This document shows, piece after piece, positions 1 through 64,000 of a stretch of 64,000 bases of DNA. The notes below the pieces were generated by a model that was not told the origin of the DNA, made no database searches, and saw only the letters and a list, made by a program, of their open reading frames with translations. Source of the stretch: Rhizobium sp. LC145 (GTDB lineage Bacteria; Pseudomonadota; Alphaproteobacteria; Rhizobiales; Rhizobiaceae); contig NZ_LBHV01000002.1 in the NCBI RefSeq assembly GCF_001005825.1, forward strand, positions 726,827 through 790,826, in the 5' to 3' direction. Position 1 is the stretch's first letter. Each line of letters starts with the position of its first letter. Both the position numbers and the translations under genes were made by a program.

Positions 1-359
1 GGGTAGCGCGAGCAGAGCATCAACGAGAACATCAACACATGTTCGGCAAGCGCTGGACCCGATCGGCCCGCAGAGCCGGTGACTACAAGGCCGCGCTCGA
101 AGACTTCGGGCCTTGCGGATTTCGTCAGTCCGGCATGGTCACAATGGACCCATTTCAGATTCGGAGCGGCGACGTGGCGATCGTCGAGGTCGCCGGAAAG
201 GATGGCGATTTCCGCTTGTTCAAGCGCAGCCGAAACCGCAGCCGGATCCCTAGTATCCACGAGTAGCATACGGCCGGAGCCGATCGCTTCCTCCAACCGC
301 TGCCAGTGCCCGGCGTCGAAAGGGAGGTCACGTGCGACGAAGACAATAGGTTGCGACAT
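1..359 (-). CDS. D-isomer-specific 2-hydroxyacid dehydrogenase, N-terminal part (cut by window edge)
   Basis: The reading frame starts at ATG 359 with an AGGA about 10 bases upstream and stays open to the left edge, giving about 119 residues. The protein begins MSQPIVFVARDLPFDAGHWQ and later carries LKWVHCDHAGLTK and GPALAEHVLMFSLML. These match the substrate-binding domain of NAD-dependent D-2-hydroxyacid dehydrogenases (segment before the first NAD-domain helix, with the conserved AEH). The family reduces 2-oxo acids or oxidises 2-hydroxy acids in the cytosol. The NAD-binding half and catalytic Arg/Glu/His lie outside the window. It follows the solute-binding gene on the same strand with a gap of about 120 bases, so it probably acts on the imported compound. 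Confidence 0.75.
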   Translation of the reverse strand, partial: MSQPIVFVARDLPFDAGHWQRLEEAIGSGRMLLVDTRDPAAVSAALEQAEIAILSGDLDDRHVAAPNLKWVHCDHAGLTKSARPEVFERGLVVTGSAGRSGPALAEHVLMFSLMLCSRY

Positions 360-478
360 CGATCATTGGTCCTGGAGTACTGTTTGACGGGGTTGCGGGC
401 AACTGCGCCTGCCCGAAGGGCAAGGCGTCTGGAAGGCCCGCCCCGGGCGGAGGAGACCACGGGGCGGACCAACGGGCC

Positions 479-2428
479 TTACGGCCTGGTCATGAAGTAT
501 TGCTCGGGATTGGTCGGACCTGGCGTCGGATAGATCCAGGAAGCAGGCATGGAAGCCGGCACGTTGTGGAAGTTCGTCTTCTTGACGCCGTAGCCGCTCG
601 CCTCCCAGGCAATGCCCATGGTCCAGAACTCTTCGGCAGCGATGTCGAGAATCTGGTTCATCAGCTTGATTTGTTCGTCGGCGCTCGCGGAGGCCTGCAG
701 CTGGCCATAGAGTTCCATCTGCTTGAGGGCGGCCGGCACGGGCTTTTCGGGCTTGACCTGTGCGGAATCCGGATTAACGCCCAGGAAGTAGGCAGCCCAG
801 GCCGGCGCCCAATAATAGCTGTCGGTGTTGGACGGGAACCACCAGCGCGGATCGAGCACGACCTCCTGGCCGGAACCGCCGCCGCGCTCCCAGGCAACGC
901 CTTCGAGTTCACCGGCATCCTGACGTGTCTGGATCAGCGTACGGTCGAGCGGCGTCGGTGTCATCGCGATGCCGACCTTTGCCCATTGCGCGGCCACCAG
1001 TTCCAACGCGTCGCCGAAGACGGGATTGGCGGCGCTGTAGGCGAAGGTGAAGGCGAAGGGCCTGCCGTCGGGGCGCAGGCGCATGCCGTCCGATCCCTTG
1101 TTCGGCAGCACCTTGTCAAGGAAGCTGTTGGCCTTTTCGACGTCATACTCGGTGTACTGCTTGGCAAGGCGCTCATTGTAGTAAACCGAGCCCGGCGTCA
1201 CCGAGCTCTGGGCGATTTCGCCCTGCCCCAGCCACACCACGTCGAGCACTTCCTGGCGGTCCATGCCGTAGGACAGGCCGACACGGAAATCCTTGCTCTG
1301 GAAGATCGCCCTCGTGTCGGGATCCTTGTGGTTGAGATTGAACATCATGACCATCAGGTTCGGGCTCGCCGGCTTTTCCTCGAAGAATTCGAAGCCGCCC
1401 TTTTCGCGGCCCTCGAAGAGCACAGGCTTGTTGGCGGCGACGGCCAGATTGCGATCCTGGAAGTCGATATCGCCAGCCAGCGTCTTCGCCACCAGGACCT
1501 GGGGGTCGGAGAGCACGTCGAAATGGCGAATGTCGATGTAGGGCAGCTGGTTACCCTCCGTATCGACCTTCCAGTAATAGGGATTGCGCTCGGCGATCGC
1601 CTGTGTTGCCGAACCGCTGCCGTAGCCGGTCTTGAAGATCCATGGATTGATCGTCGGCACGTCAACATTGGACCAGAAGTTCGACCGGTTGACCATCAGG
1701 CCCACCCAGTCGGACTGCCCGGAGGCGGAGATCTCCTTCTGAATGTCTGGATTGTACTTCGGATGGAATTTTTCCAGATAATGCCGGGGATAACGGACCG
1801 TTGCATTGTCGAGCGGCCGCGCCGTGGCGAGATACTGCAGGAAGATGCCCTTCGGGTTCTTGAAGTTGAACTGGAAGGTGGTCTTGTCCACCATCTTGAA
1901 GTCGACCGGCGATCCATCGGTATTGATGAAGGGTTCCGAAGGCGTCGGCGTGAACTGCTTGTTGGTGAAAAGATCCTCGTACCAGAAGCGCACATCGTCA
2001 GCAGTGAAGGGCGCACCGTCCGACCATTTCATGCCGTCGCGAAGATGGACGGTGAAACTCTTGGCGTCGTCGCTGACATCGATCGATTCGGCGATGTTCG
2101 GCACGACTTCCTTCCAGTCGGGAGACCAGCGCATCAGATTTTCGTAGGAGACTGTCCTCAGGATCCAGCCGTCGTCGGAGCCGCCGACCAGGGCCGAGCG
2201 CCACGTCCCGCCATATTCGCCGACGCGTTCGACCGGCCTGACCACCAGCGGGTTCTTCGGCAGGCGCTCTTCAAGCGGCGGCAGGCTCTTGGCTTCGACC
2301 AGCTTGGCCAACATCGGCGATTCGCCGGCTGCCGCGGGAAGCGCGGCGCCCAAGGCAAAGGCAAGGCCGCAGGCGAGCGACATCCGCCGTGCCGCCGCAG
2401 CCACAAACATTTTCGCAAGCATGTTCAT
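479..2428 (-). CDS. ABC transporter solute-binding protein, family 5 (peptide/oligosaccharide type)
   Basis: This 649-residue protein has a signal peptide at residues 1-35 (Arg-containing start, hydrophobic ACGLAFALGAALPAAA, AxA-type cleavage). The mature part has the layout of SBP_bac_5 proteins: FTVHLRDGMKWSDGAPFTADDV near residue 130 is the family hallmark. It is longer than DppA/OppA (about 540), as usual for the subfamily next to plant-sugar hydrolases in rhizobia. It would bind a ligand in the periplasm and deliver it to permeases not in the window. A GGGAGGGG Shine-Dalgarno lies just upstream of ATG 2428. The regulator gene is upstream and a dehydrogenase downstream on the same strand. 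The ligand is unknown; the divergent hydrolase suggests a glycoside. Confidence 0.88.
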   Translation of the reverse strand: MNMLAKMFVAAAARRMSLACGLAFALGAALPAAAGESPMLAKLVEAKSLPPLEERLPKNPLVVRPVERVGEYGGTWRSALVGGSDDGWILRTVSYENLMRWSPDWKEVVPNIAESIDVSDDAKSFTVHLRDGMKWSDGAPFTADDVRFWYEDLFTNKQFTPTPSEPFINTDGSPVDFKMVDKTTFQFNFKNPKGIFLQYLATARPLDNATVRYPRHYLEKFHPKYNPDIQKEISASGQSDWVGLMVNRSNFWSNVDVPTINPWIFKTGYGSGSATQAIAERNPYYWKVDTEGNQLPYIDIRHFDVLSDPQVLVAKTLAGDIDFQDRNLAVAANKPVLFEGREKGGFEFFEEKPASPNLMVMMFNLNHKDPDTRAIFQSKDFRVGLSYGMDRQEVLDVVWLGQGEIAQSSVTPGSVYYNERLAKQYTEYDVEKANSFLDKVLPNKGSDGMRLRPDGRPFAFTFAYSAANPVFGDALELVAAQWAKVGIAMTPTPLDRTLIQTRQDAGELEGVAWERGGGSGQEVVLDPRWWFPSNTDSYYWAPAWAAYFLGVNPDSAQVKPEKPVPAALKQMELYGQLQASASADEQIKLMNQILDIAAEEFWTMGIAWEASGYGVKKTNFHNVPASMPASWIYPTPGPTNPEQYFMTRP

Positions 2429-2544
2429 CCGACCCCTCCCAAAGTCTGCGTACAGGAAGCGACCGCGTTACGACCCGACAGTCCTCCGTCTATTCAGAGG
2501 ATCACCGGAGCCACGCAGATGTTCGCTTCATGGGGATGATATCG

Positions 2545-2557
2545 GATAGTGTGCGAT
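2545..2557 (+). promoter_or_regulatory. Candidate GntR operator, copy 1 (GATAGTGTGCGAT)
   Basis: GATAGTGTGCGAT lies about 117 bases upstream of the solute-binding gene start. A copy differing at one base (GATAGTGTGTGAT, read on the minus strand at 3509-3521) sits upstream of the divergent hydrolase gene. Two near-identical 13-mers in just these two promoter regions, flanking a GntR gene, suggest binding sites of that regulator. No binding data exist here, so this is inference. Confidence 0.45.
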
Positions 2558-2647
2558 TTTTGTACAAAAATCCACAATGTTGCGAAAGTTAGGTAATTTA
2601 ATGTGTTATTTCAGCCAAATAGGGGGCGCACCACTGCCCCTTGCAGT

Positions 2648-3388
2648 TTACATCGCCTCTTCGCCCGCATCCCGCAGGCGATCGCGCCGCATGTTGGCAA
2701 GGAACACTGCGCGCGAGTTGCGCATATGCCGCTCTATGACCTCGACGGCCTTGTCGGGGTCGCCCTTTTCCACCGCTTCAATCAACTCCCAGTGCTCGCT
2801 ACTCGAGCGCCGCATGTGAGCGAGTGTGAGCGGATTCTTGCGCGACAAGGCCCGCAGCCAGCCATTGTGCTGCTTCATGATCCGTACTGCCTCGACATTG
2901 AAATGCCGCTCGATAATGAAATCATGGAAGGCGAGATTGTTCTGATGGAAACTCGGATAGTCGGCCGCATCAGCCGCCGCCTGGCAGCCCTCCTGGTAAC
3001 GCCTCAAAACCGCGACATCCTCAGGTGTCGCGTATTCAACGAAAGCCCTGACGAAGTAAGGTTCCAGGAGGCCGCGGATATCGAAGATGTTCTGGACGAG
3101 GTCCTCGTTGATCAGCCGTACGCGGGCGCCGCGGTTATGCATGATGACGACGAGCCCCTCGCCTTCCAGGGCCTGCAATGCCTCACGGGCCGGGTTGGTA
3201 CTCGTTTGGTAGCGCTCGACGATTTCCGATACTTTCAGCCGCGCGCCGGCCGGGATGCGGCCCTCGAGAATATCGTCGCGAAGCAGCTGCTGCAGACGCC
3301 CGTAACCCGGCTCGCGCACCTCCCGGACCTCGGTGGCCTTGCCGCGTGCTGCGGATGACTGTCGTTGCCTGACGGCGCGCTGCTCCAT
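2648..3388 (-). CDS. GntR-family transcriptional regulator with FCD ligand domain
   Basis: The product of 246 residues starts at ATG 3388, preceded by AAGGGAGAG; a longer frame to 3454 exists but lacks such a site. A winged helix at residues 30-93 contains LKVSEIVERYQTSTNPAREA, the recognition helix region of the FadR subfamily. The helical FCD domain (about 100-225) keeps the metal-binding histidines in FHDFIIE, SSEHWELI and IERHMRNS. FCD regulators usually repress small-molecule uptake operons and release DNA on binding an organic acid or sugar acid. It sits between the solute-binding gene and the divergent hydrolase and probably controls both, through the shared 13-bp motif. The effector is unknown. 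Confidence 0.9.
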   Translation of the reverse strand: MEQRAVRQRQSSAARGKATEVREVREPGYGRLQQLLRDDILEGRIPAGARLKVSEIVERYQTSTNPAREALQALEGEGLVVIMHNRGARVRLINEDLVQNIFDIRGLLEPYFVRAFVEYATPEDVAVLRRYQEGCQAAADAADYPSFHQNNLAFHDFIIERHFNVEAVRIMKQHNGWLRALSRKNPLTLAHMRRSSSEHWELIEAVEKGDPDKAVEVIERHMRNSRAVFLANMRRDRLRDAGEEAM

Positions 3389-3508
3389 GATCTCTCCCTT
3401 GGTGGTAGGGCAACTGTTCTCCAAGCCTAGCATCAATCTTAGGATACAGATCAAGAATTTTACACGTTTCCCCTAAAATCCGGCACTCGTCTGGCTGGAT
3501 ATTGACAT

Positions 3509-3521
3509 ATCACACACTATC
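3509..3521 (-). promoter_or_regulatory. Candidate GntR operator, copy 2
   Basis: ATCACACACTATC on the plus strand is the reverse complement of GATAGTGTGTGAT, one base different from the copy at 2545-2557. It lies about 100 bases upstream of the hydrolase start at 3617 and about 120 bases upstream of the GntR start. The intergenic region also shares ATGTGTTATTT (3533-3543) with 2601-2611 on the other side of the regulator gene. Confidence 0.45.
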
Positions 3522-3616
3522 GTGGACGTTTTATGTGTTATTTGTTGATGCCGCATGCTGGAAAAGGGCCGGTGCCGTGACTGCGCCTGCAAAAATCCGC
3601 AAATCGGGAGGAAATC

Positions 3617-5659
3617 ATGACGGAGTGGTGGCGCCGCACGCAGCGCATTGTCCAGACCAATCTACGGCTGATCGATGGCACCCTAGATCCCGAACGGCTG
3701 GCGGCCGATGTCGCAGCCTTCGGCGCGACGGCTATGCTGTTCAATGTCGGCGGCATCTTCGCCTGGTATCCAACCGAACTTGGTCTGCAGGCGAAGAATC
3801 CGATGCTTGAGGGTGACCTGCTCGGCCGCATGGTCGATGCCGCGCATCGCCACGACATCCGCTTCATAGGCCGGTACGACCTGTCGAAGGCAACACGGAT
3901 CGCCTACGAGGCACGCCCGGAATGGTTCTGCCGCGACCGCGACGGCCGCCCCTTCGAATATAACGGCACCTATCAGGCCTGCGTCAACGGCGGCTGGTAT
4001 CACCATCAGGGCGTCCAGGTGCTCAAGGAATCCCTCGGGCGCTACGATATCGACGGGCTGTTCTTCAACATGTTCGGCTATCTCAGCACCGATTACAGCT
4101 ACCGCCAGTACGGACTTTGCCACTGCAACAACTGCCGGCGCGAATTTCGCACCTTCTCGGGCGAGGACCTGCCTCATCGCGCCAATGTCTCCGACAGGCT
4201 CTACCGCACCTATCTGCGTTTCCAGGAGGTCACCAGCCGGGCCCTTTCCGAAGAGATCTATGACGTCGTCAAATCCGTCCGGCCGGGCGTTGCCGTCTCG
4301 AACATGGGCCGCAGAAGCGACTTCTTCCGCGGCGAGGTAAACCGCCGGCTGGACCGTCCGCATCCCGAATGGGCGCATCTCTCCGGAGAAGAGGCCCGCA
4401 ACTTCCGTTCATTTGGCGGCGACCAAACCCGCTATTCCAGCGCGTTGACGCATTTTGTCGACTTTCCTTGGCGTTACAGCGCCGAGACGGGCGCAGCGCA
4501 GGCATTACGTCTCGCCCAGCAGCTCGCCAACGGAGCCGATCCGCATTACTATTTCATGGGTACACTCGATCAGGCCGACCGCAAACCGCTAGCCGCCGTG
4601 CGGGCGATTTTCGACTACCACCGTCACAATGAGACGCTCTACGGCGATCTCGAATCCGCCGCCCGCATTGCGCTCTACACGTCCCACAAGTCGCGCCGCT
4701 ACCACCCGCGCCGCGGCGCGTCCGTCGCCGCCTTTCGCGGTGCCTATCGGGCGCTGGTCGATGCCGGCATCGCCTTCGACACGATCCATGATCTGCGGGC
4801 TGACGATGCGGATTTCGCCGAAGCGCACCGCCGCTACGAAACGATCATCCTGGCCGGTGCCGGCTGCATGAGCCAGGCCGAGGCGACGTCGCTGGACGCC
4901 TTTGTCGAGGCGGGCGGCACGCTGCTGATGATCGGCGATGCGGGCAACTATGACGAAACAGGCGATCCGCTGCCGCAGAACCGATTGAACTGCCGCCCGT
5001 TCACCAGGGTTGAGGAGGTTTTCGAGGAGATGCGCGGCGGCTATGTCAGGACGGACGCCGGCACGATCGGTGGGCTCGATTCCGATCTCATTCTGTTGGA
5101 CGGCTCCTACTGGCGTGTCACCCCCAAGCCCGACGCCCGGACACTCTATTCGATCCTTCTGCCGCAGCGCTTCGGGCCGCCGGAACTCTGCTATCCGGAT
5201 CCGGAACTCGACTCCGATCTGCCAGGTGTGTTGCTTGCAGATCACGGGAAGGGACAGGTGATCTATATCCCGTGGAACGTAGACATGCTCTATCACGAGC
5301 ACGGGCTGCTCGAGCACCGTGCGCTGCTCGCACAATTGGCGTTGAAGTTCGCACCGGCGAAAATATCCCTCTCCGCGCCGCGGCGGCTGGAAATGACCGT
5401 GCAGCGCCATCGCGAAAGCGGCGATCTCGTTGTGCATCTGGTGAATTACTCCGGCCAGAATGACAATTGCTACGACGAGCCTATCGCCATTCACGACATG
5501 GACCTCCTGCTTGACCTGCCGGTTGTCAGCTGCCGTGCGCTGGTGGCAGGCAAGGCTCTCACAGTTGAAAACGATGGCAACGGCCGCCAGAAAGTGAGAC
5601 TTCCGCCGATCGGCTATTTCGAGGCAATCCGCATCAGGTGGACCGGAACTGATGCTTGA
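3617..5659 (+). CDS. Putative glycoside hydrolase (GHL6-like barrel plus beta-galactosidase trimerisation-type domain)
   Basis: This 680-residue cytosolic protein has no signal peptide and a clear GGGAGGAAAT site before ATG 3617. Residues 1-340 look like the TIM barrel of hypothetical glycosyl hydrolase 6: TAMLFNVGGIFAWYPTE near the start, ACVNGGWYHHQG, then YDIDGLFFNMFGY at a strand end where catalytic acids sit. A cysteine cluster C-x-C-x2-C (CHCNNC) follows. Residues 375-575 resemble the glutamine-amidotransferase-like domain of GH42 enzymes (ETIILAGAGCMSQAEA, GGTLLMIGDAG), and a small beta domain ends the protein. The order barrel, GATase-like, beta domain is that of GH42 beta-galactosidases. 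The substrate is unknown. It lies divergent to the ABC binding protein and regulator and likely degrades the imported glycoside. Confidence 0.7.
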   Translation: MTEWWRRTQRIVQTNLRLIDGTLDPERLAADVAAFGATAMLFNVGGIFAWYPTELGLQAKNPMLEGDLLGRMVDAAHRHDIRFIGRYDLSKATRIAYEARPEWFCRDRDGRPFEYNGTYQACVNGGWYHHQGVQVLKESLGRYDIDGLFFNMFGYLSTDYSYRQYGLCHCNNCRREFRTFSGEDLPHRANVSDRLYRTYLRFQEVTSRALSEEIYDVVKSVRPGVAVSNMGRRSDFFRGEVNRRLDRPHPEWAHLSGEEARNFRSFGGDQTRYSSALTHFVDFPWRYSAETGAAQALRLAQQLANGADPHYYFMGTLDQADRKPLAAVRAIFDYHRHNETLYGDLESAARIALYTSHKSRRYHPRRGASVAAFRGAYRALVDAGIAFDTIHDLRADDADFAEAHRRYETIILAGAGCMSQAEATSLDAFVEAGGTLLMIGDAGNYDETGDPLPQNRLNCRPFTRVEEVFEEMRGGYVRTDAGTIGGLDSDLILLDGSYWRVTPKPDARTLYSILLPQRFGPPELCYPDPELDSDLPGVLLADHGKGQVIYIPWNVDMLYHEHGLLEHRALLAQLALKFAPAKISLSAPRRLEMTVQRHRESGDLVVHLVNYSGQNDNCYDEPIAIHDMDLLLDLPVVSCRALVAGKALTVENDGNGRQKVRLPPIGYFEAIRIRWTGTDA

Positions 5660-5808
5660 AATCGCGTGACGGCCGTCTCCGAATTTTAGATAAAAGAGGC
5701 ATGGTCAAGATGCGAGCGGGACACCGCTTACGTCTCTTCCGCTGAAAATGCGCTTTCGTCCGACATTGATGTGGGCGGCAAGACATAGATATCGTAAGCT
5801 GGTACGAC

Positions 5809-6177
5809 ATGACTGATGGCGATGCTTGCTATCGCCAGCTGGCTGTTCCTTATCTCCATCATCTGAATAGACTACATATGGGGACTAGCTTAACTGCGAT
5901 GAAATCAATGACGTCGGTCGCTATAATAGTCTTGTCTACTGTAAACGCCCCTTATGGGACGAGGCTTTCGGCTGAGCAGCTGGCGTCAAAGCTTGCCGAC
6001 CCGGCTAGCGCCGACCATTGTGATGTATTTGCATTTGCGTTTTTTTCGGACGTTGGAGAAGCCCTTCAGCTTTCGTTCCTGGACGAGATGCATATCAGCC
6101 TGGCGGATGCATCTATCGTTGCGCAGAAGTTTTCCGGCATGGCTGGATACCAGTTACCGCTGGCCCGGGCATCCTAG
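5809..6177 (+). CDS. Small hypothetical protein, doubtful
   Basis: This is an open frame of 122 codons with no family I recognise and a poor ribosome binding site. Its TAG stop at 6175-6177 is in the same frame as the AbiEii-like remnant that follows, and sequence typical of that family's N-terminus begins just after the stop. It may be an upstream partner gene of the nucleotidyltransferase, or simply part of the same decayed region. Base composition here is lower in GC than the neighbouring operons, which fits foreign DNA. Confidence 0.3.
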   Translation: MTDGDACYRQLAVPYLHHLNRLHMGTSLTAMKSMTSVAIIVLSTVNAPYGTRLSAEQLASKLADPASADHCDVFAFAFFSDVGEALQLSFLDEMHISLADASIVAQKFSGMAGYQLPLARAS

Positions 6178-6762
6178 TGGCACAGCCGCAAATTAGCCAC
6201 TGGGGCAATCTTTGATCAAGCCCAGAAGATAATCAGCCACGCCAATTCAAAGTTCACCTTGCTCGACAGGTGGAGCTTCGGCGGAGGCACCTCACTAATG
6301 CTTCAGATCGATCATCGGGAGAGCTTCGACGCCTATAGTTCCGACGGAACGCACGCGCTCAAGATTGTGTTTAAAGATATCGGCGAAATCGACTTCATCG
6401 TGGCGCCAGCTCTCACACCGGAGCCATATAGGGAAAAAGAGGTACGCGGACAAATAGTTAACCTCGAAACCCCTGCCGAAATTATTGCAAAGAAGATATT
6501 CTACCGCGGAGCCTCGATGCAGCCGCGCGATATGTTTGATATTGCGTGTGTCCGCAAGAGTGAGGGTGATGCCCGCCTTATCGATGCGCTCACCCCGTTT
6601 AAAGATGCATGCTCACAAGCCCTGAACGCAGCACGTAAGATGAATCCTCGGCTCGCGGAAACGGTTATGTCCAAGCTACTCTATAGGCCGAACTATTCAG
6701 AGATTCCGTCCCAAGCGCAGCAGAGAACAATAGAGCTTCTAGAGGAAGTTTGCGCCCATTAG
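6178..6762 (+). pseudogene. Remnant of AbiEii/AbiGii-type nucleotidyltransferase toxin
   Basis: The frame contains RWSFGGGTSLMLQIDHRES, the signature GGGT nucleotide-binding start of AbiEii-family nucleotidyltransferases, then IGEIDFIVAP, LETPAEIIAKKI and PRDMFDIA, all conserved in this family. Two defects are visible. The family-like N-terminus (FDQAQKIISHANSKF) is in frame with the upstream TAG but has no usable start after it; the only initiator is TTG at 6259, just before the motif. Between HRESFD and ALKIVF the usual D-I-D-I-F segment and about 30 residues are missing, which removes catalytic aspartates. AbiEii proteins are toxins of type IV toxin-antitoxin or abortive infection systems. 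No AbiEi antitoxin is seen. Confidence 0.65.
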
Positions 6763-6940
6763 CCAAGGATCAACGAACAAGCCGCTATAAGGTATTGATC
6801 CGAGGCAAACCGCCTGCATTTTATCCAAAGCAGCATAATTTTTGCCTACTCAGGTTTTTGAACACCTCCATCCTGTGACTTTACGGTGATTAACATCACC
6901 CACAGCGCCTTGAATCTGGCTAGCGAGTGCCTCTTGCGCT

Positions 6941-6961
6941 ATTGTACGACATAGTACCAAT
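6941..6961. promoter_or_regulatory. Candidate FadR-type operator upstream of the second GntR gene
   Basis: An imperfect palindrome ATTGTAC-GACATA-GTACCAAT lies 22 bases upstream of the GntR start at 6983. TTGTACGACAT fits the FadR-subfamily consensus TNGTNNNACNA except at the last base. A related 11-mer TGGTACGACAT occurs at 5800-5810, and TTGTATGAT (minus strand, about 7717-7725) lies in the promoter of the TRAP operon. Autoregulation and control of the TRAP operon are inferred. Confidence 0.4.
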
Positions 6962-6982
6962 ACTTCGACGTGAGGGAGCTAA

Positions 6983-7684
6983 ATGAGACGAAGACGCGAC
7001 AGTCTGGCCAGCGTTGTGGCGAAAGATATCGCCCAACGCATCGACACGGGTGAGTACGCGGTGGGAGCCAGAATTCCCATCGAGACTGAGCTCTGTGAGA
7101 TCTACAATGTCAGTAGAACGGTCGTTCGCGAAGCGATCGCCTATCTGCGTTCCGAAGGACTGGTCGACTCTCGTCAAGGAATCGGCGCCTTTGTTACCGG
7201 CCGGGGGAACGTAACCCTGAAGATACCGCCTGAGGCGGCGGAGGAGCTGTCCGAAATCATCGACATTCTGGAGCTTCGAATTGGCGTCGAAGTCGAATCT
7301 GCGGGCCTTGCGGCGCAGCGTGCGAACGAAACCGAGCTAGCCAAAATATTGGAGTGCCTTGAGAAAACGGCGGACCCGGACGCCTTCAATCAGAATCCGC
7401 GTCAGCTTGATTTCAATTTTCACAAGGCAATCGCCATCGCCTCGGGCAATGCCTACATGCCCCGCTTCATGGATTTTGTTGGGCCGGTGATCATACCACG
7501 CAGCCAACTGATCCACTCAACCGTGCCTAAGATCACTCGCGAGTATCTTGCAAAGATGACGGAGGAGCACCGGCGCATCGCTGTGGCAATCAAACGGAAA
7601 GATGTGCTCGGTGCGCGCGAAGCAATGCGGTTCCATCTCGCCGGGAGCCTGGAACGCTACCGAGAGCTCCAACTCGAAAAGTGA
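6983..7684 (+). CDS. GntR-family regulator with FCD domain (TRAP operon regulator)
   Basis: This regulator has 233 residues. The winged helix spans residues 5-75 (PIETELCEIYNVSRTVVREAI). The FCD domain spans about 90-225 with ligand/metal histidines in FNFHKAIAIASGN, TEEHRRIAVAIKRKD and MRFHLAGSLERYREL. A GAGGGAGC site precedes ATG 6983. It lies directly upstream of, and in line with, the TRAP transporter genes. The gene at 13386 encodes a sister protein with the same three histidine blocks, so both probably sense related sugar acids. It most likely represses the TRAP operon. Confidence 0.9.
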   Translation: MRRRRDSLASVVAKDIAQRIDTGEYAVGARIPIETELCEIYNVSRTVVREAIAYLRSEGLVDSRQGIGAFVTGRGNVTLKIPPEAAEELSEIIDILELRIGVEVESAGLAAQRANETELAKILECLEKTADPDAFNQNPRQLDFNFHKAIAIASGNAYMPRFMDFVGPVIIPRSQLIHSTVPKITREYLAKMTEEHRRIAVAIKRKDVLGAREAMRFHLAGSLERYRELQLEK

Positions 7685-7706
7685 GTCTCTGGCCCACTAT
7701 TGTCTG

Positions 7707-7730
7707 TTGACAGTCATCATACAATTGAAA
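7707..7730 (+). promoter_or_regulatory. Candidate promoter of the TRAP operon
   Basis: A perfect TTGACA (-35) lies at 7707-7712. A weak -10 (TGAAAT or AAATAG) follows at about 17 bases. The segment 7699-7725 also has outer inverted repeats ATTGT and ACAAT around the -35, which is where a repressor could act. The -10 assignment is uncertain. Confidence 0.35.
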
Positions 7731-7770
7731 TAGGAAAACAGCCATCGACTGGGAGCGAGGGTTTGGGAGC

Positions 7771-7875
7771 CTTCGGCGAAAGCCGGAGGGAGGCCGATGT
7801 TTTTCGACGGCGCCGACCGAGGCGCCGATTGAGGGGAAGGCCCAACCTGGCTGGCAATTTGGCATTCACTGCCAA
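7771..7875 (+). promoter_or_regulatory. Structured 5' leader of the TRAP operon (three stem-loops)
   Basis: Three stem-loops follow each other between the promoter and dctQ. CTTCGGC-GAAA-GCCGGAG (7771-7788) has a GNRA tetraloop. CGGCGCC-GACCGA-GGCGCCG (7808-7827) has a perfect 7-bp stem. TTGGCA-TTCAC-TGCCAA (7859-7875) ends next to the GGGAGGAG Shine-Dalgarno at 7877-7884. The last could hide or present the ribosome site. No known riboswitch class is recognised. Confidence 0.4.
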
Positions 7876-7886
7876 TGGGAGGAGCG

Positions 7887-8462
7887 ATGGGACATCTAGC
7901 GAAATTATATCTGCGACTGCTTGAGTGGGTGGTTATCACCAGCATCCTCGCAATCCTTTTTCTTATCTTCGCGAATGTTTTCCTGCGCTATGTATTCAAC
8001 TCGGGCATCTTTCTGGCCGAGGGCATCGCTGGATTACTATTCGTATGGATGACGTTCATCGGTGCGCTTCTCGTTCTTTATGATCGGGGACATATCGGCG
8101 TCGACATGGCAGTTCGCAGGCTGCCGTTGCGGTTGCGTCGTGTGTGCTTCGTGCTGACCCACGGGATCATGATCTATGCCACGTGGCTGTTGCTAAAAGG
8201 CAGCTGGGCGCAAGCGCTTATCAATCTTCATGTCCTCTCCACTGCAACACGGCTTCCAATCGCCCTGCTCTATCTGGCCGGGGTGGTCTTCGCAGCCGCA
8301 AGCGGGCTTTTCCTGGTATCCCAGCTTCTCCTGATGCTCACGGGCAAGCTCAACGACGAAGATCTGGTCGTGAGTGTCGGAGAGGATGAAGCCGAAGCCG
8401 ATCGAATGGCGTCCGAACTTCAGCGCGATGACCTTGCCGATGCCAGGGGTGTGTTCAAATGA
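7887..8462 (+). CDS. TRAP transporter small permease (DctQ type)
   Basis: This protein of about 191 residues starts at ATG 7887, placed right after GGGAGGAGCG; an in-frame ATG at 7875 overlaps the ribosome site and is less likely. It has four hydrophobic helices: about 12-32, 44-66, 90-110 and 130-155. The first two flank the NVFLRYVFNSGIFLAEGIAG segment typical of DctQ. In the inner membrane it pairs with DctM and takes substrate from DctP using the sodium gradient. It overlaps the next gene by 4 bases (ATGA). Confidence 0.9.
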   Translation: MGHLAKLYLRLLEWVVITSILAILFLIFANVFLRYVFNSGIFLAEGIAGLLFVWMTFIGALLVLYDRGHIGVDMAVRRLPLRLRRVCFVLTHGIMIYATWLLLKGSWAQALINLHVLSTATRLPIALLYLAGVVFAAASGLFLVSQLLLMLTGKLNDEDLVVSVGEDEAEADRMASELQRDDLADARGVFK

Positions 8463-9739
8463 CGATCGCGATCTTCACCGGAACGCTGCTCCTCGCAATC
8501 GCCGTCGGTGCGCCCATCGCGTACGCCCTTATCATCACAGGCGCGGCACTGATGTGGCAGCAGGGGCTGTTTGACGGCCAGATCCTGGCGCAGAACATCC
8601 TGAATTCCGTCGACAGTTTCGCGATGATTGCCGTCCCGCTATTCATATTCGCGGGAGAGGTCATGAATACCGGCGGCCTTTCTCGCCGCATCATCGCCCT
8701 GGCCCGAGCCCTCGTCGGCCATAGGCGAGGCGGATTAGGCTATGTGGCGATCTTCGCGGGCGTGTTGCTCTCGAGTCTGTCAGGCAGCGCGCTCGCCGAT
8801 GCTGCGTCTCTCTCAGCTCTCCTTCTGCCGATGATGGTTGCGGCCGGGCACGACAAGGCGCGCGCCGGTGGTCTCATTGCCTCATCCTCCATAATCGGGC
8901 CGATCATCCCCCCAAGCATCGGGTTCATTGTATTTGGTGTTGCCACGAACCTGTCCATCAGCAAATTGTTCCTGGCCGGAATTGCCCCAGGCCTGATGAT
9001 CGCCGCGGCGCTCGCCGTGACATGGTTTTTCGTGGCCAGACGAGAGGATGTGGAGGCAGCGCCGAAAGCGACCGCAGCCGAGCGTCTTTCGGCATTCGTC
9101 GACAGCCTGTGGGCCCTTATGCTGCCGATCATCATCGTCGTGGGGCTCCGTTTCGGTATTGTCACACCGACCGAAGCCGCGGCCCTGGCGGCTGCCTATT
9201 CGTTGTTCGTAGCGCTGTTTGTCTACCGCGAACTCAAGATCTCGGATCTTCCTGACCTTGCGCTGCGCGCCGGTAAAGTAGCGGCGGGCGTGATGTTTCT
9301 GGTAGGGGCCGCAGCCATACCGGCCTGGATGATCACCATCGCCGACATTCCTGGCCAGATCGTCGATATGATCGGTCCATTCATGGACTATCCCAGATTA
9401 CTCGTCTTCGTTCTCATGCTTGTCATCATCGTCGTGGGCACGGCGATGGACCTTACGCCGACGATTCTACTTCTCGGGCCGATCCTTGTGCCGGTTGTCG
9501 CTCAAGCGGGTGTGGATCCGATCTACTTCGGCGTCCTGTTCATGATCAACGGTGCAATCGGGCTCATTACGCCGCCCGTGGGAACCGTGCTGAACGTGGT
9601 CTGCTCGATCGGCGGTATGAAGTACGAGTCGTTGCTCAAGGGTACGTTGCCGTTCTTCCTGGCGCAGCTGCTGGTGCTTTTCCTCCTGGTTCTGTTTCCG
9701 GAACTCGTCACGGAGCCAGCGCGCTGGATCGCGCACTGA
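8459..9739 (+). CDS. TRAP transporter large permease (DctM type)
   Basis: The protein has 426 residues, the normal DctM length, with about 12 membrane segments. The family blocks are present: MIAVPLFIFAGEVMNTGGLS, the glycine/serine-rich SSLSGSALADAASLS, and IIGPIIPPSIGFIVFGV. These correspond to the sodium and substrate gate of the ion-transporter fold. It forms the translocation channel with DctQ. It is translationally coupled to dctQ through the 4-base overlap and is followed 45 bases later by the binding-protein gene. Confidence 0.93.
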   Translation: MTIAIFTGTLLLAIAVGAPIAYALIITGAALMWQQGLFDGQILAQNILNSVDSFAMIAVPLFIFAGEVMNTGGLSRRIIALARALVGHRRGGLGYVAIFAGVLLSSLSGSALADAASLSALLLPMMVAAGHDKARAGGLIASSSIIGPIIPPSIGFIVFGVATNLSISKLFLAGIAPGLMIAAALAVTWFFVARREDVEAAPKATAAERLSAFVDSLWALMLPIIIVVGLRFGIVTPTEAAALAAAYSLFVALFVYRELKISDLPDLALRAGKVAAGVMFLVGAAAIPAWMITIADIPGQIVDMIGPFMDYPRLLVFVLMLVIIVVGTAMDLTPTILLLGPILVPVVAQAGVDPIYFGVLFMINGAIGLITPPVGTVLNVVCSIGGMKYESLLKGTLPFFLAQLLVLFLLVLFPELVTEPARWIAH

Positions 9740-9784
9740 CCAAGCCACGAAACCTTCAATCTCAACCAACAAAAGGGGAGTAAA

Positions 9785-10783
9785 ATGAAACGATTTGTTG
9801 GAATGGCCATCGCCTTTGCGTTGCTGGTCGGCGGCGCCGAGGCACAGGAGTACCAAACTCGCACGATCAAGTTTGCGGCGACCGGGCAGGAAGGCACGCC
9901 TCCGGTCATGGGGATGCATATCTTCGCCGAGAAGCTCGCCGAACGCAGCGGCGGCAAGCTCAAAGCGCGCGTCTTTTCGAACGGCGTATTGGGAGGTGAC
10001 GTGCAGGTGCTCTCGGCACTCCAGGGTGGCGTCGTGGAGATGATGGTCTGGAATGCCGGTAACATGATCGCCCAGGAGAAGGATTTCGGGATCTTCGATC
10101 TACCCTTCATCTATCAGGACGTGGACGTCATGGATCGCCTGCTCGACGGAGATTTGGGTAAGCAGCTGATCGACAAGCTGCCCGCCCACGGCGTCGTTGG
10201 TCTCGCCTTCTGGGAGCAAGGCTTCCGTCTTCTGTCGAACAACCGGCATGAAGTGCATGATCTCTCCGACATATCCGGCCTGAAGATTCGGGTGCAGCAG
10301 AATCCATTGCTGGCGGACATGTGGGCGGCTCTCGGGGCGAACCCGACGCCACTGGCAATCACCGAGCTCTACACTGCGCTCGAGACCGGAGCTGTTGACG
10401 GCCAGGAGACCACCGCACCCTTCATGCTCGGTTCGAAGTATTATGAGGTGCAGAAATATATCACTGTTACTCGCCACAACTACAACCCTCAGATCGTGCT
10501 GATCGGGAAGCCGTTCTGGGATCAGCTTAACGACGACGAAAAGGCGCTGATCATCGACGTTGCACGAGAGACCGCCGTTGAACAGCGCAAGATCTCGCGC
10601 GATGCGCAGACCACGGCACTCGACAAGATACGCGCTGCCGGCAACGTCGTGACCGAGCCTGACCCGACCGCCCTGGCCGAGATGCAGAAGGCGGTTAAGC
10701 CCGTCATCGAGAAATACGCCAAAACCTTCGATCCGCAGCTCACCAAGACTGTATTCGAGGCAGTTGGCTTCTCCCTTAACTGA
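9785..10783 (+). CDS. TRAP transporter solute-binding protein (DctP type)
   Basis: This periplasmic protein has 332 residues with a signal peptide (MKRFVGMAIAFALLVGGAEA, cleavage near residue 21). LSDISGLKIRVQQNPL carries the invariant arginine that salt-bridges the ligand carboxylate in DctP proteins. LGANPTPLAITELYTALETG and VDGQETT are also standard. The ligand is therefore almost surely an organic or sugar acid. Downstream enzymes (amidase, two aldolase-like proteins, and a dehydratase/dehydrogenase pair in the next operon) suggest an aldaric acid or its amide. Confidence 0.93.
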   Translation: MKRFVGMAIAFALLVGGAEAQEYQTRTIKFAATGQEGTPPVMGMHIFAEKLAERSGGKLKARVFSNGVLGGDVQVLSALQGGVVEMMVWNAGNMIAQEKDFGIFDLPFIYQDVDVMDRLLDGDLGKQLIDKLPAHGVVGLAFWEQGFRLLSNNRHEVHDLSDISGLKIRVQQNPLLADMWAALGANPTPLAITELYTALETGAVDGQETTAPFMLGSKYYEVQKYITVTRHNYNPQIVLIGKPFWDQLNDDEKALIIDVARETAVEQRKISRDAQTTALDKIRAAGNVVTEPDPTALAEMQKAVKPVIEKYAKTFDPQLTKTVFEAVGFSLN

Positions 10784-10790
10784 AAGACCA

Positions 10791-10818
10791 AGCCGCACAC
10801 GGCGTGCCGTGTGCGGCT
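10791..10818 (+). other. Strong intra-operon stem-loop after the binding-protein gene
   Basis: AGCCGCACACGG-CGTG-CCGTGTGCGGCT is a perfect 12-bp stem with a 4-base loop, 8 bases after the dctP stop. No T-run follows, so it is not a typical intrinsic terminator. Such hairpins after binding-protein genes commonly protect the upstream mRNA from 3' exonucleases and raise its level over downstream genes. That role is inferred here. Confidence 0.6.
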
Positions 10819-10839
10819 CCAACCTGACCGGATTTGCTC

Positions 10840-11670
10840 ATGAAGATTTCCTTTGCCCAATTTCCACCGATCCATGGCGATACCGTCGCCACAACGCGCC
10901 TTGTTGCGCAGAAGGTCCGCGAGGCGGCAGCGGACGGCGCACAGCTTATTGCGTTTCCCGAATGCTTCCTGACCGGCGGCTCTTTCGATGATCGCCAAAG
11001 CCTGCTTGACGCGGCCATCAATATCGAGCGCGGCGATCTGGAGCCGATCCTGGCCGCAGCACGTGAGACAGGAATATTGGTCGTGGTGGGTTTCTATCAG
11101 GCCAAAGGCGACCAGGCGCTCAATACGGCGGCTGTCATCGGCCCTGAAGGCATAATTGGATTGCATCATAAAATGCACCTGCCTTTCATGATCGGCGACC
11201 GGTTCGCGGAAATTCCCGAAGTCGAAGGGCCCTCGGTATTCGATACGCCCATCGGACGGATCGGCGTCGCCATTTGTTACGAAATCCGGTTTCCGGAGGT
11301 TGCGCGGACACTGGCGCTGGAAGGTGCCGATCTTATCGTACTTCCGGCAGCCTGGCCTGAAGCGGCGCGCATCTTGCCAGATCTGTTCACGACAGTGAGG
11401 GCTGCCGAGAACTTCGTGTTCCTGTTGGCGGTGAACCGCAATGACGTAGACGAGGGGATGGCCTTCATGGGATCCAGCCATGTCATTTCGCCCGATGGTC
11501 GCGAAATCATCAATGCAGGCATGGAGGATGGCATCTTCTCGGTCGATATAGATATCGAGAGTGCCCGCGTTAAGTCGATCATCCGAGAGCCCGGCGTTTA
11601 CGAGGTCCACCCTTTCCGAGACAGGAGGCCGCAGGACTACCGGATCTGCGCGATGCCCAGTGCGGTCTGA
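10840..11670 (+). CDS. Carbon-nitrogen hydrolase (nitrilase superfamily amidase)
   Basis: This 276-residue protein starts at ATG 10840 (MKISFAQFPPIHGD). The catalytic triad of the superfamily is visible: Glu in IAFPECFLTGG, Lys in HHKMHLPF and Cys in VAICYEIRFPE. The family hydrolyses amides, nitriles or carbamoyl groups in the cytosol, releasing ammonia. Its place between a TRAP transporter and two aldolase-like genes suggests it deamidates the imported acid or an intermediate. It ends 4 bases before the next ATG, so it is co-transcribed. The exact substrate cannot be read from sequence. Confidence 0.88.
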   Translation: MKISFAQFPPIHGDTVATTRLVAQKVREAAADGAQLIAFPECFLTGGSFDDRQSLLDAAINIERGDLEPILAAARETGILVVVGFYQAKGDQALNTAAVIGPEGIIGLHHKMHLPFMIGDRFAEIPEVEGPSVFDTPIGRIGVAICYEIRFPEVARTLALEGADLIVLPAAWPEAARILPDLFTTVRAAENFVFLLAVNRNDVDEGMAFMGSSHVISPDGREIINAGMEDGIFSVDIDIESARVKSIIREPGVYEVHPFRDRRPQDYRICAMPSAV

Positions 11671-11674
11671 TGCA

Positions 11675-12478
11675 ATGTTCGACAACTCGGCCTTGAAACA
11701 GAAACTCCAGGCAAACGAAGTCGTTTTTGGAATTAACGTCTATTCCGGGGCGCCCGCTGCGGTCGAAATCGCGGGACGGATGGGGCTTGATTTCGTATTC
11801 ATCGATGCCGAGCATACGGTGCTGGGCCTCGATTTGCCCATGGAGCGCATGGTCCTCGCGGCACGGCTTGCAAACATCTCTCCCCTGGTCCGCGTGCCCG
11901 ACAGCGGTGCGGTGGGATTGCGCAAGGCGCTCGAACTTGGGGCGGCAGGTGTCATCGTTCCCCAGGTCCATACTGCAGAGCAAATGCGGGCAATCATTGC
12001 CGCGACCAAATTTCCCCCGCTCGGACGGCGCGGTGGGGATAGTTCCGTCCGTTCCGCCGGCTATGGAGGACCCGGTTTTAACTGGTCCTCCTATACCGAG
12101 CAGGCGAACCGCGAAACGCTGATCATTCCGATGGCCGAAAGCTTCGAATTCTTCGAGGAGATCGAGGACATACTCGATGTTCCGGGGATCGATGCGGTCC
12201 ATTTCGGTCCAGCGGATTATGCCCTCTCCCGCGGAATCGAAGTGGACTACGCGATGAACCATCCGCAGGTGCGGGCGGCAATGCGTGAGCTCGTTGCCAA
12301 ATGCCGTTCACGCGGAATCAAAGTGATGCTGCCCTGCTTTCCAGCCGAGAGCGCCAAGGCACAGGAACTGATTTCCGAAGGCGGAGACATGCTTCTTCTC
12401 GGCAATGATCTGGGCTTTCTGCATCAAGGTTGCGAACACGCGGCTAACATCGCCCTCAATACGCGGAGGCAAGCATGA
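11675..12478 (+). CDS. HpcH/HpaI family aldolase
   Basis: This 267-residue class II (metal-dependent) pyruvate/oxaloacetate aldolase starts at ATG 11675, four bases after the previous stop; an in-frame start at 11561 would overlap the amidase gene widely and is not needed. Family motifs are FVFIDAEHT, GVIVPQVHT, LIIPMAES (metal Glu) and VHFGPADYALS (metal Asp). Relatives include 5-keto-4-deoxyglucarate aldolase GarL and 4-hydroxy-2-oxoheptanedioate aldolase. With the diacid enzymes nearby, cleavage of a 2-oxo-4-hydroxy diacid is the best guess. It overlaps the next gene by 4 bases. Confidence 0.9.
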   Translation: MFDNSALKQKLQANEVVFGINVYSGAPAAVEIAGRMGLDFVFIDAEHTVLGLDLPMERMVLAARLANISPLVRVPDSGAVGLRKALELGAAGVIVPQVHTAEQMRAIIAATKFPPLGRRGGDSSVRSAGYGGPGFNWSSYTEQANRETLIIPMAESFEFFEEIEDILDVPGIDAVHFGPADYALSRGIEVDYAMNHPQVRAAMRELVAKCRSRGIKVMLPCFPAESAKAQELISEGGDMLLLGNDLGFLHQGCEHAANIALNTRRQA

Positions 12479-13164
12479 TGATTTTGCATCCGCGCGCAGC
12501 AGTGTCCGATGACGCCGACCTGTTCAACAGACTAGCGCAGGTGCAGCCTGCTTCTCTCGGTCATTATCTTGCTTCCGGTTCCATATCATCGGGAATCCGT
12601 GCGCTCGTACCCGTGCAGCGTATGGTCGGACGCGCCTTGACGGTCAAGCAACCACTCCCGGATGGCGTGCCGGTTCATCTCGCGCTCGATGAGCTTCGTG
12701 AGGGTGATATCCTCGTCATCGATCGACAGGGCGATCATCAGGTCGCATGTGTCGGTGAGATGGTCGCACGTGCCGCGTTTCACGCCGGGGCGGCAGGCAT
12801 CGTGGTGGATGGGGTCGTCACGGATATTGAGGAACTCGCGACGATTGGGTTGCCGATCTATGCTCGAGGCACGAGCGTGATCACGACGCGAGCACTTGGC
12901 CTGCCCGGCGCAGAACTATTTGGAACTATCTCGCTCGGAGGGGTCGCCATTTCGACCGGCGACATTCTTTTCGGAGACATGAATGGTGTTCTTCGGCTCG
13001 ACGTCTCCGGCGTCGACATCCAAAACTTGATCGAACTCGCATTAGCCGATGAACGGAGGGAGGTGGAATGGCGACAAAGGTTGGCTTCCGGCGAATCCCT
13101 GGCTGAATTGAACGGAGCCCGGCAACGTGCAGCGAGTGTACGCTCTGTAGCGGACACGCCTTGA
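12475..13164 (+). CDS. RraA-like protein (oxaloacetate decarboxylase / 4-hydroxy-2-oxoacid aldolase family)
   Basis: The protein has 229 residues. GRALTVKQPLPDG, GDILVIDRQGDHQVACVGE and AAGIVVDGVVTDIEEL match the RraA/MenG-like fold, where the GxxG...A..(G)..G loop and an Arg/Asp pair bind pyruvate and metal. Bacterial members outside RNase E regulation act as 4-hydroxy-4-methyl-2-oxoglutarate or 4-carboxy-4-hydroxy-2-oxoadipate aldolases, or as oxaloacetate decarboxylases. The start overlaps the aldolase stop. Two different aldolase-type genes in one operon suggest successive C-C cleavage or decarboxylation steps. Confidence 0.85.
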   Translation: MMILHPRAAVSDDADLFNRLAQVQPASLGHYLASGSISSGIRALVPVQRMVGRALTVKQPLPDGVPVHLALDELREGDILVIDRQGDHQVACVGEMVARAAFHAGAAGIVVDGVVTDIEELATIGLPIYARGTSVITTRALGLPGAELFGTISLGGVAISTGDILFGDMNGVLRLDVSGVDIQNLIELALADERREVEWRQRLASGESLAELNGARQRAASVRSVADTP

Positions 13165-13385
13165 TATGGAATCTGCCGCAAGGTTAAGGTCGCTCGGGTC
13201 CGCACTATCCAGACCCTCGAGGTGAGCACCAGCAGTCAGCGACTGGCAGAGCCGGCTTGACATCCTGTCCACGATACCGCTCTACGTATCATCATAACTT
13301 TCCGAACCTCAAAAGTCGCGAGTATAGCTCATATCGTGTGTCATCGAGGTAGGAGAGAGGTGGTAAATAAGAACGGTCACCGAGC

Positions 13386-14120
13386 ATGGAAAGAATATCA
13401 GGCGACAACATTCGTCGGCGTTACGGGACGCTAACACGTCATGTCCACGACACGCTCAAAGAGGGCATACTCGGCGGCAATCCGGCGCCTGGCGAGAAAC
13501 TGCCAAGTGAAGCCCAGTTGATCGAGCGTTTCAGTGTGAGCCGGACTGTCATCCGCGAGGCTATTGCCCATCTGCGTGAGGAAGGCCTGGTCGATCCGCG
13601 CCGAGGAGCCGGCGTGTTTGTAGTAGAACCAGCCGCTGCGATTGATCCGGTGTCGGGCGGAATAGACGCTAGTCGGATTTCCTCGGTTGTCGAAGGTTTG
13701 GAGCTCCGTACGGCGATTGAGGTGGAAGCAGCTTATCTCGCCGCAGCGCGGTGCTCGCCTCTTCAGGAAGAAGCGATCATCCGCTGCCATCAGGAAATCG
13801 GAAAGCGCATCAGAGAAAGAAAGCCGACCATTGATGCCGACCTCGCTTTCCATCTCGCGATCGCGGAAGCGAGCAACAACCGTCGCTTCATCGAAATACT
13901 GAAATCACTGGGAGCCGAGATGATCCCACGTGCCGCTCTTGAGGGACCGGGCGCCGCCTCTCCTGCTTATCTCGAGCGTCTCCACGAGGAGCATCGCCTG
14001 ATTGTCAAAGCCATCACGGATCGTGATCAGATGGCAGCAAGGGAAGCGATGCGCGCTCATCTCGCAGGAAGTCAACAGCGCTACCGCTCCTATCTGAACG
14101 ACGATACAAACTTATCATAA
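13386..14120 (+). CDS. GntR-family regulator with FCD domain (kdgD operon regulator)
   Basis: This regulator has 244 residues. The winged helix is at about 12-85 (LPSEAQLIERFSVSRTVIREAI). The FCD domain has the three histidine blocks LAFHLAIAEASNN, HEEHRLIVKAITDRD and MRAHLAGSQQRYRSY. It is a close paralogue of the regulator at 6983, with the same C-terminal wording. The gene precedes kdgD by about 70 bases in the same direction and likely represses that pair. It probably responds to a diacid intermediate, which is inference. Confidence 0.9.
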   Translation: MERISGDNIRRRYGTLTRHVHDTLKEGILGGNPAPGEKLPSEAQLIERFSVSRTVIREAIAHLREEGLVDPRRGAGVFVVEPAAAIDPVSGGIDASRISSVVEGLELRTAIEVEAAYLAAARCSPLQEEAIIRCHQEIGKRIRERKPTIDADLAFHLAIAEASNNRRFIEILKSLGAEMIPRAALEGPGAASPAYLERLHEEHRLIVKAITDRDQMAAREAMRAHLAGSQQRYRSYLNDDTNLS

Positions 14121-14128
14121 TAACTCTA

Positions 14129-14156
14129 TTGACATGTATCCTCAAAGAGGCATAAC
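14129..14156 (+). promoter_or_regulatory. Candidate promoter for the kdgD operon
   Basis: A perfect TTGACA at 14129-14134 is followed at 16 bases by CATAAC (14151-14156), a moderate -10. It is placed correctly for transcription of the dehydratase gene starting at 14194. Confidence 0.45.
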
Positions 14157-14166
14157 CGGGCTGTAA

Positions 14167-15099
<933 letters not shown>

Positions 15100-15210
15100 C
15101 GTGGTATAAGCGGCGCGTCGCCTCGGCCAAGATGGGGCGACGCTCTCTGTGAGGGGCAGAGATTGCCTCCCGTCGCATAGGAACCTCCCCACGATAAAGG
15201 AACGGAAACG

Positions 15211-16719
15211 ATGACGTTTGTCCCTCATGGAATGCACCTGATTGCTGGCGAATGGGTCCAAGGCAAAAGCATCTTCCAGTCGGCGCCCGCTCACGGGATG
15301 TCCCACAGTTTCTCGGTCGGATCACCTGCTCATGTCGAGAAGGCCTGTGAGGCCGCAGAAGAAGCGTTTTGGATCTATGGCTATACGTTGCGCGACGAAC
15401 GCGCTGCGTTTCTCGACGCAATCGCCGATGAAATCGAAACGCGCGCTGCCGATATCACTGAAATCTGCACCCAGGAAACCGGCTTGCCTGCCGCTCGGAT
15501 CGAAGGCGAACGCGGACGAACTACCGGCCAGTTGCGGCTCTTCGCCAATCATATCCGCAAGGGCGACTATCTCGATCGTCGCGTTGACGAGGCCCTGCCT
15601 GATCGTAAGCCGGCACCGCGTCCGGAAATCCGCCTGATGCAGCGTCCGATCGGCCCGGTCGCGGTCTTCGGCGCTTCCAATTTTCCCCTTGCCTTCTCCA
15701 CGGCCGGAGGCGACACGGCGGCCGCGCTTGCCGCGGGCTGCCCTGTGGTGGTGAAAGGTCATTCGGCGCATCCGGGAACCGGCGAGATCGTAGCTGAAGC
15801 CATTCATGCCGCCATCGCCAGGACCGGCATGCCAAAGGGGGTGTTCAGCCTCATTCAGGGCGGCGATCGCAAGGTCGGCGAAGCGCTTGTCACCCATCCG
15901 CTCATCAAGGCTGTCGGCTTTACCGGTTCGCTTGGCGGTGGCCGCGCCCTGTTCAATCTTTGTGCACAGCGTCCCGAGCCTATTCCGTTCTTCGGCGAAC
16001 TGGGTTCGGTAAATCCAATGTTCCTGCTGCCGGAAGCCATGAAGGCACGTGCAACGTCGCTCGGTGAGGGCTGGGCCGGATCGCTGACCATGGGAGCAGG
16101 CCAGTTCTGCACCAATCCTGGCATCGCGGTGGTGATTGCCGGTCCGGATGCCGACAGTTTCGTGCGATCCACCCGCAGTGCATTGGAAAAGGTTTCGCCG
16201 CAGGTCATGCTGACCGACGGCATCGCCAAGGCCTATCAGGACGGCAAGACCCGTTTCGACAGCCGCAATTCCGTCAGCCCTATCCTTACGACCGAAAGCA
16301 AGGGACGCGAGGCTTCGCCCAATCTTTACGAGACAACGGGCGAAGCCTTCCTCAGCGACCATACGCTTGGTGAAGAAGTGTTCGGCCCGCTCGGGGTCGT
16401 CGTTCGGGTGAAATCGGTTGACGATATGGTGCATCTGGCAAAGGGTCTTGAGGGGCAGCTCACCGTCACCCTGCATGTGGACAAGGACGATGTCGCCGAT
16501 GCCCGTAAGCTGATGCCGGTTCTGGAACGCAAGGCCGGACGCGTACTGGCCAATGGCTTTCCCACCGGCGTTGAGGTGGTCGATTCGATGGTTCATGGCG
16601 GCCCCTACCCGGCCAGCACCAACTTCGGCGCGACGAGCGTCGGGACCATGTCCATCCGTCGGTTCCTGCGTCCGGTCAGCTATCAGAATATCCCTTCAGA
16701 CCTCCTGCCTGTGGACTGA
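15211..16719 (+). CDS. 2-oxoglutarate semialdehyde (2,5-dioxovalerate) dehydrogenase
   Basis: This is an NADP-type aldehyde dehydrogenase of 502 residues. The catalytic Cys is in MGAGQFCTNPG and the general-base Glu in FFGELGSVNPMF, the wording typical of the KGSADH subgroup. GPVAVFGASNFPLAFS and GFTGSLGGG form the cofactor-binding regions. It oxidises 2,5-dioxopentanoate to 2-oxoglutarate, feeding the citric acid cycle. The neighbouring kdgD supplies that aldehyde. The same activity also serves hydroxyproline and arabinose routes, but the dehydratase makes the diacid route the likeliest. Confidence 0.9.
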   Translation: MTFVPHGMHLIAGEWVQGKSIFQSAPAHGMSHSFSVGSPAHVEKACEAAEEAFWIYGYTLRDERAAFLDAIADEIETRAADITEICTQETGLPAARIEGERGRTTGQLRLFANHIRKGDYLDRRVDEALPDRKPAPRPEIRLMQRPIGPVAVFGASNFPLAFSTAGGDTAAALAAGCPVVVKGHSAHPGTGEIVAEAIHAAIARTGMPKGVFSLIQGGDRKVGEALVTHPLIKAVGFTGSLGGGRALFNLCAQRPEPIPFFGELGSVNPMFLLPEAMKARATSLGEGWAGSLTMGAGQFCTNPGIAVVIAGPDADSFVRSTRSALEKVSPQVMLTDGIAKAYQDGKTRFDSRNSVSPILTTESKGREASPNLYETTGEAFLSDHTLGEEVFGPLGVVVRVKSVDDMVHLAKGLEGQLTVTLHVDKDDVADARKLMPVLERKAGRVLANGFPTGVEVVDSMVHGGPYPASTNFGATSVGTMSIRRFLRPVSYQNIPSDLLPVD

Positions 16720-17560
16720 GAAGGCGCGGCGCGAGATGGCATGGCGAAGCGCCTCGAAGTCTTCGCCATACCGAGTTAGACGGTTGCGAAACTGCGACGT
16801 CCTCGATGAGGATCCGTGCGCCATCGACAGGCGAGACAACTCCGCCTGAAGCCTCCGTCGAAAGATCGCAGGAGACAGGCCGCCCCGCCGCCGCCAGATA
16901 GGCGAACAACGCGCTCCCGTCGCTGTCAGGCCCGAGAAGAGACCCGTGTCGAAGCGGTGATCCTTCGTTTGGTTTGACTATGATCACGTTCAGGCCCATG
17001 GCCGCTGGAAGTTTTCGGACATAGGCGGCGGCGCCGGTCGAGCATTTCACGCACCATATGCTGGCAAGAGGACGCACTGTCTTCATCATCCGCTTCTCCC
17101 TTGGTTGCCGCACGACCGGAAGCTCTAGATCGGCGTTCCCACCGTTGAAATGTTCGGATGCGCTCGCCCGCCACCCGCTCCGGGTTGCGAAGCAAATGTC
17201 TCCGAGCTTCATCGCCACCTTGAACACTACGCCATGGTTGCGGCTGCGACCACAACCGACGAGGAAGCCCATCATGTCCACCCGCAAGCACGGCTGAGTG
17301 GATGCCAGCCTTTAAAAAAAACGCTGTAAAAAATATTTCGTCTTGCGGCATTTTCTTCTAAGTCTCCCAGGCAATAGCACAGCTCGTTATGCCAATTATT
17401 TCTGATAATTATCGCCTTCGACCGATAAAACTCATGAAAGAAAGGCCGCTCCGGGCCTGAATTTTTTTACAGCCCTCCTGCGATGCGATTTTCCTTTCAT
17501 GAAATATTTATTGCAAAGACTGGCCGATGCGCTCTTAATTGAAAAAAAGGAACCATATGA
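16720..17560. other. Long intergenic region without a confident gene
   Basis: This stretch is 841 bases. A 203-codon open frame on the minus strand (16676-17287) has no recognisable domain, an implausible composition and no ribosome site; I do not call it. Bases 17300-17560 are AT-rich, with TTTCATGAAA and TTATTTCTGATAATTAT palindromes, and contain a short GC stem with a T-run. They probably hold the promoter of the gene at 17561. The segment 16930-17290 may be an old gene remnant, but I cannot name it. Confidence 0.5.
17443..17468 (+). terminator. Possible weak intrinsic terminator or attenuator
   Basis: AGGCC-GCTCCG-GGCCT is followed by GAA and seven T. The 5-bp stem is short, but the T-run is intact. 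It lies about 95 bases upstream of the M24-type gene, so it could end leader transcription or terminate an upstream transcript. Confidence 0.35.
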
Positions 17561-18979
17561 ATGCTCACAAGGTCCGATTACGCTCTCGCATCACTTTCCC
17601 CCGAAACCCTTCTCGACGGGTTCCGGCCAAGCTTCGAATTCGAGCCCGTCAATCCGTTGCCGGAGGAGGAATTCGCCGAACGTCTGCGTCATATCCGGCG
17701 CGAGGCCACCATGGCCGGCCATGACCTCATCCTCGTCCATGCCGACTCCATCGGCTCCTACCGTGTGTCGAATTCATACCTGCGCTACATCTGCGACTGG
17801 ATGCGCGAGGGTGTGCTCGTCATTCCGACGGACGAAGACCTGCCGATGACGCTGTTCTCCTTCTTCAGCAGTTCCGTTCTGTTGCCCCCTGCCGGCGAAC
17901 CCGTGCTCGTCGACGACATCTGGCAGATCGGCACCTGGGGGCGCGAAACCTATAATCGGCCCGGCCGCGCCGTCGACCGTGTCGTCGAGGCGGTCGCCAC
18001 GCATCTGGAAGGACGGGGATTTGCCTGCAGCCAGATCGGCCTCTTCGGCGACGCCACCTCCTCCTCCTACTGGGAGGGCCTTAAAACCCGGCTGCCACGC
18101 AGCCGTTTCGTTCCCGATGCCGGCATCATCGAGCGAATGCAGCGGCGGCGGAGCAAGCGCGAGCAGGCCATCGTCCGGGCGGCAGCACAGCTTGCCGACA
18201 TCGGCATACAGGCCGCCTATCACGTGACCCGTCCCGGCATCACCGATCATCAGATCTACGCAGCCTTCACCTATGCCCAAATGGCCCGGGGCGGCGAATG
18301 GGGGGATGGTTACCAGATCGGAGTCAATCGCTTCGGCACCCATTGCGGCAAGCCCTATGGACATGTCGTCAGCCCCGGTGATCTCGTCAATCTCTATATC
18401 TCCAGCGTTAGCTATCACGGCTACTCCGCCCAGATCGCCCGCATGATCGCAGTCGGCGACATCACCGACGAACAGGAAGAAGTCCTGCAGATGTGCGTCG
18501 AAGGCGTCGAGGCCGCGGCATCGCGCGTGCGCCCGGGCGTGCTGGTCTCCGAAGTCGCCAACGCATCGTTCGAGCCCTATATCCGCCGCGGATACCTGAA
18601 ATCGGCCGACAGTCGAACGATGCCTTACAACTGGCAATCGAATGAAGACGGATCGCCCCGCCAGATCCCGCGCAGCTATGTGGCTGACCCCGATTGGGAG
18701 CGGCAGGGACGCCGGCTGATGCATGTCTATCCGGCGACCAAAGGCCCGCATAATCCCAATGTCGGCCACTCCGTCTCGATGGCCAAGTTCACACCCTACA
18801 ACATCGCCTCCAACAATCATGACCGGCTAGAGGAAGGGATGACCTTCGTCCTGCATTCGCAGTGGCTGGATCCGCTGGTGGCGGGCTGCAATGTCGGCGA
18901 CTGCTATCTCGTCACCGACGACGGCTGCGAGAACCTCAGCTGCAACACGCCCCTGACGCCATACCGCGTCAAGGCATGA
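17561..18979 (+). CDS. M24 (creatinase/prolidase-like) hydrolase, metal ligands degenerate
   Basis: This 472-residue protein starts at ATG 17561, 8 bases after AAAGGA. The N-terminal half (about 20-190) is the creatinase/prolidase N-terminal fold; the C-terminal half is the pita-bread fold. The metal ligands of aminopeptidase P are replaced: the first Asp block reads VNLYISSVSYHGYSAQIAR with Asn and Ala/Gln where Asp is expected, the Glu before the carboxyl block is missing (GMTFVLHSQW), and the last Glu is replaced in GDCYLV. The histidine in VGHSVSM is kept. This pattern recalls creatinase, an M24 member that works without metal on a C-N bond. It leads an operon with an ABC importer and a hydantoin-type racemase, so a small amide or guanidino compound is plausible. 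Confidence 0.75.
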   Translation: MLTRSDYALASLSPETLLDGFRPSFEFEPVNPLPEEEFAERLRHIRREATMAGHDLILVHADSIGSYRVSNSYLRYICDWMREGVLVIPTDEDLPMTLFSFFSSSVLLPPAGEPVLVDDIWQIGTWGRETYNRPGRAVDRVVEAVATHLEGRGFACSQIGLFGDATSSSYWEGLKTRLPRSRFVPDAGIIERMQRRRSKREQAIVRAAAQLADIGIQAAYHVTRPGITDHQIYAAFTYAQMARGGEWGDGYQIGVNRFGTHCGKPYGHVVSPGDLVNLYISSVSYHGYSAQIARMIAVGDITDEQEEVLQMCVEGVEAAASRVRPGVLVSEVANASFEPYIRRGYLKSADSRTMPYNWQSNEDGSPRQIPRSYVADPDWERQGRRLMHVYPATKGPHNPNVGHSVSMAKFTPYNIASNNHDRLEEGMTFVLHSQWLDPLVAGCNVGDCYLVTDDGCENLSCNTPLTPYRVKA

Positions 18980-19038
18980 TCCAAGAACCACGATAAATCG
19001 AACAAAAACAAATAAATAAACAAAAGAGGTGAACGAAA

Positions 19039-20268
19039 ATGAACAGAATTTCCCGGCTAACCGGCGCTTGCGCCATCATCATGGCATTCGCCGCGGCAGC
19101 ACCTGCCGCGACGCAGGGCAAGGTGACCCTCGTCGTCTCGAATTCCCAATGGCTCGACGCCTTGCGCGGCGACGCGCTGTGGAAGGCGGTTAAAACCTAT
19201 GAGAACCACGCTGCGAATGTGCAGCTCGAATCCCTCGGTATACCGTCGAAGGATTATGGCGACCGACTGATGACCGAGTTCGGCGCCGGCCAGGGACCTG
19301 ACGTGGCGATCATCCAGGAAGGCGTCTTCTTCGCTCTGGCCGATGCCGGCCTTCTCGTCGATGTCGGCTCCGCGACCGAAGATGTCACGCTCAATGACAC
19401 GGCGAAGAATGGCATCGTCGACGGCGTGACGCTTGGCGTCCCCTGGCAGCGCGCTGCCTACGCGCTGATCTATAACGGCAAGCTGACCGAGGCGGCCGGT
19501 GCTGCCGTGCCGAAAACCATCGACGAGCTCATCGAAAACGCCAAAGCGGTGCAGGACAAGACGGGCGCGATCGGCTTCACCTCGCGCCACCAGATCAACG
19601 ACTTCTCCGGCTTCTACATGGATTTCCAAAGCTGGGCCTATGGCTATGGCGCCAACTGGGTGAATGACAAGGGCAAATTGACAATCAACACGCCCGAAGC
19701 GGTCAAGGCCGTGACCGAGTTCAAGAAGACGTACGATGCGAAGGTCATCCCTGTCGGCGACGACATGCCGACCCAGCGCACGCGCTTCAAGGAAGGTCGG
19801 GTCGGGTTCAGCATCGACAACTCGGGCGGAACGCTCAACATTGGTTCCGGGGGCACGATCAAGAGCGCCGACATGCATGCGGCACCCCTGCCCTTTCCCA
19901 ATCCGGGCGCCCATCAGCAGATCTACGTCGTCGTCAACGCCAACAGCAAACATCCCGACGAAGCCAAGGACTTCCTCAAGTGGCTGATGAGCCAGGAAGG
20001 TCAGACCGAACTACGCAAGGCGTCCGGTCCGGACATGCTGGCAACCGACGTGCCGCTGACCGAAGATTTCGTCGCCGCCAACCCCTGGGCTCCCGTCTTC
20101 GCTGAGATTGCACCGAAGACACGCTCGGTCCTCATTCCCGGCTACGAGGTCGAGACGACCCAGATCATGCGTCCCGTCATGGAGGCCGTCGAGGAAGTGC
20201 TTATCAAGGGAACCGACCCTGCCGCCGCGCTCGCAAAGGCTCAGGAAAGAGTCGACGGCATGTTCTGA
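19039..20268 (+). CDS. ABC transporter solute-binding protein, family 1 (carbohydrate type)
   Basis: This 409-residue periplasmic protein has a signal peptide (about residues 1-26, ending APAATQG) and an AAAAGAGGTG ribosome site. DYGDRLMTEFGAGQGPDVAI and LGVPWQRAAYALIYNGKL match the MalE/UgpB class, as does the EGRVGFSIDNSGG block. It delivers ligand to the two permeases encoded next. The class also carries non-sugars, and the nearby racemase and creatinase-like enzyme make a nitrogen compound possible. Confidence 0.92.
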   Translation: MNRISRLTGACAIIMAFAAAAPAATQGKVTLVVSNSQWLDALRGDALWKAVKTYENHAANVQLESLGIPSKDYGDRLMTEFGAGQGPDVAIIQEGVFFALADAGLLVDVGSATEDVTLNDTAKNGIVDGVTLGVPWQRAAYALIYNGKLTEAAGAAVPKTIDELIENAKAVQDKTGAIGFTSRHQINDFSGFYMDFQSWAYGYGANWVNDKGKLTINTPEAVKAVTEFKKTYDAKVIPVGDDMPTQRTRFKEGRVGFSIDNSGGTLNIGSGGTIKSADMHAAPLPFPNPGAHQQIYVVVNANSKHPDEAKDFLKWLMSQEGQTELRKASGPDMLATDVPLTEDFVAANPWAPVFAEIAPKTRSVLIPGYEVETTQIMRPVMEAVEEVLIKGTDPAAALAKAQERVDGMF

Positions 20269-20300
20269 CGAACAAGCCGCTGCTTGAAAGGAATTGGGTC

Positions 20301-21251
20301 ATGACCGAACAAACCCTGCTGGAGCGGCCGTTGGCCGTCCCAGCATACTCCGCGCGAACATCCACAGCCCGCAGGCGGCTGAATGGACTTCTGCCCTATG
20401 CCTTCGTCATACCTCCAGCGCTCTATCTGCTGGTGTTCATGTTCTGGCCGCTCGGCAAGCAGATTTATCTGAGCCTGACCCGCACGCGGCTTGCCAATCC
20501 GAACCGCAGCACTTTCATTGGATTGCGGAACTACGAAAGACTCCTCGACAATCCCGATTTCTATACGACGCTGAAGATCACCCTGATCTACTCCGTCATG
20601 GCAGTCATCGTCGGTGTTGCCGTCGGCCTGGTCGCAGCGCTCGCGCTGAACCGGCCGTTCCCCGGGCGAACGCTGGTGCGCGGTATCCTGCTGTTCGGCT
20701 GGGCGGTTCCCAATGTCGCCGCCGCGCTCGTGTGGCTCTGGATATTCAACGAGCGGTCGGGCATCCTCAACACGATCGTCACCGGTCTTGGCCTCGAACG
20801 GGTTTCCTGGCTGACCAGCACCGAGATGGCGCTGCCGTCGATCCTTCTCGTGACCGTGTGGCAGGTCTCTCCCTTCGTCATGCTGGTGATGCTGGCGGCG
20901 TTGCAATCCGTTCCGGAAGAGGTGAAAGAGGCAGCCGTGGTGGACGGAGCCGACAAGCTCAACGTCTTCAAGTCCGTGACACTGCCCCACATCCTGCCGA
21001 CATTGCAGCTCGTTTCCCTGCTCGTCATGGTCTGGTCGATCCGTCGCTTCGACATCATCTATCTCCTGACAGGCGGCGGCCCGGTCGGAAGCACCAGCAC
21101 CCTTATCGTCAAGCTGCGGCAAGTTGCCTTCGAGAACCATGACCTCGGCCTCTCCAGCGCCTACGGCGTAGTCGGCCTGATGTTGGCGCTCTCGGTCGCT
21201 GCGATCCATGCCCTCTTCAATCACCGCCGCCAGAAAATGAGTTCGCGATGA
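20301..21251 (+). CDS. ABC transporter permease (MalF-like)
   Basis: The protein has 316 residues with six membrane helices and an N-terminal cytoplasmic tail of about 35 residues. The EAA loop that docks on the ATPase is intact: EEVKEAAVVDGADKLNVFKS followed by TLPHILPTL. It forms the inner-membrane channel with the next permease and overlaps it by 4 bases. Confidence 0.93.
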   Translation: MTEQTLLERPLAVPAYSARTSTARRRLNGLLPYAFVIPPALYLLVFMFWPLGKQIYLSLTRTRLANPNRSTFIGLRNYERLLDNPDFYTTLKITLIYSVMAVIVGVAVGLVAALALNRPFPGRTLVRGILLFGWAVPNVAAALVWLWIFNERSGILNTIVTGLGLERVSWLTSTEMALPSILLVTVWQVSPFVMLVMLAALQSVPEEVKEAAVVDGADKLNVFKSVTLPHILPTLQLVSLLVMVWSIRRFDIIYLLTGGGPVGSTSTLIVKLRQVAFENHDLGLSSAYGVVGLMLALSVAAIHALFNHRRQKMSSR

Positions 21252-22084
21252 ACAATGTCCATCAGATTCCGACCCGGCTACTGCATATCCTTCTTGTTCT
21301 GGCGCTCACGGTTTTCGGCGGCTTTCCGATCTACTGGATGGCGACGACCGCGCTTTCGCTGAATTCCGAGCTCTACAACAGCGGCCAGGTGCCGTGGCCA
21401 CAGCTTGCCAACCTGCCGAGCATGATCGCCGAACTCGCCCAGTTGCCGCTGATGCGCTGGCTGATGAATACCAGCATCGTCGCGGTCGGAACCACCGTCC
21501 TCAGCCTGGTGCTCGGCGCCCTTGCCGGTTATTCCCTCAGCCGCTTCAAGTTCCACGGCAAGGGCATCCTGGGCTTCCTGATGTTCATGACGCAGGTGGT
21601 TCCCGAGGCGCTGATCCTCGTGCCGCTCTACGCCATGTTCATCACGCTCGGCCTTCTCAACAGCCTATTCGGGCTGGTGCTGGCGAACGTCGGTTTCTCG
21701 CTGCCGGTGGCCGCCTTCATCATCAAGGGCGCCATCGATGCCGTTCCTTACGAAATCGAGGAATCGGCCGTCATCGACAATTGCCCGCGCATCAGCGTGC
21801 TGACGATGATCATCCTGCCGATCATCGCGCCTTCCATGGCGGCGGCCGCGGTGATTTCCTTCTTCGCCGGCTGGAACGAGTATCTCTTCGCCGCGACCTT
21901 CCTGATGGACAGAGACCTCTGGCCGGCCAGCGTGGGGCTCGCGTCCTTCGTCGGTCAGTACGAGACGCCGCTTTCGGCGGTCATGGCAGCGGCCTTGATC
22001 TTCAGCCTGCCGGCCGTCGTCTTCTTCCTTCTCATTCAACGCAAGATCGTCGCCGGTATCACCGCCGGTGCAGTGAAGGGATAA
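21248..22084 (+). CDS. ABC transporter permease (MalG-like)
   Basis: The protein has 278 residues and six membrane helices; FPIYWMATTALS near the N-terminus is typical of MalG partners. The EAA loop reads YEIEESAVIDNCPRISVL with ILPIIAPSM, so the conserved Ala is Ser and the Gly is Asn; this is unusual but tolerated in some members. The start overlaps the first permease and the ATPase gene follows after 4 bases. Confidence 0.92.
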   Translation: MNNVHQIPTRLLHILLVLALTVFGGFPIYWMATTALSLNSELYNSGQVPWPQLANLPSMIAELAQLPLMRWLMNTSIVAVGTTVLSLVLGALAGYSLSRFKFHGKGILGFLMFMTQVVPEALILVPLYAMFITLGLLNSLFGLVLANVGFSLPVAAFIIKGAIDAVPYEIEESAVIDNCPRISVLTMIILPIIAPSMAAAAVISFFAGWNEYLFAATFLMDRDLWPASVGLASFVGQYETPLSAVMAAALIFSLPAVVFFLLIQRKIVAGITAGAVKG

Positions 22085-22088
22085 TCCA

Positions 22089-23270
22089 ATGCCCCAGATC
22101 ACAATGAAAGGCGTCAGCAAGAATTTCGGCGACGTCACCGTCATTCCACAATTCGATGCCTCGATCGACGACGGCGAATTCCTCGTCCTTCTCGGTCCCT
22201 CGGGCTGCGGCAAGTCCACCCTGCTGCGTATGATTGCCGGGCTGACCGGCATCACATCGGGAACCCTCGGCTTCGATGGAGAGGACGTCAACGAATGGAC
22301 GCCCAGCCGGCGCGGTGTCGCCTTCGTCTTCCAATCCTATGCGCTTTATCCACATATGACCGTGCGCGAAAACATCGCCTTCCCGCTGCTGATGGACGCG
22401 TTCCGCAAATGGCATCACATACCGCTTGTCAGCAGCGTCATGCGCTGGAAGCTCATGCGCCGCCCCGATATCGTTGAACGCACCAATCAGATCGCCGAGC
22501 AGCTGGAACTCACTCCCTTGATGAACCGGCGCCCGGCAAGCCTATCCGGTGGCCAACGCCAGCGTGTCGCTCTGGCTCGTTCACTGGTACGCGACCCGTC
22601 GCTTTATCTCCTGGATGAGCCGCTCTCCAATCTCGATGCCAAGCTACGCACACAAATGCGCTCGGAAATATCGACATTGCATCAGCGCGTACGCAAGACC
22701 TTCGTCTACGTCACCCATGACCAGGTCGAGGCCATGACGATGGCGACGAAGATCATCGTCATGAACCGCGGCGAGATCCAGCAGATCGGCACGCCCGATG
22801 AGATTTACGAGCATCCGGCGAATACCTTCGTCGCCCGTTTCGTCGGCGCGCCTCCCATGAACCTGCTGCCCGTCCGGCAGCAAGGACAGCAATTGACACT
22901 CGAGGCCGGCGCCACTTTTACGCATCCGGGCCAACTGCCGGCCGACAAGGAACTGATCCTCGGCCTGCGTCCCGAACGACTGAGATTGCAACCGGCGGAG
23001 CAGCCCGGCATTCCCGTCGAGGTTAGCGTGGTCGAGAAGCTTGGCGCCGAAGTCATCCTCGGATGCCGTGTCTTGCATCCGGGTGGCGGGCAATCCGGCG
23101 ACCTCTTGCGGCAGGATCTGGTCTTCGTGCGTATCTCCGGCAATCCGCATGTCGCGATCGGCACACGGGCTTCGCTGGGATACGATGCCGCGGGTGTGAA
23201 CTGGTATTCGCCACAGACCGGCAAGGCGCTGCATCCAGCCGCGGCTCCTCTGCTCTCCTGCAGCGCCTGA
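22089..23270 (+). CDS. ABC transporter ATP-binding protein (MalK/UgpC-like)
   Basis: The protein has 393 residues. Walker A is LGPSGCGKSTLL, the signature LSGGQRQRVALARSLV, Walker B LYLLDEPLSNLDA and the switch histidine YVTHDQ. The C-terminal third is the TOBE/MOP regulatory domain (EVSVVEKLGAEVIL). Between the Q-loop and the signature it carries about 15-20 extra residues (around FRKWHHIPLVSSVMRWKLMR) compared with MalK, in the helical part that contacts permeases. It energises the two permeases encoded upstream. Confidence 0.93.
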   Translation: MPQITMKGVSKNFGDVTVIPQFDASIDDGEFLVLLGPSGCGKSTLLRMIAGLTGITSGTLGFDGEDVNEWTPSRRGVAFVFQSYALYPHMTVRENIAFPLLMDAFRKWHHIPLVSSVMRWKLMRRPDIVERTNQIAEQLELTPLMNRRPASLSGGQRQRVALARSLVRDPSLYLLDEPLSNLDAKLRTQMRSEISTLHQRVRKTFVYVTHDQVEAMTMATKIIVMNRGEIQQIGTPDEIYEHPANTFVARFVGAPPMNLLPVRQQGQQLTLEAGATFTHPGQLPADKELILGLRPERLRLQPAEQPGIPVEVSVVEKLGAEVILGCRVLHPGGGQSGDLLRQDLVFVRISGNPHVAIGTRASLGYDAAGVNWYSPQTGKALHPAAAPLLSCSA

Positions 23271-23279
23271 GGAGCGAAT

Positions 23280-24197
23280 ATGTTCGATTTTCATGTCGCC
23301 GCAACCGGCCAGAGCCTGAACTATCTTCCGCATTATATTGCAGCCCGAGAGGGTTTCTTCGAGGCGGAGGGCCTACGCGTCACCGTCAGCGTGCCGTGCC
23401 CCTGGGACCTGGTGCTCGAGGAACTCCGCCGGGGAACCGCCCAGGCTGCCCTCGGCGGCATCTGGGTGCCGTCGATGTATCTTGGTCGCGGTACGCGTTT
23501 CACCCCCTTCGCCCAGATCGCCGCCCGCGCGCCGCTGGCGGTCGTCGGGCGAGAAAAACAGGACGAGTTCCGATGGGATAGGCTGCCCGGCAAGGTGGCT
23601 CTGATGAAGGGTAGCAATGGCGCAAGCGTCGGGCTCTTCTTCAAGCAGTGCCTGCGCGAACATGGCATCGATCCCGGCCAGCTTGGCTATATCCAGGATC
23701 TCGACGGCGCCATGCTGGCCGAGCTCTTCCACGGCGGCATGGGCGACTATCTGATCGTCGATTACCCGAATGCGCTGCGGATGGAGGTGGAAGCCCGTGG
23801 CCATGTCGTGCAGCCGCTTGCCATCACCGGAGGCAATGTACCGTGGAGCGTCTATTATGCGCTCGGCGAGAGTGACCCGCAGCGGCAGGAACTCCAGGCG
23901 CGTTTCGCGCGCGCCCTCAATCAAGGCATGGAATGGATATTGGCGAGAGATCCGGAGACCTATGCCGGTTTTCTCGCTGAGACCTTCCCCAGCCTGCCCT
24001 TGAGCATCGTGTTGTCTGTCGCTCGGACTTACATTGCGCACGGGATGTGGACGACGCCGAGGATCGATGCGGATGGCTATCGCCGCTGGCAGGAGGGCAT
24101 CATGGCAGGTCATCTCACCTCAGCCGCGATCCCCTATGAGCAGTTGATCGATTCCGTTCCCACCCGGCAATGGCAAAGGGCTGAAGAAACCGCATGA
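23280..24197 (+). CDS. NMT1/THI5-like substrate-binding-fold protein without signal peptide
   Basis: This 305-residue protein resembles the NMT1/SsuA-like binding fold: LNYLPHYIAAREGFFEAEGL near the N-terminus is the family opening, followed by LRRGTAQAALGG. It starts at ATG 23280 with MFDFHVAATGQS and has no hydrophobic signal sequence, and no alternative upstream start provides one, because the ATPase gene stops only 10 bases before. It therefore looks cytosolic, like THI5-type enzymes or ligand-sensing proteins, rather than a transporter subunit. It overlaps the racemase gene by 4 bases. The function is unknown; binding or chemistry on the pathway intermediate is a guess. Confidence 0.7.
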   Translation: MFDFHVAATGQSLNYLPHYIAAREGFFEAEGLRVTVSVPCPWDLVLEELRRGTAQAALGGIWVPSMYLGRGTRFTPFAQIAARAPLAVVGREKQDEFRWDRLPGKVALMKGSNGASVGLFFKQCLREHGIDPGQLGYIQDLDGAMLAELFHGGMGDYLIVDYPNALRMEVEARGHVVQPLAITGGNVPWSVYYALGESDPQRQELQARFARALNQGMEWILARDPETYAGFLAETFPSLPLSIVLSVARTYIAHGMWTTPRIDADGYRRWQEGIMAGHLTSAAIPYEQLIDSVPTRQWQRAEETA

Positions 24198-24910
24198 AAA
24201 TAGCCGTTATCAACCCGAACACGACGGCCGAAATGACCCAGGCGATCGGTGTTGCCGCGGCACGATCGGCCGCACCGACGACCGAACTCCTGATCCGCCA
24301 GTCGAACCATGGCCCTTCAGCGATCGAAGGCCCGTTCGACGGCGCAATCTGCCTGCCTGGCCTACTAGGCGCCATTCAGCAGGCCGAGGCCGAGGGCGCG
24401 AGTGCCCATGTCATTGCCTGTTTCGACGACACAGGACTGGATGCGGCGCGTGCGCTGTCTCATCGCCCCGTCATCGGCGTCGGCGAGGCGGCGCTCCATG
24501 TCGCGAGCCTCATCGCCCAGGAATTCTGTGTCGTCACGACCCTTTCGCGATCGGTACCGACGCTGAAGATGAACATCCTGCGCTACGGATTCGAGCGACG
24601 CTGCCCGCAGGTTCTCGCCAGCGACATTCCCGTGCTGGATCTGCATCGGCCTGAAAGCGGAGCCCACCAGAAAATATCCAGCCTTATTGCGCGAGCAATG
24701 GAGAACGGCGCCGAGGCAGCCATTCTGGGCTGCGCCGGCATGGCGGATCTGGCTGCAGCGCTGCAGCAAGAGCTCGGCGTTCCCGTCATCGACGGCATTG
24801 AGGCAGCCATCCGCCTGGCGGAGATGCTGGCGGCATCCGGGTTTACCCCCTCGAAGCACCGCGGTTGGGCTTTCCCATCGCGCGCCGGCGATTTCCTGCA
24901 GATAGCCTAA
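24194..24910 (+). CDS. Aspartate/glutamate/hydantoin racemase family protein
   Basis: The protein has 238 residues. MKIAVINPNTTAEMT is the classic N-terminus of hydantoin racemases and arylmalonate-type relatives. The two catalytic cysteines are in VIACFDDTGLDAA and AILGCAGMADL. The family racemises hydantoins or amino acids or isomerises small acids in the cytosol without cofactor. It closes the importer operon and meets the opposing regulator gene with a 4-base end overlap. With the creatinase-like protein it suggests use of a 5-substituted hydantoin or similar ring compound. Confidence 0.88.
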   Translation: MKIAVINPNTTAEMTQAIGVAAARSAAPTTELLIRQSNHGPSAIEGPFDGAICLPGLLGAIQQAEAEGASAHVIACFDDTGLDAARALSHRPVIGVGEAALHVASLIAQEFCVVTTLSRSVPTLKMNILRYGFERRCPQVLASDIPVLDLHRPESGAHQKISSLIARAMENGAEAAILGCAGMADLAAALQQELGVPVIDGIEAAIRLAEMLAASGFTPSKHRGWAFPSRAGDFLQIA

Positions 24911-25824
24911 CCTTTCGGCCGCGCGGTTTCCCGTTTGGGCGTGGCGACATCGTCGATCAGTTCGACCATTCGGTCGATCCTGCGGAACCGTTCGACGCTG
25001 ATGTCACCCAGCCGCGCCGCAACGGTCCAGGAGATGTAGTCGATCATCGTCGCAGCCGCGGTGAAAGAGTTGAATGCCGCCAGAGAATGGCAGCGGCATC
25101 GAATGACGTGATCGGCAGCCTTTGCACTTTCGGCCGCGCTGATATCGGTAATCAAAACCGCGATAGCACCGGCCGCGCGGATCTCGTTCAGCAGCAGCGG
25201 AAGCTTGCGCGGCCGGCGACGAAAAGCAAAGCAGATCACGAGGTCTCCCTCGCGAATGCCCGACAATTCATGCGCCATCGAGGTGCCGGTTGCCGGTAAA
25301 ACCCGCACATCGTTTTTGATCAGGCCAAGATAATGCGCCGCATAATGCGCGAGCCCAAAACCGTTGCGCATCCCGACAACGAAGATCCGTTCCGCCGCGA
25401 TGCATGCGTTGCAGATGGCATCCAGCGTTTCCGGTGAAGTCCCGTCCGCAGTGGCGCGAATATTGTCGATATTGGTCTGAACCACGGACGCTAAAGTCGG
25501 GACTTCCGCGGCGTGCTGTGCGGTATCGATCGCTCCGCCTTGCGGCGATCCCCAGTGGACTGCTTCGCGTATCTGGCGCTTGGCGGCGGGATAAGACGAA
25601 TAACCGAGGGTTCGGATCAATCTGGCCGCGGTCGCCGTCGAAACACCCGCCTTGCGCGCGAGCTCGCCCGCCGTATAGAGAGCGAGATCCATCTGATGCT
25701 CGAGCATCACATCAGCCAGCCGGCGCTCTGAAGGAGAAAGGCCGGCATAGACGGAATAGATTCTGGATTCCAACGACCTCGTCGGCTGCGAATTCTGCAC
25801 GTCAATCGTCCGCTGGGAACACAA
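24907..25824 (-). CDS. MurR/RpiR-family transcriptional regulator
   Basis: The protein has 305 residues. The N-terminal HTH_6 domain (about 12-90) contains GELARKAGVSTATAARLIRTLGY. The SIS domain (about 130-265) contains IFVVGMRNGFGLAHYAAHYL and GDLVICFAFRRRPRKLPLLL. RpiR regulators sense phosphosugars or related ligands through the SIS fold and control nearby uptake genes. It converges with the racemase gene and is probably the regulator of the importer operon, although its own promoter faces away from it. Confidence 0.88.
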   Translation of the reverse strand: MCSQRTIDVQNSQPTRSLESRIYSVYAGLSPSERRLADVMLEHQMDLALYTAGELARKAGVSTATAARLIRTLGYSSYPAAKRQIREAVHWGSPQGGAIDTAQHAAEVPTLASVVQTNIDNIRATADGTSPETLDAICNACIAAERIFVVGMRNGFGLAHYAAHYLGLIKNDVRVLPATGTSMAHELSGIREGDLVICFAFRRRPRKLPLLLNEIRAAGAIAVLITDISAAESAKAADHVIRCRCHSLAAFNSFTAAATMIDYISWTVAARLGDISVERFRRIDRMVELIDDVATPKRETARPKG

Positions 25825-26672
25825 GATTGCTGGCCTCTATCCATAAACCTGCCGCCATTTTCTATCTTATGTTTGCCAGGGTCGGGTCAAGGACGGCCTT
25901 GCTGCCACATGGTATAAATAGCGGCCGTGAGCAGATCGGCGACCACTTGCCAACGCATCGAGTTCGAAGTCTGGACACCATGGAACGACGCGAAGCCCTC
26001 GCCCGTCCTTTTCTGCCAGGATGACCACGAATGCAGCCGCGCTGACCAAAGTTTCGATATATTTTTTGGTCAGAAGGGAACCAACGGAAGCAATGCGGTG
26101 TCGTCGCTGCTCGCAGATCTGCAGGCAGAGCCACCGCAGCCGAAGACACATGATTTGCCGCTCAAAAGTGCGCCAAAGCCGGAATAACGGATAGCGCTAC
26201 GGAAAATCGCGTACAACAGCAACGGCGTCTCGAAATAAGGGACGCCGCAGAAAGCCACGTCCCGGTGCTCAGCTTTACCGCGTCTTCTGCGATCGGCACA
26301 TTCTGCTGACGGTCTAGGACCCGCGGTCGTGGCACTGATCTGAGTTCTGCCTCAGTTCACGCTTTGCGCAGTTGCAAAAACGTTCCCGGCAGACCAGATT
26401 GAGGCGCACTTCAGTTTGGATTGATCCTGTTCGAGATTCTCGGCAATGCGTTAAGAAGCGTGGGCAGGGCTGCGCATGGCTGACCGTTTTGGCATTGTCC
26501 AAAGATGACGCCACCGAGACCTGGGAAACCCGACCGATAAAAGAACAGGGCGCTCGACCCTTGCGGGGAGCGCCCTGTCGGACCCGGACGACCGCGCGGC
26601 AGACAAGCTGCTCGGCAAAGGCGATCATCGATACGGGTGGTGAGCAATAGATGATGACCGGCTGCCCGTTTT
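25825..26672. other. Intergenic region of about 850 bases, no confident gene
   Basis: Only short overlapping frames without family motifs are present. The clearest structure is a perfect 10-bp inverted repeat CAGGGCGCTC / GAGCGCCCTG at 26546-26577 with a 12-base loop and no T-run. The region separates the catabolic clusters from the repair genes and may be a junction between acquired segments. Confidence 0.5.
26546..26577. repeat. Perfect inverted repeat (stem-loop)
   Basis: CAGGGCGCTC and GAGCGCCCTG are exact reverse complements separated by GACCCTTGCGGG. Without a T-run it is not a standard terminator. It could be a small structured RNA element or a dispersed palindromic element. Only one copy is seen here. 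Confidence 0.4.
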
Positions 26673-27191
26673 TCAAGGTCCTTCAACCCGCGATAGTTCG
26701 AAAAAGTAGATCCGCTTGTCGTCCTTGATGGCCATCGCGCCCATCATCCTTTCCGCATCGATCCGTCGGAAATGATCGACGATGGGTTGATCGTCATAGA
26801 TCATGGCCGCACTCTCGACGCCGCCAAACACGGTTGTCTTCACGGAAGCGACGGGACCGCTCGCCCGCAGCCGACGCTGGAGATAGGAAAACATGTTTCG
26901 CGCGGCGCGCATCCTGCCGATCCTGTAGAAACGCAACGTCAGCCGAAGCGGGATCCACTTCGGATCAACGGCGACCAGTCGCCGGTCTCCCGATCGAAAC
27001 AGCAAGGCATCAGCGCGCATGTCGGGCGTGAACCGTTTGCCGAACCAGCCAAGATTTTCGAGCACTCCGTCGAATGGGTGCCCCGTCGGGATGCCATGTC
27101 CTTTCCAAAGCCCCACCATTTCCCGCGGCGCGATCGGCTGCAGGCTTCGGAACTCCTCAAGCGCTGTCTGCTGGTCTTTCACCGGAAGCAT
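26673..27191 (-). CDS. GXWXG/DUF4334 domain protein
   Basis: The protein has 172 residues. VGLWKGHGIPTGHPFDGVL contains the G-x-W-x-G motif of the N-terminal domain, and the C-terminal half (MIYDDQPIVDHFRRIDAERM, MGAMAIKDDKRIYFFEL) is the DUF4334 domain. Members are about 170-190 residues and found in many bacteria and fungi; the biochemical role is unknown. AAGGA stands 8 bases before ATG 27191. The start overlaps the end of the upstream gene by 35 bases, so the two are probably co-transcribed. Confidence 0.85.
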   Translation of the reverse strand: MLPVKDQQTALEEFRSLQPIAPREMVGLWKGHGIPTGHPFDGVLENLGWFGKRFTPDMRADALLFRSGDRRLVAVDPKWIPLRLTLRFYRIGRMRAARNMFSYLQRRLRASGPVASVKTTVFGGVESAAMIYDDQPIVDHFRRIDAERMMGAMAIKDDKRIYFFELSRVEGP

Positions 27192-28071
27192 CCTTCTTGT
27201 CCTTGCGCTCTCTGGCCCGTCGCCTGGATTTGGCGTCGCGGCGCGCGATCCGCAACTCCTCCAGCGTCGGCATCCACCAGCCCCTATTGAGCTCGCGCTT
27301 GTTAGGCGGCGTTCGTGCGGGCCAGGTCGTCACCAGTTCTTCGAGCGAGCCCGGCCGCCAGGATGCCCAGGCATATTCCTCGCTATCTGCGGCGGGGAAG
27401 TAGAACGTACCGATCGTCGCAGGATCGGCCAACTCGCCGTCCGTTCCGATGAAGAAGACGACGCCGATATGCGTGCCGATCGCGCGCTCGAAGGGCGGAG
27501 CATCATCGGCAGGAACGGGATATCGCTTCCGCCGGCGTTCCCTCATCCTCGCCTTGGATGCGTCGTCTTCTTGCGTCCCCTTGATCGCTTCGCGCCGTGC
27601 ACGCCGGGCTTCCGGCTCGTTGCGCTCTGCCGCTGTCTCGATCGCCGGCCATCGCAGCCGCAGTTCCTCGAATGACCGGTAGGGTACGGTCCACAGCCGG
27701 CGATCGGCGTCCCAGCGGGCATGCGAGATTTCCCGGATCTCATTGACGATGGTTCGGGAGTAGGGCGTCCGAATCTGAATGACCGTCGGCGTCGTCTCGA
27801 GATAGCGACTTTCGATCGGCTCGAAGGCGAACGCGTCCCTGCCCTTCTCATCAGCGAATCTATCAGCCTCCGCCTCCATCTCGGCCAGCCAGCGGCTGAT
27901 GCGCTTTTCGGCAGTGCGACCCGGCACGAACCACGCGTTCAGCCTGTCGCTCCAACGGGCACGCGGAAACGCCTCCCGAAACCGTGCGACCGTTATCCGG
28001 TCATGCGGCAGGTCGGTCGTCGCACCCGCACGGGTGGGCCTGGAAGCCTGGTCTTTCGTTTGTTCGTTCAT
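27157..28071 (-). CDS. Hypothetical protein with two HARP-like repeats, next to ligD
   Basis: This 304-residue, charged protein has no name that I recognise. Two segments share a pattern resembling the HARP motif of SMARCAL1-type proteins: FREAFPRARWSDRLNAWFVP (about 32-51) and IREISHARWDADRRLWTVP (about 112-130), each with hydrophobic-x-x-W-D...W-x-V-P followed by a helix. The C-terminus (from residue 285) is very basic (DAKSRRRARERKDKKD). The order ligD, this gene, DUF4334 on one strand with short gaps suggests a repair-linked operon. HARP motifs bind DNA or RPA-like partners in eukaryotes; that role here is inference from a weak match. Confidence 0.6.
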   Translation of the reverse strand: MNEQTKDQASRPTRAGATTDLPHDRITVARFREAFPRARWSDRLNAWFVPGRTAEKRISRWLAEMEAEADRFADEKGRDAFAFEPIESRYLETTPTVIQIRTPYSRTIVNEIREISHARWDADRRLWTVPYRSFEELRLRWPAIETAAERNEPEARRARREAIKGTQEDDASKARMRERRRKRYPVPADDAPPFERAIGTHIGVVFFIGTDGELADPATIGTFYFPAADSEEYAWASWRPGSLEELVTTWPARTPPNKRELNRGWWMPTLEELRIARRDAKSRRRARERKDKKDASGERPADSA

Positions 28072-28101
28072 CGGTCATGGTCCGGACCAACACCCGAGCG
28101 C

Positions 28102-30738
28102 TCACGCGGCCCGTTTTGATTCCCCCAGGCGCTTGATCGCCTGTTCGAGTGGACGCTCGCCATCACAGTAGTCCTGCCAGGCCGTGGTTTTCGCGAGCAA
28201 CGCCGGCACGGTGCGGACGGTAAACCGCTTCGGATCAAGATCGGACTTCACCTGCGTCCAGTTGAGCGGCATCGACACAGTGGCGCCGGGTCGCGCGCGA
28301 GGCGACAGCGGCGCCACGGCAGTCGCCATGCGATCGTTTCGGAGATAGTCAAGGAAGATCCGGCCACCACGAAGGCTCTTGCTCATCTTGATGAGATAAA
28401 GGTCGGGATTGTCGCGTGCCATTTGCTGGCAGACGTCATGCGCAAATCCCTTGGCCTCGGCCCAGGACAAAGGATTTCGCCTATTCACAGCGAAGGGCGT
28501 AACGACATGCAGCCCTTTGCCGCCTGTGGTCTTGCAGAAGCTGACGAGGCCGAGTGCATCGAGCCGATCGCGCATTTCCCGCGCCGCCGCAACGACCGTT
28601 GCAAACGGCATGTCGGCTCCAGGGTCGAGATCGAACACCAGACGGCCCGGCACTTCCGGCTTGCCGGGCTCGCAGTTCCACGGATGCAATTCAATACCGC
28701 CGATCTGGGCGATCGCCGCAAGCCCCTCAATCCGGTCGATCTGGAGGTAGGGCTTCTTGTCGCCGAAGACGTTCACCAGTTCAAGCAGGTTAGACGTACC
28801 GGGCATCGCATGTCGCTGGAAAAACTGCTCGCCGCCAATACCGTCCGGCGCTCGAATGATCGAGCAAGGCCGGCCCCTGATATGCTCAATGAGCCAGGCG
28901 CCGACAGCTTCATGATAGCGGGCAAGGTCCTCCTTTGTGACCGGCTCGCCATCCCCGGCGTCCGGCCAGAGTGGCTTGTCGGGACTGGAGATGAGGACGC
29001 CCATGACCTCTGCCTTCGCGCCTTTGCGACGGACAGCTTTGTGTTTGGCGGTCGCGACAGGTTCAGCGGTATCTGTCTGGGCTGGCGACGCCGGCTTCTC
29101 AGCCTCGATCTCTTCCGCCGGCTTGTCCTCGCGCAGACCCTTGAAGGCCGCCTGACGGACAAGGCCGTCAGCAGTCCAACCTTCGAATTCGATTTCGGCG
29201 ACAAGCTCGGGCTTCACCCAAACAACTTCCGCCTGCTTCTTCGGAGCACCCATGCCGGTGAACGGCGATCTCGTCGTCTCGAGCGCCTTCAGTTTTGGAA
29301 GCAGCATTTCGACTTTCTTGGCGGCGTAGCCGGTTCCGACACGGCCGACATAGACAAAGTGATCGCCGTGGTGAACGCCTACCAGGAGCGATCGGAATTT
29401 GCCGTTTGCTCTGGCATAGCCGCCGATCACCACTTCGTGGCCGGCCCGGCATTTCGATTTCGCCCATGTGTCGGTGCGCCCGGATTTATAAGGGGCATCC
29501 ATCTGCTTGGAGACGATGCCTTCGAGCGACAACTTGCAGGCGGAGCGCAGCACCGCGTCACCGCCGGTTTCGAAGTGTTCGACATAGCGGATACGCGGAT
29601 CATCGCTCCCGGCAGCGAGGAAGTCTTTGAGCCGCTTCTTCCGCTCGACCAATCGCATCGACCGCAAGTCCTCGCCGCCATAGAAGAGCAGGTCGAAGGC
29701 GAAATAGACCAGGTTGCCGGTCGTGCCTTCCGAGAGCGCGGCCTGGAGGGCTGCGAAATCGGGGGCGCCATTGTCGTCGAGGGCGCAGATTTCGCCATCA
29801 ATGACGCAATCGGGCAGTTCGGATGCAGCATCGGCGATCTCTGGATATTTCGCCGTCCAATCGAGGCCCTTGCGCGTCTTCAGCGTCACCATGCCGCCGG
29901 CGACACGCATCTGGATCCGGTACCCATCGAATTTGATCTCATGCAGCCAATCGTCACCAGCCGGCGGCCGTGAAAGCGTCTCGCATAGCTGCGGCTCGAT
30001 GAAATCCGGCAAGTCGACTGCGGTGGAGGTTGCGACGTCCTTCCGAGATCTCTTCTTACGCTCGTCAGCCGCCAGGCCATGTTTGCTGTCCCAGACCGCG
30101 TCCGCTTCGACATCCGCATTGGCCATCATGAACGGCCTCGGCTTGCGGCCCTTGCCTTCCGCGATTTGCTCCATGCTTCGGCCGGAGGCGACCGAGGTCA
30201 CGTTCTCCTCCAGGATTGCCGCGCCGTTCTTCTCCACCGAGTGGCCATCATGGTGCTTGATCAGCAGCCAGTTGGTCCGTTTGCCGCCATCGCGGTCATT
30301 GCGCATCCGTACCAGGACGAAGCTGCCCTGCAGCCGCTTGCCCTTGAGCGTGAACTTGAAGTCGCCTTTCTTCAAGGCTTCTTCCGGCGACTTCCTACCT
30401 TCCGGCTCCCAATAGCCACGATCCCACAACATCACCGTGCCTCCGCCGTACTGGCCTTTGGGGATCGTACCTTCGAAGTCGCCATAATCGAGCGGGTGAT
30501 CCTCGACCTCGACAGCGAGCCGCTTGTCATGCGGATCGAGCGATGGTCCCTTTGTCACCGCCCAGGACTTGAACACACCGTCGAGCTCGAGCCTGAAGTC
30601 ATAGTGGAGCCGTGTGGCGTCGTGCTTCTGGAGCACGAACCGCCTCTTGTTCGACGGTTTGACGTGCACCTCCCCGCTCGGTTCGCTGGTCTTCTTGAAA
30701 TCGCGCTTGGCACGGTATTTTGAAAGATTGTCGGCCAT
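28102..30738 (-). CDS. ligD: Multidomain ATP-dependent DNA ligase LigD
   Basis: The protein has 878 residues, normal for a three-domain LigD. The order is phosphoesterase (about 30-180; [16 protein letters not shown] and [10 protein letters not shown] carry its His/Asp metal site), ligase (about 225-540; the adenylated lysine is in [10 protein letters not shown]), and primase/polymerase (about 590-865; catalytic LVFDLDPG). It seals and fills double-strand breaks with Ku in non-homologous end joining; no Ku gene is in the window. [14 protein letters not shown] at 30738 is taken as start because it matches the usual N-terminus; a GTG start at 30765 is possible. It is divergent to dinB. Confidence 0.95.
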
Positions 30739-30899
30739 GATGTTCACGGACCCCGCCAGTATCACTGGGAGCGGCGCCGGCGTCTGCCTCCCAATCGTTG
30801 AAGTTCACAGGACGACAACGCCGTTGCTGGCCTGTAGTTTCGCGGGGCCTGGACCACGGGATCGGTCGAAACAGTTGATCTCGCGGCAAAGGTTGATAT

Positions 30900-30914
30900 G
30901 TTCTCTATTTGTTT
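30900..30914 (+). promoter_or_regulatory. Candidate LexA (SOS) box upstream of dinB
   Basis: GTTC-TCTATTT-GTTT matches the alphaproteobacterial LexA consensus GTTC-N7-GTTC at all but the last base. It lies 62 bases before the dinB start, the expected distance for a promoter-overlapping operator. DinB homologues are standard SOS genes. Confidence 0.6.
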
Positions 30915-30976
30915 CGGCAACGATCTCCGGATGATGCGCCGATCCCATCGCGATCGCCGAAGCCGCAGTGAACGAC

Positions 30977-32053
30977 ATGACCCAGCCTCCCATCCGGAAG
31001 ATCGTCCACGTGGACATGGACGCGTTTTATGCTTCGGTCGAGCAGCGTGACGACCCAGCCCTGCGCGGCAAACCGATTGCGGTTGGTGGGTCGGCCGCCC
31101 GCGGCGTTGTGGCGGCAGCGAGCTACGAGGCACGCGCTTTCGGCGTCCATTCGGCGATGCCATCGGTGACGGCCAAGCGAAAGTGCCCGGACCTGATTTT
31201 CGTTCCGCCGCGCTTCGACGTCTACAAGGCGGTATCCCAGCAGATCCGAGAAATCTTTGCGGAATACACGCCGCTGATCGAGCCGCTATCGCTTGACGAG
31301 GCCTATCTCGATGTCACCGAGAACCTGAAAGGCATGGAGATCGCCACCGAAATCGCATTGGAGATCCGCGCCAAGATCAAAGCGGTCACCGGCCTCAACG
31401 CGTCGGCCGGAATTTCCTACAACAAGTTCCTCGCCAAGATGGCGAGTGACCTGAACAAACCCAACGGCCAGGCCGTCATAACGCCGAAGAACGGGCCAGC
31501 CTTCGTCGAGGCCCTCCCCGTCAAGAAATTCCATGGTGTCGGTCCGGCGACTGCCGAAAGGATGCGGAAATATGGGATCGAGACCGGGCTCGATCTGAAA
31601 TCGAAGTCGCTCGCCTTCCTGCAGGAGCATTTCGGAAAGTCCGGCCCGTATTTCTACGGCATTGCCCGCGGCATCGACGACCGCCAGGTGAAGCCCAACC
31701 GGATCCGAAAGTCCGTGGGCGCGGAGGATACCTTTGTCGAAGACATCGCTGATCTCGATTTGGCCACCGCGGAACTGAAACCGCTCGCAGAAAAGGTCTG
31801 GCGCTACTGCGAGGCACAAGGCATCAGTGGCAAGACGGTGACCGTGAAAATCAAATACTCGGACTTCACCCAGGCGACGCGGAGCCGGACCGCGTCAGGC
31901 GTCTTTGCGGGCATTCCTGAAGTCCTTGCCTCGGCGTCGGACCTCTTAGCGACAGGTCTACCCCTTCAAGCGCCCAGTGCGGCTGCTCGGCGTCACGCTT
32001 TCAACGCTGACGGCCTGCGAAATCGGCGATGCCCAACCACAGTCCCAGCTTGA
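30977..32053 (+). CDS. dinB: DNA polymerase IV (Y family), C-terminus altered by frameshift
   Basis: This is a translesion polymerase. Catalytic residues are intact: VHVDMDAFYASVEQRD, and SLDEAYLDV with the second Asp and Glu; palm, fingers, thumb and little-finger domains are present to about residue 325. After ASDLLAT the frame goes to LPLQAPSAAARRH and stops at 32053. In the next frame the same bases read YPFKRPVRLLGVTLS and end QLDLGL at 32066, the expected Pol IV tail with the sliding-clamp motif (QLVLGL in E. coli). One extra base near 31951-31961 (ACAGGTCTAC instead of ACAGTCTAC) explains the shift. The polymerase core may still work but should lose clamp binding, unless the extra base is a sequencing error. 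ATG 30977 is preferred; GTG 30968 is possible. Confidence 0.85.
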   Translation: MTQPPIRKIVHVDMDAFYASVEQRDDPALRGKPIAVGGSAARGVVAAASYEARAFGVHSAMPSVTAKRKCPDLIFVPPRFDVYKAVSQQIREIFAEYTPLIEPLSLDEAYLDVTENLKGMEIATEIALEIRAKIKAVTGLNASAGISYNKFLAKMASDLNKPNGQAVITPKNGPAFVEALPVKKFHGVGPATAERMRKYGIETGLDLKSKSLAFLQEHFGKSGPYFYGIARGIDDRQVKPNRIRKSVGAEDTFVEDIADLDLATAELKPLAEKVWRYCEAQGISGKTVTVKIKYSDFTQATRSRTASGVFAGIPEVLASASDLLATGLPLQAPSAAARRHAFNADGLRNRRCPTTVPA

Positions 32054-32084
32054 TCTAGGGCTCTGACGTCCCATCTCCCCGAAA

Positions 32085-32123
32085 TAAAAAAGCCTGCCGC
32101 GGGAGGAGGTGCGGCAGGCTTTT
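32085..32123 (-). terminator. Rho-independent terminator forming the last sRNA hairpin
   Basis: A perfect 13-bp stem with a 10-base loop ends in six T on the minus strand (32091-32086). The other strand also has TTTT after the stem, so it may stop dinB transcripts from the plus strand as well. Confidence 0.8.
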
Positions 32124-32245
32124 CTAAAAGAACGAACAGCGACTTGGGAGGAGGAGTGCCGCTGTTCCCACAGACGTCCCCTTGGGAGGAGTGGGTCGTC
32201 TGAATTCGAAGCGTTGCGGGAGGAGCATCGCTTCGATGAAAACCA
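32085..32245 (-). ncRNA. Trans-acting sRNA with four CUCCUCCC (anti-Shine-Dalgarno) hairpin loops, cuckoo/CcsR-like
   Basis: Reading the minus strand, four hairpins follow one another, each with CUCCUCCC in its loop. Stem 1 CGAAGCG/CGCTTCG (32207-32235), loop at 32218-32225. Stem 2 CAGACG/CGTCTG (32171-32202), loop at 32184-32191. Stem 3 AACAGCG/CGCTGTT (32135-32166), loop at 32146-32153. Stem 4 AAAAGCCTGCCGC/GCGGCAGGCTTTT (32088-32123), loop at 32101-32108, followed by a T-run. The stems differ in sequence while loops are identical, the pattern of structural conservation around a functional loop. Such loops are known in alphaproteobacterial sRNAs (cuckoo/alpha-r14 and CcsR types) that pair with ribosome binding sites. 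The 5' end and promoter are not defined, and it may be processed into several RNAs. Confidence 0.78.
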
Positions 32246-32469
32246 TCATACTCGCGCCAGCGCTGTCCGCCAGAGTTTATGCTGCACTGCAGCCATGCAT
32301 CAGCCGCAACAGTCTTTGTCATACATGAGTTACAACCGTCATGCCCTGAAACGATCGAAGGCAGTGAGGTACTTGGTTGGAGGGTCTGCCTCAGGGTATC
32401 GGTAGATTTCGGACCTGAAATAGCTGTTTCTTCAGGTTGCTCAAGCCCGGACGGCGGATAACGGCGCAG

Positions 32470-33027
32470 TCAGCGTTGGAATCGCTCCAGCATCCTTTTC
32501 AGTTGTGCATTCTGCAGCTGAAGCTTGCGTGCCAGTTGCTCCCGGAGCAGCCGGATCTCCTCATCCAGGCTGATGGCATTGTCAGAAACGGTGGGAACCT
32601 CTGGAGAGGGCGGCGGAACGGCTTCAATCGTTGCCGCTGTCTTGCCCCGCCTGCGGCGCTTACGCGTTGCACCTCTGCCAGGCGGCGAGGTTTTTTGTGC
32701 GTTGCGAGCTGCTGTATCGGCGTCATCGGATAAGGCCGGATCAGTCGCCTCCGCGGGCCCGGCGCCGTCGATATCTGCCTTGCCATGAACACCGCTTATT
32801 TCTTCGGAATGATCCGGATCTGCTGACACCGGCTCCGATTGATCGTGAGGGACCAGTTTTTCGTCGATCGGAGGAACCGCAGCGTTCAACCCATCATCGG
32901 CGGCCGTTTCAGTGGGCTTGGCGATGGCCAACAGTTCCGGCGTCACGTCGTCGGTAGAACCGTTTTCTTGCCTCTGCTGCCGTCGCGGCGACACCAACCG
33001 GGTCAGGAACTTCCATGGAGACGCCAT
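32470..33027 (-). CDS. SyrB-like low-complexity protein with C-terminal coiled coil
   Basis: The protein has 185 residues. The middle is acidic and Ala/Pro-rich, then comes a basic patch (RKRRRRGK, about 121-128), and the last 30 residues are a leucine heptad helix (EEIRLLREQLARKLQLQNAQ). The layout of disordered region, basic patch and terminal coiled coil matches the gene at 33158, which is closer to SyrB. SyrB of Sinorhizobium acts as a negative regulator of syrM. Function here is unproven. GAGG lies 9 bases before ATG 33027. Confidence 0.6.
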   Translation of the reverse strand: MASPWKFLTRLVSPRRQQRQENGSTDDVTPELLAIAKPTETAADDGLNAAVPPIDEKLVPHDQSEPVSADPDHSEEISGVHGKADIDGAGPAEATDPALSDDADTAARNAQKTSPPGRGATRKRRRRGKTAATIEAVPPPSPEVPTVSDNAISLDEEIRLLREQLARKLQLQNAQLKRMLERFQR

Positions 33028-33157
33028 CTTATTCGACCTCGAATTCTAATCCGCATAAAACCTGCGAGCAAAAGCCTTGGCGGCAGGATCACTGCCACCA
33101 AAATATTCATGTCGATAAGCATAAGAATGCGGCCGGCGCTTGGCCGAATGCTGCCGA

Positions 33158-33562
33158 TCAACCGAGGTTGAGTCGCTTTCTCAGATCGGCATTTTCAGCA
33201 CGGAGCTTCTCGGCCAGTTGCTTGCGCAGTCTTTGGTTTTCCTCTTCCAGCTGCAGAAGATCCGCAAACTCGTCAACTGCCGCCACCGACGGTGCGGTCG
33301 CTGTCTGCACAGCCTTCGGAGCACGTTTGACAGGCGCACGTCTGGCGCTTGTCGCACCTTCGTCGGACTTTGCCTTGCGTCCTCTCCTCTGCTTTCCAGC
33401 TGCGGCCTTCGAAGCCGCCGCCGGTTGCGCCGAAACATCGGCTGAGGCCGCTTCAGGCGCCGCCTTCTTCTTGGCGCGAGGCTTGCGTTCCTTCTTTGGT
33501 ACATCGGGCGCCGCTGCAGGCGACGCGCCAGCATCAGTCATCGTATTGTTTTCGTCGGCCAT
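33158..33562 (-). CDS. SyrB-like regulator
   Basis: The protein has 134 residues from ATG 33562 (MADENNTMTD), which is preceded by AGGAG at good distance. An in-frame ATG at 33736 or 33823 would extend it, but the MADE start is the usual one for SyrB-like proteins. It has Lys/Arg-Ala-Pro rich tracts (KKERKPRAKKKA, KQRRGRKAK), and the C-terminus (QLEEENQRLRKQLAEKLRAE, then NADLRKRLNLG) is the SyrB family hallmark coiled coil. It probably forms oligomers and contacts nucleic acid through its basic tracts. It is a tandem partner of the gene at 32470. Confidence 0.65.
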   Translation of the reverse strand: MADENNTMTDAGASPAAAPDVPKKERKPRAKKKAAPEAASADVSAQPAAASKAAAGKQRRGRKAKSDEGATSARRAPVKRAPKAVQTATAPSVAAVDEFADLLQLEEENQRLRKQLAEKLRAENADLRKRLNLG

Positions 33563-34237
33563 TTTGGTCTCCTGTAAAGCCGATGCATTTGTCTCCTGCT
33601 CAATCGGCTGTGTCAACATCGCCTCGGCCTGATCTTCTTCAGGGAAAGACATCCCGCTGCTGCGAATCTGAGAAGCTTCTGGCCAAAATGGCGTTGCCTC
33701 GTCCTGCAGATCTTGTGCAACGGATTTGAGATCCATGTCTCCCCAGATCGAGTTCGGGTTTGAATTGAGTTTCCGTCGACCAGATCGGTATTCGACGGCA
33801 AAACTGCGCTGGACTTTTTTCACTTTGAGAGACCTTGGGCACCTGTGGTGATGGTTTCGGCGATATTTTCAGCATCGCAACATGCCTGCAAATATATACT
33901 ACTGCGCCGTCGGTCTAGAGCCTCGGCGATACTCGGCCCTCACCGCGCGAGCCCACGTCGCCGCGCCTGCTGGCTCGTCCGACTAAGTCCAGCCTTGGCC
34001 AAATGCCATTCAGCCGCTTATCGCCCTGAGTACACAAATCCCGGACCAACTCGATCCCCATTGTGGATAGGCCATGACTGCTTGTTGGGATTGCTTTTGC
34101 AGTTGAAGGGTACGAACTGTCGACCCTGCTACTCCACAGTCGTGCGCCTTGAACGGATATGAACCTACGATCCGCTTTGCGAATTGAGCTAAGTATCTGA
34201 TTGAAAATTAAATCTGCAGTGCGGAGCGCAACGTGGC
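33563..34237. other. Intergenic region upstream of the SyrB-like gene
   Basis: No gene is supported. Bases 33563-33823 could encode an N-terminal extension of the SyrB-like protein. The stretch 34100-34200 contains pieces resembling a tRNA T-arm and D-arm on the minus strand, but they do not fold into a full cloverleaf. This may be an old integration scar at the left edge of the defence island. Confidence 0.4.
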
Positions 34238-34729
34238 CTATCTCGAGAAGCGGATGAGCCGACGGCGGATTTCGCCTGATGGCAAGCGGCACCGGGGGTG
34301 ATTTGCTAAGCGACTAAGGCCGGAATGCAAATGCTCGAACTGCACATGGCTGCCATCGGCGAACTGATCAATCACCCACAGCACACCGTGCATTTCAAGC
34401 CTCTCGGCAGTCGCAAGCTCTCGAAGCACTCCGTCACCCGTAAGCAGTCCCCAACCCCGAGTTTGCGCTAGCACGAATGCAAACGTGTCAGGAGCAGAGA
34501 GGCGAGCGTGGGCACGGTTGACCTCGGTGGCCCTGCGAACCTCAGCAGACGTCAGAGGTTCTACCCTTAAGCCGAGTCGCACGAGCGTCTGTCCCATTTC
34601 GCCGACCAATTCCCGTTCATATAGCAGGTCAGGGACGGCGAACTCGAACGGCAAAAGAAACATGAACTCGAGAAGGCCGGCCCTTTCCAGGTCAATTAAG
34701 ACTGAGGTATCGGAAATCAGAATCGCCAT
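34238..34729 (-). CDS. PIN-domain protein (putative ribonuclease partner of ImmA/IrrE gene)
   Basis: The protein has 163 residues. MAILISDTSVLIDLERAGLL is a PIN start with the first Asp pair; further acidic residues are in LSAPDTFAFVLAQ and LLTGDGVLRELA, giving the usual four-acid metal site. PIN proteins are RNases, often toxins. The gene starts 3 bases after the stop of the XRE-ImmA/IrrE gene, so the two are translationally linked. The tail after residue 130 is poorly conserved. Confidence 0.75.
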   Translation of the reverse strand: MAILISDTSVLIDLERAGLLEFMFLLPFEFAVPDLLYERELVGEMGQTLVRLGLRVEPLTSAEVRRATEVNRAHARLSAPDTFAFVLAQTRGWGLLTGDGVLRELATAERLEMHGVLWVIDQFADGSHVQFEHLHSGLSRLANHPRCRLPSGEIRRRLIRFSR

Positions 34730-34732
34730 GCG

Positions 34733-35797
34733 TCAGACTGCCGTCTGGTCCAGGCGTTTGTCGAGTTCGCGAACGGAAATACCGAGCATTTCAGCGGCAC
34801 GGGACTCGCCCAATATGCCCTCAACCAAAGCACGATAGCATAAACGCTCGAACCTTTTAGGTTCCTCAAGTTCGGGAGCCATGCTCTCTGGCTCTTCGTA
34901 AGGATAGTGCCGCCACCCTCTCTCTTCGAAAACTTTGAACAGTCGTGAACATGCCGCCTGGCTGATAATTCCCAGATCTTTGCACCGATAAGCGAGTGCC
35001 TGAACACTTACCCCGAACCTTTTCTTTAGCGCGACAAGCTCGCCAACACTTATAGACGACCGATGAGCACCGGCTTCTGCTCGCAAGACGTCGGCTGGCA
35101 TCAGAAAAGCACCGGCGAAGCGATGAGCTGCTTTTTCCACGTCGACTCCCTCGGCTGGTGCAATCACCATATGTCCAAGTTCGTGTGCCAGGTTGAACCG
35201 CTTACGCTCTGACCACGTTCCCCGCTTGATAACAATTACTCGAGCGGCGTCGCGGTCCTTGCGACGAACCCTCGCCGCTAAACCGTCGACGTCGTTCAAG
35301 TCCATCGAGAGGACCTTTATTCCTCGTTCCTCTAATAGCTCGGCTAGCTGCGGGATAGGGTCGTTTCCAAGTCCCCAATCATCACGGACCGAGCGTGCTG
35401 CATCTTCCGCATCGCGAATGTCTGAAACTGGATATGGCGCGCTTCGCGGTTGCTCCCATTCGACACTGCGCAAGTGAAGAAGGTCCTCGATCACAAGATA
35501 TCGCTCGAGCATATGGATGGCTCGCGCCTGGACTGCAGCTTCCTCTTTGGAAGACGTTCCGAGCTTTTTTCTGAAGTCCACGCCTTCGAGGGATAGCTGA
35601 TCTTCACTTAGAATGAATTCCTCGGACACACCCAAAGCTTTGGCCAAAGCTATCAAAGCTTTGGAGCCGGGCATATCTTCATTTCGCTCATACTTGCCGA
35701 TCGCCTGCGCTGACACCACGCCATTCATTGCATCCGCTAATGCCCTCAATGACAGCCCAGCCGCTTGCCGTGCGACCTTCAATTTGTTGCCGATCAT
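34733..35797 (-). CDS. XRE-family regulator fused to ImmA/IrrE metallopeptidase
   Basis: The protein has 354 residues. The helix-turn-helix is at 5-60 (LSLRALADAMNGVVSAQAIG). The ImmA/IrrE (DUF955) domain covers about 165-270 with the zinc motif HELGH at 205-209. A second small helical region ends with ESRAAEMLGISVRELDKRLD. Such proteins repress their own operon and are inactivated or act by proteolysis after DNA damage or phage signals, as ImmA cleaves ImmR. Upstream is a 36-bp palindromic region. Together with the PIN gene it looks like a toxin-antitoxin type module. Confidence 0.88.
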   Translation of the reverse strand: MIGNKLKVARQAAGLSLRALADAMNGVVSAQAIGKYERNEDMPGSKALIALAKALGVSEEFILSEDQLSLEGVDFRKKLGTSSKEEAAVQARAIHMLERYLVIEDLLHLRSVEWEQPRSAPYPVSDIRDAEDAARSVRDDWGLGNDPIPQLAELLEERGIKVLSMDLNDVDGLAARVRRKDRDAARVIVIKRGTWSERKRFNLAHELGHMVIAPAEGVDVEKAAHRFAGAFLMPADVLRAEAGAHRSSISVGELVALKKRFGVSVQALAYRCKDLGIISQAACSRLFKVFEERGWRHYPYEEPESMAPELEEPKRFERLCYRALVEGILGESRAAEMLGISVRELDKRLDQTAV

Positions 35798-35816
35798 ATC
35801 GATCTCCTAGATTTCA

Positions 35817-35852
35817 GTTTACAAAATAGTTCATAATTGCATTTTTGTAAAC
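35817..35852. promoter_or_regulatory. Inverted-repeat operator upstream of the XRE-ImmA/IrrE gene
   Basis: GTTTACAAAA (35817-35826) and TTTTTGTAAAC (35842-35852) form an almost perfect inverted repeat with a 15-base AT-rich spacer, 20-55 bases upstream of the start at 35797. This is the position expected for XRE autoregulation. Confidence 0.6.
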
Positions 35853-35998
35853 CTCCCCTCTTGAAATGAGCGGTCAGATGCCTGATCTTTTCTGGCAAAG
35901 AGCAACCACCGATTCCTGCAGAATTCGGATCTTCGCGGCATTCATCGAACTACAGAGCTCCTTCGCAAAGAGATCACCCTCGATCTAGGAACTGCTTC

Positions 35999-36340
35999 AT
36001 GAAAAAGGACCGGTTTACACGCAAGGCACACCCGAGACAGCTGTCGTCAGGTTACGTCACCTCGGTCCGTGAGACTCTCGTTCGCCGTCAGGCTACCGAT
36101 GCGAATGAGAAAACAAGCTACTTCCATCCTTGCCGAATGTGCGGTGCAACGATCCTGACAAGGCGCTTGCCCAACGGCGGTTGGGCGCACTTCGAAGGAA
36201 GGGACGGGCTAAGCAGGGTGAAGCACCCATGTCAAACCCGTGGCGCCGGACTGAGCCGGCGGCGTGACCCTTTCACGCTGGAGCTTTTCCCAGTCCAACC
36301 ACCGATGGGTCGGCTTCGTCGCAAGACAGCCGCAGCATGA
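35999..36340 (+). CDS. Small hypothetical protein with CxxC...C zinc-like motif
   Basis: The protein has 113 residues. CRMCGATILTRRLPNGGWAH followed by FEGRDGLSRVKHPC gives C-x2-C plus His and a further Cys, which suggests a small metal-binding fold; the LPNGGWAHFE wording is typical of small conserved proteins in rhizobial islands. The N-terminus is basic. It sits 50 bases upstream of the CBASS cyclase on the same strand and could be co-transcribed. The function is unknown. Confidence 0.55.
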   Translation: MKKDRFTRKAHPRQLSSGYVTSVRETLVRRQATDANEKTSYFHPCRMCGATILTRRLPNGGWAHFEGRDGLSRVKHPCQTRGAGLSRRRDPFTLELFPVQPPMGRLRRKTAAA

Positions 36341-36391
36341 GATGAACACATCGATTTCCCCACCAAACCACATTTTTGAGGTAACAGGCCG

Positions 36392-37705
36392 ATGAGCATT
36401 GCCGACACGTTCAAGCAGTTTCTCAGCAATATTGCGGTAGACAATGACGATACCATTAGCCTTCGCTACGGCGAGGTTACGGCCGCACTAAACAAAAAAT
36501 TCCGCGACACCGACTCAAAAGTTTCGAACTCTCTGCAAGTTGGCTCATACGGCAGGTGGACCGCAATCAAGGGCATTTCTGACCTCGACATGCTGTATAT
36601 TATGCCCGCCGGGAAATGGGATAGTTACAAGGACGGCGGGCAATCTCGTCTTCTCGATGACACCAAAAATGCGATCAAGAGCCGCTATCCGAACACAACT
36701 GTTCTCAAGGATCGCCTTGTCATCCAGGTGCTCTACCGAGACTTTCATATTGAAGTCCAACCGGTTTTTGAACAGGCGGACGGAAGCTTCAAATACCCTG
36801 ACACCTATGATGGTGGGTCATGGAAAATTACGAAGCCCCGCGAAGAGATCGCCGCCATGAAAGAGGCGAACGTACAGAAGAACAAGAACCTGCGTCGCCT
36901 CTGCAAGATGGCTCGAGCTTGGAAGAACAAACATGGCCTTGCGATGGGTGGGCTGCTGATCGACACACTGACCTATAATTTTCTAGAATCGACGAATGAA
37001 TATGATGAAAAGAGCTACCTCTACTACGATTACATGAGCCGCGATTTCTTCAAATTCCTCTCAGAACGTCCTGATCAAGACTATTACGCCGCTCTTGGGA
37101 GCGGCCAGCGTGTCAAGGTGAAGAAGAAATTTCAGAAGAAGGCAAAAAAGGCCTACGAACTGGCTTTGGACGCCATCGCTGCCGCGGGCTCGACTACCGA
37201 GAATGAAAAGTGGCGCAAAATTTATGGTCGCGGTTTCCCTGCTGCAGAACAGGCGGCGCAAAAGGCAGCCTTTACCTCATCTTCGTGGAGGAACACCGAG
37301 GAGTTTATCGACAACCGGTATCCGGTCGATATACGCAATAGCATCACCCTAGATTGTGAGGTCTCGCAAAATGGGTTCCGAGAACGGTTCCTAAGAGAGA
37401 TGTTGCGGCTGAACCTGCCGCTCAAAGCGGCCAAGACGCTGACATTCAGCGTTGTCGATCACGACATCCAGGGCGACTTCAACCTTTATTGGAAGGTGCT
37501 CAATCGCGGCGAGGAGGCACGCCGCCGGGACTGCATCCGTGGACAAATTGACGGAGATCGAGGCAGCATGAGACGAACCGAGCACACCAATTTCAGGGGA
37601 GATCATATCGTTGAATGCTACGCCGTCCAAAATGGCGTTGTTGTTGCGACCGATCGCATCCATGTTCCTATCCAGGGCAGTCAGGTAAGCGCTGATGCAG
37701 CTTGA
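36392..37705 (+). CDS. CBASS CD-NTase (SMODS nucleotidyltransferase with C-terminal sensor domain)
   Basis: The protein has 437 residues. The nucleotidyltransferase core shows GS at 51-52 (LQVGSYGRWTAIKG) and the metal acids D64 and D66 in GISDLDMLYIM; the third acid appears as Glu121 in FHIEVQPVF. The C-terminal 110 residues match the adenylyl/guanylyl-cyclase and SMODS sensor domain: FNLYWKVLNRGEEARRRD, CIRGQI, FRGDHIVECY and VVATDRIHVPI. Such enzymes make a cyclic di- or trinucleotide on phage infection. The gene overlaps a 2TM SLATT effector gene by 11 bases. GAGG precedes ATG 36392. No Cap2/Cap3 genes are present, so this is a minimal type I CBASS. Confidence 0.9.
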   Translation: MSIADTFKQFLSNIAVDNDDTISLRYGEVTAALNKKFRDTDSKVSNSLQVGSYGRWTAIKGISDLDMLYIMPAGKWDSYKDGGQSRLLDDTKNAIKSRYPNTTVLKDRLVIQVLYRDFHIEVQPVFEQADGSFKYPDTYDGGSWKITKPREEIAAMKEANVQKNKNLRRLCKMARAWKNKHGLAMGGLLIDTLTYNFLESTNEYDEKSYLYYDYMSRDFFKFLSERPDQDYYAALGSGQRVKVKKKFQKKAKKAYELALDAIAAAGSTTENEKWRKIYGRGFPAAEQAAQKAAFTSSSWRNTEEFIDNRYPVDIRNSITLDCEVSQNGFRERFLREMLRLNLPLKAAKTLTFSVVDHDIQGDFNLYWKVLNRGEEARRRDCIRGQIDGDRGSMRRTEHTNFRGDHIVECYAVQNGVVVATDRIHVPIQGSQVSADAA

Positions 37706-38270
37706 ACAGCAACCAGACCGGGACAACTTCTCGCCGCTTGAGGACCAGATCCGCGAATGCTTTGGCCGTGTCGTCTACACCCACAAGACTCATGAAAAGA
37801 TGGCCGACCGCTGCTCAGCGACGCTGCAGCGATATAAGCTCTGTCAGATTGGCGTGTCCGTTCTGACCACGTCCGGGGCGTTGTCCGTCGTGTTTCTCGA
37901 CCAGTTTTGGCTGAAGCTTGCCACAGCATTTCTGTCGATCGTCGGCCTGTGGGCTTCCGGCTACATGAAGGGTTTTGACCCAGGCGGCACCGCACAAAAG
38001 CACAGGGACGCCGCCGCCAACTTATGGCCGATACGGGAATCATATCTGTCTCTGCTGGCCGATCTACGAATGGGAGGGATCCCATCGGAAGAGGCGTTAA
38101 AGCGCCGGGATGAACTACAGAAGAAGCTGGCGGCAATTTATCTAGGGGCGCCACAAACTACCGCCAAAGCCTATGCCGATGCACAAAGAGCCTTGCAGAG
38201 GAACGAAGACTATACTTTTCGCGACGAAGAAATCGATAAATTTGTGCCGAAATCGCTTCGAAAGAAGTAG
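37695..38270 (+). CDS. SLATT-domain two-TM protein, CBASS membrane effector
   Basis: The protein has 191 residues. Two membrane helices lie at about 49-67 and 73-92 with a very short turn, followed by a long cytoplasmic helical part (KHRDAAANLWPIRESYLSLL, RRDELQKKLAAIY). This is the SLATT layout (SMODS- and SLOG-associating 2TM). On binding the cyclic nucleotide such effectors are thought to oligomerise and open the inner membrane, causing abortive infection. The 11-base overlap with the cyclase gene supports a two-gene operon. The IS3 fragment begins only about 25 bases after the stop. Confidence 0.88.
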   Translation: MQLEQQPDRDNFSPLEDQIRECFGRVVYTHKTHEKMADRCSATLQRYKLCQIGVSVLTTSGALSVVFLDQFWLKLATAFLSIVGLWASGYMKGFDPGGTAQKHRDAAANLWPIRESYLSLLADLRMGGIPSEEALKRRDELQKKLAAIYLGAPQTTAKAYADAQRALQRNEDYTFRDEEIDKFVPKSLRKK

Positions 38271-38333
38271 CGCTGTTGATTTGCACTGAGAGCTGACCCG
38301 GGATTGGAGTGCGCCCCTTGGGGCGGACAAGGA

Positions 38334-39131
38334 TCAGGCTGCTGATTTGCCAGTCTGCCGGATGTGTTGATCCTCGAACTGTTGTGGGCTCAGGTAGCCG
38401 AGCGCTGAATGGAGCCGGCGCTTGTTGTAGACCTCCTCGATGAAGTGGGGAAGGTGCTCGGTGATATCCTCGAAAGTTTCGAACGCCATCGGATAGACCG
38501 CCTCGACCTTCAGTGTTTTCATGAAGCTCTCGGCCTTAGCGTTGTCGTAAGGGTTTCCCCGGCGACCCATCGAGCCGACCAGTCCGTTGGCGGCCAACGT
38601 CTCGCGATAGAGAGCGGCAGCATACTGTGAACCGCGATCGGAATGATGCACGACGCCCGGCGGAGGGTTTCGCCTGGCGATCGCGGCATTCAAGGCTGCC
38701 ACCGTCAGCCGCGCGTCGATCGACCGACCGATGGCGTAACCGACGATCAACCTCGACCAGGCATCGAGGATAATGGCGACGTAGATGAAACGGGTCGGCA
38801 ACGCGACATAGGTGATGTCGCTGACCCAAAGCTGGTTGGGGCCGCTCGGGATGATCTCCTTCGCCAGGTTCGGAAAGATCGGCCCATCGTGGTCACTGTC
38901 GGTCGTGGCAATGAACCGTCGCCTGATCTTCGGCCTCAGATCGTGTTCGCGCATGAGGCGACGAATCTTCTTGTGGTTCACGACAAGACCCTGCTGTCGC
39001 AAGGCCGCACCGACGCGGCGGTAGCCGTAGAACTCGAACCCGTCGCAGATTGAGAACATTGCTTCGACAATTGCGGTGTCGTCGGTCGGCCGTTCCGGGA
39101 GGTCATAATAGGTGGAGCGCGCGATTCCCAT
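38334..39131 (-). CDS. IS3-family transposase OrfB (DDE integrase core)
   Basis: The frame has 265 residues from ATG 39131, but in the element it is normally made as an OrfAB fusion by -1 frameshifting. The frame is open upstream through [18 protein letters not shown] into the orfA end, and an A/G slippery tract (AAAGGGGGC) is there. The DDE triad is visible: [20 protein letters not shown] and [32 protein letters not shown] is the usual IS3 HTH_21 region. Confidence 0.92.
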
Positions 39132-39290
39132 CAGCCGGCATCCCTCCGCGACGGAGATGCCGCGGGGCCGGTGATGACGGACGTAGTTCCGTTTTTCGGC
39201 CGCGGTGCGCTTTTCAGAGCCCCCTTTAGAAACTCCAGTTCCAGAGCCTGCTTGCCAACGAGCCGTTCGAGGGCGGCGATCCGGGCCTCG
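39131..39290 (-). pseudogene. IS3-family OrfA, C-terminal fragment
   Basis: Only [20 protein letters not shown] and LKGALK remain of OrfA, the leucine-zipper tail used for dimerisation, followed by a stop overlapping the orfB start. The DNA-binding N-terminal half has been replaced by the IS21 fragment. Confidence 0.75.
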
Positions 39291-39292
39291 TA

Positions 39293-39838
39293 TTACTGAG
39301 CGTAATCCGACGCTGGCATTTTCGAGAGCATCTATCGATCCGGGAGGTTTGCCGCAGGACCGGCCTGTCCCGGAACACTGTCCGCAAATACCTGCGCCTG
39401 GACGGCGTAGAGCCGAAGTTCAAGGTCCCAGAGCGACCGAGCAAGCTTGATCCGTTCGCGGATCGGCTGTCGGCCTGGCTGAAGACGGAATCCAAGAAGG
39501 GCCGCAAGCAAAAGCGCACCCTAAAACAACTCCATGCCGACCTGGTGAGCCTCGGCTATGATGGTTCCTATTGCCGTGTTGCAGCCTTTGCCCGGGAATG
39601 GAAGGCAGATCGGCAGAGGGAATTCCAGACGACAGGGCGCGGAACGTTCGTGCCCCTGGCCTTCGAACCGGGCGAAGCGTTCCAGTTCGACTGGTCGGAA
39701 GACTGGGCTATCATCGGCAATGAGCGCACCAAGCTGCAGGTCGCACATACGAAGCTGAGCTATATCCGCGGCCACGTCGAAGGCTGGTTGGCTAGTTCAA
39801 GCGCCGATCTTTCACAATGCAATCAGCTGTGGGCTTAG
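39293..39838 (+). pseudogene. IS21-family transposase IstA, N-terminal fragment
   Basis: The frame reads [20 protein letters not shown] and [20 protein letters not shown], the helix-turn-helix of IstA, then FEPGEAFQFDWSEDWAIIGN, the first part of the DDE domain. The ATG is lost at the junction with the IS3 fragment (TTACTG in place of a start). The frame departs from the family after SYIRGHVEGW and stops at 39838. About two thirds of IstA and all of istB are gone. Confidence 0.82.
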
Positions 39839-39916
39839 GCTAGAGACCGCTTTGAGTAACGCGAGTATCGTCGGATTCGTGAAACTCTTGATTCGCAATA
39901 CTTTGATGGCGACCGC

Positions 39917-41065
39917 ATGGAGATCGAAGCTCAAACGATAGAAGCAATGTGGCGTGCCTTGCAAAAGCCCGCACCGGCGATGTCACGTCGCGCAAATGCG
40001 ATGGACGGGCGCATCGCGGCGTCGGGGTGGGCCTCCGCCGTTGATCTCGAGGACTATCTTCTTTCACAGGATCGCAGACTCGATCCTCCAGCCGTCGTCG
40101 ACCCCAAAATTTTGGCAGGAGCGCTGGGCCTGCCTTTTCGCTCGGTGTTCCCTCGACCGCAGCGCCGCAACGACGACGACTCTGGATATGACATGCTTTC
40201 AGCGGCCGATACCGCGGCGCTTTGCATTTGGCTGGAGCGACTCGGCTTCCGCATTGATGTCGCCGACCTTTGCGCGCGCGTTCGCCCGCGTCTGGACGCA
40301 ACAACGCACCTGACCGACGAGGAGATTTCAGTGCTCTTCTACGAGGCGAACCGGCACCGCCTCCCGCCGATCACGCTTTCTGCCCCGCATCGGGAGTGGA
40401 GGGGCATGATAAGGTCGCGCTTCAAGACATCATCGGGATATCGCTTGGAATGTGCCTTTGACGACGACGGTCACGCGTTGTGGCTCACCGCTCGGTCCCC
40501 AAAGTACCGCAAGCGGCCCGAAGCGATAGCAGTGACATGCCCCGATTGCGGAATGACGTACGTCAAGGGCTCTCGGACCGATGAGCAATTGCATCGTTCT
40601 TTCCACCGGAAGCGATTCTCCGTCATCGAACCCAAGCCGCATCGACGCTTCAGCGAAGCACTCAATCGAGATCTGGATGCCGCATGGGTAGATGCCAGGT
40701 CCCCGAAATGGAAACGCGCAGAAGTCTACAGCCGGGCGCTCGAATTTAAGCGCGAACTCGGCTACGACTTCACACAGTGGTCGTTAGAAGCCCAGCACGA
40801 TCCCGACGCGATCGGGTTCCTATTCTCCGACGAAGAGGAGCGCATCATCGGCGCGTGCTCTTTCCGGCCGCAGGATGGGGCGAGTGAAAGGCCGTGGCGC
40901 CTTGATTGGATTTGGATCTGCCCGGACGCCCGCCGCCTTGGCCAGCTCGATCGACATTGGGACCGCTTCCGCCAGCGTTTCGGCGTTTTCGACGTCGAGC
41001 ACCCTGTTTCCGATGCAATGCGTGCTTTTCTGCGCAAGCGAGGTAGCGCCGACTTATTGCGGTAG
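39917..41065 (+). CDS. ESCO-like zinc finger plus acetyltransferase protein
   Basis: The protein has 382 residues. Residues 208-230 read CPDCGMTYVKGSRTDEQLH then RSFH, a C-x2-C-x14-H-x3-H finger whose wording matches the zinc finger of Eco1/ESCO cohesin acetyltransferases (C-x2-C-G-M-x-Y ... D-E ... H-x3-H). The C-terminal 75 residues (IIGACSFRPQ, RLDWIWICPDARRLGQLDRH, VEHPVSDAMRAFLRK) resemble the acetyltransferase part that follows the finger in ESCO. The N-terminal 200 residues are unknown. A eukaryote-type architecture in a bacterial defence island is unusual; possible targets are nearby DNA-bound proteins. The gene begins 79 bases after the IS21 fragment and is followed by a DUF4238 gene. 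Confidence 0.65.
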   Translation: MEIEAQTIEAMWRALQKPAPAMSRRANAMDGRIAASGWASAVDLEDYLLSQDRRLDPPAVVDPKILAGALGLPFRSVFPRPQRRNDDDSGYDMLSAADTAALCIWLERLGFRIDVADLCARVRPRLDATTHLTDEEISVLFYEANRHRLPPITLSAPHREWRGMIRSRFKTSSGYRLECAFDDDGHALWLTARSPKYRKRPEAIAVTCPDCGMTYVKGSRTDEQLHRSFHRKRFSVIEPKPHRRFSEALNRDLDAAWVDARSPKWKRAEVYSRALEFKRELGYDFTQWSLEAQHDPDAIGFLFSDEEERIIGACSFRPQDGASERPWRLDWIWICPDARRLGQLDRHWDRFRQRFGVFDVEHPVSDAMRAFLRKRGSADLLR

Positions 41066-41139
41066 CATGCAGACGATCACACGGTCACCTCGGGTCTCAG
41101 GTTTTGACCCCGTAACCCTCACGCTGCTGGATTTAAAAA

Positions 41140-42045
41140 ATGGCAACGAACGAACCTCGCGACCATCACTACGTTCCACAGTTCTTCCTGCGAAACTTTG
41201 CCGTCGACGAGGCGAAAACCAGGATAACGACGGTCGGAAAGCATGGCTCAATGGCGGTCTGGGGCGAACGTTCCATCGAGAGCCTCGGCTACGAACGTGA
41301 CTTCTATGTGCACCTGCGCGCCGGCATTCCGGTGTCGGCCGAAACGGATATCAACCGTCGCGTCGAAACGCCGATCTCGCAAAGCGACACGTGGGCAAAA
41401 ATCGTGAGCGGCCGGACCGACGCCCTCGATCAATCCGACAGAGCGATCCTTTATGCCCTGATACGGCATCTCGAGGCCCGGACGCCGCACTACCAAGGCA
41501 CAATGAATGAGCTCACGCAGATGGCGAGGGACCCGCTTGCGGAAATCGCTTTCGCCGATGAGGAACGCGCCGCCTACGCGGCGATGCACGCTGATCCGAA
41601 CCTGGCCAAAGCAATGCAGAATCAAATGGCCTCATCAACGGCATGGGCAGAGAGCAGCTTCAAAGGCGCTCTTATGATGATACTTCGCTCTCCGATCGCC
41701 CTACGTTCCTCAACAACTCCAGTGTTCTCGATGCCCGCTCCGCACCATCCGGCAATGGCGCTCCCGCTTCCCGGCATGGTTCCATACCAACTCGTGTTGA
41801 CGCTCAACCCAACCACGATGGCCTGCCTGGTCCTCGGCGACTTCGATGGCGCATTTTCAAATCGAGAAATCGACGCTGCTACTGCCATGGGTTTCAACCG
41901 GCACTTCGTTGGTCAATTCGCCAAATTCGACTATGTACGCCACTTGATCACCCCTGCCGACAACATCGCTGTGGATATGACCTGGGCACCCTACGACCTT
42001 GTTGAAAGTTCACAGCGCAAGATTGTCTTTCGCCGGCGCGCTTAG
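41140..42045 (+). CDS. DUF4238 domain protein
   Basis: The protein has 301 residues. RDHHYVPQFFLRNFAVDE at residues 7-24 is the hallmark of DUF4238, and the conserved histidines suggest an enzyme, though none is proven. The family is frequent in defence islands and on plasmids. It lies 75 bases downstream of the ESCO-like gene in the same direction and converges with the UvrD-type helicase gene. It may form a two-gene unit with the acetyltransferase. Confidence 0.8.
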   Translation: MATNEPRDHHYVPQFFLRNFAVDEAKTRITTVGKHGSMAVWGERSIESLGYERDFYVHLRAGIPVSAETDINRRVETPISQSDTWAKIVSGRTDALDQSDRAILYALIRHLEARTPHYQGTMNELTQMARDPLAEIAFADEERAAYAAMHADPNLAKAMQNQMASSTAWAESSFKGALMMILRSPIALRSSTTPVFSMPAPHHPAMALPLPGMVPYQLVLTLNPTTMACLVLGDFDGAFSNREIDAATAMGFNRHFVGQFAKFDYVRHLITPADNIAVDMTWAPYDLVESSQRKIVFRRRA

Positions 42046-42092
42046 GTCTCATCTCGACCAGTTTTTGACGACTACAAGTGAGCGGCAGCCTG

Positions 42093-43874
42093 CTATTCTT
42101 TCTGGCTTCTTTGAAACAGTTCAAGGACCCAAGGGGAAAAGTGCTGCTCCTGAAAAACCAGGCTGAGGTGTTTTTTCGGCCGAGTCACGCCGACATAGAA
42201 CAAGCGCCTTGCTTCTCGAAGCCCGGCCGGTGTGCGTTTATCCCGATCGCTCGGGAAATCTGTGTTGTTGACCCCGTACATGATGACGGCGTCAAACTCC
42301 CTGCCCTTCGCGCTATGCAGTGTACTGAGGTTAACGCGCCCTGCTCCTTCGATACGCCCAGCGAAGTGCGCCAGCGAGAGATCGAGGTCACGCGCCGGAT
42401 CCGTATTGGCGATCATTTCGTCGCAGAGTTGCCATTCTTGTTCGGAATTTCGCGCAACGTCACTCCATGGCGTTATGAGCTCTCGCGAGAAACGCTGCAG
42501 CCACGCATGCGTCGTCTCCGCAGTCCCGATTGATGCATTCAGGAACGCCATAAGCTGCGCGGACAAATCCTGTTCCTCGCCTTCGCTGGCATGCCGCCCG
42601 AACACAAGCGTGATCGCCTGCGACAAAAGCCGCGCATAGGGTGGATCGGCATCACGCCAACCACCGGTCGCCCAGCGCGCGCACTCCTCAATGAAGCGCG
42701 CAAGGCGCGAGTTTCTCCTAACCAGGGCGTTGGTGTCGGTTCGAACAAAGGGAATGTTGGCATCTTTCATTACGGTGGCGACCTTGTCGCCGAGCCACGC
42801 GGCTCGGTAAAGGACCGCGATCTGCCCAAGCTCGAATCCTTGCTCGATAAGCTTTGGGATGATCGTATCGGCGATGACTTGCGCCTGCGAGTCAAGGCCA
42901 TAGGGCGCCTCCCAGAAGCTCAGATCTCCTTCGGGCGCGCCGTCGACGCCACGGTAGTCGCGTTCTTCACCGAGCGCACCCAGAGACGCGCGAATAATTT
43001 TTCCGCCGGAACGATAGTTGAACCGCAGTTTGATGGTCCGCACATCCGTGCGGCGCGTAAGGCTTTCGAGGAGTTCGGGATTGGCGCCGGCAAAGGCATA
43101 GATCGACTGGTCAGCATCGCCAACGGCGAAAAGCCGGATTCCGCCCTCAAAGCACAAGAGCAGAACGAGTTCATGTAGCGCATGGCCGAGATCCTGATAC
43201 TCGTCGACGAACAACACCGGGAAACGCGCGCGAAGTGCCTCACGGATCCAGACGTTTTCCTTGATCATGCGATAGGCCAGAAGCGGCATGTCATCGAAAT
43301 CGAGCAGACCCTGTCGCCGCAGTTCCGCCTCATAGGTCTCGATGAAAGCGGCCAGTTCGGGATTGCGCCCACGCCATTCAGGACGCGAACGATCAACGTC
43401 GCGCTTGCGCTTCTCGGACGCGAACTCCCAACGCTGGTGCGGATTGTCGGTACCGTTGATGGCGTTCCTGTACGCGACCTCCACCGCAGCTCTCGCTTCC
43501 AATCGCGTCGCAACCCTGAAGTTCGCAGGAAGGCCGATTGGCACACAGCGGGCATAGGGGCCAATCACCTGGCTCGCCGCAAAGCCGTGCACGGTGCCGA
43601 TGAAGGCGCGATCTCCAGGAACAACGCCAAGGCGGGCGAGACGGGTTTCGAGTTCGATAGCGCACTCGTTATTGTAGGTGATGCAGGCGACACCTCGGGG
43701 TTCGGCGACGTCTTGGGCCAAAACCCGCGCCATAGCCGTGGTCAGAGTTTTGGTCTTCCCACTTCCGGGACCGGCCAGCACGATGCAATGCCCGGTTTCA
43801 ACGACAGCGGCCGACTGTTCCGGGTTCGACTTGAGCTCCGCTAGGGCCTGAAGAAGCGAGCGATCACTAGACAT
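42093..43874 (-). CDS. UvrD/Rep-family helicase, GajB-like
   Basis: This superfamily 1A helicase has about 593 residues from ATG 43874 (MSSDRSLLQ). Walker A is VLAGPGSGKTKTLT, motif II region VLFVDEYQDLGHALHELVLL, motif III AVGDADQSIYAFAGANPEL, motif V STLHSAKGREFDAV and motif VI YVGVTRPKKHL. The start overlaps the end of the OLD nuclease gene by 8 bases. The pair OLD nuclease then UvrD helicase is the arrangement of Gabija (GajA-GajB), where the helicase partner senses DNA ends or termini. It is somewhat longer than the classical GajB (about 500). Confidence 0.85.
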   Translation of the reverse strand: MSSDRSLLQALAELKSNPEQSAAVVETGHCIVLAGPGSGKTKTLTTAMARVLAQDVAEPRGVACITYNNECAIELETRLARLGVVPGDRAFIGTVHGFAASQVIGPYARCVPIGLPANFRVATRLEARAAVEVAYRNAINGTDNPHQRWEFASEKRKRDVDRSRPEWRGRNPELAAFIETYEAELRRQGLLDFDDMPLLAYRMIKENVWIREALRARFPVLFVDEYQDLGHALHELVLLLCFEGGIRLFAVGDADQSIYAFAGANPELLESLTRRTDVRTIKLRFNYRSGGKIIRASLGALGEERDYRGVDGAPEGDLSFWEAPYGLDSQAQVIADTIIPKLIEQGFELGQIAVLYRAAWLGDKVATVMKDANIPFVRTDTNALVRRNSRLARFIEECARWATGGWRDADPPYARLLSQAITLVFGRHASEGEEQDLSAQLMAFLNASIGTAETTHAWLQRFSRELITPWSDVARNSEQEWQLCDEMIANTDPARDLDLSLAHFAGRIEGAGRVNLSTLHSAKGREFDAVIMYGVNNTDFPSDRDKRTPAGLREARRLFYVGVTRPKKHLSLVFQEQHFSPWVLELFQRSQKE

Positions 43875-45654
43875 GAGCAACCAATCCAACGATCGCGTTG
43901 ATCGCGCTTTCGATATAGGCCGGCGGCTTGAGGCCTACGGATTTCTTCGCCAGGCGGGCGCCGAGCCGCCCCTTGCCAATGTCGGCGATCATGGCAAGCA
44001 ATTGTGGGGCATCGACCGCCGCACCAGCTCGCCAGGCGGCGATGCGTCCCGTTCGCACCGAGCCAAAGTCCTGCTCACCCAGGATATCGAGAAGCGGTTT
44101 CAGCAGGACGGGCGTATTGGCAACAGACACTTCAAAGGTTTGATCGTTGAGAAATATGCCAGATTTTGCTGCGTTCACGCTGAACGCGGCATGGTCCATT
44201 GGCTCCCATGTTGCCAGTTGCGCAGGCGTGAGGAGCGGCAGACCGCGAACCGCGAGTATATCCTGCCAGAGATCCAGAGTCCGCTTCTTTCCCAGAGGAG
44301 GCTTGGTGCCATCGAGAGGATCCCAGTCGGTGATCACGCTATAGGGAAGCTTCAATGCTTCAGCGAGCTTTACATAGGGGCGGAAGTTGACCCCGCCGAC
44401 ATTGCAGACCGTTATCCCAAGCTCATCCAGCGAATGACCGAGTGATGAGGCGAAGATGGGCAGGAGCGCTTCCTCCGCGTCTCCCTCAATGAAAATGGCG
44501 CCTCGGGCGAACAGCAGCTCAGCGCGTGTCGCATTGAGATACGTTTCAAGATCGTCGATCTCGTCCGGCGTTACCGGCAGGTTCGCCAACGAGAATGCCT
44601 GGGTCGCCCCAGCCTGCTTCTTCAACTGGACGATTGAGCGCAACGGGGTGACTGCTGCCAAGGTCGGCGAATGACTGGTGACGATCATCGACTGCGACGC
44701 GTCGACGTTGCCAAGCAGCTTCTTGAAGACGGATCGCTGGAGTTGCGGATGAAGATGCGCCTCTGGCTCCTCGATGCAAAGGAGCGAGAAGTTTCGTTCG
44801 TTCTTCTTCCGGCGCCATGAGAATTCTGCGAGCTTCAAAGCCAACAACGCCACGTTGGCCGAGCCAAGACTGGCATCCCCAATGCCACGCTTTCCATTGT
44901 CGATGAACATCGCAATCGCCCGAAAAAGGCGCAGCGGGTCGTTCGGCGCGAATCTCAGGCGAGCATCGATGTCGTGTGCCTTTCCGGAAAGATGGACGAT
45001 ACCCGCCCGCAATTCATCTTCCAGCGTCTTGATCGTCGGAAACGTTTCGAGCGTCTTGGTCGCCTTGTCGAGTTCGGCAGCCACTGCGTCGATGTCCGCG
45101 CGGCTGATCCCGGAGACGGCATCCTCGAGCAGAGGGCGCAATGGCGAATTGCGCCAGCTGCCCAATTGCCCTTCGGCATCGCGCAAGGCGTCCAATAACT
45201 CGATCGCGATGCGGCGACGCACCCTGCTAGGAAGCGAGCGGGTTTCGTCGCCGCCACCGAAAACGAGAAACTCACAATCGGCACTTGATTGCGGAGCGCC
45301 TGTGATGTCGGACTTCTTGCGGAAGACGTAGCTGAGCTGCGCGACCGTCGGATCGTGAGCGGCGCGAAAATCGGTCAAAAGCGCAGTCAAGGCCATGTCG
45401 GTAGCGAAATCCGAGAGCTCCAAATGGACCTCAATGGGTCCACTGAAATCGGCCGGCCCACCATCCCAGAAGTCGGTCAGCTTCAGTTGTCGGGCCGAGT
45501 CAGGCAGGGTTGGATCGAGTATGAGCTGGATTGCGAACAGCAGATTGCTTTTTCCGACTCTATTCTGCCCAAGCAGCACGACATTGCCAGATAGTGGAAT
45601 ATCGATAGATTGAAAGTTCCTGAAATTTCTTATGCTCAACTTGCTCAGACGCAT
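43867..45654 (-). CDS. OLD-family ATP-dependent endonuclease, GajA-like
   Basis: The protein has 595 residues from ATG 45654, behind a GGGGGG-containing ribosome site; an upstream ATG at 45741 is less likely. The ABC-type ATPase has Walker A GQNRVGKSNLL at 29-38 and Walker B LLCIEEPEAHLHPQLQ with the following SHSPTLAAV. The TOPRIM nuclease has IFIEGDAEEALLP (Glu) and YSVITDWDPLDG (DxD). This is the class 2 OLD architecture of GajA, which nicks DNA when nucleotides are depleted by a replicating phage. The gene is divergent from the AddB/AddA-like pair, with only about 100 bases between the starts. Confidence 0.88.
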   Translation of the reverse strand: MRLSKLSIRNFRNFQSIDIPLSGNVVLLGQNRVGKSNLLFAIQLILDPTLPDSARQLKLTDFWDGGPADFSGPIEVHLELSDFATDMALTALLTDFRAAHDPTVAQLSYVFRKKSDITGAPQSSADCEFLVFGGGDETRSLPSRVRRRIAIELLDALRDAEGQLGSWRNSPLRPLLEDAVSGISRADIDAVAAELDKATKTLETFPTIKTLEDELRAGIVHLSGKAHDIDARLRFAPNDPLRLFRAIAMFIDNGKRGIGDASLGSANVALLALKLAEFSWRRKKNERNFSLLCIEEPEAHLHPQLQRSVFKKLLGNVDASQSMIVTSHSPTLAAVTPLRSIVQLKKQAGATQAFSLANLPVTPDEIDDLETYLNATRAELLFARGAIFIEGDAEEALLPIFASSLGHSLDELGITVCNVGGVNFRPYVKLAEALKLPYSVITDWDPLDGTKPPLGKKRTLDLWQDILAVRGLPLLTPAQLATWEPMDHAAFSVNAAKSGIFLNDQTFEVSVANTPVLLKPLLDILGEQDFGSVRTGRIAAWRAGAAVDAPQLLAMIADIGKGRLGARLAKKSVGLKPPAYIESAINAIVGLVAHV

Positions 45655-45758
45655 TGCATCCCCCCGGGAATCATAAGCTTTTACTACGTAGCATTTGAGT
45701 AGATCGAGAGCCTGGGCAATGATCGAGACTCGGTCGAACAATAGCGTAAAGTAACAAG

Positions 45759-48410
45759 ATGATCACTCGCTCTACCCACATCGTCGACGGTTTGCTAGCT
45801 TTGCGCAGCGCTCGCGCTGCAGCCGCCATGGGCGGTGCCATCGGCCGCGAAATCCTGACGCTTCCCCTTCTCGCCGGCCGCCTTGTCGGCGGGTTCACGA
45901 CACCCGCAGGGACCGATGTACTTTACCCGGCGATCCAGGCAGCACTTGCTGCCGGCGGTTTTCAGGATATTGCCGACACCGCAGGTTTGCCGGGCATGCC
46001 ACGGGCGGTCCTTCAATCGCTCGATTCGGTCTGGCGGACGGACTTGGATTTGGCCTCACTCGCCCACGAGGCGGCGCGATTCCACGACCTTGCCCTGATC
46101 GAGGCGAGAATCCGTGAGAGCATACCGGCTACCCATTTGCTACCGCGCGACCTTCGCGACGCGGCCGTCAAACGTGCCAATCACGCCCGCCGTCTGCTAG
46201 GATCCGTCACGCTTGCCGGAATCGTCGAGGTTGATCCGGTTTGGCGTCCGCTTCTCACTGCGATCGTGCGCGTCACCGACCTGTCCTGGGATATGCCGGA
46301 CGGTGTGGAGCAGCCTTGGTTCGGCGGCGCGATCCGAAAGTGCGCAGCCCCTGGTCCCACACAGATTTCTGCCGAAGCGAGCGCCGATCCGAAGTCCGAG
46401 GTCGTGGAGGCGCTGAGATGGGCTAGGCGACTGCTATCGACGGGCCAGGTCAAGGCAGAAGACATCGCAATCGCCGCGACTTCGACGCAAGACTGGGACG
46501 ACCACTTTCTTGCCTACGCGAGAAGTGCGGCGCTGCCGGTCCATTTTTCTCACGGCGTTCCGGCGCTGAGCACAGCGGACGGCCAGACCTGCGCCGCTCT
46601 CGCCGATATTCTAGTCAAAGGTCTCACCCAGGAACGCGTCTGGCGCCTAATCCGGCGCCTTCCGGCGCGGCCGTTCGCCAGGTCGCTTCCCGAAGATTGG
46701 TTCGCCAGCATTCCGAGAGGCGCAGCGTTACGGACGCTTGATCAATGGCGCGAAGCGCTGACGGCGGCCAGGCCCCGGCGGGCCGCGGCCGAGCTGGCCG
46801 AGCAAACGCTTCTGCCGATCCTCGATCTCCTTGCCCGAGGACCAGAGGCTGGAAGCGAAGCCGGGACGCGGCTTTTGAGCGGAGCCAGCCTGACGATGTG
46901 GGAAGAGGCACTGCGAAGCGCCCCGCCGCACGCAATTGCGCTATCGCTCCAAGCACTACGCGTCGCGGATCAACGCGAACCGGCCAATAGCGTTGTCTGG
47001 TGTCCGGCATCGCAGTTGGTGTCGTGTCCGCGACCGTTCACACGTCTCCTTGGCTTCACCAGCCGATCCTGGCCACGTTCGGACCATGACGATCCCCTAA
47101 TCCCACATCATATGCTTGAGCGCCGCAAGCTGCATCCGGTGAGCACCGCCGAGCGAGACCGCCTTCATTTCGAGATCATAAGGGCACAATCGCGCGAGCA
47201 ACTTGTCTTGTCGCGCGCTCAGCGAAACGCCAGAGGCGGCCAGCTATCACCAAGCACCTTGTGGCCGGGCGACTTGGTCGTTCACAAACGCGACCGTGTG
47301 CCAGAACACGCCTTCAGCGAAGCCGACAGATTGCTGGCGCGCGCCCGCGACGCCGGGCAGCTCGCCCATGTGCGCCAGGCTCAGCTCTGCTGGCGAAACT
47401 GGCAGTGGCGCGCGGATCTCACCGCACATGACGGATTGTCGAACGCCAATCACCCAGCGATCGAGGCGGCCCTGATGCGGGTCCAGTCGACGACCTCCTT
47501 GCAGCGTTTGTTGCGTGACCCACTGGGATTTGTTTGGCGATATGCGTTGGGCTGGCGCTCGGCTCGACAAGAGTCCGACCCGTTGGAGCTTGATCCAACG
47601 TCGTTCGGCGAGCTCGTGCACGAGTTGATCAGCGGTGCGATCTCAGCGCTCGAGCCCACGCCGGGTTTCGCGCGCGCAAGCGCCGATGAAATCGACGCAG
47701 CAATCGAAGGCTCTTCAGCGGCTATCCTCGCCGCATGGCCGTTGCAACGATCCGTTCCGCCGTCGATCCTCTGGCGCCATACGGTAACAGAAGCGGCCCG
47801 CAGGACGGCGAAAGGCCTTGCTTCCGACGATCCGGTGCGATCCGACACGCGAAGCTGGACCGAGGTGCCATTCGGCCAAATCGATCCGGTAGCCGAACAA
47901 GTGCCATGGGAGGCAACCTTGGCGGTTCCGATTGAGCCGACGGGCTTGGTCTTCGGCGGCCGGATGGACCGCCTGGATATTCGCGCGACCGGCGACGCCG
48001 CGCGGATCACGGACTACAAAAGTATCAAGCCGCCTCCAAGAGCCCAACGGATCACGCTTGGACAAGGGCGCGAGTTGCAGCGCGTGCTCTACGCAATTGC
48101 AGTGCGGACCTTGTTGCCCGAGGTCAGAACAGTGGTCGCGCGTCTGATTTATCTGGCGGATGACCCGGCAACCTTCGAGCTCAAGGGGGACGAACTCGAC
48201 GATGCGGTCACCCACGCCACCGGCTACCTATCGGCGGCGACGGCAATTTTGCGCAGCGGCCGGATTGCGCCCCGTTGGGAGAAAGACGCGTTCTATGACG
48301 ACATGCGTCTTGCACTTCCAGCGGACCGCGAAACTTATCTTCGTCGCAAAGCCTCTGAATTCCGCGCAGCCAACCAGCAGCTCAATAAGCTCTGGAGCGC
48401 CTCCACATGA
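45759..48410 (+). CDS. AddB/RexB-like PD-(D/E)XK nuclease protein
   Basis: The protein has 883 residues. The C-terminal nuclease has LVFGGRMDRLDIRATG, then ARITDYKSIK and the helix GRELQRVLYAIAVRTLL, the D...DYK...QxxxY pattern of RecB-type PD-(D/E)XK enzymes. The middle part looks like an inactivated helicase (CPASQLVSCPRPFTRLLGFT, TAERDRLHFEIIRAQSREQL). No Walker A lysine and no iron-sulphur cysteine set are visible, unlike canonical AddB. It overlaps the helicase gene by 4 bases. It is likely the nuclease/inspection half of a two-subunit end-resection machine dedicated to defence. Confidence 0.8.
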   Translation: MITRSTHIVDGLLALRSARAAAAMGGAIGREILTLPLLAGRLVGGFTTPAGTDVLYPAIQAALAAGGFQDIADTAGLPGMPRAVLQSLDSVWRTDLDLASLAHEAARFHDLALIEARIRESIPATHLLPRDLRDAAVKRANHARRLLGSVTLAGIVEVDPVWRPLLTAIVRVTDLSWDMPDGVEQPWFGGAIRKCAAPGPTQISAEASADPKSEVVEALRWARRLLSTGQVKAEDIAIAATSTQDWDDHFLAYARSAALPVHFSHGVPALSTADGQTCAALADILVKGLTQERVWRLIRRLPARPFARSLPEDWFASIPRGAALRTLDQWREALTAARPRRAAAELAEQTLLPILDLLARGPEAGSEAGTRLLSGASLTMWEEALRSAPPHAIALSLQALRVADQREPANSVVWCPASQLVSCPRPFTRLLGFTSRSWPRSDHDDPLIPHHMLERRKLHPVSTAERDRLHFEIIRAQSREQLVLSRAQRNARGGQLSPSTLWPGDLVVHKRDRVPEHAFSEADRLLARARDAGQLAHVRQAQLCWRNWQWRADLTAHDGLSNANHPAIEAALMRVQSTTSLQRLLRDPLGFVWRYALGWRSARQESDPLELDPTSFGELVHELISGAISALEPTPGFARASADEIDAAIEGSSAAILAAWPLQRSVPPSILWRHTVTEAARRTAKGLASDDPVRSDTRSWTEVPFGQIDPVAEQVPWEATLAVPIEPTGLVFGGRMDRLDIRATGDAARITDYKSIKPPPRAQRITLGQGRELQRVLYAIAVRTLLPEVRTVVARLIYLADDPATFELKGDELDDAVTHATGYLSAATAILRSGRIAPRWEKDAFYDDMRLALPADRETYLRRKASEFRAANQQLNKLWSAST

Positions 48411-51400
48411 CGCTCGTCGATCAGGATAACCGTTGCCGGGCAATGGCAGACTTCTCGTCGATCCTGCTGGTGGAGGCGGCTGCAGGGACCGGGAAGACGT
48501 CGCTCATGGCCGGGCGCGTGGCAATGATGCTCGCCGCAGGTCATCGCCCCGGTGAAATCGCCGCGATCACCTTTACCGAATTAGCGGCAAGCCAACTTGC
48601 CGCGCGAATCAAGGAGACCGTCGAACTCCTGCTGGCGGGCAAGATTCCAGCTTTCCTGAAGGCGGTCATTCCGAACGGGCTCTCCGAGCAGCAGCGAAGC
48701 GCCCTTGTCGCCGCATCCACGCAACTCGACGAGTTGACTGCGACAACCATCCACGGCTTTTGTCAGGCGATCATTCGCAGCCATGGCGTCCAGGCCGGCC
48801 TTGATCCTGGCGCTCGCATCGCTGACGCGACCGTCGCTGATAATTTGTTCATGGCGGAATTATCAGCGTGGTTCTCACGCCGGCTCGCGATTGACGCCTC
48901 AGAGGACGATCCGATCGTCGTCTTGGCAGAGCAAATCCCGCTGCAAGTGGTCGACCTCGTCCGCGAACTTGCACTCCTCCGGCGCAAGCACGCCGATGCT
49001 CAGCCGATCGTTCCGCCCCGAGGCTTGAGACCTGACATCGACTTCGTCCAGGCGGTCGACGACTTCGAACGATGGAGAGCAAGCGTCGAGGAGGAGGTAT
49101 GGGAGCGAGAAATCGCACAGGAGCTCCGAAGGCTTGCGACGCGCTACCAGGGCTGCTTCACCGGCGATCCGGATTTCCGCTCGCTGTGGCAGCTTTGCGA
49201 CCCAGGATCGGGCCGGTTGTTTGGACGGAAGGGATTGCAGCTCAAGACCTATGACGAGGCCGCCCGTGGTTTTGGCGCTCACACCAATGACATTGGCAAC
49301 GATGCTGGGCGGGCGCTGTACGAGGCGGTCAACGATGCATGGGGCCAGCTCATTGGCAACATCGCGAGCACGCTCGTCTGTTCGCTATCAGGCTCGCTTG
49401 ACCAACTCCTGGAGAGCTATCGCGCCCGGAAACGCGCGGCGGCAATTTTGGATTTCGACGATCTGATAATTCACGTGCAGTCTCTCATGCGCTCACACGA
49501 AGAGGTTCGGCAGGCAGTTGGGCGGCGCTATCGGTATGTTCTGGTCGACGAATTTCAGGACACAGACCGCATTCAAATTGAAATTTTGTTCTCAATCGCT
49601 GCGACCGCCGAACGCCCAACGCATTGGGAGGCCGCGCGGCTGCGTGGCGGAGCACTTTTCCTTGTCGGCGATCCGAAGCAGGCGATCTATCGCTTCCGGG
49701 GTGCCGATATCGAAGCCTACGAGCTTTGCCGCAGGCTGATCCAAGGCCAGGACGGCGGAGCTATCATCGAGGTCACGGCCAATTTTCGATCGCTTAGCCC
49801 GATCATCCACCACGTCAATGCAAGTTTCGAACCGGTTTTTGCGAAGCCTTCGCAGCCCCGATATGTCGCTCTTGCTCCAACACTGTCCGACGTGTCGCAA
49901 ACCCTCCCCTGCGTGGCACGTTCCACGATCGAGATCGCGACCGACGAGCGCATTTACGCAGAGACGTTCCGGGACGCCGAAGCCGAAAGAGTCGCGGATA
50001 TCTGCGCAGGATTGGTCGGAAACCTGCCAATTCTGCGGGCCGACAACACGCGCACGCCCCTGCGGGCCGGTGACATCGCGCTGCTATCGCCGGGTCACAC
50101 AGAACTCTGGCGCTATGAACGGGCGCTCGAACAGCGAGGCCTCGCGGTGTCGTCGCAAGCTGGCCAGACCTTGATGCGACGGCAGGAAACACAGGACGTC
50201 CTGGCGCTTGTAAGGGTGCTGGCGGACTCGTCGGATACATTCGCCTTCGGCGCATTCATGCGCGGTCCATTGGTTGGGTTCAGCGAACAGGAGCTGCTCG
50301 ACATAACCGCCGCCCTATCCGCCGATGGGACGGGGCAAACCTTCTTTACGGTGCGCACAGACCCCGACTTGGTGCAGCATCCGCTGGCCAAGGACATTCT
50401 CATTCTGCTGCAGAGCCTGCGGCGCAAGGCGTCCGTCACCACCCCGAGCCTCATTCTCGCCGAGGCCCTCGAGCGTTTAAACGCCCGCGTCATCATCGCG
50501 GCGCGCCATGGTAACCGGAACGCGCGGGCACTCGCCAACCTCGATGCGCTAATCGAGAGAGCGCGCAGCTACGGAGTTGCCGGCCTGCGCGCTTTCGTCC
50601 GCGATCTCCACTCTGACTGGGAGCGCAAGGCGAGAGCACCGGAGGGTCGCATCGACGCCGCTGAGCATGCGGTCGAGATTGTCACGATCCACAGTGCGAA
50701 AGGGTTGGAATGGCCGGTGGTCATTCCGATCAACTCGACGACAGAGCTCTATCGGCCGGACCAGTTCGTTCACAGGCAATCTGACAACAGCCTGCATTGG
50801 ATGATCGGTGGCGTCGCGCCCCCGGAGCTGGCTGCGGCGCGCGCGGCGGAAAGCCTCGAAGATGCCAATCAGCGGGAGAGAATTTGGTATGTGGCGTGCA
50901 CACGGGCGCGAAACCTTCTGATACTTCCTCATATCCCCCAAGCGTCAAAGGATTCGTGGTTCAGCTCCGTCGATCTTCGTCAGCTTGAAGTCCCGGAGCT
51001 GGATCTTTCTTCATTCACGCCACTGACAAACCGTTCGGGCGCCTCTCAACCGAATGAACAATCGGCTCAAATTTTTGCGACGGAACAGCGTTTTGTCGAG
51101 GACAGCGCGCCGCCTCTGGTATGGCGTCGGCCGAGCGAGCATGACGGTGATCGTCTTGGCGATGCTCTCGACGGGGTGATCACCTTAGACAGCCAGGCCG
51201 AGCGTCTCGAAATTGCAGGCGCCGGCGCTCGGCGCGGGGTGATCTTGCATAAACTTATGGAGGAGCTCCTAACCGGCGAACTCGCGAATGAACTGGCGGC
51301 GAGCGTCTCACGCGCCCGCTTCCTACTCGATCAGCTAACGCCTGGCACCGAAGATGATCGGGCGCGACCCGATCCCAATGAAATGGCGGCGGCGGCCCTT

Positions 51401-51739
51401 CGTACGCTTGCCTTGCCTGAAATTGCTGAGCTGCGGCCTCGTCTAGTGCCTGAAATGCCAGTCTGGGCGTCGGACGAGAACGTTCTTGTCGCCGGTCGTG
51501 CAGATGCTTTGGCCATCAGCGACCAGGGTATCGACACCGCATTTGATTGGAAGTCGGATGTCAATCCCACGCTCGCCGTTCGCAAAGCACACGCGCAACA
51601 ATTGCGTGACTATCTCTCGGCGACCCATGCCGCTCGGGGAGCTGTTGTCTATCTCACCAGCGGCGAGATTGTCTGGGTCGAAGCTGAAAATGGCGAGCAC
51701 GTATCGCGAGAGCCGGTCGCCGACCGTGACGCGCCTTGA
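48407..51739 (+). CDS. AddA/RecB-like helicase-nuclease
   Basis: The protein has 1110 residues. Walker A is LLVEAAAGTGKTSLM near residue 27; other SF1A motifs are VLVDEFQDTDRIQIEILFS, LVGDPKQAIYRFRGADIEAY, EIVTIHSAKGLEWPVV and RIWYVACTRARNLLI. The C-terminal RecB-like nuclease has LVAGRADALAIS, TAFDWKSDV and AHAQQLRDYLSAT. The protein is about the size of AddA. With the upstream AddB-like protein it should unwind and degrade DNA ends. Housekeeping AddAB genes would be elsewhere on the chromosome, so this pair is probably specialised. It converges with the Mrr-like gene. Confidence 0.85.
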   Translation: MTLVDQDNRCRAMADFSSILLVEAAAGTGKTSLMAGRVAMMLAAGHRPGEIAAITFTELAASQLAARIKETVELLLAGKIPAFLKAVIPNGLSEQQRSALVAASTQLDELTATTIHGFCQAIIRSHGVQAGLDPGARIADATVADNLFMAELSAWFSRRLAIDASEDDPIVVLAEQIPLQVVDLVRELALLRRKHADAQPIVPPRGLRPDIDFVQAVDDFERWRASVEEEVWEREIAQELRRLATRYQGCFTGDPDFRSLWQLCDPGSGRLFGRKGLQLKTYDEAARGFGAHTNDIGNDAGRALYEAVNDAWGQLIGNIASTLVCSLSGSLDQLLESYRARKRAAAILDFDDLIIHVQSLMRSHEEVRQAVGRRYRYVLVDEFQDTDRIQIEILFSIAATAERPTHWEAARLRGGALFLVGDPKQAIYRFRGADIEAYELCRRLIQGQDGGAIIEVTANFRSLSPIIHHVNASFEPVFAKPSQPRYVALAPTLSDVSQTLPCVARSTIEIATDERIYAETFRDAEAERVADICAGLVGNLPILRADNTRTPLRAGDIALLSPGHTELWRYERALEQRGLAVSSQAGQTLMRRQETQDVLALVRVLADSSDTFAFGAFMRGPLVGFSEQELLDITAALSADGTGQTFFTVRTDPDLVQHPLAKDILILLQSLRRKASVTTPSLILAEALERLNARVIIAARHGNRNARALANLDALIERARSYGVAGLRAFVRDLHSDWERKARAPEGRIDAAEHAVEIVTIHSAKGLEWPVVIPINSTTELYRPDQFVHRQSDNSLHWMIGGVAPPELAAARAAESLEDANQRERIWYVACTRARNLLILPHIPQASKDSWFSSVDLRQLEVPELDLSSFTPLTNRSGASQPNEQSAQIFATEQRFVEDSAPPLVWRRPSEHDGDRLGDALDGVITLDSQAERLEIAGAGARRGVILHKLMEELLTGELANELAASVSRARFLLDQLTPGTEDDRARPDPNEMAAAALRTLALPEIAELRPRLVPEMPVWASDENVLVAGRADALAISDQGIDTAFDWKSDVNPTLAVRKAHAQQLRDYLSATHAARGAVVYLTSGEIVWVEAENGEHVSREPVADRDAP

Positions 51740-51999
51740 AGCCGGCGCGCGCTGGAAGTCACCAAGAAGCTTGCGGTCCGCTTGTTGGCGGTGCACGGCC
51801 GTTTCCAGCGTGACGTCCGAATTCGCGAAGCGGCATTTCCGCGTCTTAATTGCCGCGGCGACAAGTCTACGACGGCAGCACCACTCCCGGATCGGCACGA
51901 GCTGCCGCCCAGACGGCTTCTCAACCACAGCGGTCGGGCGGCTTTCAGACGCCCGCAGCGTGTAGTCCCAATTCGGGCGAGTTAGCGCCCAAAGGCCGA

Positions 52000-53211
52000 T
52001 CAGTGTCCGCGTAAACCGAACTCCGCGATAATAGCAGGCCGAGCGGCCAAGAGGCGTTCGAGATGGCTCTCGGGCCACATCTCAATGCGCGGCGACGCGC
52101 CATTTGCATTGTGCTGCTCGATCCAAGTCACGGCATCAGCGGTGAAGCGCCCGCTGGTTGCTATGATCAGCACATCGACCCTAGGATTGGGCCAAAGCGA
52201 CATTTGATCCTTCGTCGACGAGACCTCAGAGAGGCTCACGCTACGGCTCGTCCAATGCTTACACTGTATTACAACACGAAGGCGCAACGTGCCCGACAGC
52301 TCGTCCTGAATCACGCGCATCACAGATAGATCTCGACCTCTGTCAGGCGCTCTCGTCTGCATCAGCCACTCTGGATTCTCGTAGCCCAGGGTGTCGCTGA
52401 TGAGCGTGAAAATCAGACGTTCAAAAGTCTGGTCATCGATCTTAGACCAGCTCAATGCCGTCGTGATTGGGCCAGTGGGCCGCGTGGCGACCAAGGCCGA
52501 CAAGTCCTCGACCTGGACAGGGACCGCCTCGTTGACGCCGTACAAACCCTTACGCAGGCTGTCCTTTACGTCAGGCCAGTCCATCGCTTCGATATCGTGG
52601 AGGTCGCCGACGCATCCAAAATGAATGTGCCGCATCATGTCGGACCACCGCGCCGGCTTCTTCACGCTCGAACCAAGCAGCACCTCAATCTGCTTCATGT
52701 GCTCACGCATGTCGCTCCATACTTCTTTGTCGATCTGCTGCCGGCGTTCTGCGTCCACGCCTACGACCGCGCGAACCCCTCGAAGGTCCGCATCGATCTG
52801 ATCAATCAAACCGATGAGCGCGTCACGGATAAGTGCCCTTCGCATATTGTTGAACCGGAAGCGGTACTCCTGCAGTTCACGCCCTGGCTCCTCGATCCAG
52901 CGTTCGACGGATACATGCGCGCTTGGCTCATCGAGCTCCATCGCATCCAGCCGGCTTTGCGCGAGCCCGTCGAGATCGGGAGGTGTCGCCGTCGGCTTCC
53001 ATCCCCCGATTTTCGGAAGGCTTGCGACGAGAACATCGAAAGAGCGCGCCCGATCCTCGTATTCGACATTCCCACCGAAAGCGATTCCAGTCGGGATCAG
53101 CGCTGCCATCTCGTCCCAGAGCCGTTCCAGCTTGATGAGATTGGCTTCCGTCGCCTCGAACTGCTCGAGAGCCGCCATGATAGCACTACCTGTTGCATCC
53201 GACCTAAGCAT
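52000..53211 (-). CDS. Mrr-like restriction endonuclease domain protein
   Basis: The protein has 403 residues from ATG 53211, with GGAG 6 bases upstream; the frame is open to 53247. The N-terminal 250 residues are helical with no clear family. The C-terminus is an Mrr-type PD-(D/E)XK domain: TFERLIFTLISDTLGYENPE, RAPDRGRDLSV with the catalytic Asp, then RLRVVIQCKHW with the Q/E-x-K pair. Mrr-like enzymes cut modified or foreign DNA. The gene is last in a minus-strand run beginning at 55188. Confidence 0.82.
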   Translation of the reverse strand: MLRSDATGSAIMAALEQFEATEANLIKLERLWDEMAALIPTGIAFGGNVEYEDRARSFDVLVASLPKIGGWKPTATPPDLDGLAQSRLDAMELDEPSAHVSVERWIEEPGRELQEYRFRFNNMRRALIRDALIGLIDQIDADLRGVRAVVGVDAERRQQIDKEVWSDMREHMKQIEVLLGSSVKKPARWSDMMRHIHFGCVGDLHDIEAMDWPDVKDSLRKGLYGVNEAVPVQVEDLSALVATRPTGPITTALSWSKIDDQTFERLIFTLISDTLGYENPEWLMQTRAPDRGRDLSVMRVIQDELSGTLRLRVVIQCKHWTSRSVSLSEVSSTKDQMSLWPNPRVDVLIIATSGRFTADAVTWIEQHNANGASPRIEMWPESHLERLLAARPAIIAEFGLRGH

Positions 53212-53260
53212 GCGTCTCCACTCCGCCTCGCCATGGAGGCAACACAATGAAACCGAGTCT

Positions 53261-53977
53261 TTACTGAAACCCCTCTCTCAATTTTGCCTTTCCTGCCTCC
53301 AGAAAGCGCGACAACATCGCTTCCATCGCCTCGGCGAGATTGTCGGGCTTTTCCGCCCGCAGCTTTTCCGATTCCTCCACAAGGCTAGAAAGCACGTCCC
53401 GGAGAACTTCCGGCGACGCCGTCAATGTCCTCAATGTCTTCAATCCATTCTGCGCATAACCAAGAAACTCGGCGTTTCTCTCGGTGATCTCTTCAAGCAT
53501 TTCGCTGGTAATGCGTTCATTTGGCGCAACGAACTCGCCGCCAACCCAGTCCACATAGAACGACGCGTTCTTGTTTTGATTTGACTCGCGATGAAATTCG
53601 TCTTGAGCCTTCCTGAACGCTTCCATCGCGGCGTCCCAGTCGCCACGCGCTCGCGCCTCCCGCTCGTCCTCGGATGGTTCGAGCATGTAAGCATTGGATT
53701 TGTTTTTCGACGAATGCCGCGCAAACGCGGCCAAGACCTTCTTCTGATCAACCTCAAGGCCGAGGACAAGGCTAACACCCCACGCTCCAAGATTGTTCAC
53801 CTTCGAACACTCCTCGAGCGAAATCTGGTGCAGGCAAAGGGCGCGGGCCACCGCACCGGCCTTTGCCAGCAGCTCCGCCTCAAAGAAGAGCTGCTCCGCA
53901 TTGGCGAACATCTTCTCTGCGCCCTGGAGCAGAGCGTCCAATGACGCTTCATTCTCACTCGCCTTGCTATCCGCCAT
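53261..53977 (-). CDS. AbiV-family HEPN protein (abortive infection)
   Basis: The protein has 238 residues. The N-terminal helix pair reads EAELLAKAGAVARALCLHQI followed by SLEECSKVNNLGAW, the A-x-x-L-x-x-x-S-x-E-E-x-x-K signature of AbiV proteins, with the R-H segment FARHSSKNKS as possible RNase site. AbiV blocks phage translation in Lactococcus. GAGGGG stands about 8 bases before ATG 53977. It is 12 bases downstream of the preceding gene in the same operon. Confidence 0.72.
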   Translation of the reverse strand: MADSKASENEASLDALLQGAEKMFANAEQLFFEAELLAKAGAVARALCLHQISLEECSKVNNLGAWGVSLVLGLEVDQKKVLAAFARHSSKNKSNAYMLEPSEDEREARARGDWDAAMEAFRKAQDEFHRESNQNKNASFYVDWVGGEFVAPNERITSEMLEEITERNAEFLGYAQNGLKTLRTLTASPEVLRDVLSSLVEESEKLRAEKPDNLAEAMEAMLSRFLEAGKAKLREGFQ

Positions 53978-53989
53978 GCATGCTGCCCC

Positions 53990-54679
53990 TCAGTCGTTCG
54001 TGTCCATATCCACCTCCGCGATCAGCTCTTCGGCCAATTCCGAAAGCCACGATGAGACATCATCAATCTGCACCGCGTTGCCGTGAACCGCGTAGTAGTC
54101 GCCGACTGTTCGAAATCTCTCTCCGAACCGATCCGCAAACATTTTCTGCAGCTTGCTGTTTCTGCTCAGCACGCTCGACATTGCCCGGCCACCTCGCAAA
54201 AACCTGATCGCATGTTCGGTCCCGAGCAGATAGAGGTGCTTGCGCTTCATCGTTGGATGTTCGGCAAGCAGCAGATAATCCTTGAAAACGGAATTCTGGC
54301 GGATCGTTTCCGCGCCGCCACGCCATCGGATGAACTTGAATTCGGCAACCCGAACGTTGGTCTCAAGATCGAAGTCGCGGCCCGTATTCCCGGCGCCGAG
54401 CGACACAGATTCGACCCGCTCGTCCGGCTCGAGAATGTGGGGCAGGCACATTAGGATGCCGAGCGCATGGATCGTGACGTTGATTTGGCCGGCCAGCCGC
54501 TTCATCCCCGCAGCCGCCGCGAGAACTTCGCGGCCGGCCCCTGCACTTTCGAGGAAGCCGGTGCAGTCTCCTGCCGTAACGCCGCGAACCGCGCCTTCGA
54601 TGCGCGAAAGCGTTTGTGTAAGGTCCGGACCAGTGAATCGTCCGACCAGCTTGACGATCTCGGCCGGGTCCGCGGTCAA
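53990..54679 (-). CDS. Unknown protein with possible PD-(D/E)XK core, TTG start
   Basis: The protein has about 229 residues, and the family is not recognised. The likely start is TTG 54679, which overlaps the stop of the preceding gene (TTGA) and has GGAGGG 6 bases upstream; an ATG at 54709 would lie inside the previous gene. NTGRDFDLETNVRVAEFKFI contains D...E-x-K spaced as in PD-(D/E)XK nucleases. A helical C-terminus follows (VLSRNSKLQKMFADRFGERF). Translational coupling to the upstream nuclease suggests that the two products act together. Confidence 0.6.
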   Translation of the reverse strand: MTADPAEIVKLVGRFTGPDLTQTLSRIEGAVRGVTAGDCTGFLESAGAGREVLAAAAGMKRLAGQINVTIHALGILMCLPHILEPDERVESVSLGAGNTGRDFDLETNVRVAEFKFIRWRGGAETIRQNSVFKDYLLLAEHPTMKRKHLYLLGTEHAIRFLRGGRAMSSVLSRNSKLQKMFADRFGERFRTVGDYYAVHGNAVQIDDVSSWLSELAEELIAEVDMDTND

Positions 54680-55188
54680 TCTGCTCCCTCCAGCTCGAGG
54701 TGCATCCATCCCGTCAACTCTTCATCCAGTTCGGAGTCAACATAGACGTCGCAACGAGGGGCAACCCCCGCCTTCACGTCGATCACCAGATGAAGGCCGA
54801 CCCTATAACCATAGGGTCCAGCTTGCTCGGTCATGCCCTTGAGCTTCCGGATGTCCCCCTCGAAGTCCTTGTTCGTCGACTTCTTGACCTCGACGACCAG
54901 CAAGTTCTCCCTCTTTCCGACCCGATGCACAATGAGGTCAGGCACGATGGCGTCCTTGCCAATCAGTTCATGATCGCTGAGACCGTATCGAAGACGCTTT
55001 ATGACATCTTCGCGGCGATTCCATTCGAGATCGATCGACCAACCGGCATACTGCCCATGCAGTAGATCGCGAATTCGAGCGACAAGCGCGCGTTCGGCCG
55101 GATCGGCATAAGCAAGATCCTTGTCCTGCAGCAGTGCGCGCACTGCGGCCGCGAATACTGAAAGTATTGCCTGCAAATCGTCCCTCAT
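54676..55188 (-). CDS. Small PD-(D/E)XK nuclease-like protein
   Basis: The protein has 170 residues from ATG 55188; GTG at 55197 is an alternative. IVPDLIVHRVGKRENLLVVE followed by VKKSTN is a textbook PD...E-x-K active site. EWNRREDVIKRLRYGL precedes it, as in type of nucleases acting on DNA ends. The protein is only a nuclease domain and probably depends on partners encoded downstream. First gene of the run to Mrr. Confidence 0.75.
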   Translation of the reverse strand: MRDDLQAILSVFAAAVRALLQDKDLAYADPAERALVARIRDLLHGQYAGWSIDLEWNRREDVIKRLRYGLSDHELIGKDAIVPDLIVHRVGKRENLLVVEVKKSTNKDFEGDIRKLKGMTEQAGPYGYRVGLHLVIDVKAGVAPRCDVYVDSELDEELTGWMHLELEGAD

Positions 55189-55514
55189 GACACTCACATA
55201 TCATGAAATACTTCTAAAAAAATCGGGGGCTTCCACGTGAACATCGAAATCGGCAGCAAGAATGCGATAGCGCCCGCCGGGCGCTTCAGCCCGACGTCTC
55301 CCGAACGCAGCAGACCGCTGCGGTTATCGGACACTGGGTCGCCTGGCGTCACTCGCCCTCTGAGCCGTCTCCGTTTTCGTGCATTCGCAGCTCACGGCCA
55401 GCACACCTAGCCTTTTGCGCCGCCAGCCGTCCCATCGATTTCGCCTAAGAGAAGGGATAACTTAAAAGAAAGCGGGAGGAGATCCCTCTTAGGAGAAGCG
55501 AAAGAAGTATCGAC
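55189..55514. other. Intergenic region between divergent operons
   Basis: This 326-base stretch separates the PD-(D/E)XK operon from the DUF3800 gene. No gene is seen. It must hold both promoters; AT-rich bases at 55198-55225 fit the leftward one. An AGGAG at about 55490 lies too far from the DUF3800 start at 55515 to be a normal ribosome site. Confidence 0.5.
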
Positions 55515-56594
55515 ATGCCGGGAAACACAGACATGGAATGCTTTCGCATCGATGAAAGCGGATATACGGGGTTTGACCTCCTCAATGAAGATCAGCGGTT
55601 CCAGGGCGCTTCCGCGATTGCCGTCAGCAACGAGGATGCCGCACGCCTTATCAAGGAACACTTCCCACGGCTCCAAGCGTCGGAACTTAAATATCGCTCG
55701 CTGTCGCGCCGCCCTGCCAATCACCAGAGGCTGCTCTTGTTGCAGCGCGATCTTCTTACCCACTACAAGAGCGTGACCTATGTCTGCCACAAGCGCTTCC
55801 TGCTTGTGCTTATGTTCCTAGACTATGCCGTCGAGCCCTTCTACTACGAACGGGGCATCAACTTTTACGAACATGGGCAGAACTACGCGATGGCGTCGTT
55901 GCTCACAATGGCGGGGCCCACGCTTCTCGGACGGGCAGCCTTCGACAATATGCTTGCGGCATTCCAGCACGCTGCCAAGGAGAAGACGCCAGACGCTCTG
56001 AAAGCGCTCGTCACAGCCGCTCGGTCAACAAGATGGCGAGAATTTCCCGAAGCGTTGGGACCACTTGCCCAGTACGCCGCACCCGAATGTCTCTCGGCAA
56101 TCGCAACGCCCGGTGTGAGCACTGACGCTGCACTGGTAGTATTGCAGTCGCTCATCAGCCGAATGGAGGTAATGGCGGAGGGAGCTTATCGCGTCGAGCA
56201 CGACCAATCGAAGAATTTGCTCACCTACCACGACCTCCTGAAGCGCTTCATCGAGCATGACCAAGAAATCGAGTTCCACCAAACCGAAATCGCATCCATT
56301 AAATTCCCCCTCAAGCTCGCGGAAGTGACGCAGGTCGATTCCAAGAGGAGTTCCGCCGTGCAACTCGCCGATGTCATGATCGGTGCCGCGATCGAAGCTG
56401 CAAACAGTATGACGGGCCTTCGGTCCGGTGGGCCTGATCCCGAAGCGGTCATGTCACTCTATGCCGACAATCAATTCATCCATTTGATCCCATCCGTCGA
56501 CTTCGAGGAGCAGCGGCGTTTCAGGCAAGGTACCCAGGCGGCCGAGCTAATCGACTATTTTTCTACAAACTTCTTTGGTTCACGCGGAACCTGA
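55515..56594 (+). CDS. DUF3800 domain protein
   Basis: The protein has 359 residues. FRIDESGYTGFDLLNEDQ near the N-terminus and VDSKRSSAVQLADVMIGAA at about 275-293 are the two conserved blocks of DUF3800, an RNase H-like fold with Asp/Glu and Asp residues suited for metal binding. The family is common in defence islands; function is unproven. A start at 55533 (MECFRIDESG) is possible. It converges with the RHE_PE00001 gene, 6 bases apart. Confidence 0.82.
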   Translation: MPGNTDMECFRIDESGYTGFDLLNEDQRFQGASAIAVSNEDAARLIKEHFPRLQASELKYRSLSRRPANHQRLLLLQRDLLTHYKSVTYVCHKRFLLVLMFLDYAVEPFYYERGINFYEHGQNYAMASLLTMAGPTLLGRAAFDNMLAAFQHAAKEKTPDALKALVTAARSTRWREFPEALGPLAQYAAPECLSAIATPGVSTDAALVVLQSLISRMEVMAEGAYRVEHDQSKNLLTYHDLLKRFIEHDQEIEFHQTEIASIKFPLKLAEVTQVDSKRSSAVQLADVMIGAAIEAANSMTGLRSGGPDPEAVMSLYADNQFIHLIPSVDFEEQRRFRQGTQAAELIDYFSTNFFGSRGT

Positions 56595-56600
56595 CGCGCA

Positions 56601-57755
56601 TCATACGCCCCACGCCCGAAACCTCCCCCTCCCCGTCATCTCCCGCAGCCCGAGCTCCTCGACGATCCTGCCCCCCGCCTGCGGCGTCACGCCAACCGCC
56701 TTGACGATCATGCCGGCCGACACCAGCGGCCGTGGCATCACCAGGTCGACCAGTTCCGGCAGTTTTGATGATGTGCGCCGACCAACCAGCCTTCGCTCCA
56801 TCGAGTGCCGGGCAAGGGTCAGCCGGTCGTGTTCCTTGAGGCCGAGCTCCGCAGCGGCGATGAGACCGGCGAGAATGGCCAGCAACCGGGTTTCGCGATC
56901 GCGATGCCGGCGGCGATCGACGGGTATCGACTTGAGCCCAAGATTGAAGGCGGCCAAATGCGCCGCCGTGGTGAGGCCCGCCTGACGCAGAATCGACGCA
57001 GCGAGCAGCCGGCCGAGCCAGGGCGCATGCTGCAAAACTTCGAGGGTATTCCAGGCGTCGAGGGCGACAATCGCCTGCAGCACCGGTGGGAAACTGTCGA
57101 GCTCGCGGAGGACTGTCCGCCATTCCCCGAGCCGTTCGTCCTCGTCCCAATCGAGATCATAGATGAAGGGATCCTTTTCGCGACCGCCGGCGCGGCTGGG
57201 CGCCGTGGCTTCTGTGAGTACCGCTTCCGAGCGCGTGAGCACAGCGTCGATCGCCGCCAGCTCTGCCGCGAGCGGATCAGAAACATCAGACCCCTCCCCT
57301 CCTCCGTTCTCCACCTCATCAGCGGGTGTCGGCTCGTCATCGGCCGCGACAGGACCTTCCACGGCGAGTGTTTCGCTGGCGGCGCCGTCGGCGACGATTT
57401 GCCCCTGCCCGCGCAGGCTGCGCAGACCGGCGGCGCTGAGCGCCCAGCCGGCCGGCTGCGCCGCGATGCGCCGTCTCGTGCGCAGCACATCGCGGGCGAT
57501 GGTGAGTTCGTGGGTGGGGGTGCGGATGTCGCGCGTGGCGTCGTGGAGCACGAGGTCCTCGAGATGGACGAGTTCGCCGTCGATCCACAGCGAGGCGCAG
57601 GCATCGGCGAAATTCTGGCGTTCGATCCAGCCCCGCCCGACCGGCGAACGGGCGATGCGCTCGTCGAGACGGGCGAGTGCGATGCCGGCGTCGGAAATCG
57701 GCCGCAGCAGGGTCTGCATGGGTAATTTTGAAACATCATAAGGCATTGAAATCAT
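56601..57755 (-). CDS. RHE_PE00001-family protein (DUF1612 plus HTH)
   Basis: The protein has 384 residues. [20 protein letters not shown] and [20 protein letters not shown] are typical of the DUF1612 part, and [20 protein letters not shown] near the C-terminus is the helix-turn-helix. A negatively charged linker (about 138-160) joins the halves. The family is named after a Rhizobium etli plasmid gene and is found on rhizobial plasmids and islands, often near replication or recombination genes; its role is unknown. It is a plausible DNA-binding regulator. Inverted repeats immediately upstream may be its binding sites. Confidence 0.85.
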
Positions 57756-57758
57756 GGT

Positions 57759-57880
57759 AAATGATTTGATAAACGAACTCTATCTCGGAGTTATCATTCC
57801 TCACTCCCGATGATGCCCCAGCGCACCGCTGGCCATCGATAAGTATCGGTTATCGATGGTTACATCTTTATCAATCATTT
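57759..57880. repeat. Nested inverted repeats upstream of the RHE_PE00001 gene
   Basis: The inner repeat is CCATCGATAA / TTATCGATGG (57833-57842 and 57850-57859), perfect arms with a 7-base spacer. The outer repeat is AAATGATTTGATAAA (57759-57773) and TTTATCAATCATTT (57867-57880), complementary except for one extra T. They lie in the promoter of the gene starting at 57755 and could be operators or a partition/recombination site. Confidence 0.6.
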
Positions 57881-57953
57881 ATTCTTTGAATAAGCTTTGG
57901 TAGCCGTGGACTCATTTGGAAAACACCCGGTTAAATCTAGCTCGTCGTCTTCA

Positions 57954-59201
57954 TTACAGCGCAGACGCTCGCTTCAGGTCGTCATGCTCGAATGCACTTG
58001 CCATACGATTGATTTCGCTGCTTCGCGCTCCGGCTGCCCTGGCGGTCTCACGCCAAGTCGCGGTGACCGTTGCAACCTCCTTGATGATGGTTCGTGCCTG
58101 GGCCAGCGTCAGCGCAAAATATTCTGATGCAGCCTGCAATAGATCGAGGGAGCAGGTGCCTTCGTCCAGATCTATGTTGGTCGTCAGCACCCGTGCCTTA
58201 AGATCGCTCGGAACGGGGTTGAGATCGTAGGCCGGCGAAAGCGACCAGCCGGCTCTGCCCAGCCATAGAAATCCGTGGTTGCGCAGATGATCGTCGACGT
58301 TGGAGATCAACACGTTGAAAACCACGCGCCGATAGAGAGCGTGCGCGTCGGTCTTCCCTTGCGCTCCGCGCTCCGCGAGTGCATCGACAATTTCGGGATA
58401 ACTGCCGCGCTCGCCATCCCTGGCACCCATCATCGCCATCGCTGACAGAAACGGAATGCGGATGGCCCCGTTCCGGTCGAAGCGTCGAGACAACATGACG
58501 GCTTTGCCAGCCACTTCGATGAGCTCGTGTTGCGGAGTGGCGATGCCGGCCTGGTCAGCAAGCCGGAGGGCGATCTCCTCCCAGGTCTCCATACTGTATT
58601 CGTCGGTCTCTTTCGGAAACTTAGCAATGGAAAGATGGCCATGCTGATCGATGACCGAAGCTTTCGGGCGGGCGCCGCCCAATGACGAACCGGGAGCGAA
58701 AATGAGCTGCAGGTCTTCGTCTGTCTCTTCATCACGCAAAATGCGCTCGGTGATCTGCAGAAACCGACCAAGCTCGATGACGGCTGGGACGCCAGTTTGG
58801 ATGGGAGCCTGGAAGATCTCCTCCCCGACCCACCGGAATCGAAGCGCGCCGAGACGAGTTTCGTCGGCAACCCCCAGCAGGTAGTCACTTTCGGCGAGGG
58901 TGCGAACAGCTCGCGCCTCGCGTTCCGCGTTGCGACGCTCGGCGCGTTGCATGAGCCGTCGTCCCCAGGTGTCGGGGGCGGAGTCGCCGATAGATCCGAA
59001 CGTTGCCAATCCTGCCGGCGGAGCAAAGGCCCCACGGGTCAATGCAATCGCGGGTTCCAACGAGAACCGATCAGGATCCTTCAGCCAGGCATCGTCATAC
59101 TCGAACAGTATGGTCTCGGAACCGCGGATACGATTGCTCCTCGCAAGACCAATTCTGCGGGTCTCCCCACCAAGATCGATATGAACTTCGAAGTCAGCCA
59201 T
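57954..59201 (-). CDS. hipA: HipA-family serine/threonine kinase toxin
   Basis: The protein has 415 residues. SLGGARPKASVIDQHG is the HipA ATP-binding loop with its lysine, VLISNVDDHLRNHGFL holds the catalytic Asp (N-x-D-D-H), and LSPAYDLNPVP the metal Asp. HipA kinases phosphorylate glutamyl-tRNA synthetase or other targets and cause dormancy. It overlaps hipB by 8 bases, the standard arrangement. All key residues appear intact. Confidence 0.9.
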   Translation of the reverse strand: MADFEVHIDLGGETRRIGLARSNRIRGSETILFEYDDAWLKDPDRFSLEPAIALTRGAFAPPAGLATFGSIGDSAPDTWGRRLMQRAERRNAEREARAVRTLAESDYLLGVADETRLGALRFRWVGEEIFQAPIQTGVPAVIELGRFLQITERILRDEETDEDLQLIFAPGSSLGGARPKASVIDQHGHLSIAKFPKETDEYSMETWEEIALRLADQAGIATPQHELIEVAGKAVMLSRRFDRNGAIRIPFLSAMAMMGARDGERGSYPEIVDALAERGAQGKTDAHALYRRVVFNVLISNVDDHLRNHGFLWLGRAGWSLSPAYDLNPVPSDLKARVLTTNIDLDEGTCSLDLLQAASEYFALTLAQARTIIKEVATVTATWRETARAAGARSSEINRMASAFEHDDLKRASAL

Positions 59202-59529
59202 CGCGAGACAATCCCGATGCGGACTTCAGGCGAACGCGCTTCGGCAGATCGGCAGTGGCAAGTGCCTGGCCGACACTGTCGTTGCTGATGTCAGCAACCT
59301 TGGTCAGCCCGTCGAGTAGCCCTAACGCTAGGAGAACGCCCGCATAGATTCCGATGCTGACATTCGTGTCGCCCGCCTCGATCTTTTGCAGCGTGGAGCG
59401 CGAGGTAAAGGCTCGCTCTGCCACCACTGCCATCGGCAGCTTACGTCGGCGCCGGGCATCCTGGATATCGGCACCGAGCTTTCGCAAAGCCCGCCTAACG
59501 GCTACCGATGGCTGATGGGGGGTAGGCAT
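59194..59529 (-). CDS. hipB: HipB-like XRE antitoxin
   Basis: The protein has 111 residues. The XRE helix-turn-helix covers 15-75 (MAVVAERAFTSRSTLQKIEA, GDTNVSIGIYAGVLLALGL). It neutralises HipA and represses the operon. Its gene is upstream of and overlapping hipA. An inverted repeat at 59541-59569 just upstream fits its operator. Confidence 0.88.
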   Translation of the reverse strand: MPTPHQPSVAVRRALRKLGADIQDARRRRKLPMAVVAERAFTSRSTLQKIEAGDTNVSIGIYAGVLLALGLLDGLTKVADISNDSVGQALATADLPKRVRLKSASGLSRDG

Positions 59530-59540
59530 ATGGGACCTTC

Positions 59541-59569
59541 GCGCTACAGAATTCGCCTTTATGTAGCAC
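59541..59569. promoter_or_regulatory. Candidate HipB operator
   Basis: GCGCTACA (59541-59548) and TGTAGCAC (59562-59569) form an inverted repeat (7 of 8 positions) with a 13-base spacer, directly upstream of hipB. Confidence 0.5.
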
Positions 59570-59760
59570 GAAGCTCACAATAGTTCTAGTACGGCGTACT
59601 GCTCCGTCAGAAGGGTAGCCTGTGCGTGTGAATGCTTCACTGGGCCTTTGCGACATCCGGTCACCTGCCTACCTGTTCGCTCTGGACGTTACATCCTTTG
59701 TTAAACGAGAGCTTCTATTTCGGCTCGCCCTCGGCATTGGGGCCGAGAAGGAAAATTAGC

Positions 59761-62117
59761 ATGCCGAAACAAGATATTGCCTCACGTCAGTTTCAACGAA
59801 AAATCTCGGAATTCTGTAATGTGCGCATCGCACCGTGCACATCCAAACGGGCCTTGGAGAGTATAAGGCCCTACCTGAGAAGCTTAATCATTTATCGCAA
59901 GTCACCGCCCTTGCTGAATGGCCGCATCAACTGGACGGCCATTGCGGATGCCTGCGGGATCGAAGACGACCTGACACCGGAGCTGAAAAAGCAGCTCCGT
60001 CCTGGCCTCGACGCCATTATCCGCTGGCTCGGCGCGCCGGCGGCTTTGGAAGACAGTCGACCATCAAATCCGAAAAGCAAAGCGGCCAAGCCTGATATCC
60101 GCGCGCCAACGTCGACCACATCGTCCACGCGCAAGCCGCAAAGAATGGGAAATGACGGGGCTGCCTTCCAATCCGCTTCAGCACAGAGAGGCCCAGAGCC
60201 GAAACCGATACAGGAATTTCCGGAACCGCTGTTCGAGGTAGCGGACGATCCGGAAAGTTTCCACGACGCGCTCGTCTATCACATGCGCCGGTTCGGCGAT
60301 AGCTATTGGCAGCTCTACCGTGCCATCGTTCGCCTCGGTGAGACTGTCGACGAAAAGACCCTGTTGTCGTGAATCCAGGGCGAACGTGCACCAAGGTCCA
60401 TTGCTAGTTTCGATATCCTCTCCCGCATCGAGCGACGCTACCAACTCGCGGAAGGATATTTCAAGGCCAAGATGCCTCACCAATCCCGATCGCTCCACGG
60501 TCATGATCTCGGTGACATCAACCCCGCCGAGCGGAGAAGACTGGCTTGGCACCTGCCCGATAACTTTGGCAGCCTCCCACTTCCGAAGCGAGAGGAAATA
60601 CTCGACTGGATGCGTCGAGTCATCATCTCCGGCTCGACCGATTATCGCCGCTACCAAGCCACCGCCAGCAAGCAGCGTTATGCCATCCGCTTTCCGGGTG
60701 TCACCTATGGTAGAGGCTCCTTATCTCCCCGGTCGTCCCTTCTCGCCACTAGCACCAGTAGCAGCGCGGAGAATTCCATCGAGGATCCGGACCTGCTTTC
60801 CGGCGTGGCCGACGCACCGCCTCGGCTGGCGATGGAAATGGCGGACCTGATCCGCTTTAAGACGTCGACGCTGACGGCGATAGGTTTCCAGCGCAACGGC
60901 GTCTGGGGCGAGGAAACGGCATCGCAGAAGATCGAGCATCTCAGGCTCATGTTCGGCGCGCTCGCCGCTTCGTCTGCCGGCATCGTCAAAGGCGGCGGTA
61001 TCCCGCTCAGCCAGTTGACCTTCGGCCTGCTGATCTTTCCAGGCGTCTGGGACTGGTATTTGCAATGGCGTGAGCAGCGGCGTGGCTTCTACACCAAATG
61101 GGAAGAGGACATGCTGATGGTGGCACAAGCTCTTACCCGGGCGGGGGTCGGCTGGATCCGCCAGCACCCGGAGCTTCTGAAAAATGTCCGGCCGATCGAA
61201 GGATTGATCGCACCGGAAGAGATCGAGTTCGCGGCGCGCGACTGGCACAGCGCTTCGATGCGTTTCACCGTCATGCCGCCAATCGTTCCAAAGAAATCCA
61301 GCGGGTCATGCGTGTCCATCGCGATCCATTCGAACCCATCATGTGCGTTCTCGAAGCCGACAGCCCTCTTGCGGAATATCGCAAGATCGCCGATGAGATC
61401 TTGAAGCGTATGCCAGATGAAGACCGCTATCCACGATCGGCGGCGGAGGCAGTCCGCTCTTTCCTGATGCTTCGGCTCGGGCTGCACTTGGGGCTACGGC
61501 AGAAGAACCTCCGCCAGCTTCGCGTGTGCCCGCGTGGCCATTTTCCGACCTCCGAACGCCGGCTGGAAGACATGAAATGTGGCGAGCTGCGATGGAGCGA
61601 TCGCGAGCGCGGCTGGGAGGTGCTGATCCCATCGGTCGCCTTCAAGAACTCAGGCTCGTCCTTCTTCGGACAAAAACCATTCCGGTTGATCCTGCCGGAC
61701 CTACTCGATCTCTACAAATACCTCGAGGCCTATATCGATCGCCACCGCAGTGTATTGCTCGGCCCGGCAAAGGATCCCGGCACGCTGTTCGTCAAAACAG
61801 TGAAAACAACCAGCCTGGACGCGGCATACGATTCCACCAAGTTTTACGAAGCCTGGCGGACCGTGATCCAGCGCTACGGTATCTATAACCCGTATACAGG
61901 TCGTGGTGCCATCAAAGGCCTGCTGCCGCACGGCCCGCACAATCTTCGGGATATTCTGGCGACCCATATCCTCAAGCAAACCGGATCTTACGAACAGGCA
62001 AGCTACGCGATCCAGGACACGCCGGACGTGGTGCAGCAGCACTACGGACGTTTCCTGCCTCAGGACAAGGCCGCGCTTGCTGCCCGAATTCTGAATCAGG
62101 TATGGAAGGCTGCATGA
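59761..62117 (+). pseudogene. Large site-specific tyrosine recombinase, broken by a stop and a frameshift
   Basis: Three segments make one gene of about 785 codons. Segment 1 runs from ATG 59761 (MPKQDIASRQFQ) to TGA 60370-60372. The same frame continues with IQGERAPRSIASFDIL to about 61260, so the TGA looks like a mutated TGG. Near 61230-61270 one base is lost and the frame switches to segment 3 (AANRSKEIQRVMRVHRDPFE) to 62117. Segment 3 has the recombinase catalytic residues: Arg in LGLRQKNLRQLRV, H-x-x-R in GPHNLRDILATHIL and the nucleophile Tyr in VVQQHYGRFLPQD. An integrase for the island is likely, now inactive. Confidence 0.78.
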
Positions 62118-62141
62118 CTTTCCCTTTCAAACCTTGATGGA

Positions 62142-62160
62142 TATAGCACTTAGTGCTATA
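62142..62160. promoter_or_regulatory. Perfect palindrome, HigA-type operator
   Basis: TATAGCACT-T-AGTGCTATA has perfect 9-bp arms around one base, 20 bases before the toxin start. It overlaps a TATA-rich -10-like segment and is the expected autorepression site of the antitoxin encoded at 62515. Confidence 0.65.
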
Positions 62161-62179
62161 TATATAGATATCAGAACGA

Positions 62180-62525
62180 GTGTTCAAAACAGCGTGGTTT
62201 ACCAAAGCGGCGAAGAAGGCGCGGATCTCAGACAACGCGTTGTCGAAGGCAATCCATCAGGTTGCCCTTGGGCAGGCCGAATCTCGGCGGTGGCGTCTTC
62301 AAGAAGCGGCTCAACGACAACATGCATCGTTCAATCGTTCTGGGAAAGGCCGGAGAGTTCTGGGTGTTCGCCTATCTCTTCGCCAAGAAGGATCGGGCGA
62401 ACATCGATAATGACGAACTTCTAGCGTTCCGGAAGCTCGCAGACCTCTACCGTCGCAAGACGAAAGCCGACCTGGAAGCGGAAATCGTGACCGGTGCCCT
62501 GTTGGAGATTGACCATGGCGACTAA
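62180..62525 (+). pseudogene. RelE/HigB-type toxin, frameshifted
   Basis: From GTG 62180 the frame reads MFKTAWFTKAAKKARISDNA to HQVALGQAE, then runs into nonsense (SRRWRL) and stops at about 62410. The remaining part of the toxin is in another frame: NLGGGVFKKRLNDNMHRSIV then FAKKDRANIDNDELLAFRKL up to the stop at 62525. A small deletion near 62280 accounts for this. Family toxins are mRNA-cleaving RelE-fold RNases of about 110 residues. The toxin should be inactive, while the antitoxin gene is intact. Confidence 0.82.
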
Positions 62526-62838
62526 ACGCAAGTTCAAAAGCGATGCCTTCGAGGCGATTCATAGCGCTGTCGAAGGCATGTTTGCTGCTGGGACCATCGA
62601 CAAGGAAACGATGCGGACCTTCGATGAAGATTGCCTTGTGATCCCGCAGGAACTGACGCCTGACGAGATCAAGGCGCTCCGCGAGAACAACCATGTAAGC
62701 CAGCCGGTGTTTGCCCGTTATCTGAACACGAGCCAGTCGACGGTCCAGAAATGGGAAACGGGGGCTAAACGGCCGAGCGGGCCTGCGCTCAAGCTCCTGT
62801 CGCTCGTGCAAAAGCACGGGCTGCAGATGCTCTCATAA
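62515..62838 (+). CDS. HigA-type XRE antitoxin
   Basis: The protein has 107 residues from ATG 62515, overlapping the toxin end. The C-terminal helix-turn-helix is ALRENNHVSQPVFARYLNTS followed by VQKWETGAKRPSGPALKLL, typical for the HigA2 class in which the DNA-binding part follows an N-terminal toxin-binding region. It is intact and may still repress through the palindrome at 62142-62160. Confidence 0.88.
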   Translation: MATKRKFKSDAFEAIHSAVEGMFAAGTIDKETMRTFDEDCLVIPQELTPDEIKALRENNHVSQPVFARYLNTSQSTVQKWETGAKRPSGPALKLLSLVQKHGLQMLS

Positions 62839-63152
62839 CGGGACCGCCCAGTCGGTGCGTAAAATTCCGAACTCTCGAACAGAAGTATAACTGCCCGACA
62901 GTAGTGCTTATCTGAGGCGAGATGGCCAATCACACGGCCATCTAAACTTACCTGCCCATCCGAGGATGGAGAAGGCTCGGTCTGGAGAATCCTTGCCACA
63001 AGCTTAGATTGCTTTTTCATTTCATGAGCAACCTCTAAGAACTCACGGCGTCATTCGTTATCCCAGATAGATCAATCTTCAATTCTTTCATAACGTCAAA
63101 TCCATGAATTCCGGTAGTAGACGGCGAATCGCCTTTGCCCTATCGATGGGAT
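62839..63152. other. Intergenic region
   Basis: This 314-base stretch between the antitoxin and the nucleotidyltransferase-HEPN gene shows no coding or RNA feature that I can support. It must hold the promoter of the gene at 63153. Confidence 0.5.
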
Positions 63153-64000
63153 ATGAAATCGAGCCTCGAACATCTGCCCGAGAAGAAGCAGCGGGAGCTT
63201 GCCCGCGTCGTCGAGATCATCCACGAGGAGTTTGCCGATACACTCGCGGGAAGCTCGGCCACGTTCAAGACGCGCGGGCGGATCCTGAAGATCATCCTGT
63301 TCGGCTCGTATGCCCGCGGCACCTGGGTGGACGAGCCACACACGATGAAGGGCTACCGCTCCGATTACGATATCCTCGTCATCGTCAGCTCCAAGAAACT
63401 CGCCGAGCCGCAATACTGGGACAAGGCGACCGACCGGCTGCTATGGGACAAAGGTGTCTCGACGCCGGTCGGGCTGATCGTGCATGGCGCCCGCGAGGTG
63501 AACAACTTCCTGGCCGACGGGCAGTATTTCTTCGTCGACATCCTGCGTGAGGGCATCGTGCTCTACGAACTCGACGACCGGCCGCTGGCCGAACCGAAGC
63601 GGCTCAGCCAACTCGAGCGCTATCAAGTAGCTAGTGGGCACTTTTCCGTCATGTTGCCGGCATCTGAACGTCTCATCGAAACCGCGCGCTTCAATCTCCA
63701 AAAAATGACCGGGGATTCAGAATGGGCAAAAGATGCGGCTTTCACACTGCATCAAGCTATCGAGCGATTGTATTCGACTTTCTTATTGACGCTGACCAAT
63801 TACAGCCCGCCATCACACAACCTCAAATTTCTGCGCGGCCTCGCTGAGGATCACGACCGCCGGCTCATCGAAGCCTGGCCGCGCGACCAGCACCGCTTCA
63901 CCGCCTGGTACAACATCCTCAACGAGGCCTATGTGAAGGCGCGCTATTCAAAGCATTTCGAGATCACCGAGGAAGCACTCGCCTGGCTTCTCGAACGGAC
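63153..64000 (+). CDS. Nucleotidyltransferase-HEPN fusion protein (cut by right window edge)
   Basis: The frame is open for about 282 codons from ATG 63153 (MKSSLEHLPEKKQRELARVV) to the end, without a stop. The N-terminal MNT domain shows ILFGSYARGTW and later SDYDILVIV, the G-S...D-x-D site. The C-terminal HEPN domain begins near residue 170 (AAFTLHQAIERLYSTFLLTL, PPSHNLKFLRGLAED, YVKARYSKHFEIT). MNT-HEPN pairs form toxin-antitoxin systems in which the MNT part AMPylates the HEPN RNase; here they are fused in one chain. It is common on rhizobial plasmids. Confidence 0.85.
   Translation, partial: MKSSLEHLPEKKQRELARVVEIIHEEFADTLAGSSATFKTRGRILKIILFGSYARGTWVDEPHTMKGYRSDYDILVIVSSKKLAEPQYWDKATDRLLWDKGVSTPVGLIVHGAREVNNFLADGQYFFVDILREGIVLYELDDRPLAEPKRLSQLERYQVASGHFSVMLPASERLIETARFNLQKMTGDSEWAKDAAFTLHQAIERLYSTFLLTLTNYSPPSHNLKFLRGLAEDHDRRLIEAWPRDQHRFTAWYNILNEAYVKARYSKHFEITEEALAWLLER

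What the first reader, a model, noticed from the sequence alone, without database searches (positions are those of the whole stretch)
32085..32245. Quadruple CUCCUCCC hairpin sRNA locus
Four consecutive hairpins on the minus strand have unrelated stems but the same 8-base loop CUCCUCCC, the last one being an intrinsic terminator. Identical loops on diverged, compensated stems argue for function. Loops of this kind are known in alphaproteobacterial anti-Shine-Dalgarno sRNAs, but four in one short locus is notable. The TRAP operon in this window has the exact complement GGGAGGAG as its ribosome site (7877-7884), so a target could be local.
Basis: partly seen in the sequence, partly recalled or inferred. 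Interest (0 to 1): 0.8.

Follow-up and report, generated by a model that had tools for sequence, protein, structure and literature searches.

The report
Four-loop rhizobial regulatory RNA
This stretch is the counterpart of a small RNA already published from the root-nodule bacterium Sinorhizobium meliloti; its four hairpins carry the same eight letters, which are predicted to cover the ribosome sites of nutrient-uptake genes, and such four-hairpin genes are ordinary in this bacterial family.

Summary
In detail: four minus-strand hairpins with unrelated stems each carry CUCCUCCC in or at the loop, and the last is the terminator. Rfam calls three of them ar14 (96 bits, cut-off 58.8); the fourth lies just upstream, inside the same predicted 155-nt RNA (32238-32084). 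Four-loop loci occur in 20 of 29 fully listed genomes of the genus. Of 111 loci selected on hairpin 4 alone, 88 keep all loops exact. The stems co-vary (26 of 38 pairs changed on both sides, above all controls). Added here: 104 of 118 four-loop loci carry the published LsrB/VtlR box GCAT-N3-TG-N3-T (0.34 expected), and 15 of 36 genes behind a GGGAGGAG ribosome site are ABC/TRAP transporter parts, against 0 of 22 and 2 of 15 in controls. The window's TRAP gene is one of about 58 such sites, so nothing singles out a local target. No RNA or pairing was measured in this organism.

The parts
32286..32298 (-). LsrB/VtlR-type box GCATGGCTGCAGT (published consensus GCAT-N3-TG-N3-T), about -60 to -48 from the predicted start
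   Evidence: Sequence; consensus and position in PabcR1 (-61 to -49) from PMC8844928, consensus also PMC7486931; exact box in 104 of 118 four-loop arrays, 0.34 expected
32245..32250 (-). predicted -10 element TATGAT
   Evidence: Aligned by eye with the other upstream stretches and with TATAGT upstream of SmelA099; the consensus promoter scan found none
32084..32238 (-). predicted sRNA, about 155 nt, ortholog of S. meliloti SmelA099 (160 nt)
   Evidence: SmelA099 ends 1328334/1328175 from PMC2873474, mapped by eye on the sequence read
32206..32236 (-). hairpin 1, loop motif 32225-32218; outside the Rfam ar14 match
32171..32202 (-). hairpin 2, loop motif 32191-32184
32134..32167 (-). hairpin 3, loop motif 32153-32146
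32088..32123 (-). hairpin 4, loop motif 32108-32101, intrinsic terminator
   Evidence: exact 28-base core in at least 119 stretches of other genomes, scan cut at its limit
32085..32207 (-). Rfam RF02344 (ar14) match, model 1-123, 96 bits
30968..32053 (+). DNA polymerase IV gene, convergent neighbour shared with SmelA099
   Evidence: Pfam IMS families; blastn 30995-32240 at 72% to the SmelA099 region of pSymA
7877..7884 (+). GGGAGGAG before the DctQ (TRAP small permease) start ATG 7887; a possible target, one of about 58 sites in the genome

Best explanation
The minus-strand locus is the ortholog of the four-hairpin small RNA SmelA099 of Sinorhizobium meliloti and a member of the ar14 family; it is likely transcribed from an LsrB-type promoter as one RNA of about 155 nt whose four CUCCUCCC loops would pair with G-rich ribosome-binding sites and block translation, predicted mainly of ABC and TRAP uptake-transporter mRNAs. 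Shown here: the four hairpins, the ar14 match, the neighbour and terminator shared with SmelA099, the covariation, the box, and the over-representation of transporter genes behind GGGAGGAG. Taken from papers: SmelA099 is transcribed; LsrB activates and NtrC represses the three-hairpin relative NfeR1; NfeR1's loops act redundantly on transporter mRNAs. Inferred: transcription, LsrB control and target pairing in this organism. Why four loops rather than three is inferred too: most simply, more independent pairing sites per transcript.
For: ar14 at 96 bits, cut-off 58.8. SmelA099 on pSymA (L207) has four CTCCTCCC hairpins, the identical terminator hairpin, the box GCATGGCTGGGTT, and DNA polymerase IV beside it; it was detected as a 160-nt RNA (PMC2873474, table passage). 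Covariation on 51 of 120 four-loop arrays: 94.7% of cells paired, 26 of 38 pairs and 179 cells changed on both sides (shuffles 15.8 and 49.3, 0 of 500 reach; slid versions at most 15 pairs and 56 cells). Of 111 distinct loci selected on hairpin 4 only, 88 keep loops 1-3 exact and 97 keep all three within two mismatches. Exact LsrB/VtlR box in 104 of 118 four-loop arrays. The own genome has a LysR-type gene beside two ar15 (AbcR-type) RNAs, the first with the same box, GCATAGCTGTTGT. ABC/TRAP parts: 15 of 36 ORFs behind GGGAGGAG-N2-9-ATG, against 0 of 22 (GAAAGGAG) and 2 of 15 (AAAGGAGG); Fisher p 0.0004, 0.06, and 0.0006 against the 34 distinct pooled controls.
Against: No expression or pairing data for this organism. 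S. meliloti has six NfeR1-type copies and only one is reliably seen on Northern blots (PMC7143759), so this copy may be weakly expressed. The promoter scan found none. One motif base of hairpin 1 and two of hairpin 2 are paired in the predicted fold, and hairpin 2 is the least consistent helix (82.5-84.5% of cells paired). The transporter excess could reflect ribosome-site habits of such genes without any sRNA; against the strong Shine-Dalgarno control AAAGGAGG it is only p = 0.06, and that control also holds an exporter that was not counted (L346). The arrays in the box count include close relatives, so they are not independent.
Confidence: 0.82

Rival explanations
1. The loops are a decoy: CUCCUCCC mimics the 3' end of 16S rRNA or binds an RNA-binding protein, so the RNA titrates a factor rather than silencing particular mRNAs.
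For: The motif is an anti-Shine-Dalgarno sequence (PMC3927594); four repeated exposed copies look like a multivalent sponge.
Against: NfeR1, with the same loops, silences specific mRNAs and its loops are redundant (PMC7143759 passage). Genes with the complementary site are over-represented for ABC/TRAP parts in this genome.
Confidence: 0.1
2. The hairpins are the 3' untranslated region of the upstream ORF (32470-33027), and the RNA is a processing product with no promoter of its own, as recalled for the CcaF1-CcsR operon of Rhodobacter.
For: The upstream ORF lies on the same strand and ends about 230 bases before hairpin 1.
Against: An exact box at a nearly fixed distance from hairpin 1 in 104 of 118 four-loop arrays, although only 29 of 150 other loci compared share sequence with the window beyond the RNA; SmelA099's 5' end sits just downstream of the corresponding -10; CcsR1 model not met.
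Confidence: 0.06
3. A silent copy: one of five ar14 loci in the genome, intact by descent but not transcribed.
For: Five ar14 copies in the genome; in S. meliloti only one of six NfeR1-type copies is readily seen (PMC7143759).
Against: Box, loops and paired stems are all intact, and the syntenic ortholog in another genus is detected as RNA.
Confidence: 0.08

Closest known systems
SmelA099 / smrA6 / SMa6570, S. meliloti pSymA (RFMSmelA099, four-hairpin family model)
   Same: Four CUCCUCCC hairpins, identical terminator hairpin, LsrB-type box upstream, convergent DNA polymerase IV neighbour
   Different: Stems of hairpins 1-3 differ in sequence; predicted length 155 instead of 160 nt; loops 1 and 2 are shorter here
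NfeR1 / Smr14C2 / SmelC397 (ar14, Rfam RF02344)
   Same: Same loop motif, compensated stems, LsrB site upstream
   Different: Three hairpins instead of four; 31 of 42 three-loop arrays here lack the exact GCAT-N3-TG-N3-T box
CcsR1-4 of Rhodobacter sphaeroides (RF02791)
   Same: Hairpins with a CCUCCUCCC loop
   Different: Two hairpins; transcribed behind a small-protein gene (recalled); model score 23.2 below the cut-off 65.3
AbcR1/AbcR2 (ar15, RF02345)
   Same: For AbcR1 the LsrB box; anti-Shine-Dalgarno motifs, uptake-gene targets
   Different: Different family model; Hfq-binding; separate loci in this genome

Membership tests
ar14 / cuckoo RNA (RF02344) | Covariance model score over the curated cut-off | tested here: met
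   96 bits, cut-off 58.8, model 1-123 complete
ar14 / cuckoo RNA (RF02344) | Consecutive hairpins with CCUCCUCCC-type loops and freely changing, compensated stems | tested here: met
ar14 / cuckoo RNA (RF02344) | Last hairpin is the intrinsic terminator | tested here: met
   32123-32088 ending in a run of six U
ar14 / cuckoo RNA (RF02344) | LsrB-type site upstream of the promoter | tested here: met
   GCATGGCTGCAGT at 32298-32286; by sequence only, binding not tested
ar14 / cuckoo RNA (RF02344) | Trans-silencing of mRNAs by pairing at the ribosome site | not testable with these tools
   Only the over-representation of transporter genes behind GGGAGGAG was computed
SmelA099 four-hairpin subclass | Four hairpins with the loop motif | tested here: met
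SmelA099 four-hairpin subclass | Shared genomic neighbour (ortholog, not only paralog) | tested here: met
   DNA polymerase IV beside both; blastn 30995-32240 at 72%
SmelA099 four-hairpin subclass | Single transcript of about 160 nt | not testable with these tools
   No RNA data for this organism
CcsR1 (RF02791) | Covariance model score over the curated cut-off | tested here: not met
   23.2 bits against 65.3
CcsR1 (RF02791) | Lies behind a small DUF1127 (CcaF1-type) gene (feature recalled) | tested here: not met
   Nearest upstream ORF 32470-33027 is 185 aa with no Pfam family at E 0.001
ar7 (RF02342) | Covariance model score over the curated cut-off | tested here: not met
   47.2 bits against 60; the genome's ar7 is elsewhere
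AbcR / ar15 (RF02345) | Covariance model match | tested here: not met
   Three ar15 loci in the genome, none in the window

The most novel reading that the evidence does not exclude
Four-loop ar14 RNAs form a second arm of the LsrB/VtlR redox regulon beside AbcR1: the same regulator box, kept more strictly than in the three-loop NfeR1 class, fires a four-barrelled anti-ribosome RNA that shuts down ABC and TRAP uptake systems together, and the number of loops is set by recombination between the identical loops.
Probability: 0.45. Interest if true: 0.45.

Novelty: already known. Interest (0 to 1): 0.3.

Why it matters
It settles a striking pattern as the ortholog of a published but little-studied RNA, and adds two testable points that I did not see in the passages read: an LsrB/VtlR box at a nearly fixed place before most four-loop loci, and an excess of ABC/TRAP transporter genes among start sites complementary to the loops. 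Together they predict that redox-sensing LsrB reshapes nutrient uptake through several anti-ribosome RNAs at once.

Tried and rejected
Membership in CcsR1 and ar7: below the curated cut-offs. The other Rfam hits at E up to 10 are all below their cut-offs. Local target by conservation: the TRAP DctQ has no close ortholog in 56 other genomes of the genus, so the test could not be made. The window's other motif sites: 58575 and 58818 are single motifs 243 bases apart, and 55474 is a GGGAGGAG on the plus strand with no ATG within nine bases. Agrobacterium VrsA was considered as a relative because its promoter has the VtlR box, but it is reported as about 300 nt and antisense to a gene (PMC7486931 passages), so no link is claimed. 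The ORFs that overlap the RNA (31993-32322 minus, 32109-32405 plus) were not taken as genes: constant loops and compensated stems explain the sequence. The consensus promoter scan found nothing.

Rows dropped before counts: 2 of 120 four-loop arrays with fewer than 150 bases upstream; 69 of 120 four-loop arrays at 86% identity or more to one kept, so rests on 51, all with exact loops by selection, 2 sites too near a contig edge and exact duplicates, 22 ORFs under 100 aa and 1 duplicate of 59 GGGAGGAG loci (60 matches, two overlapping pairs), and 20 short, 1 duplicate and 1 without a readable start of 44 GAAAGGAG loci, 30 of 33 AAAGGAGG sites read, 14 short and 1 duplicate. Three genes are in both control sets. 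Of the 42 three-loop arrays, two are of the C31 small-ORF type rather than ar14. One search lists matches in full only for G000-G028; 20 of 29 was counted by eye. The box shuffles are plain letter shuffles of the same 65 bases.

Full report
What is there. The minus strand carries four CTCCTCCC motifs at 32225-32218, 32191-32184, 32153-32146 and 32108-32101, each in its own hairpin: 32236-32206, 32202-32171, 32167-32134 and 32123-32088. The four stems have unrelated sequences. The last hairpin ends in a run of six U and is the terminator. The stretch folds at -77.5 kcal/mol, z = -5.2. In the predicted fold all eight motif bases are free in hairpins 3 and 4, seven in hairpin 1 and six in hairpin 2.

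Is it chance? The window as a whole has 8 motif matches against 2.59 expected, which 1 of 100 shuffles reached, so the motif count alone is weak evidence. The tandem arrangement is not chance: in the own genome the two-motif pattern has 14 matches and the reversed pattern none, and the three-motif pattern occurs in 57 of 57 genomes of the genus with none for the reversed pattern.

Family. Rfam assigns 32085-32207 to ar14 (RF02344) with 96 bits, cut-off 58.8. That match covers hairpins 2-4; hairpin 1 lies just upstream. The genome holds five ar14 loci: three with three loops and two with four, the second four-loop copy at C12:571862-571991.

Known already. PMC3927594 (section 2.7 read in full; other passages) describes two S. 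[quoted passage not shown] PMC2873474 (passages) lists SmelA099 as a 160-nt RNA at 1328334-1328175 of pSymA. I read that stretch: it has four CTCCTCCC hairpins, the same terminator hairpin, the box GCATGGCTGGGTT upstream, and the same convergent neighbour, DNA polymerase IV (window ORF 30968-32053, Pfam IMS; blastn 30995-32240 at 72%). So the window locus is the ortholog of SmelA099, not merely a look-alike. A Sinorhizobium plasmid (L209) shares 28072-32422 at 87%; in all, 29 of 150 other loci compared share sequence with the window beyond the RNA itself.

How common. Among G000-G028, whose matches are listed in full, 20 of 29 genomes have at least one four-loop array (counted by eye from overlapping triples). 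The exact terminator core was found in at least 119 stretches of other genomes, the scan being cut at its limit; the 80 titles shown are of Rhizobium, Agrobacterium, Shinella, Neorhizobium, Ciceribacter, Ensifer and other Rhizobiales. Of 111 distinct loci selected only on hairpin 4, 88 have loops 1-3 exact and 97 have each of the three within two mismatches; of the other 14, 11 lack only a recognisable loop 1. One five-loop array exists, L169.

On 51 of 120 four-loop arrays (below 86% identity), 94.7% of cells of the consensus structure pair, 26 of 38 pairs and 179 cells show changes on both sides; shuffles give 15.8 pairs and 49.3 cells with 0 of 500 reaching the observed, and slid versions reach at most 15 pairs and 56 cells. 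All seven pairs that never vary are in the terminator. Hairpin 2 is the least consistent helix, 82.5-84.5% of cells paired. Loops in that alignment are exact by selection, so loop constancy rests, where 9 of 97 four-hairpin loci have one loop changed. The stems co-vary and the loops hardly vary: the refutation fails.

Promoter. Upstream of hairpin 1 the window has GCATGGCTGCAGT (32298-32286), an exact match to the LsrB/VtlR consensus GCAT-N3-TG-N3-T given in PMC8844928 and PMC7486931 (passages), about -60 to -48 from the predicted start; in the AbcR1 promoter it is at -61 to -49. The exact box occurs in 104 of 118 four-loop arrays, mostly 75-77 bases before loop 1, against 0.34 expected from letter shuffles, and in 11 of 42 three-loop arrays (0.13 expected). 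The arrays include close relatives and are not independent. The 14 four-loop arrays without an exact box all have a version with one mismatch at that place, by eye. The own genome has a LysR-type gene directly beside two ar15 (AbcR-type) RNAs, the first with the same box, GCATAGCTGTTGT. For the three-hairpin NfeR1, LsrB activates and NtrC represses transcription (PMC10746234, passages). LsrB control of the window RNA is inferred. Three papers in the library searched name SmelA099; the passages I saw in them do not mention LsrB for it.

Targets. GGGAGGAG followed by ATG after 2-9 bases gives 60 matches, 58 sites, in the own genome, reversed control 12. From 59 loci read, 36 distinct ORFs of at least 100 aa start there; 15 of 36 are ABC or TRAP transporter parts by Pfam: ten binding proteins (L228, L229, L231, L238, L287, L293, L295, L304, L308, L312), the DctQ of the window (L234), one binding-protein-dependent permease (L310) and three ATPases whose direction Pfam does not tell (L224, L225, L285). 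Control ribosome sites: GAAAGGAG gives 0 of 22. AAAGGAGG gives 2 of 15, plus one small exporter that was not counted (30 of 33 sites read). Fisher p is 0.0004 and 0.06 respectively, and 0.0006 against the 34 distinct pooled controls. This agrees with the transporter targets of NfeR1 (PMC7143759) but does not show pairing, and transporter genes may prefer such sites for other reasons.

Mechanism. Most likely the RNA is made from an LsrB-type promoter, ends at hairpin 4, and each exposed loop can pair with a G-rich ribosome site, so one RNA can silence several uptake mRNAs or act redundantly on one. The hairpins are supported by covariation; ortholog transcription and the relatives' function come from papers; transcription, control and pairing in this organism are inferred.

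How the number of loops changes. L145 and L098, both R. leguminosarum, differ as if a deletion had joined loop 1 to loop 2, leaving three loops. Identical loops would favour such recombination; this is a suggestion from one pair.

Verdict. Real, correctly read, and already known as a kind and as an ortholog. Interest is modest; the promoter box and the transporter-gene excess are the useful additions.

Noticed in passing
L080:2852-3022 and 3027-3104 (G000:C31:48026-48103): A 57-aa arginine-rich ORF is followed directly by three CUCCUCCC motifs, an arrangement like CcaF1-CcsR of Rhodobacter (resemblance to DUF1127 recalled; no Pfam hit).
   Followed up: partly
L169, minus strand, array of five: One locus has five CUCCUCCC motifs; the extra one lies unpaired just before the first hairpin in the predicted fold.
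   Followed up: partly
L145 and L098: A three-loop array looks like a four-loop array with the stretch between loops 1 and 2 deleted, leaving arms of two different stems side by side.
   Followed up: partly
G000:C12:571846-571991, minus strand (L002): A second four-loop copy in the same genome, with different stems in hairpins 1 and 2 and its own LsrB-type box.
   Followed up: partly
window 32470-33027 and 33158-33823, minus strand: Two neighbouring ORFs end in similar coiled-coil-looking tails (by eye); neither has a Pfam family at E 0.001.
   Followed up: partly
window 34238-34729 and 34733-35797, minus strand: Adjacent ORFs that look like a PIN-domain protein and a helix-turn-helix plus metallopeptidase regulator (by eye, not scanned).
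   Followed up: no
window 30968-32053, plus strand: The last stretch of the DNA polymerase IV ORF does not read like the usual C-terminus, as if the frame had shifted (by eye).
   Followed up: no
L204:423-1325 and 1440-1452: LysR-type gene beside two ar15 RNAs, the first with the box GCATAGCTGTTGT: by position the LsrB-AbcR locus of this genome.
   Followed up: yes
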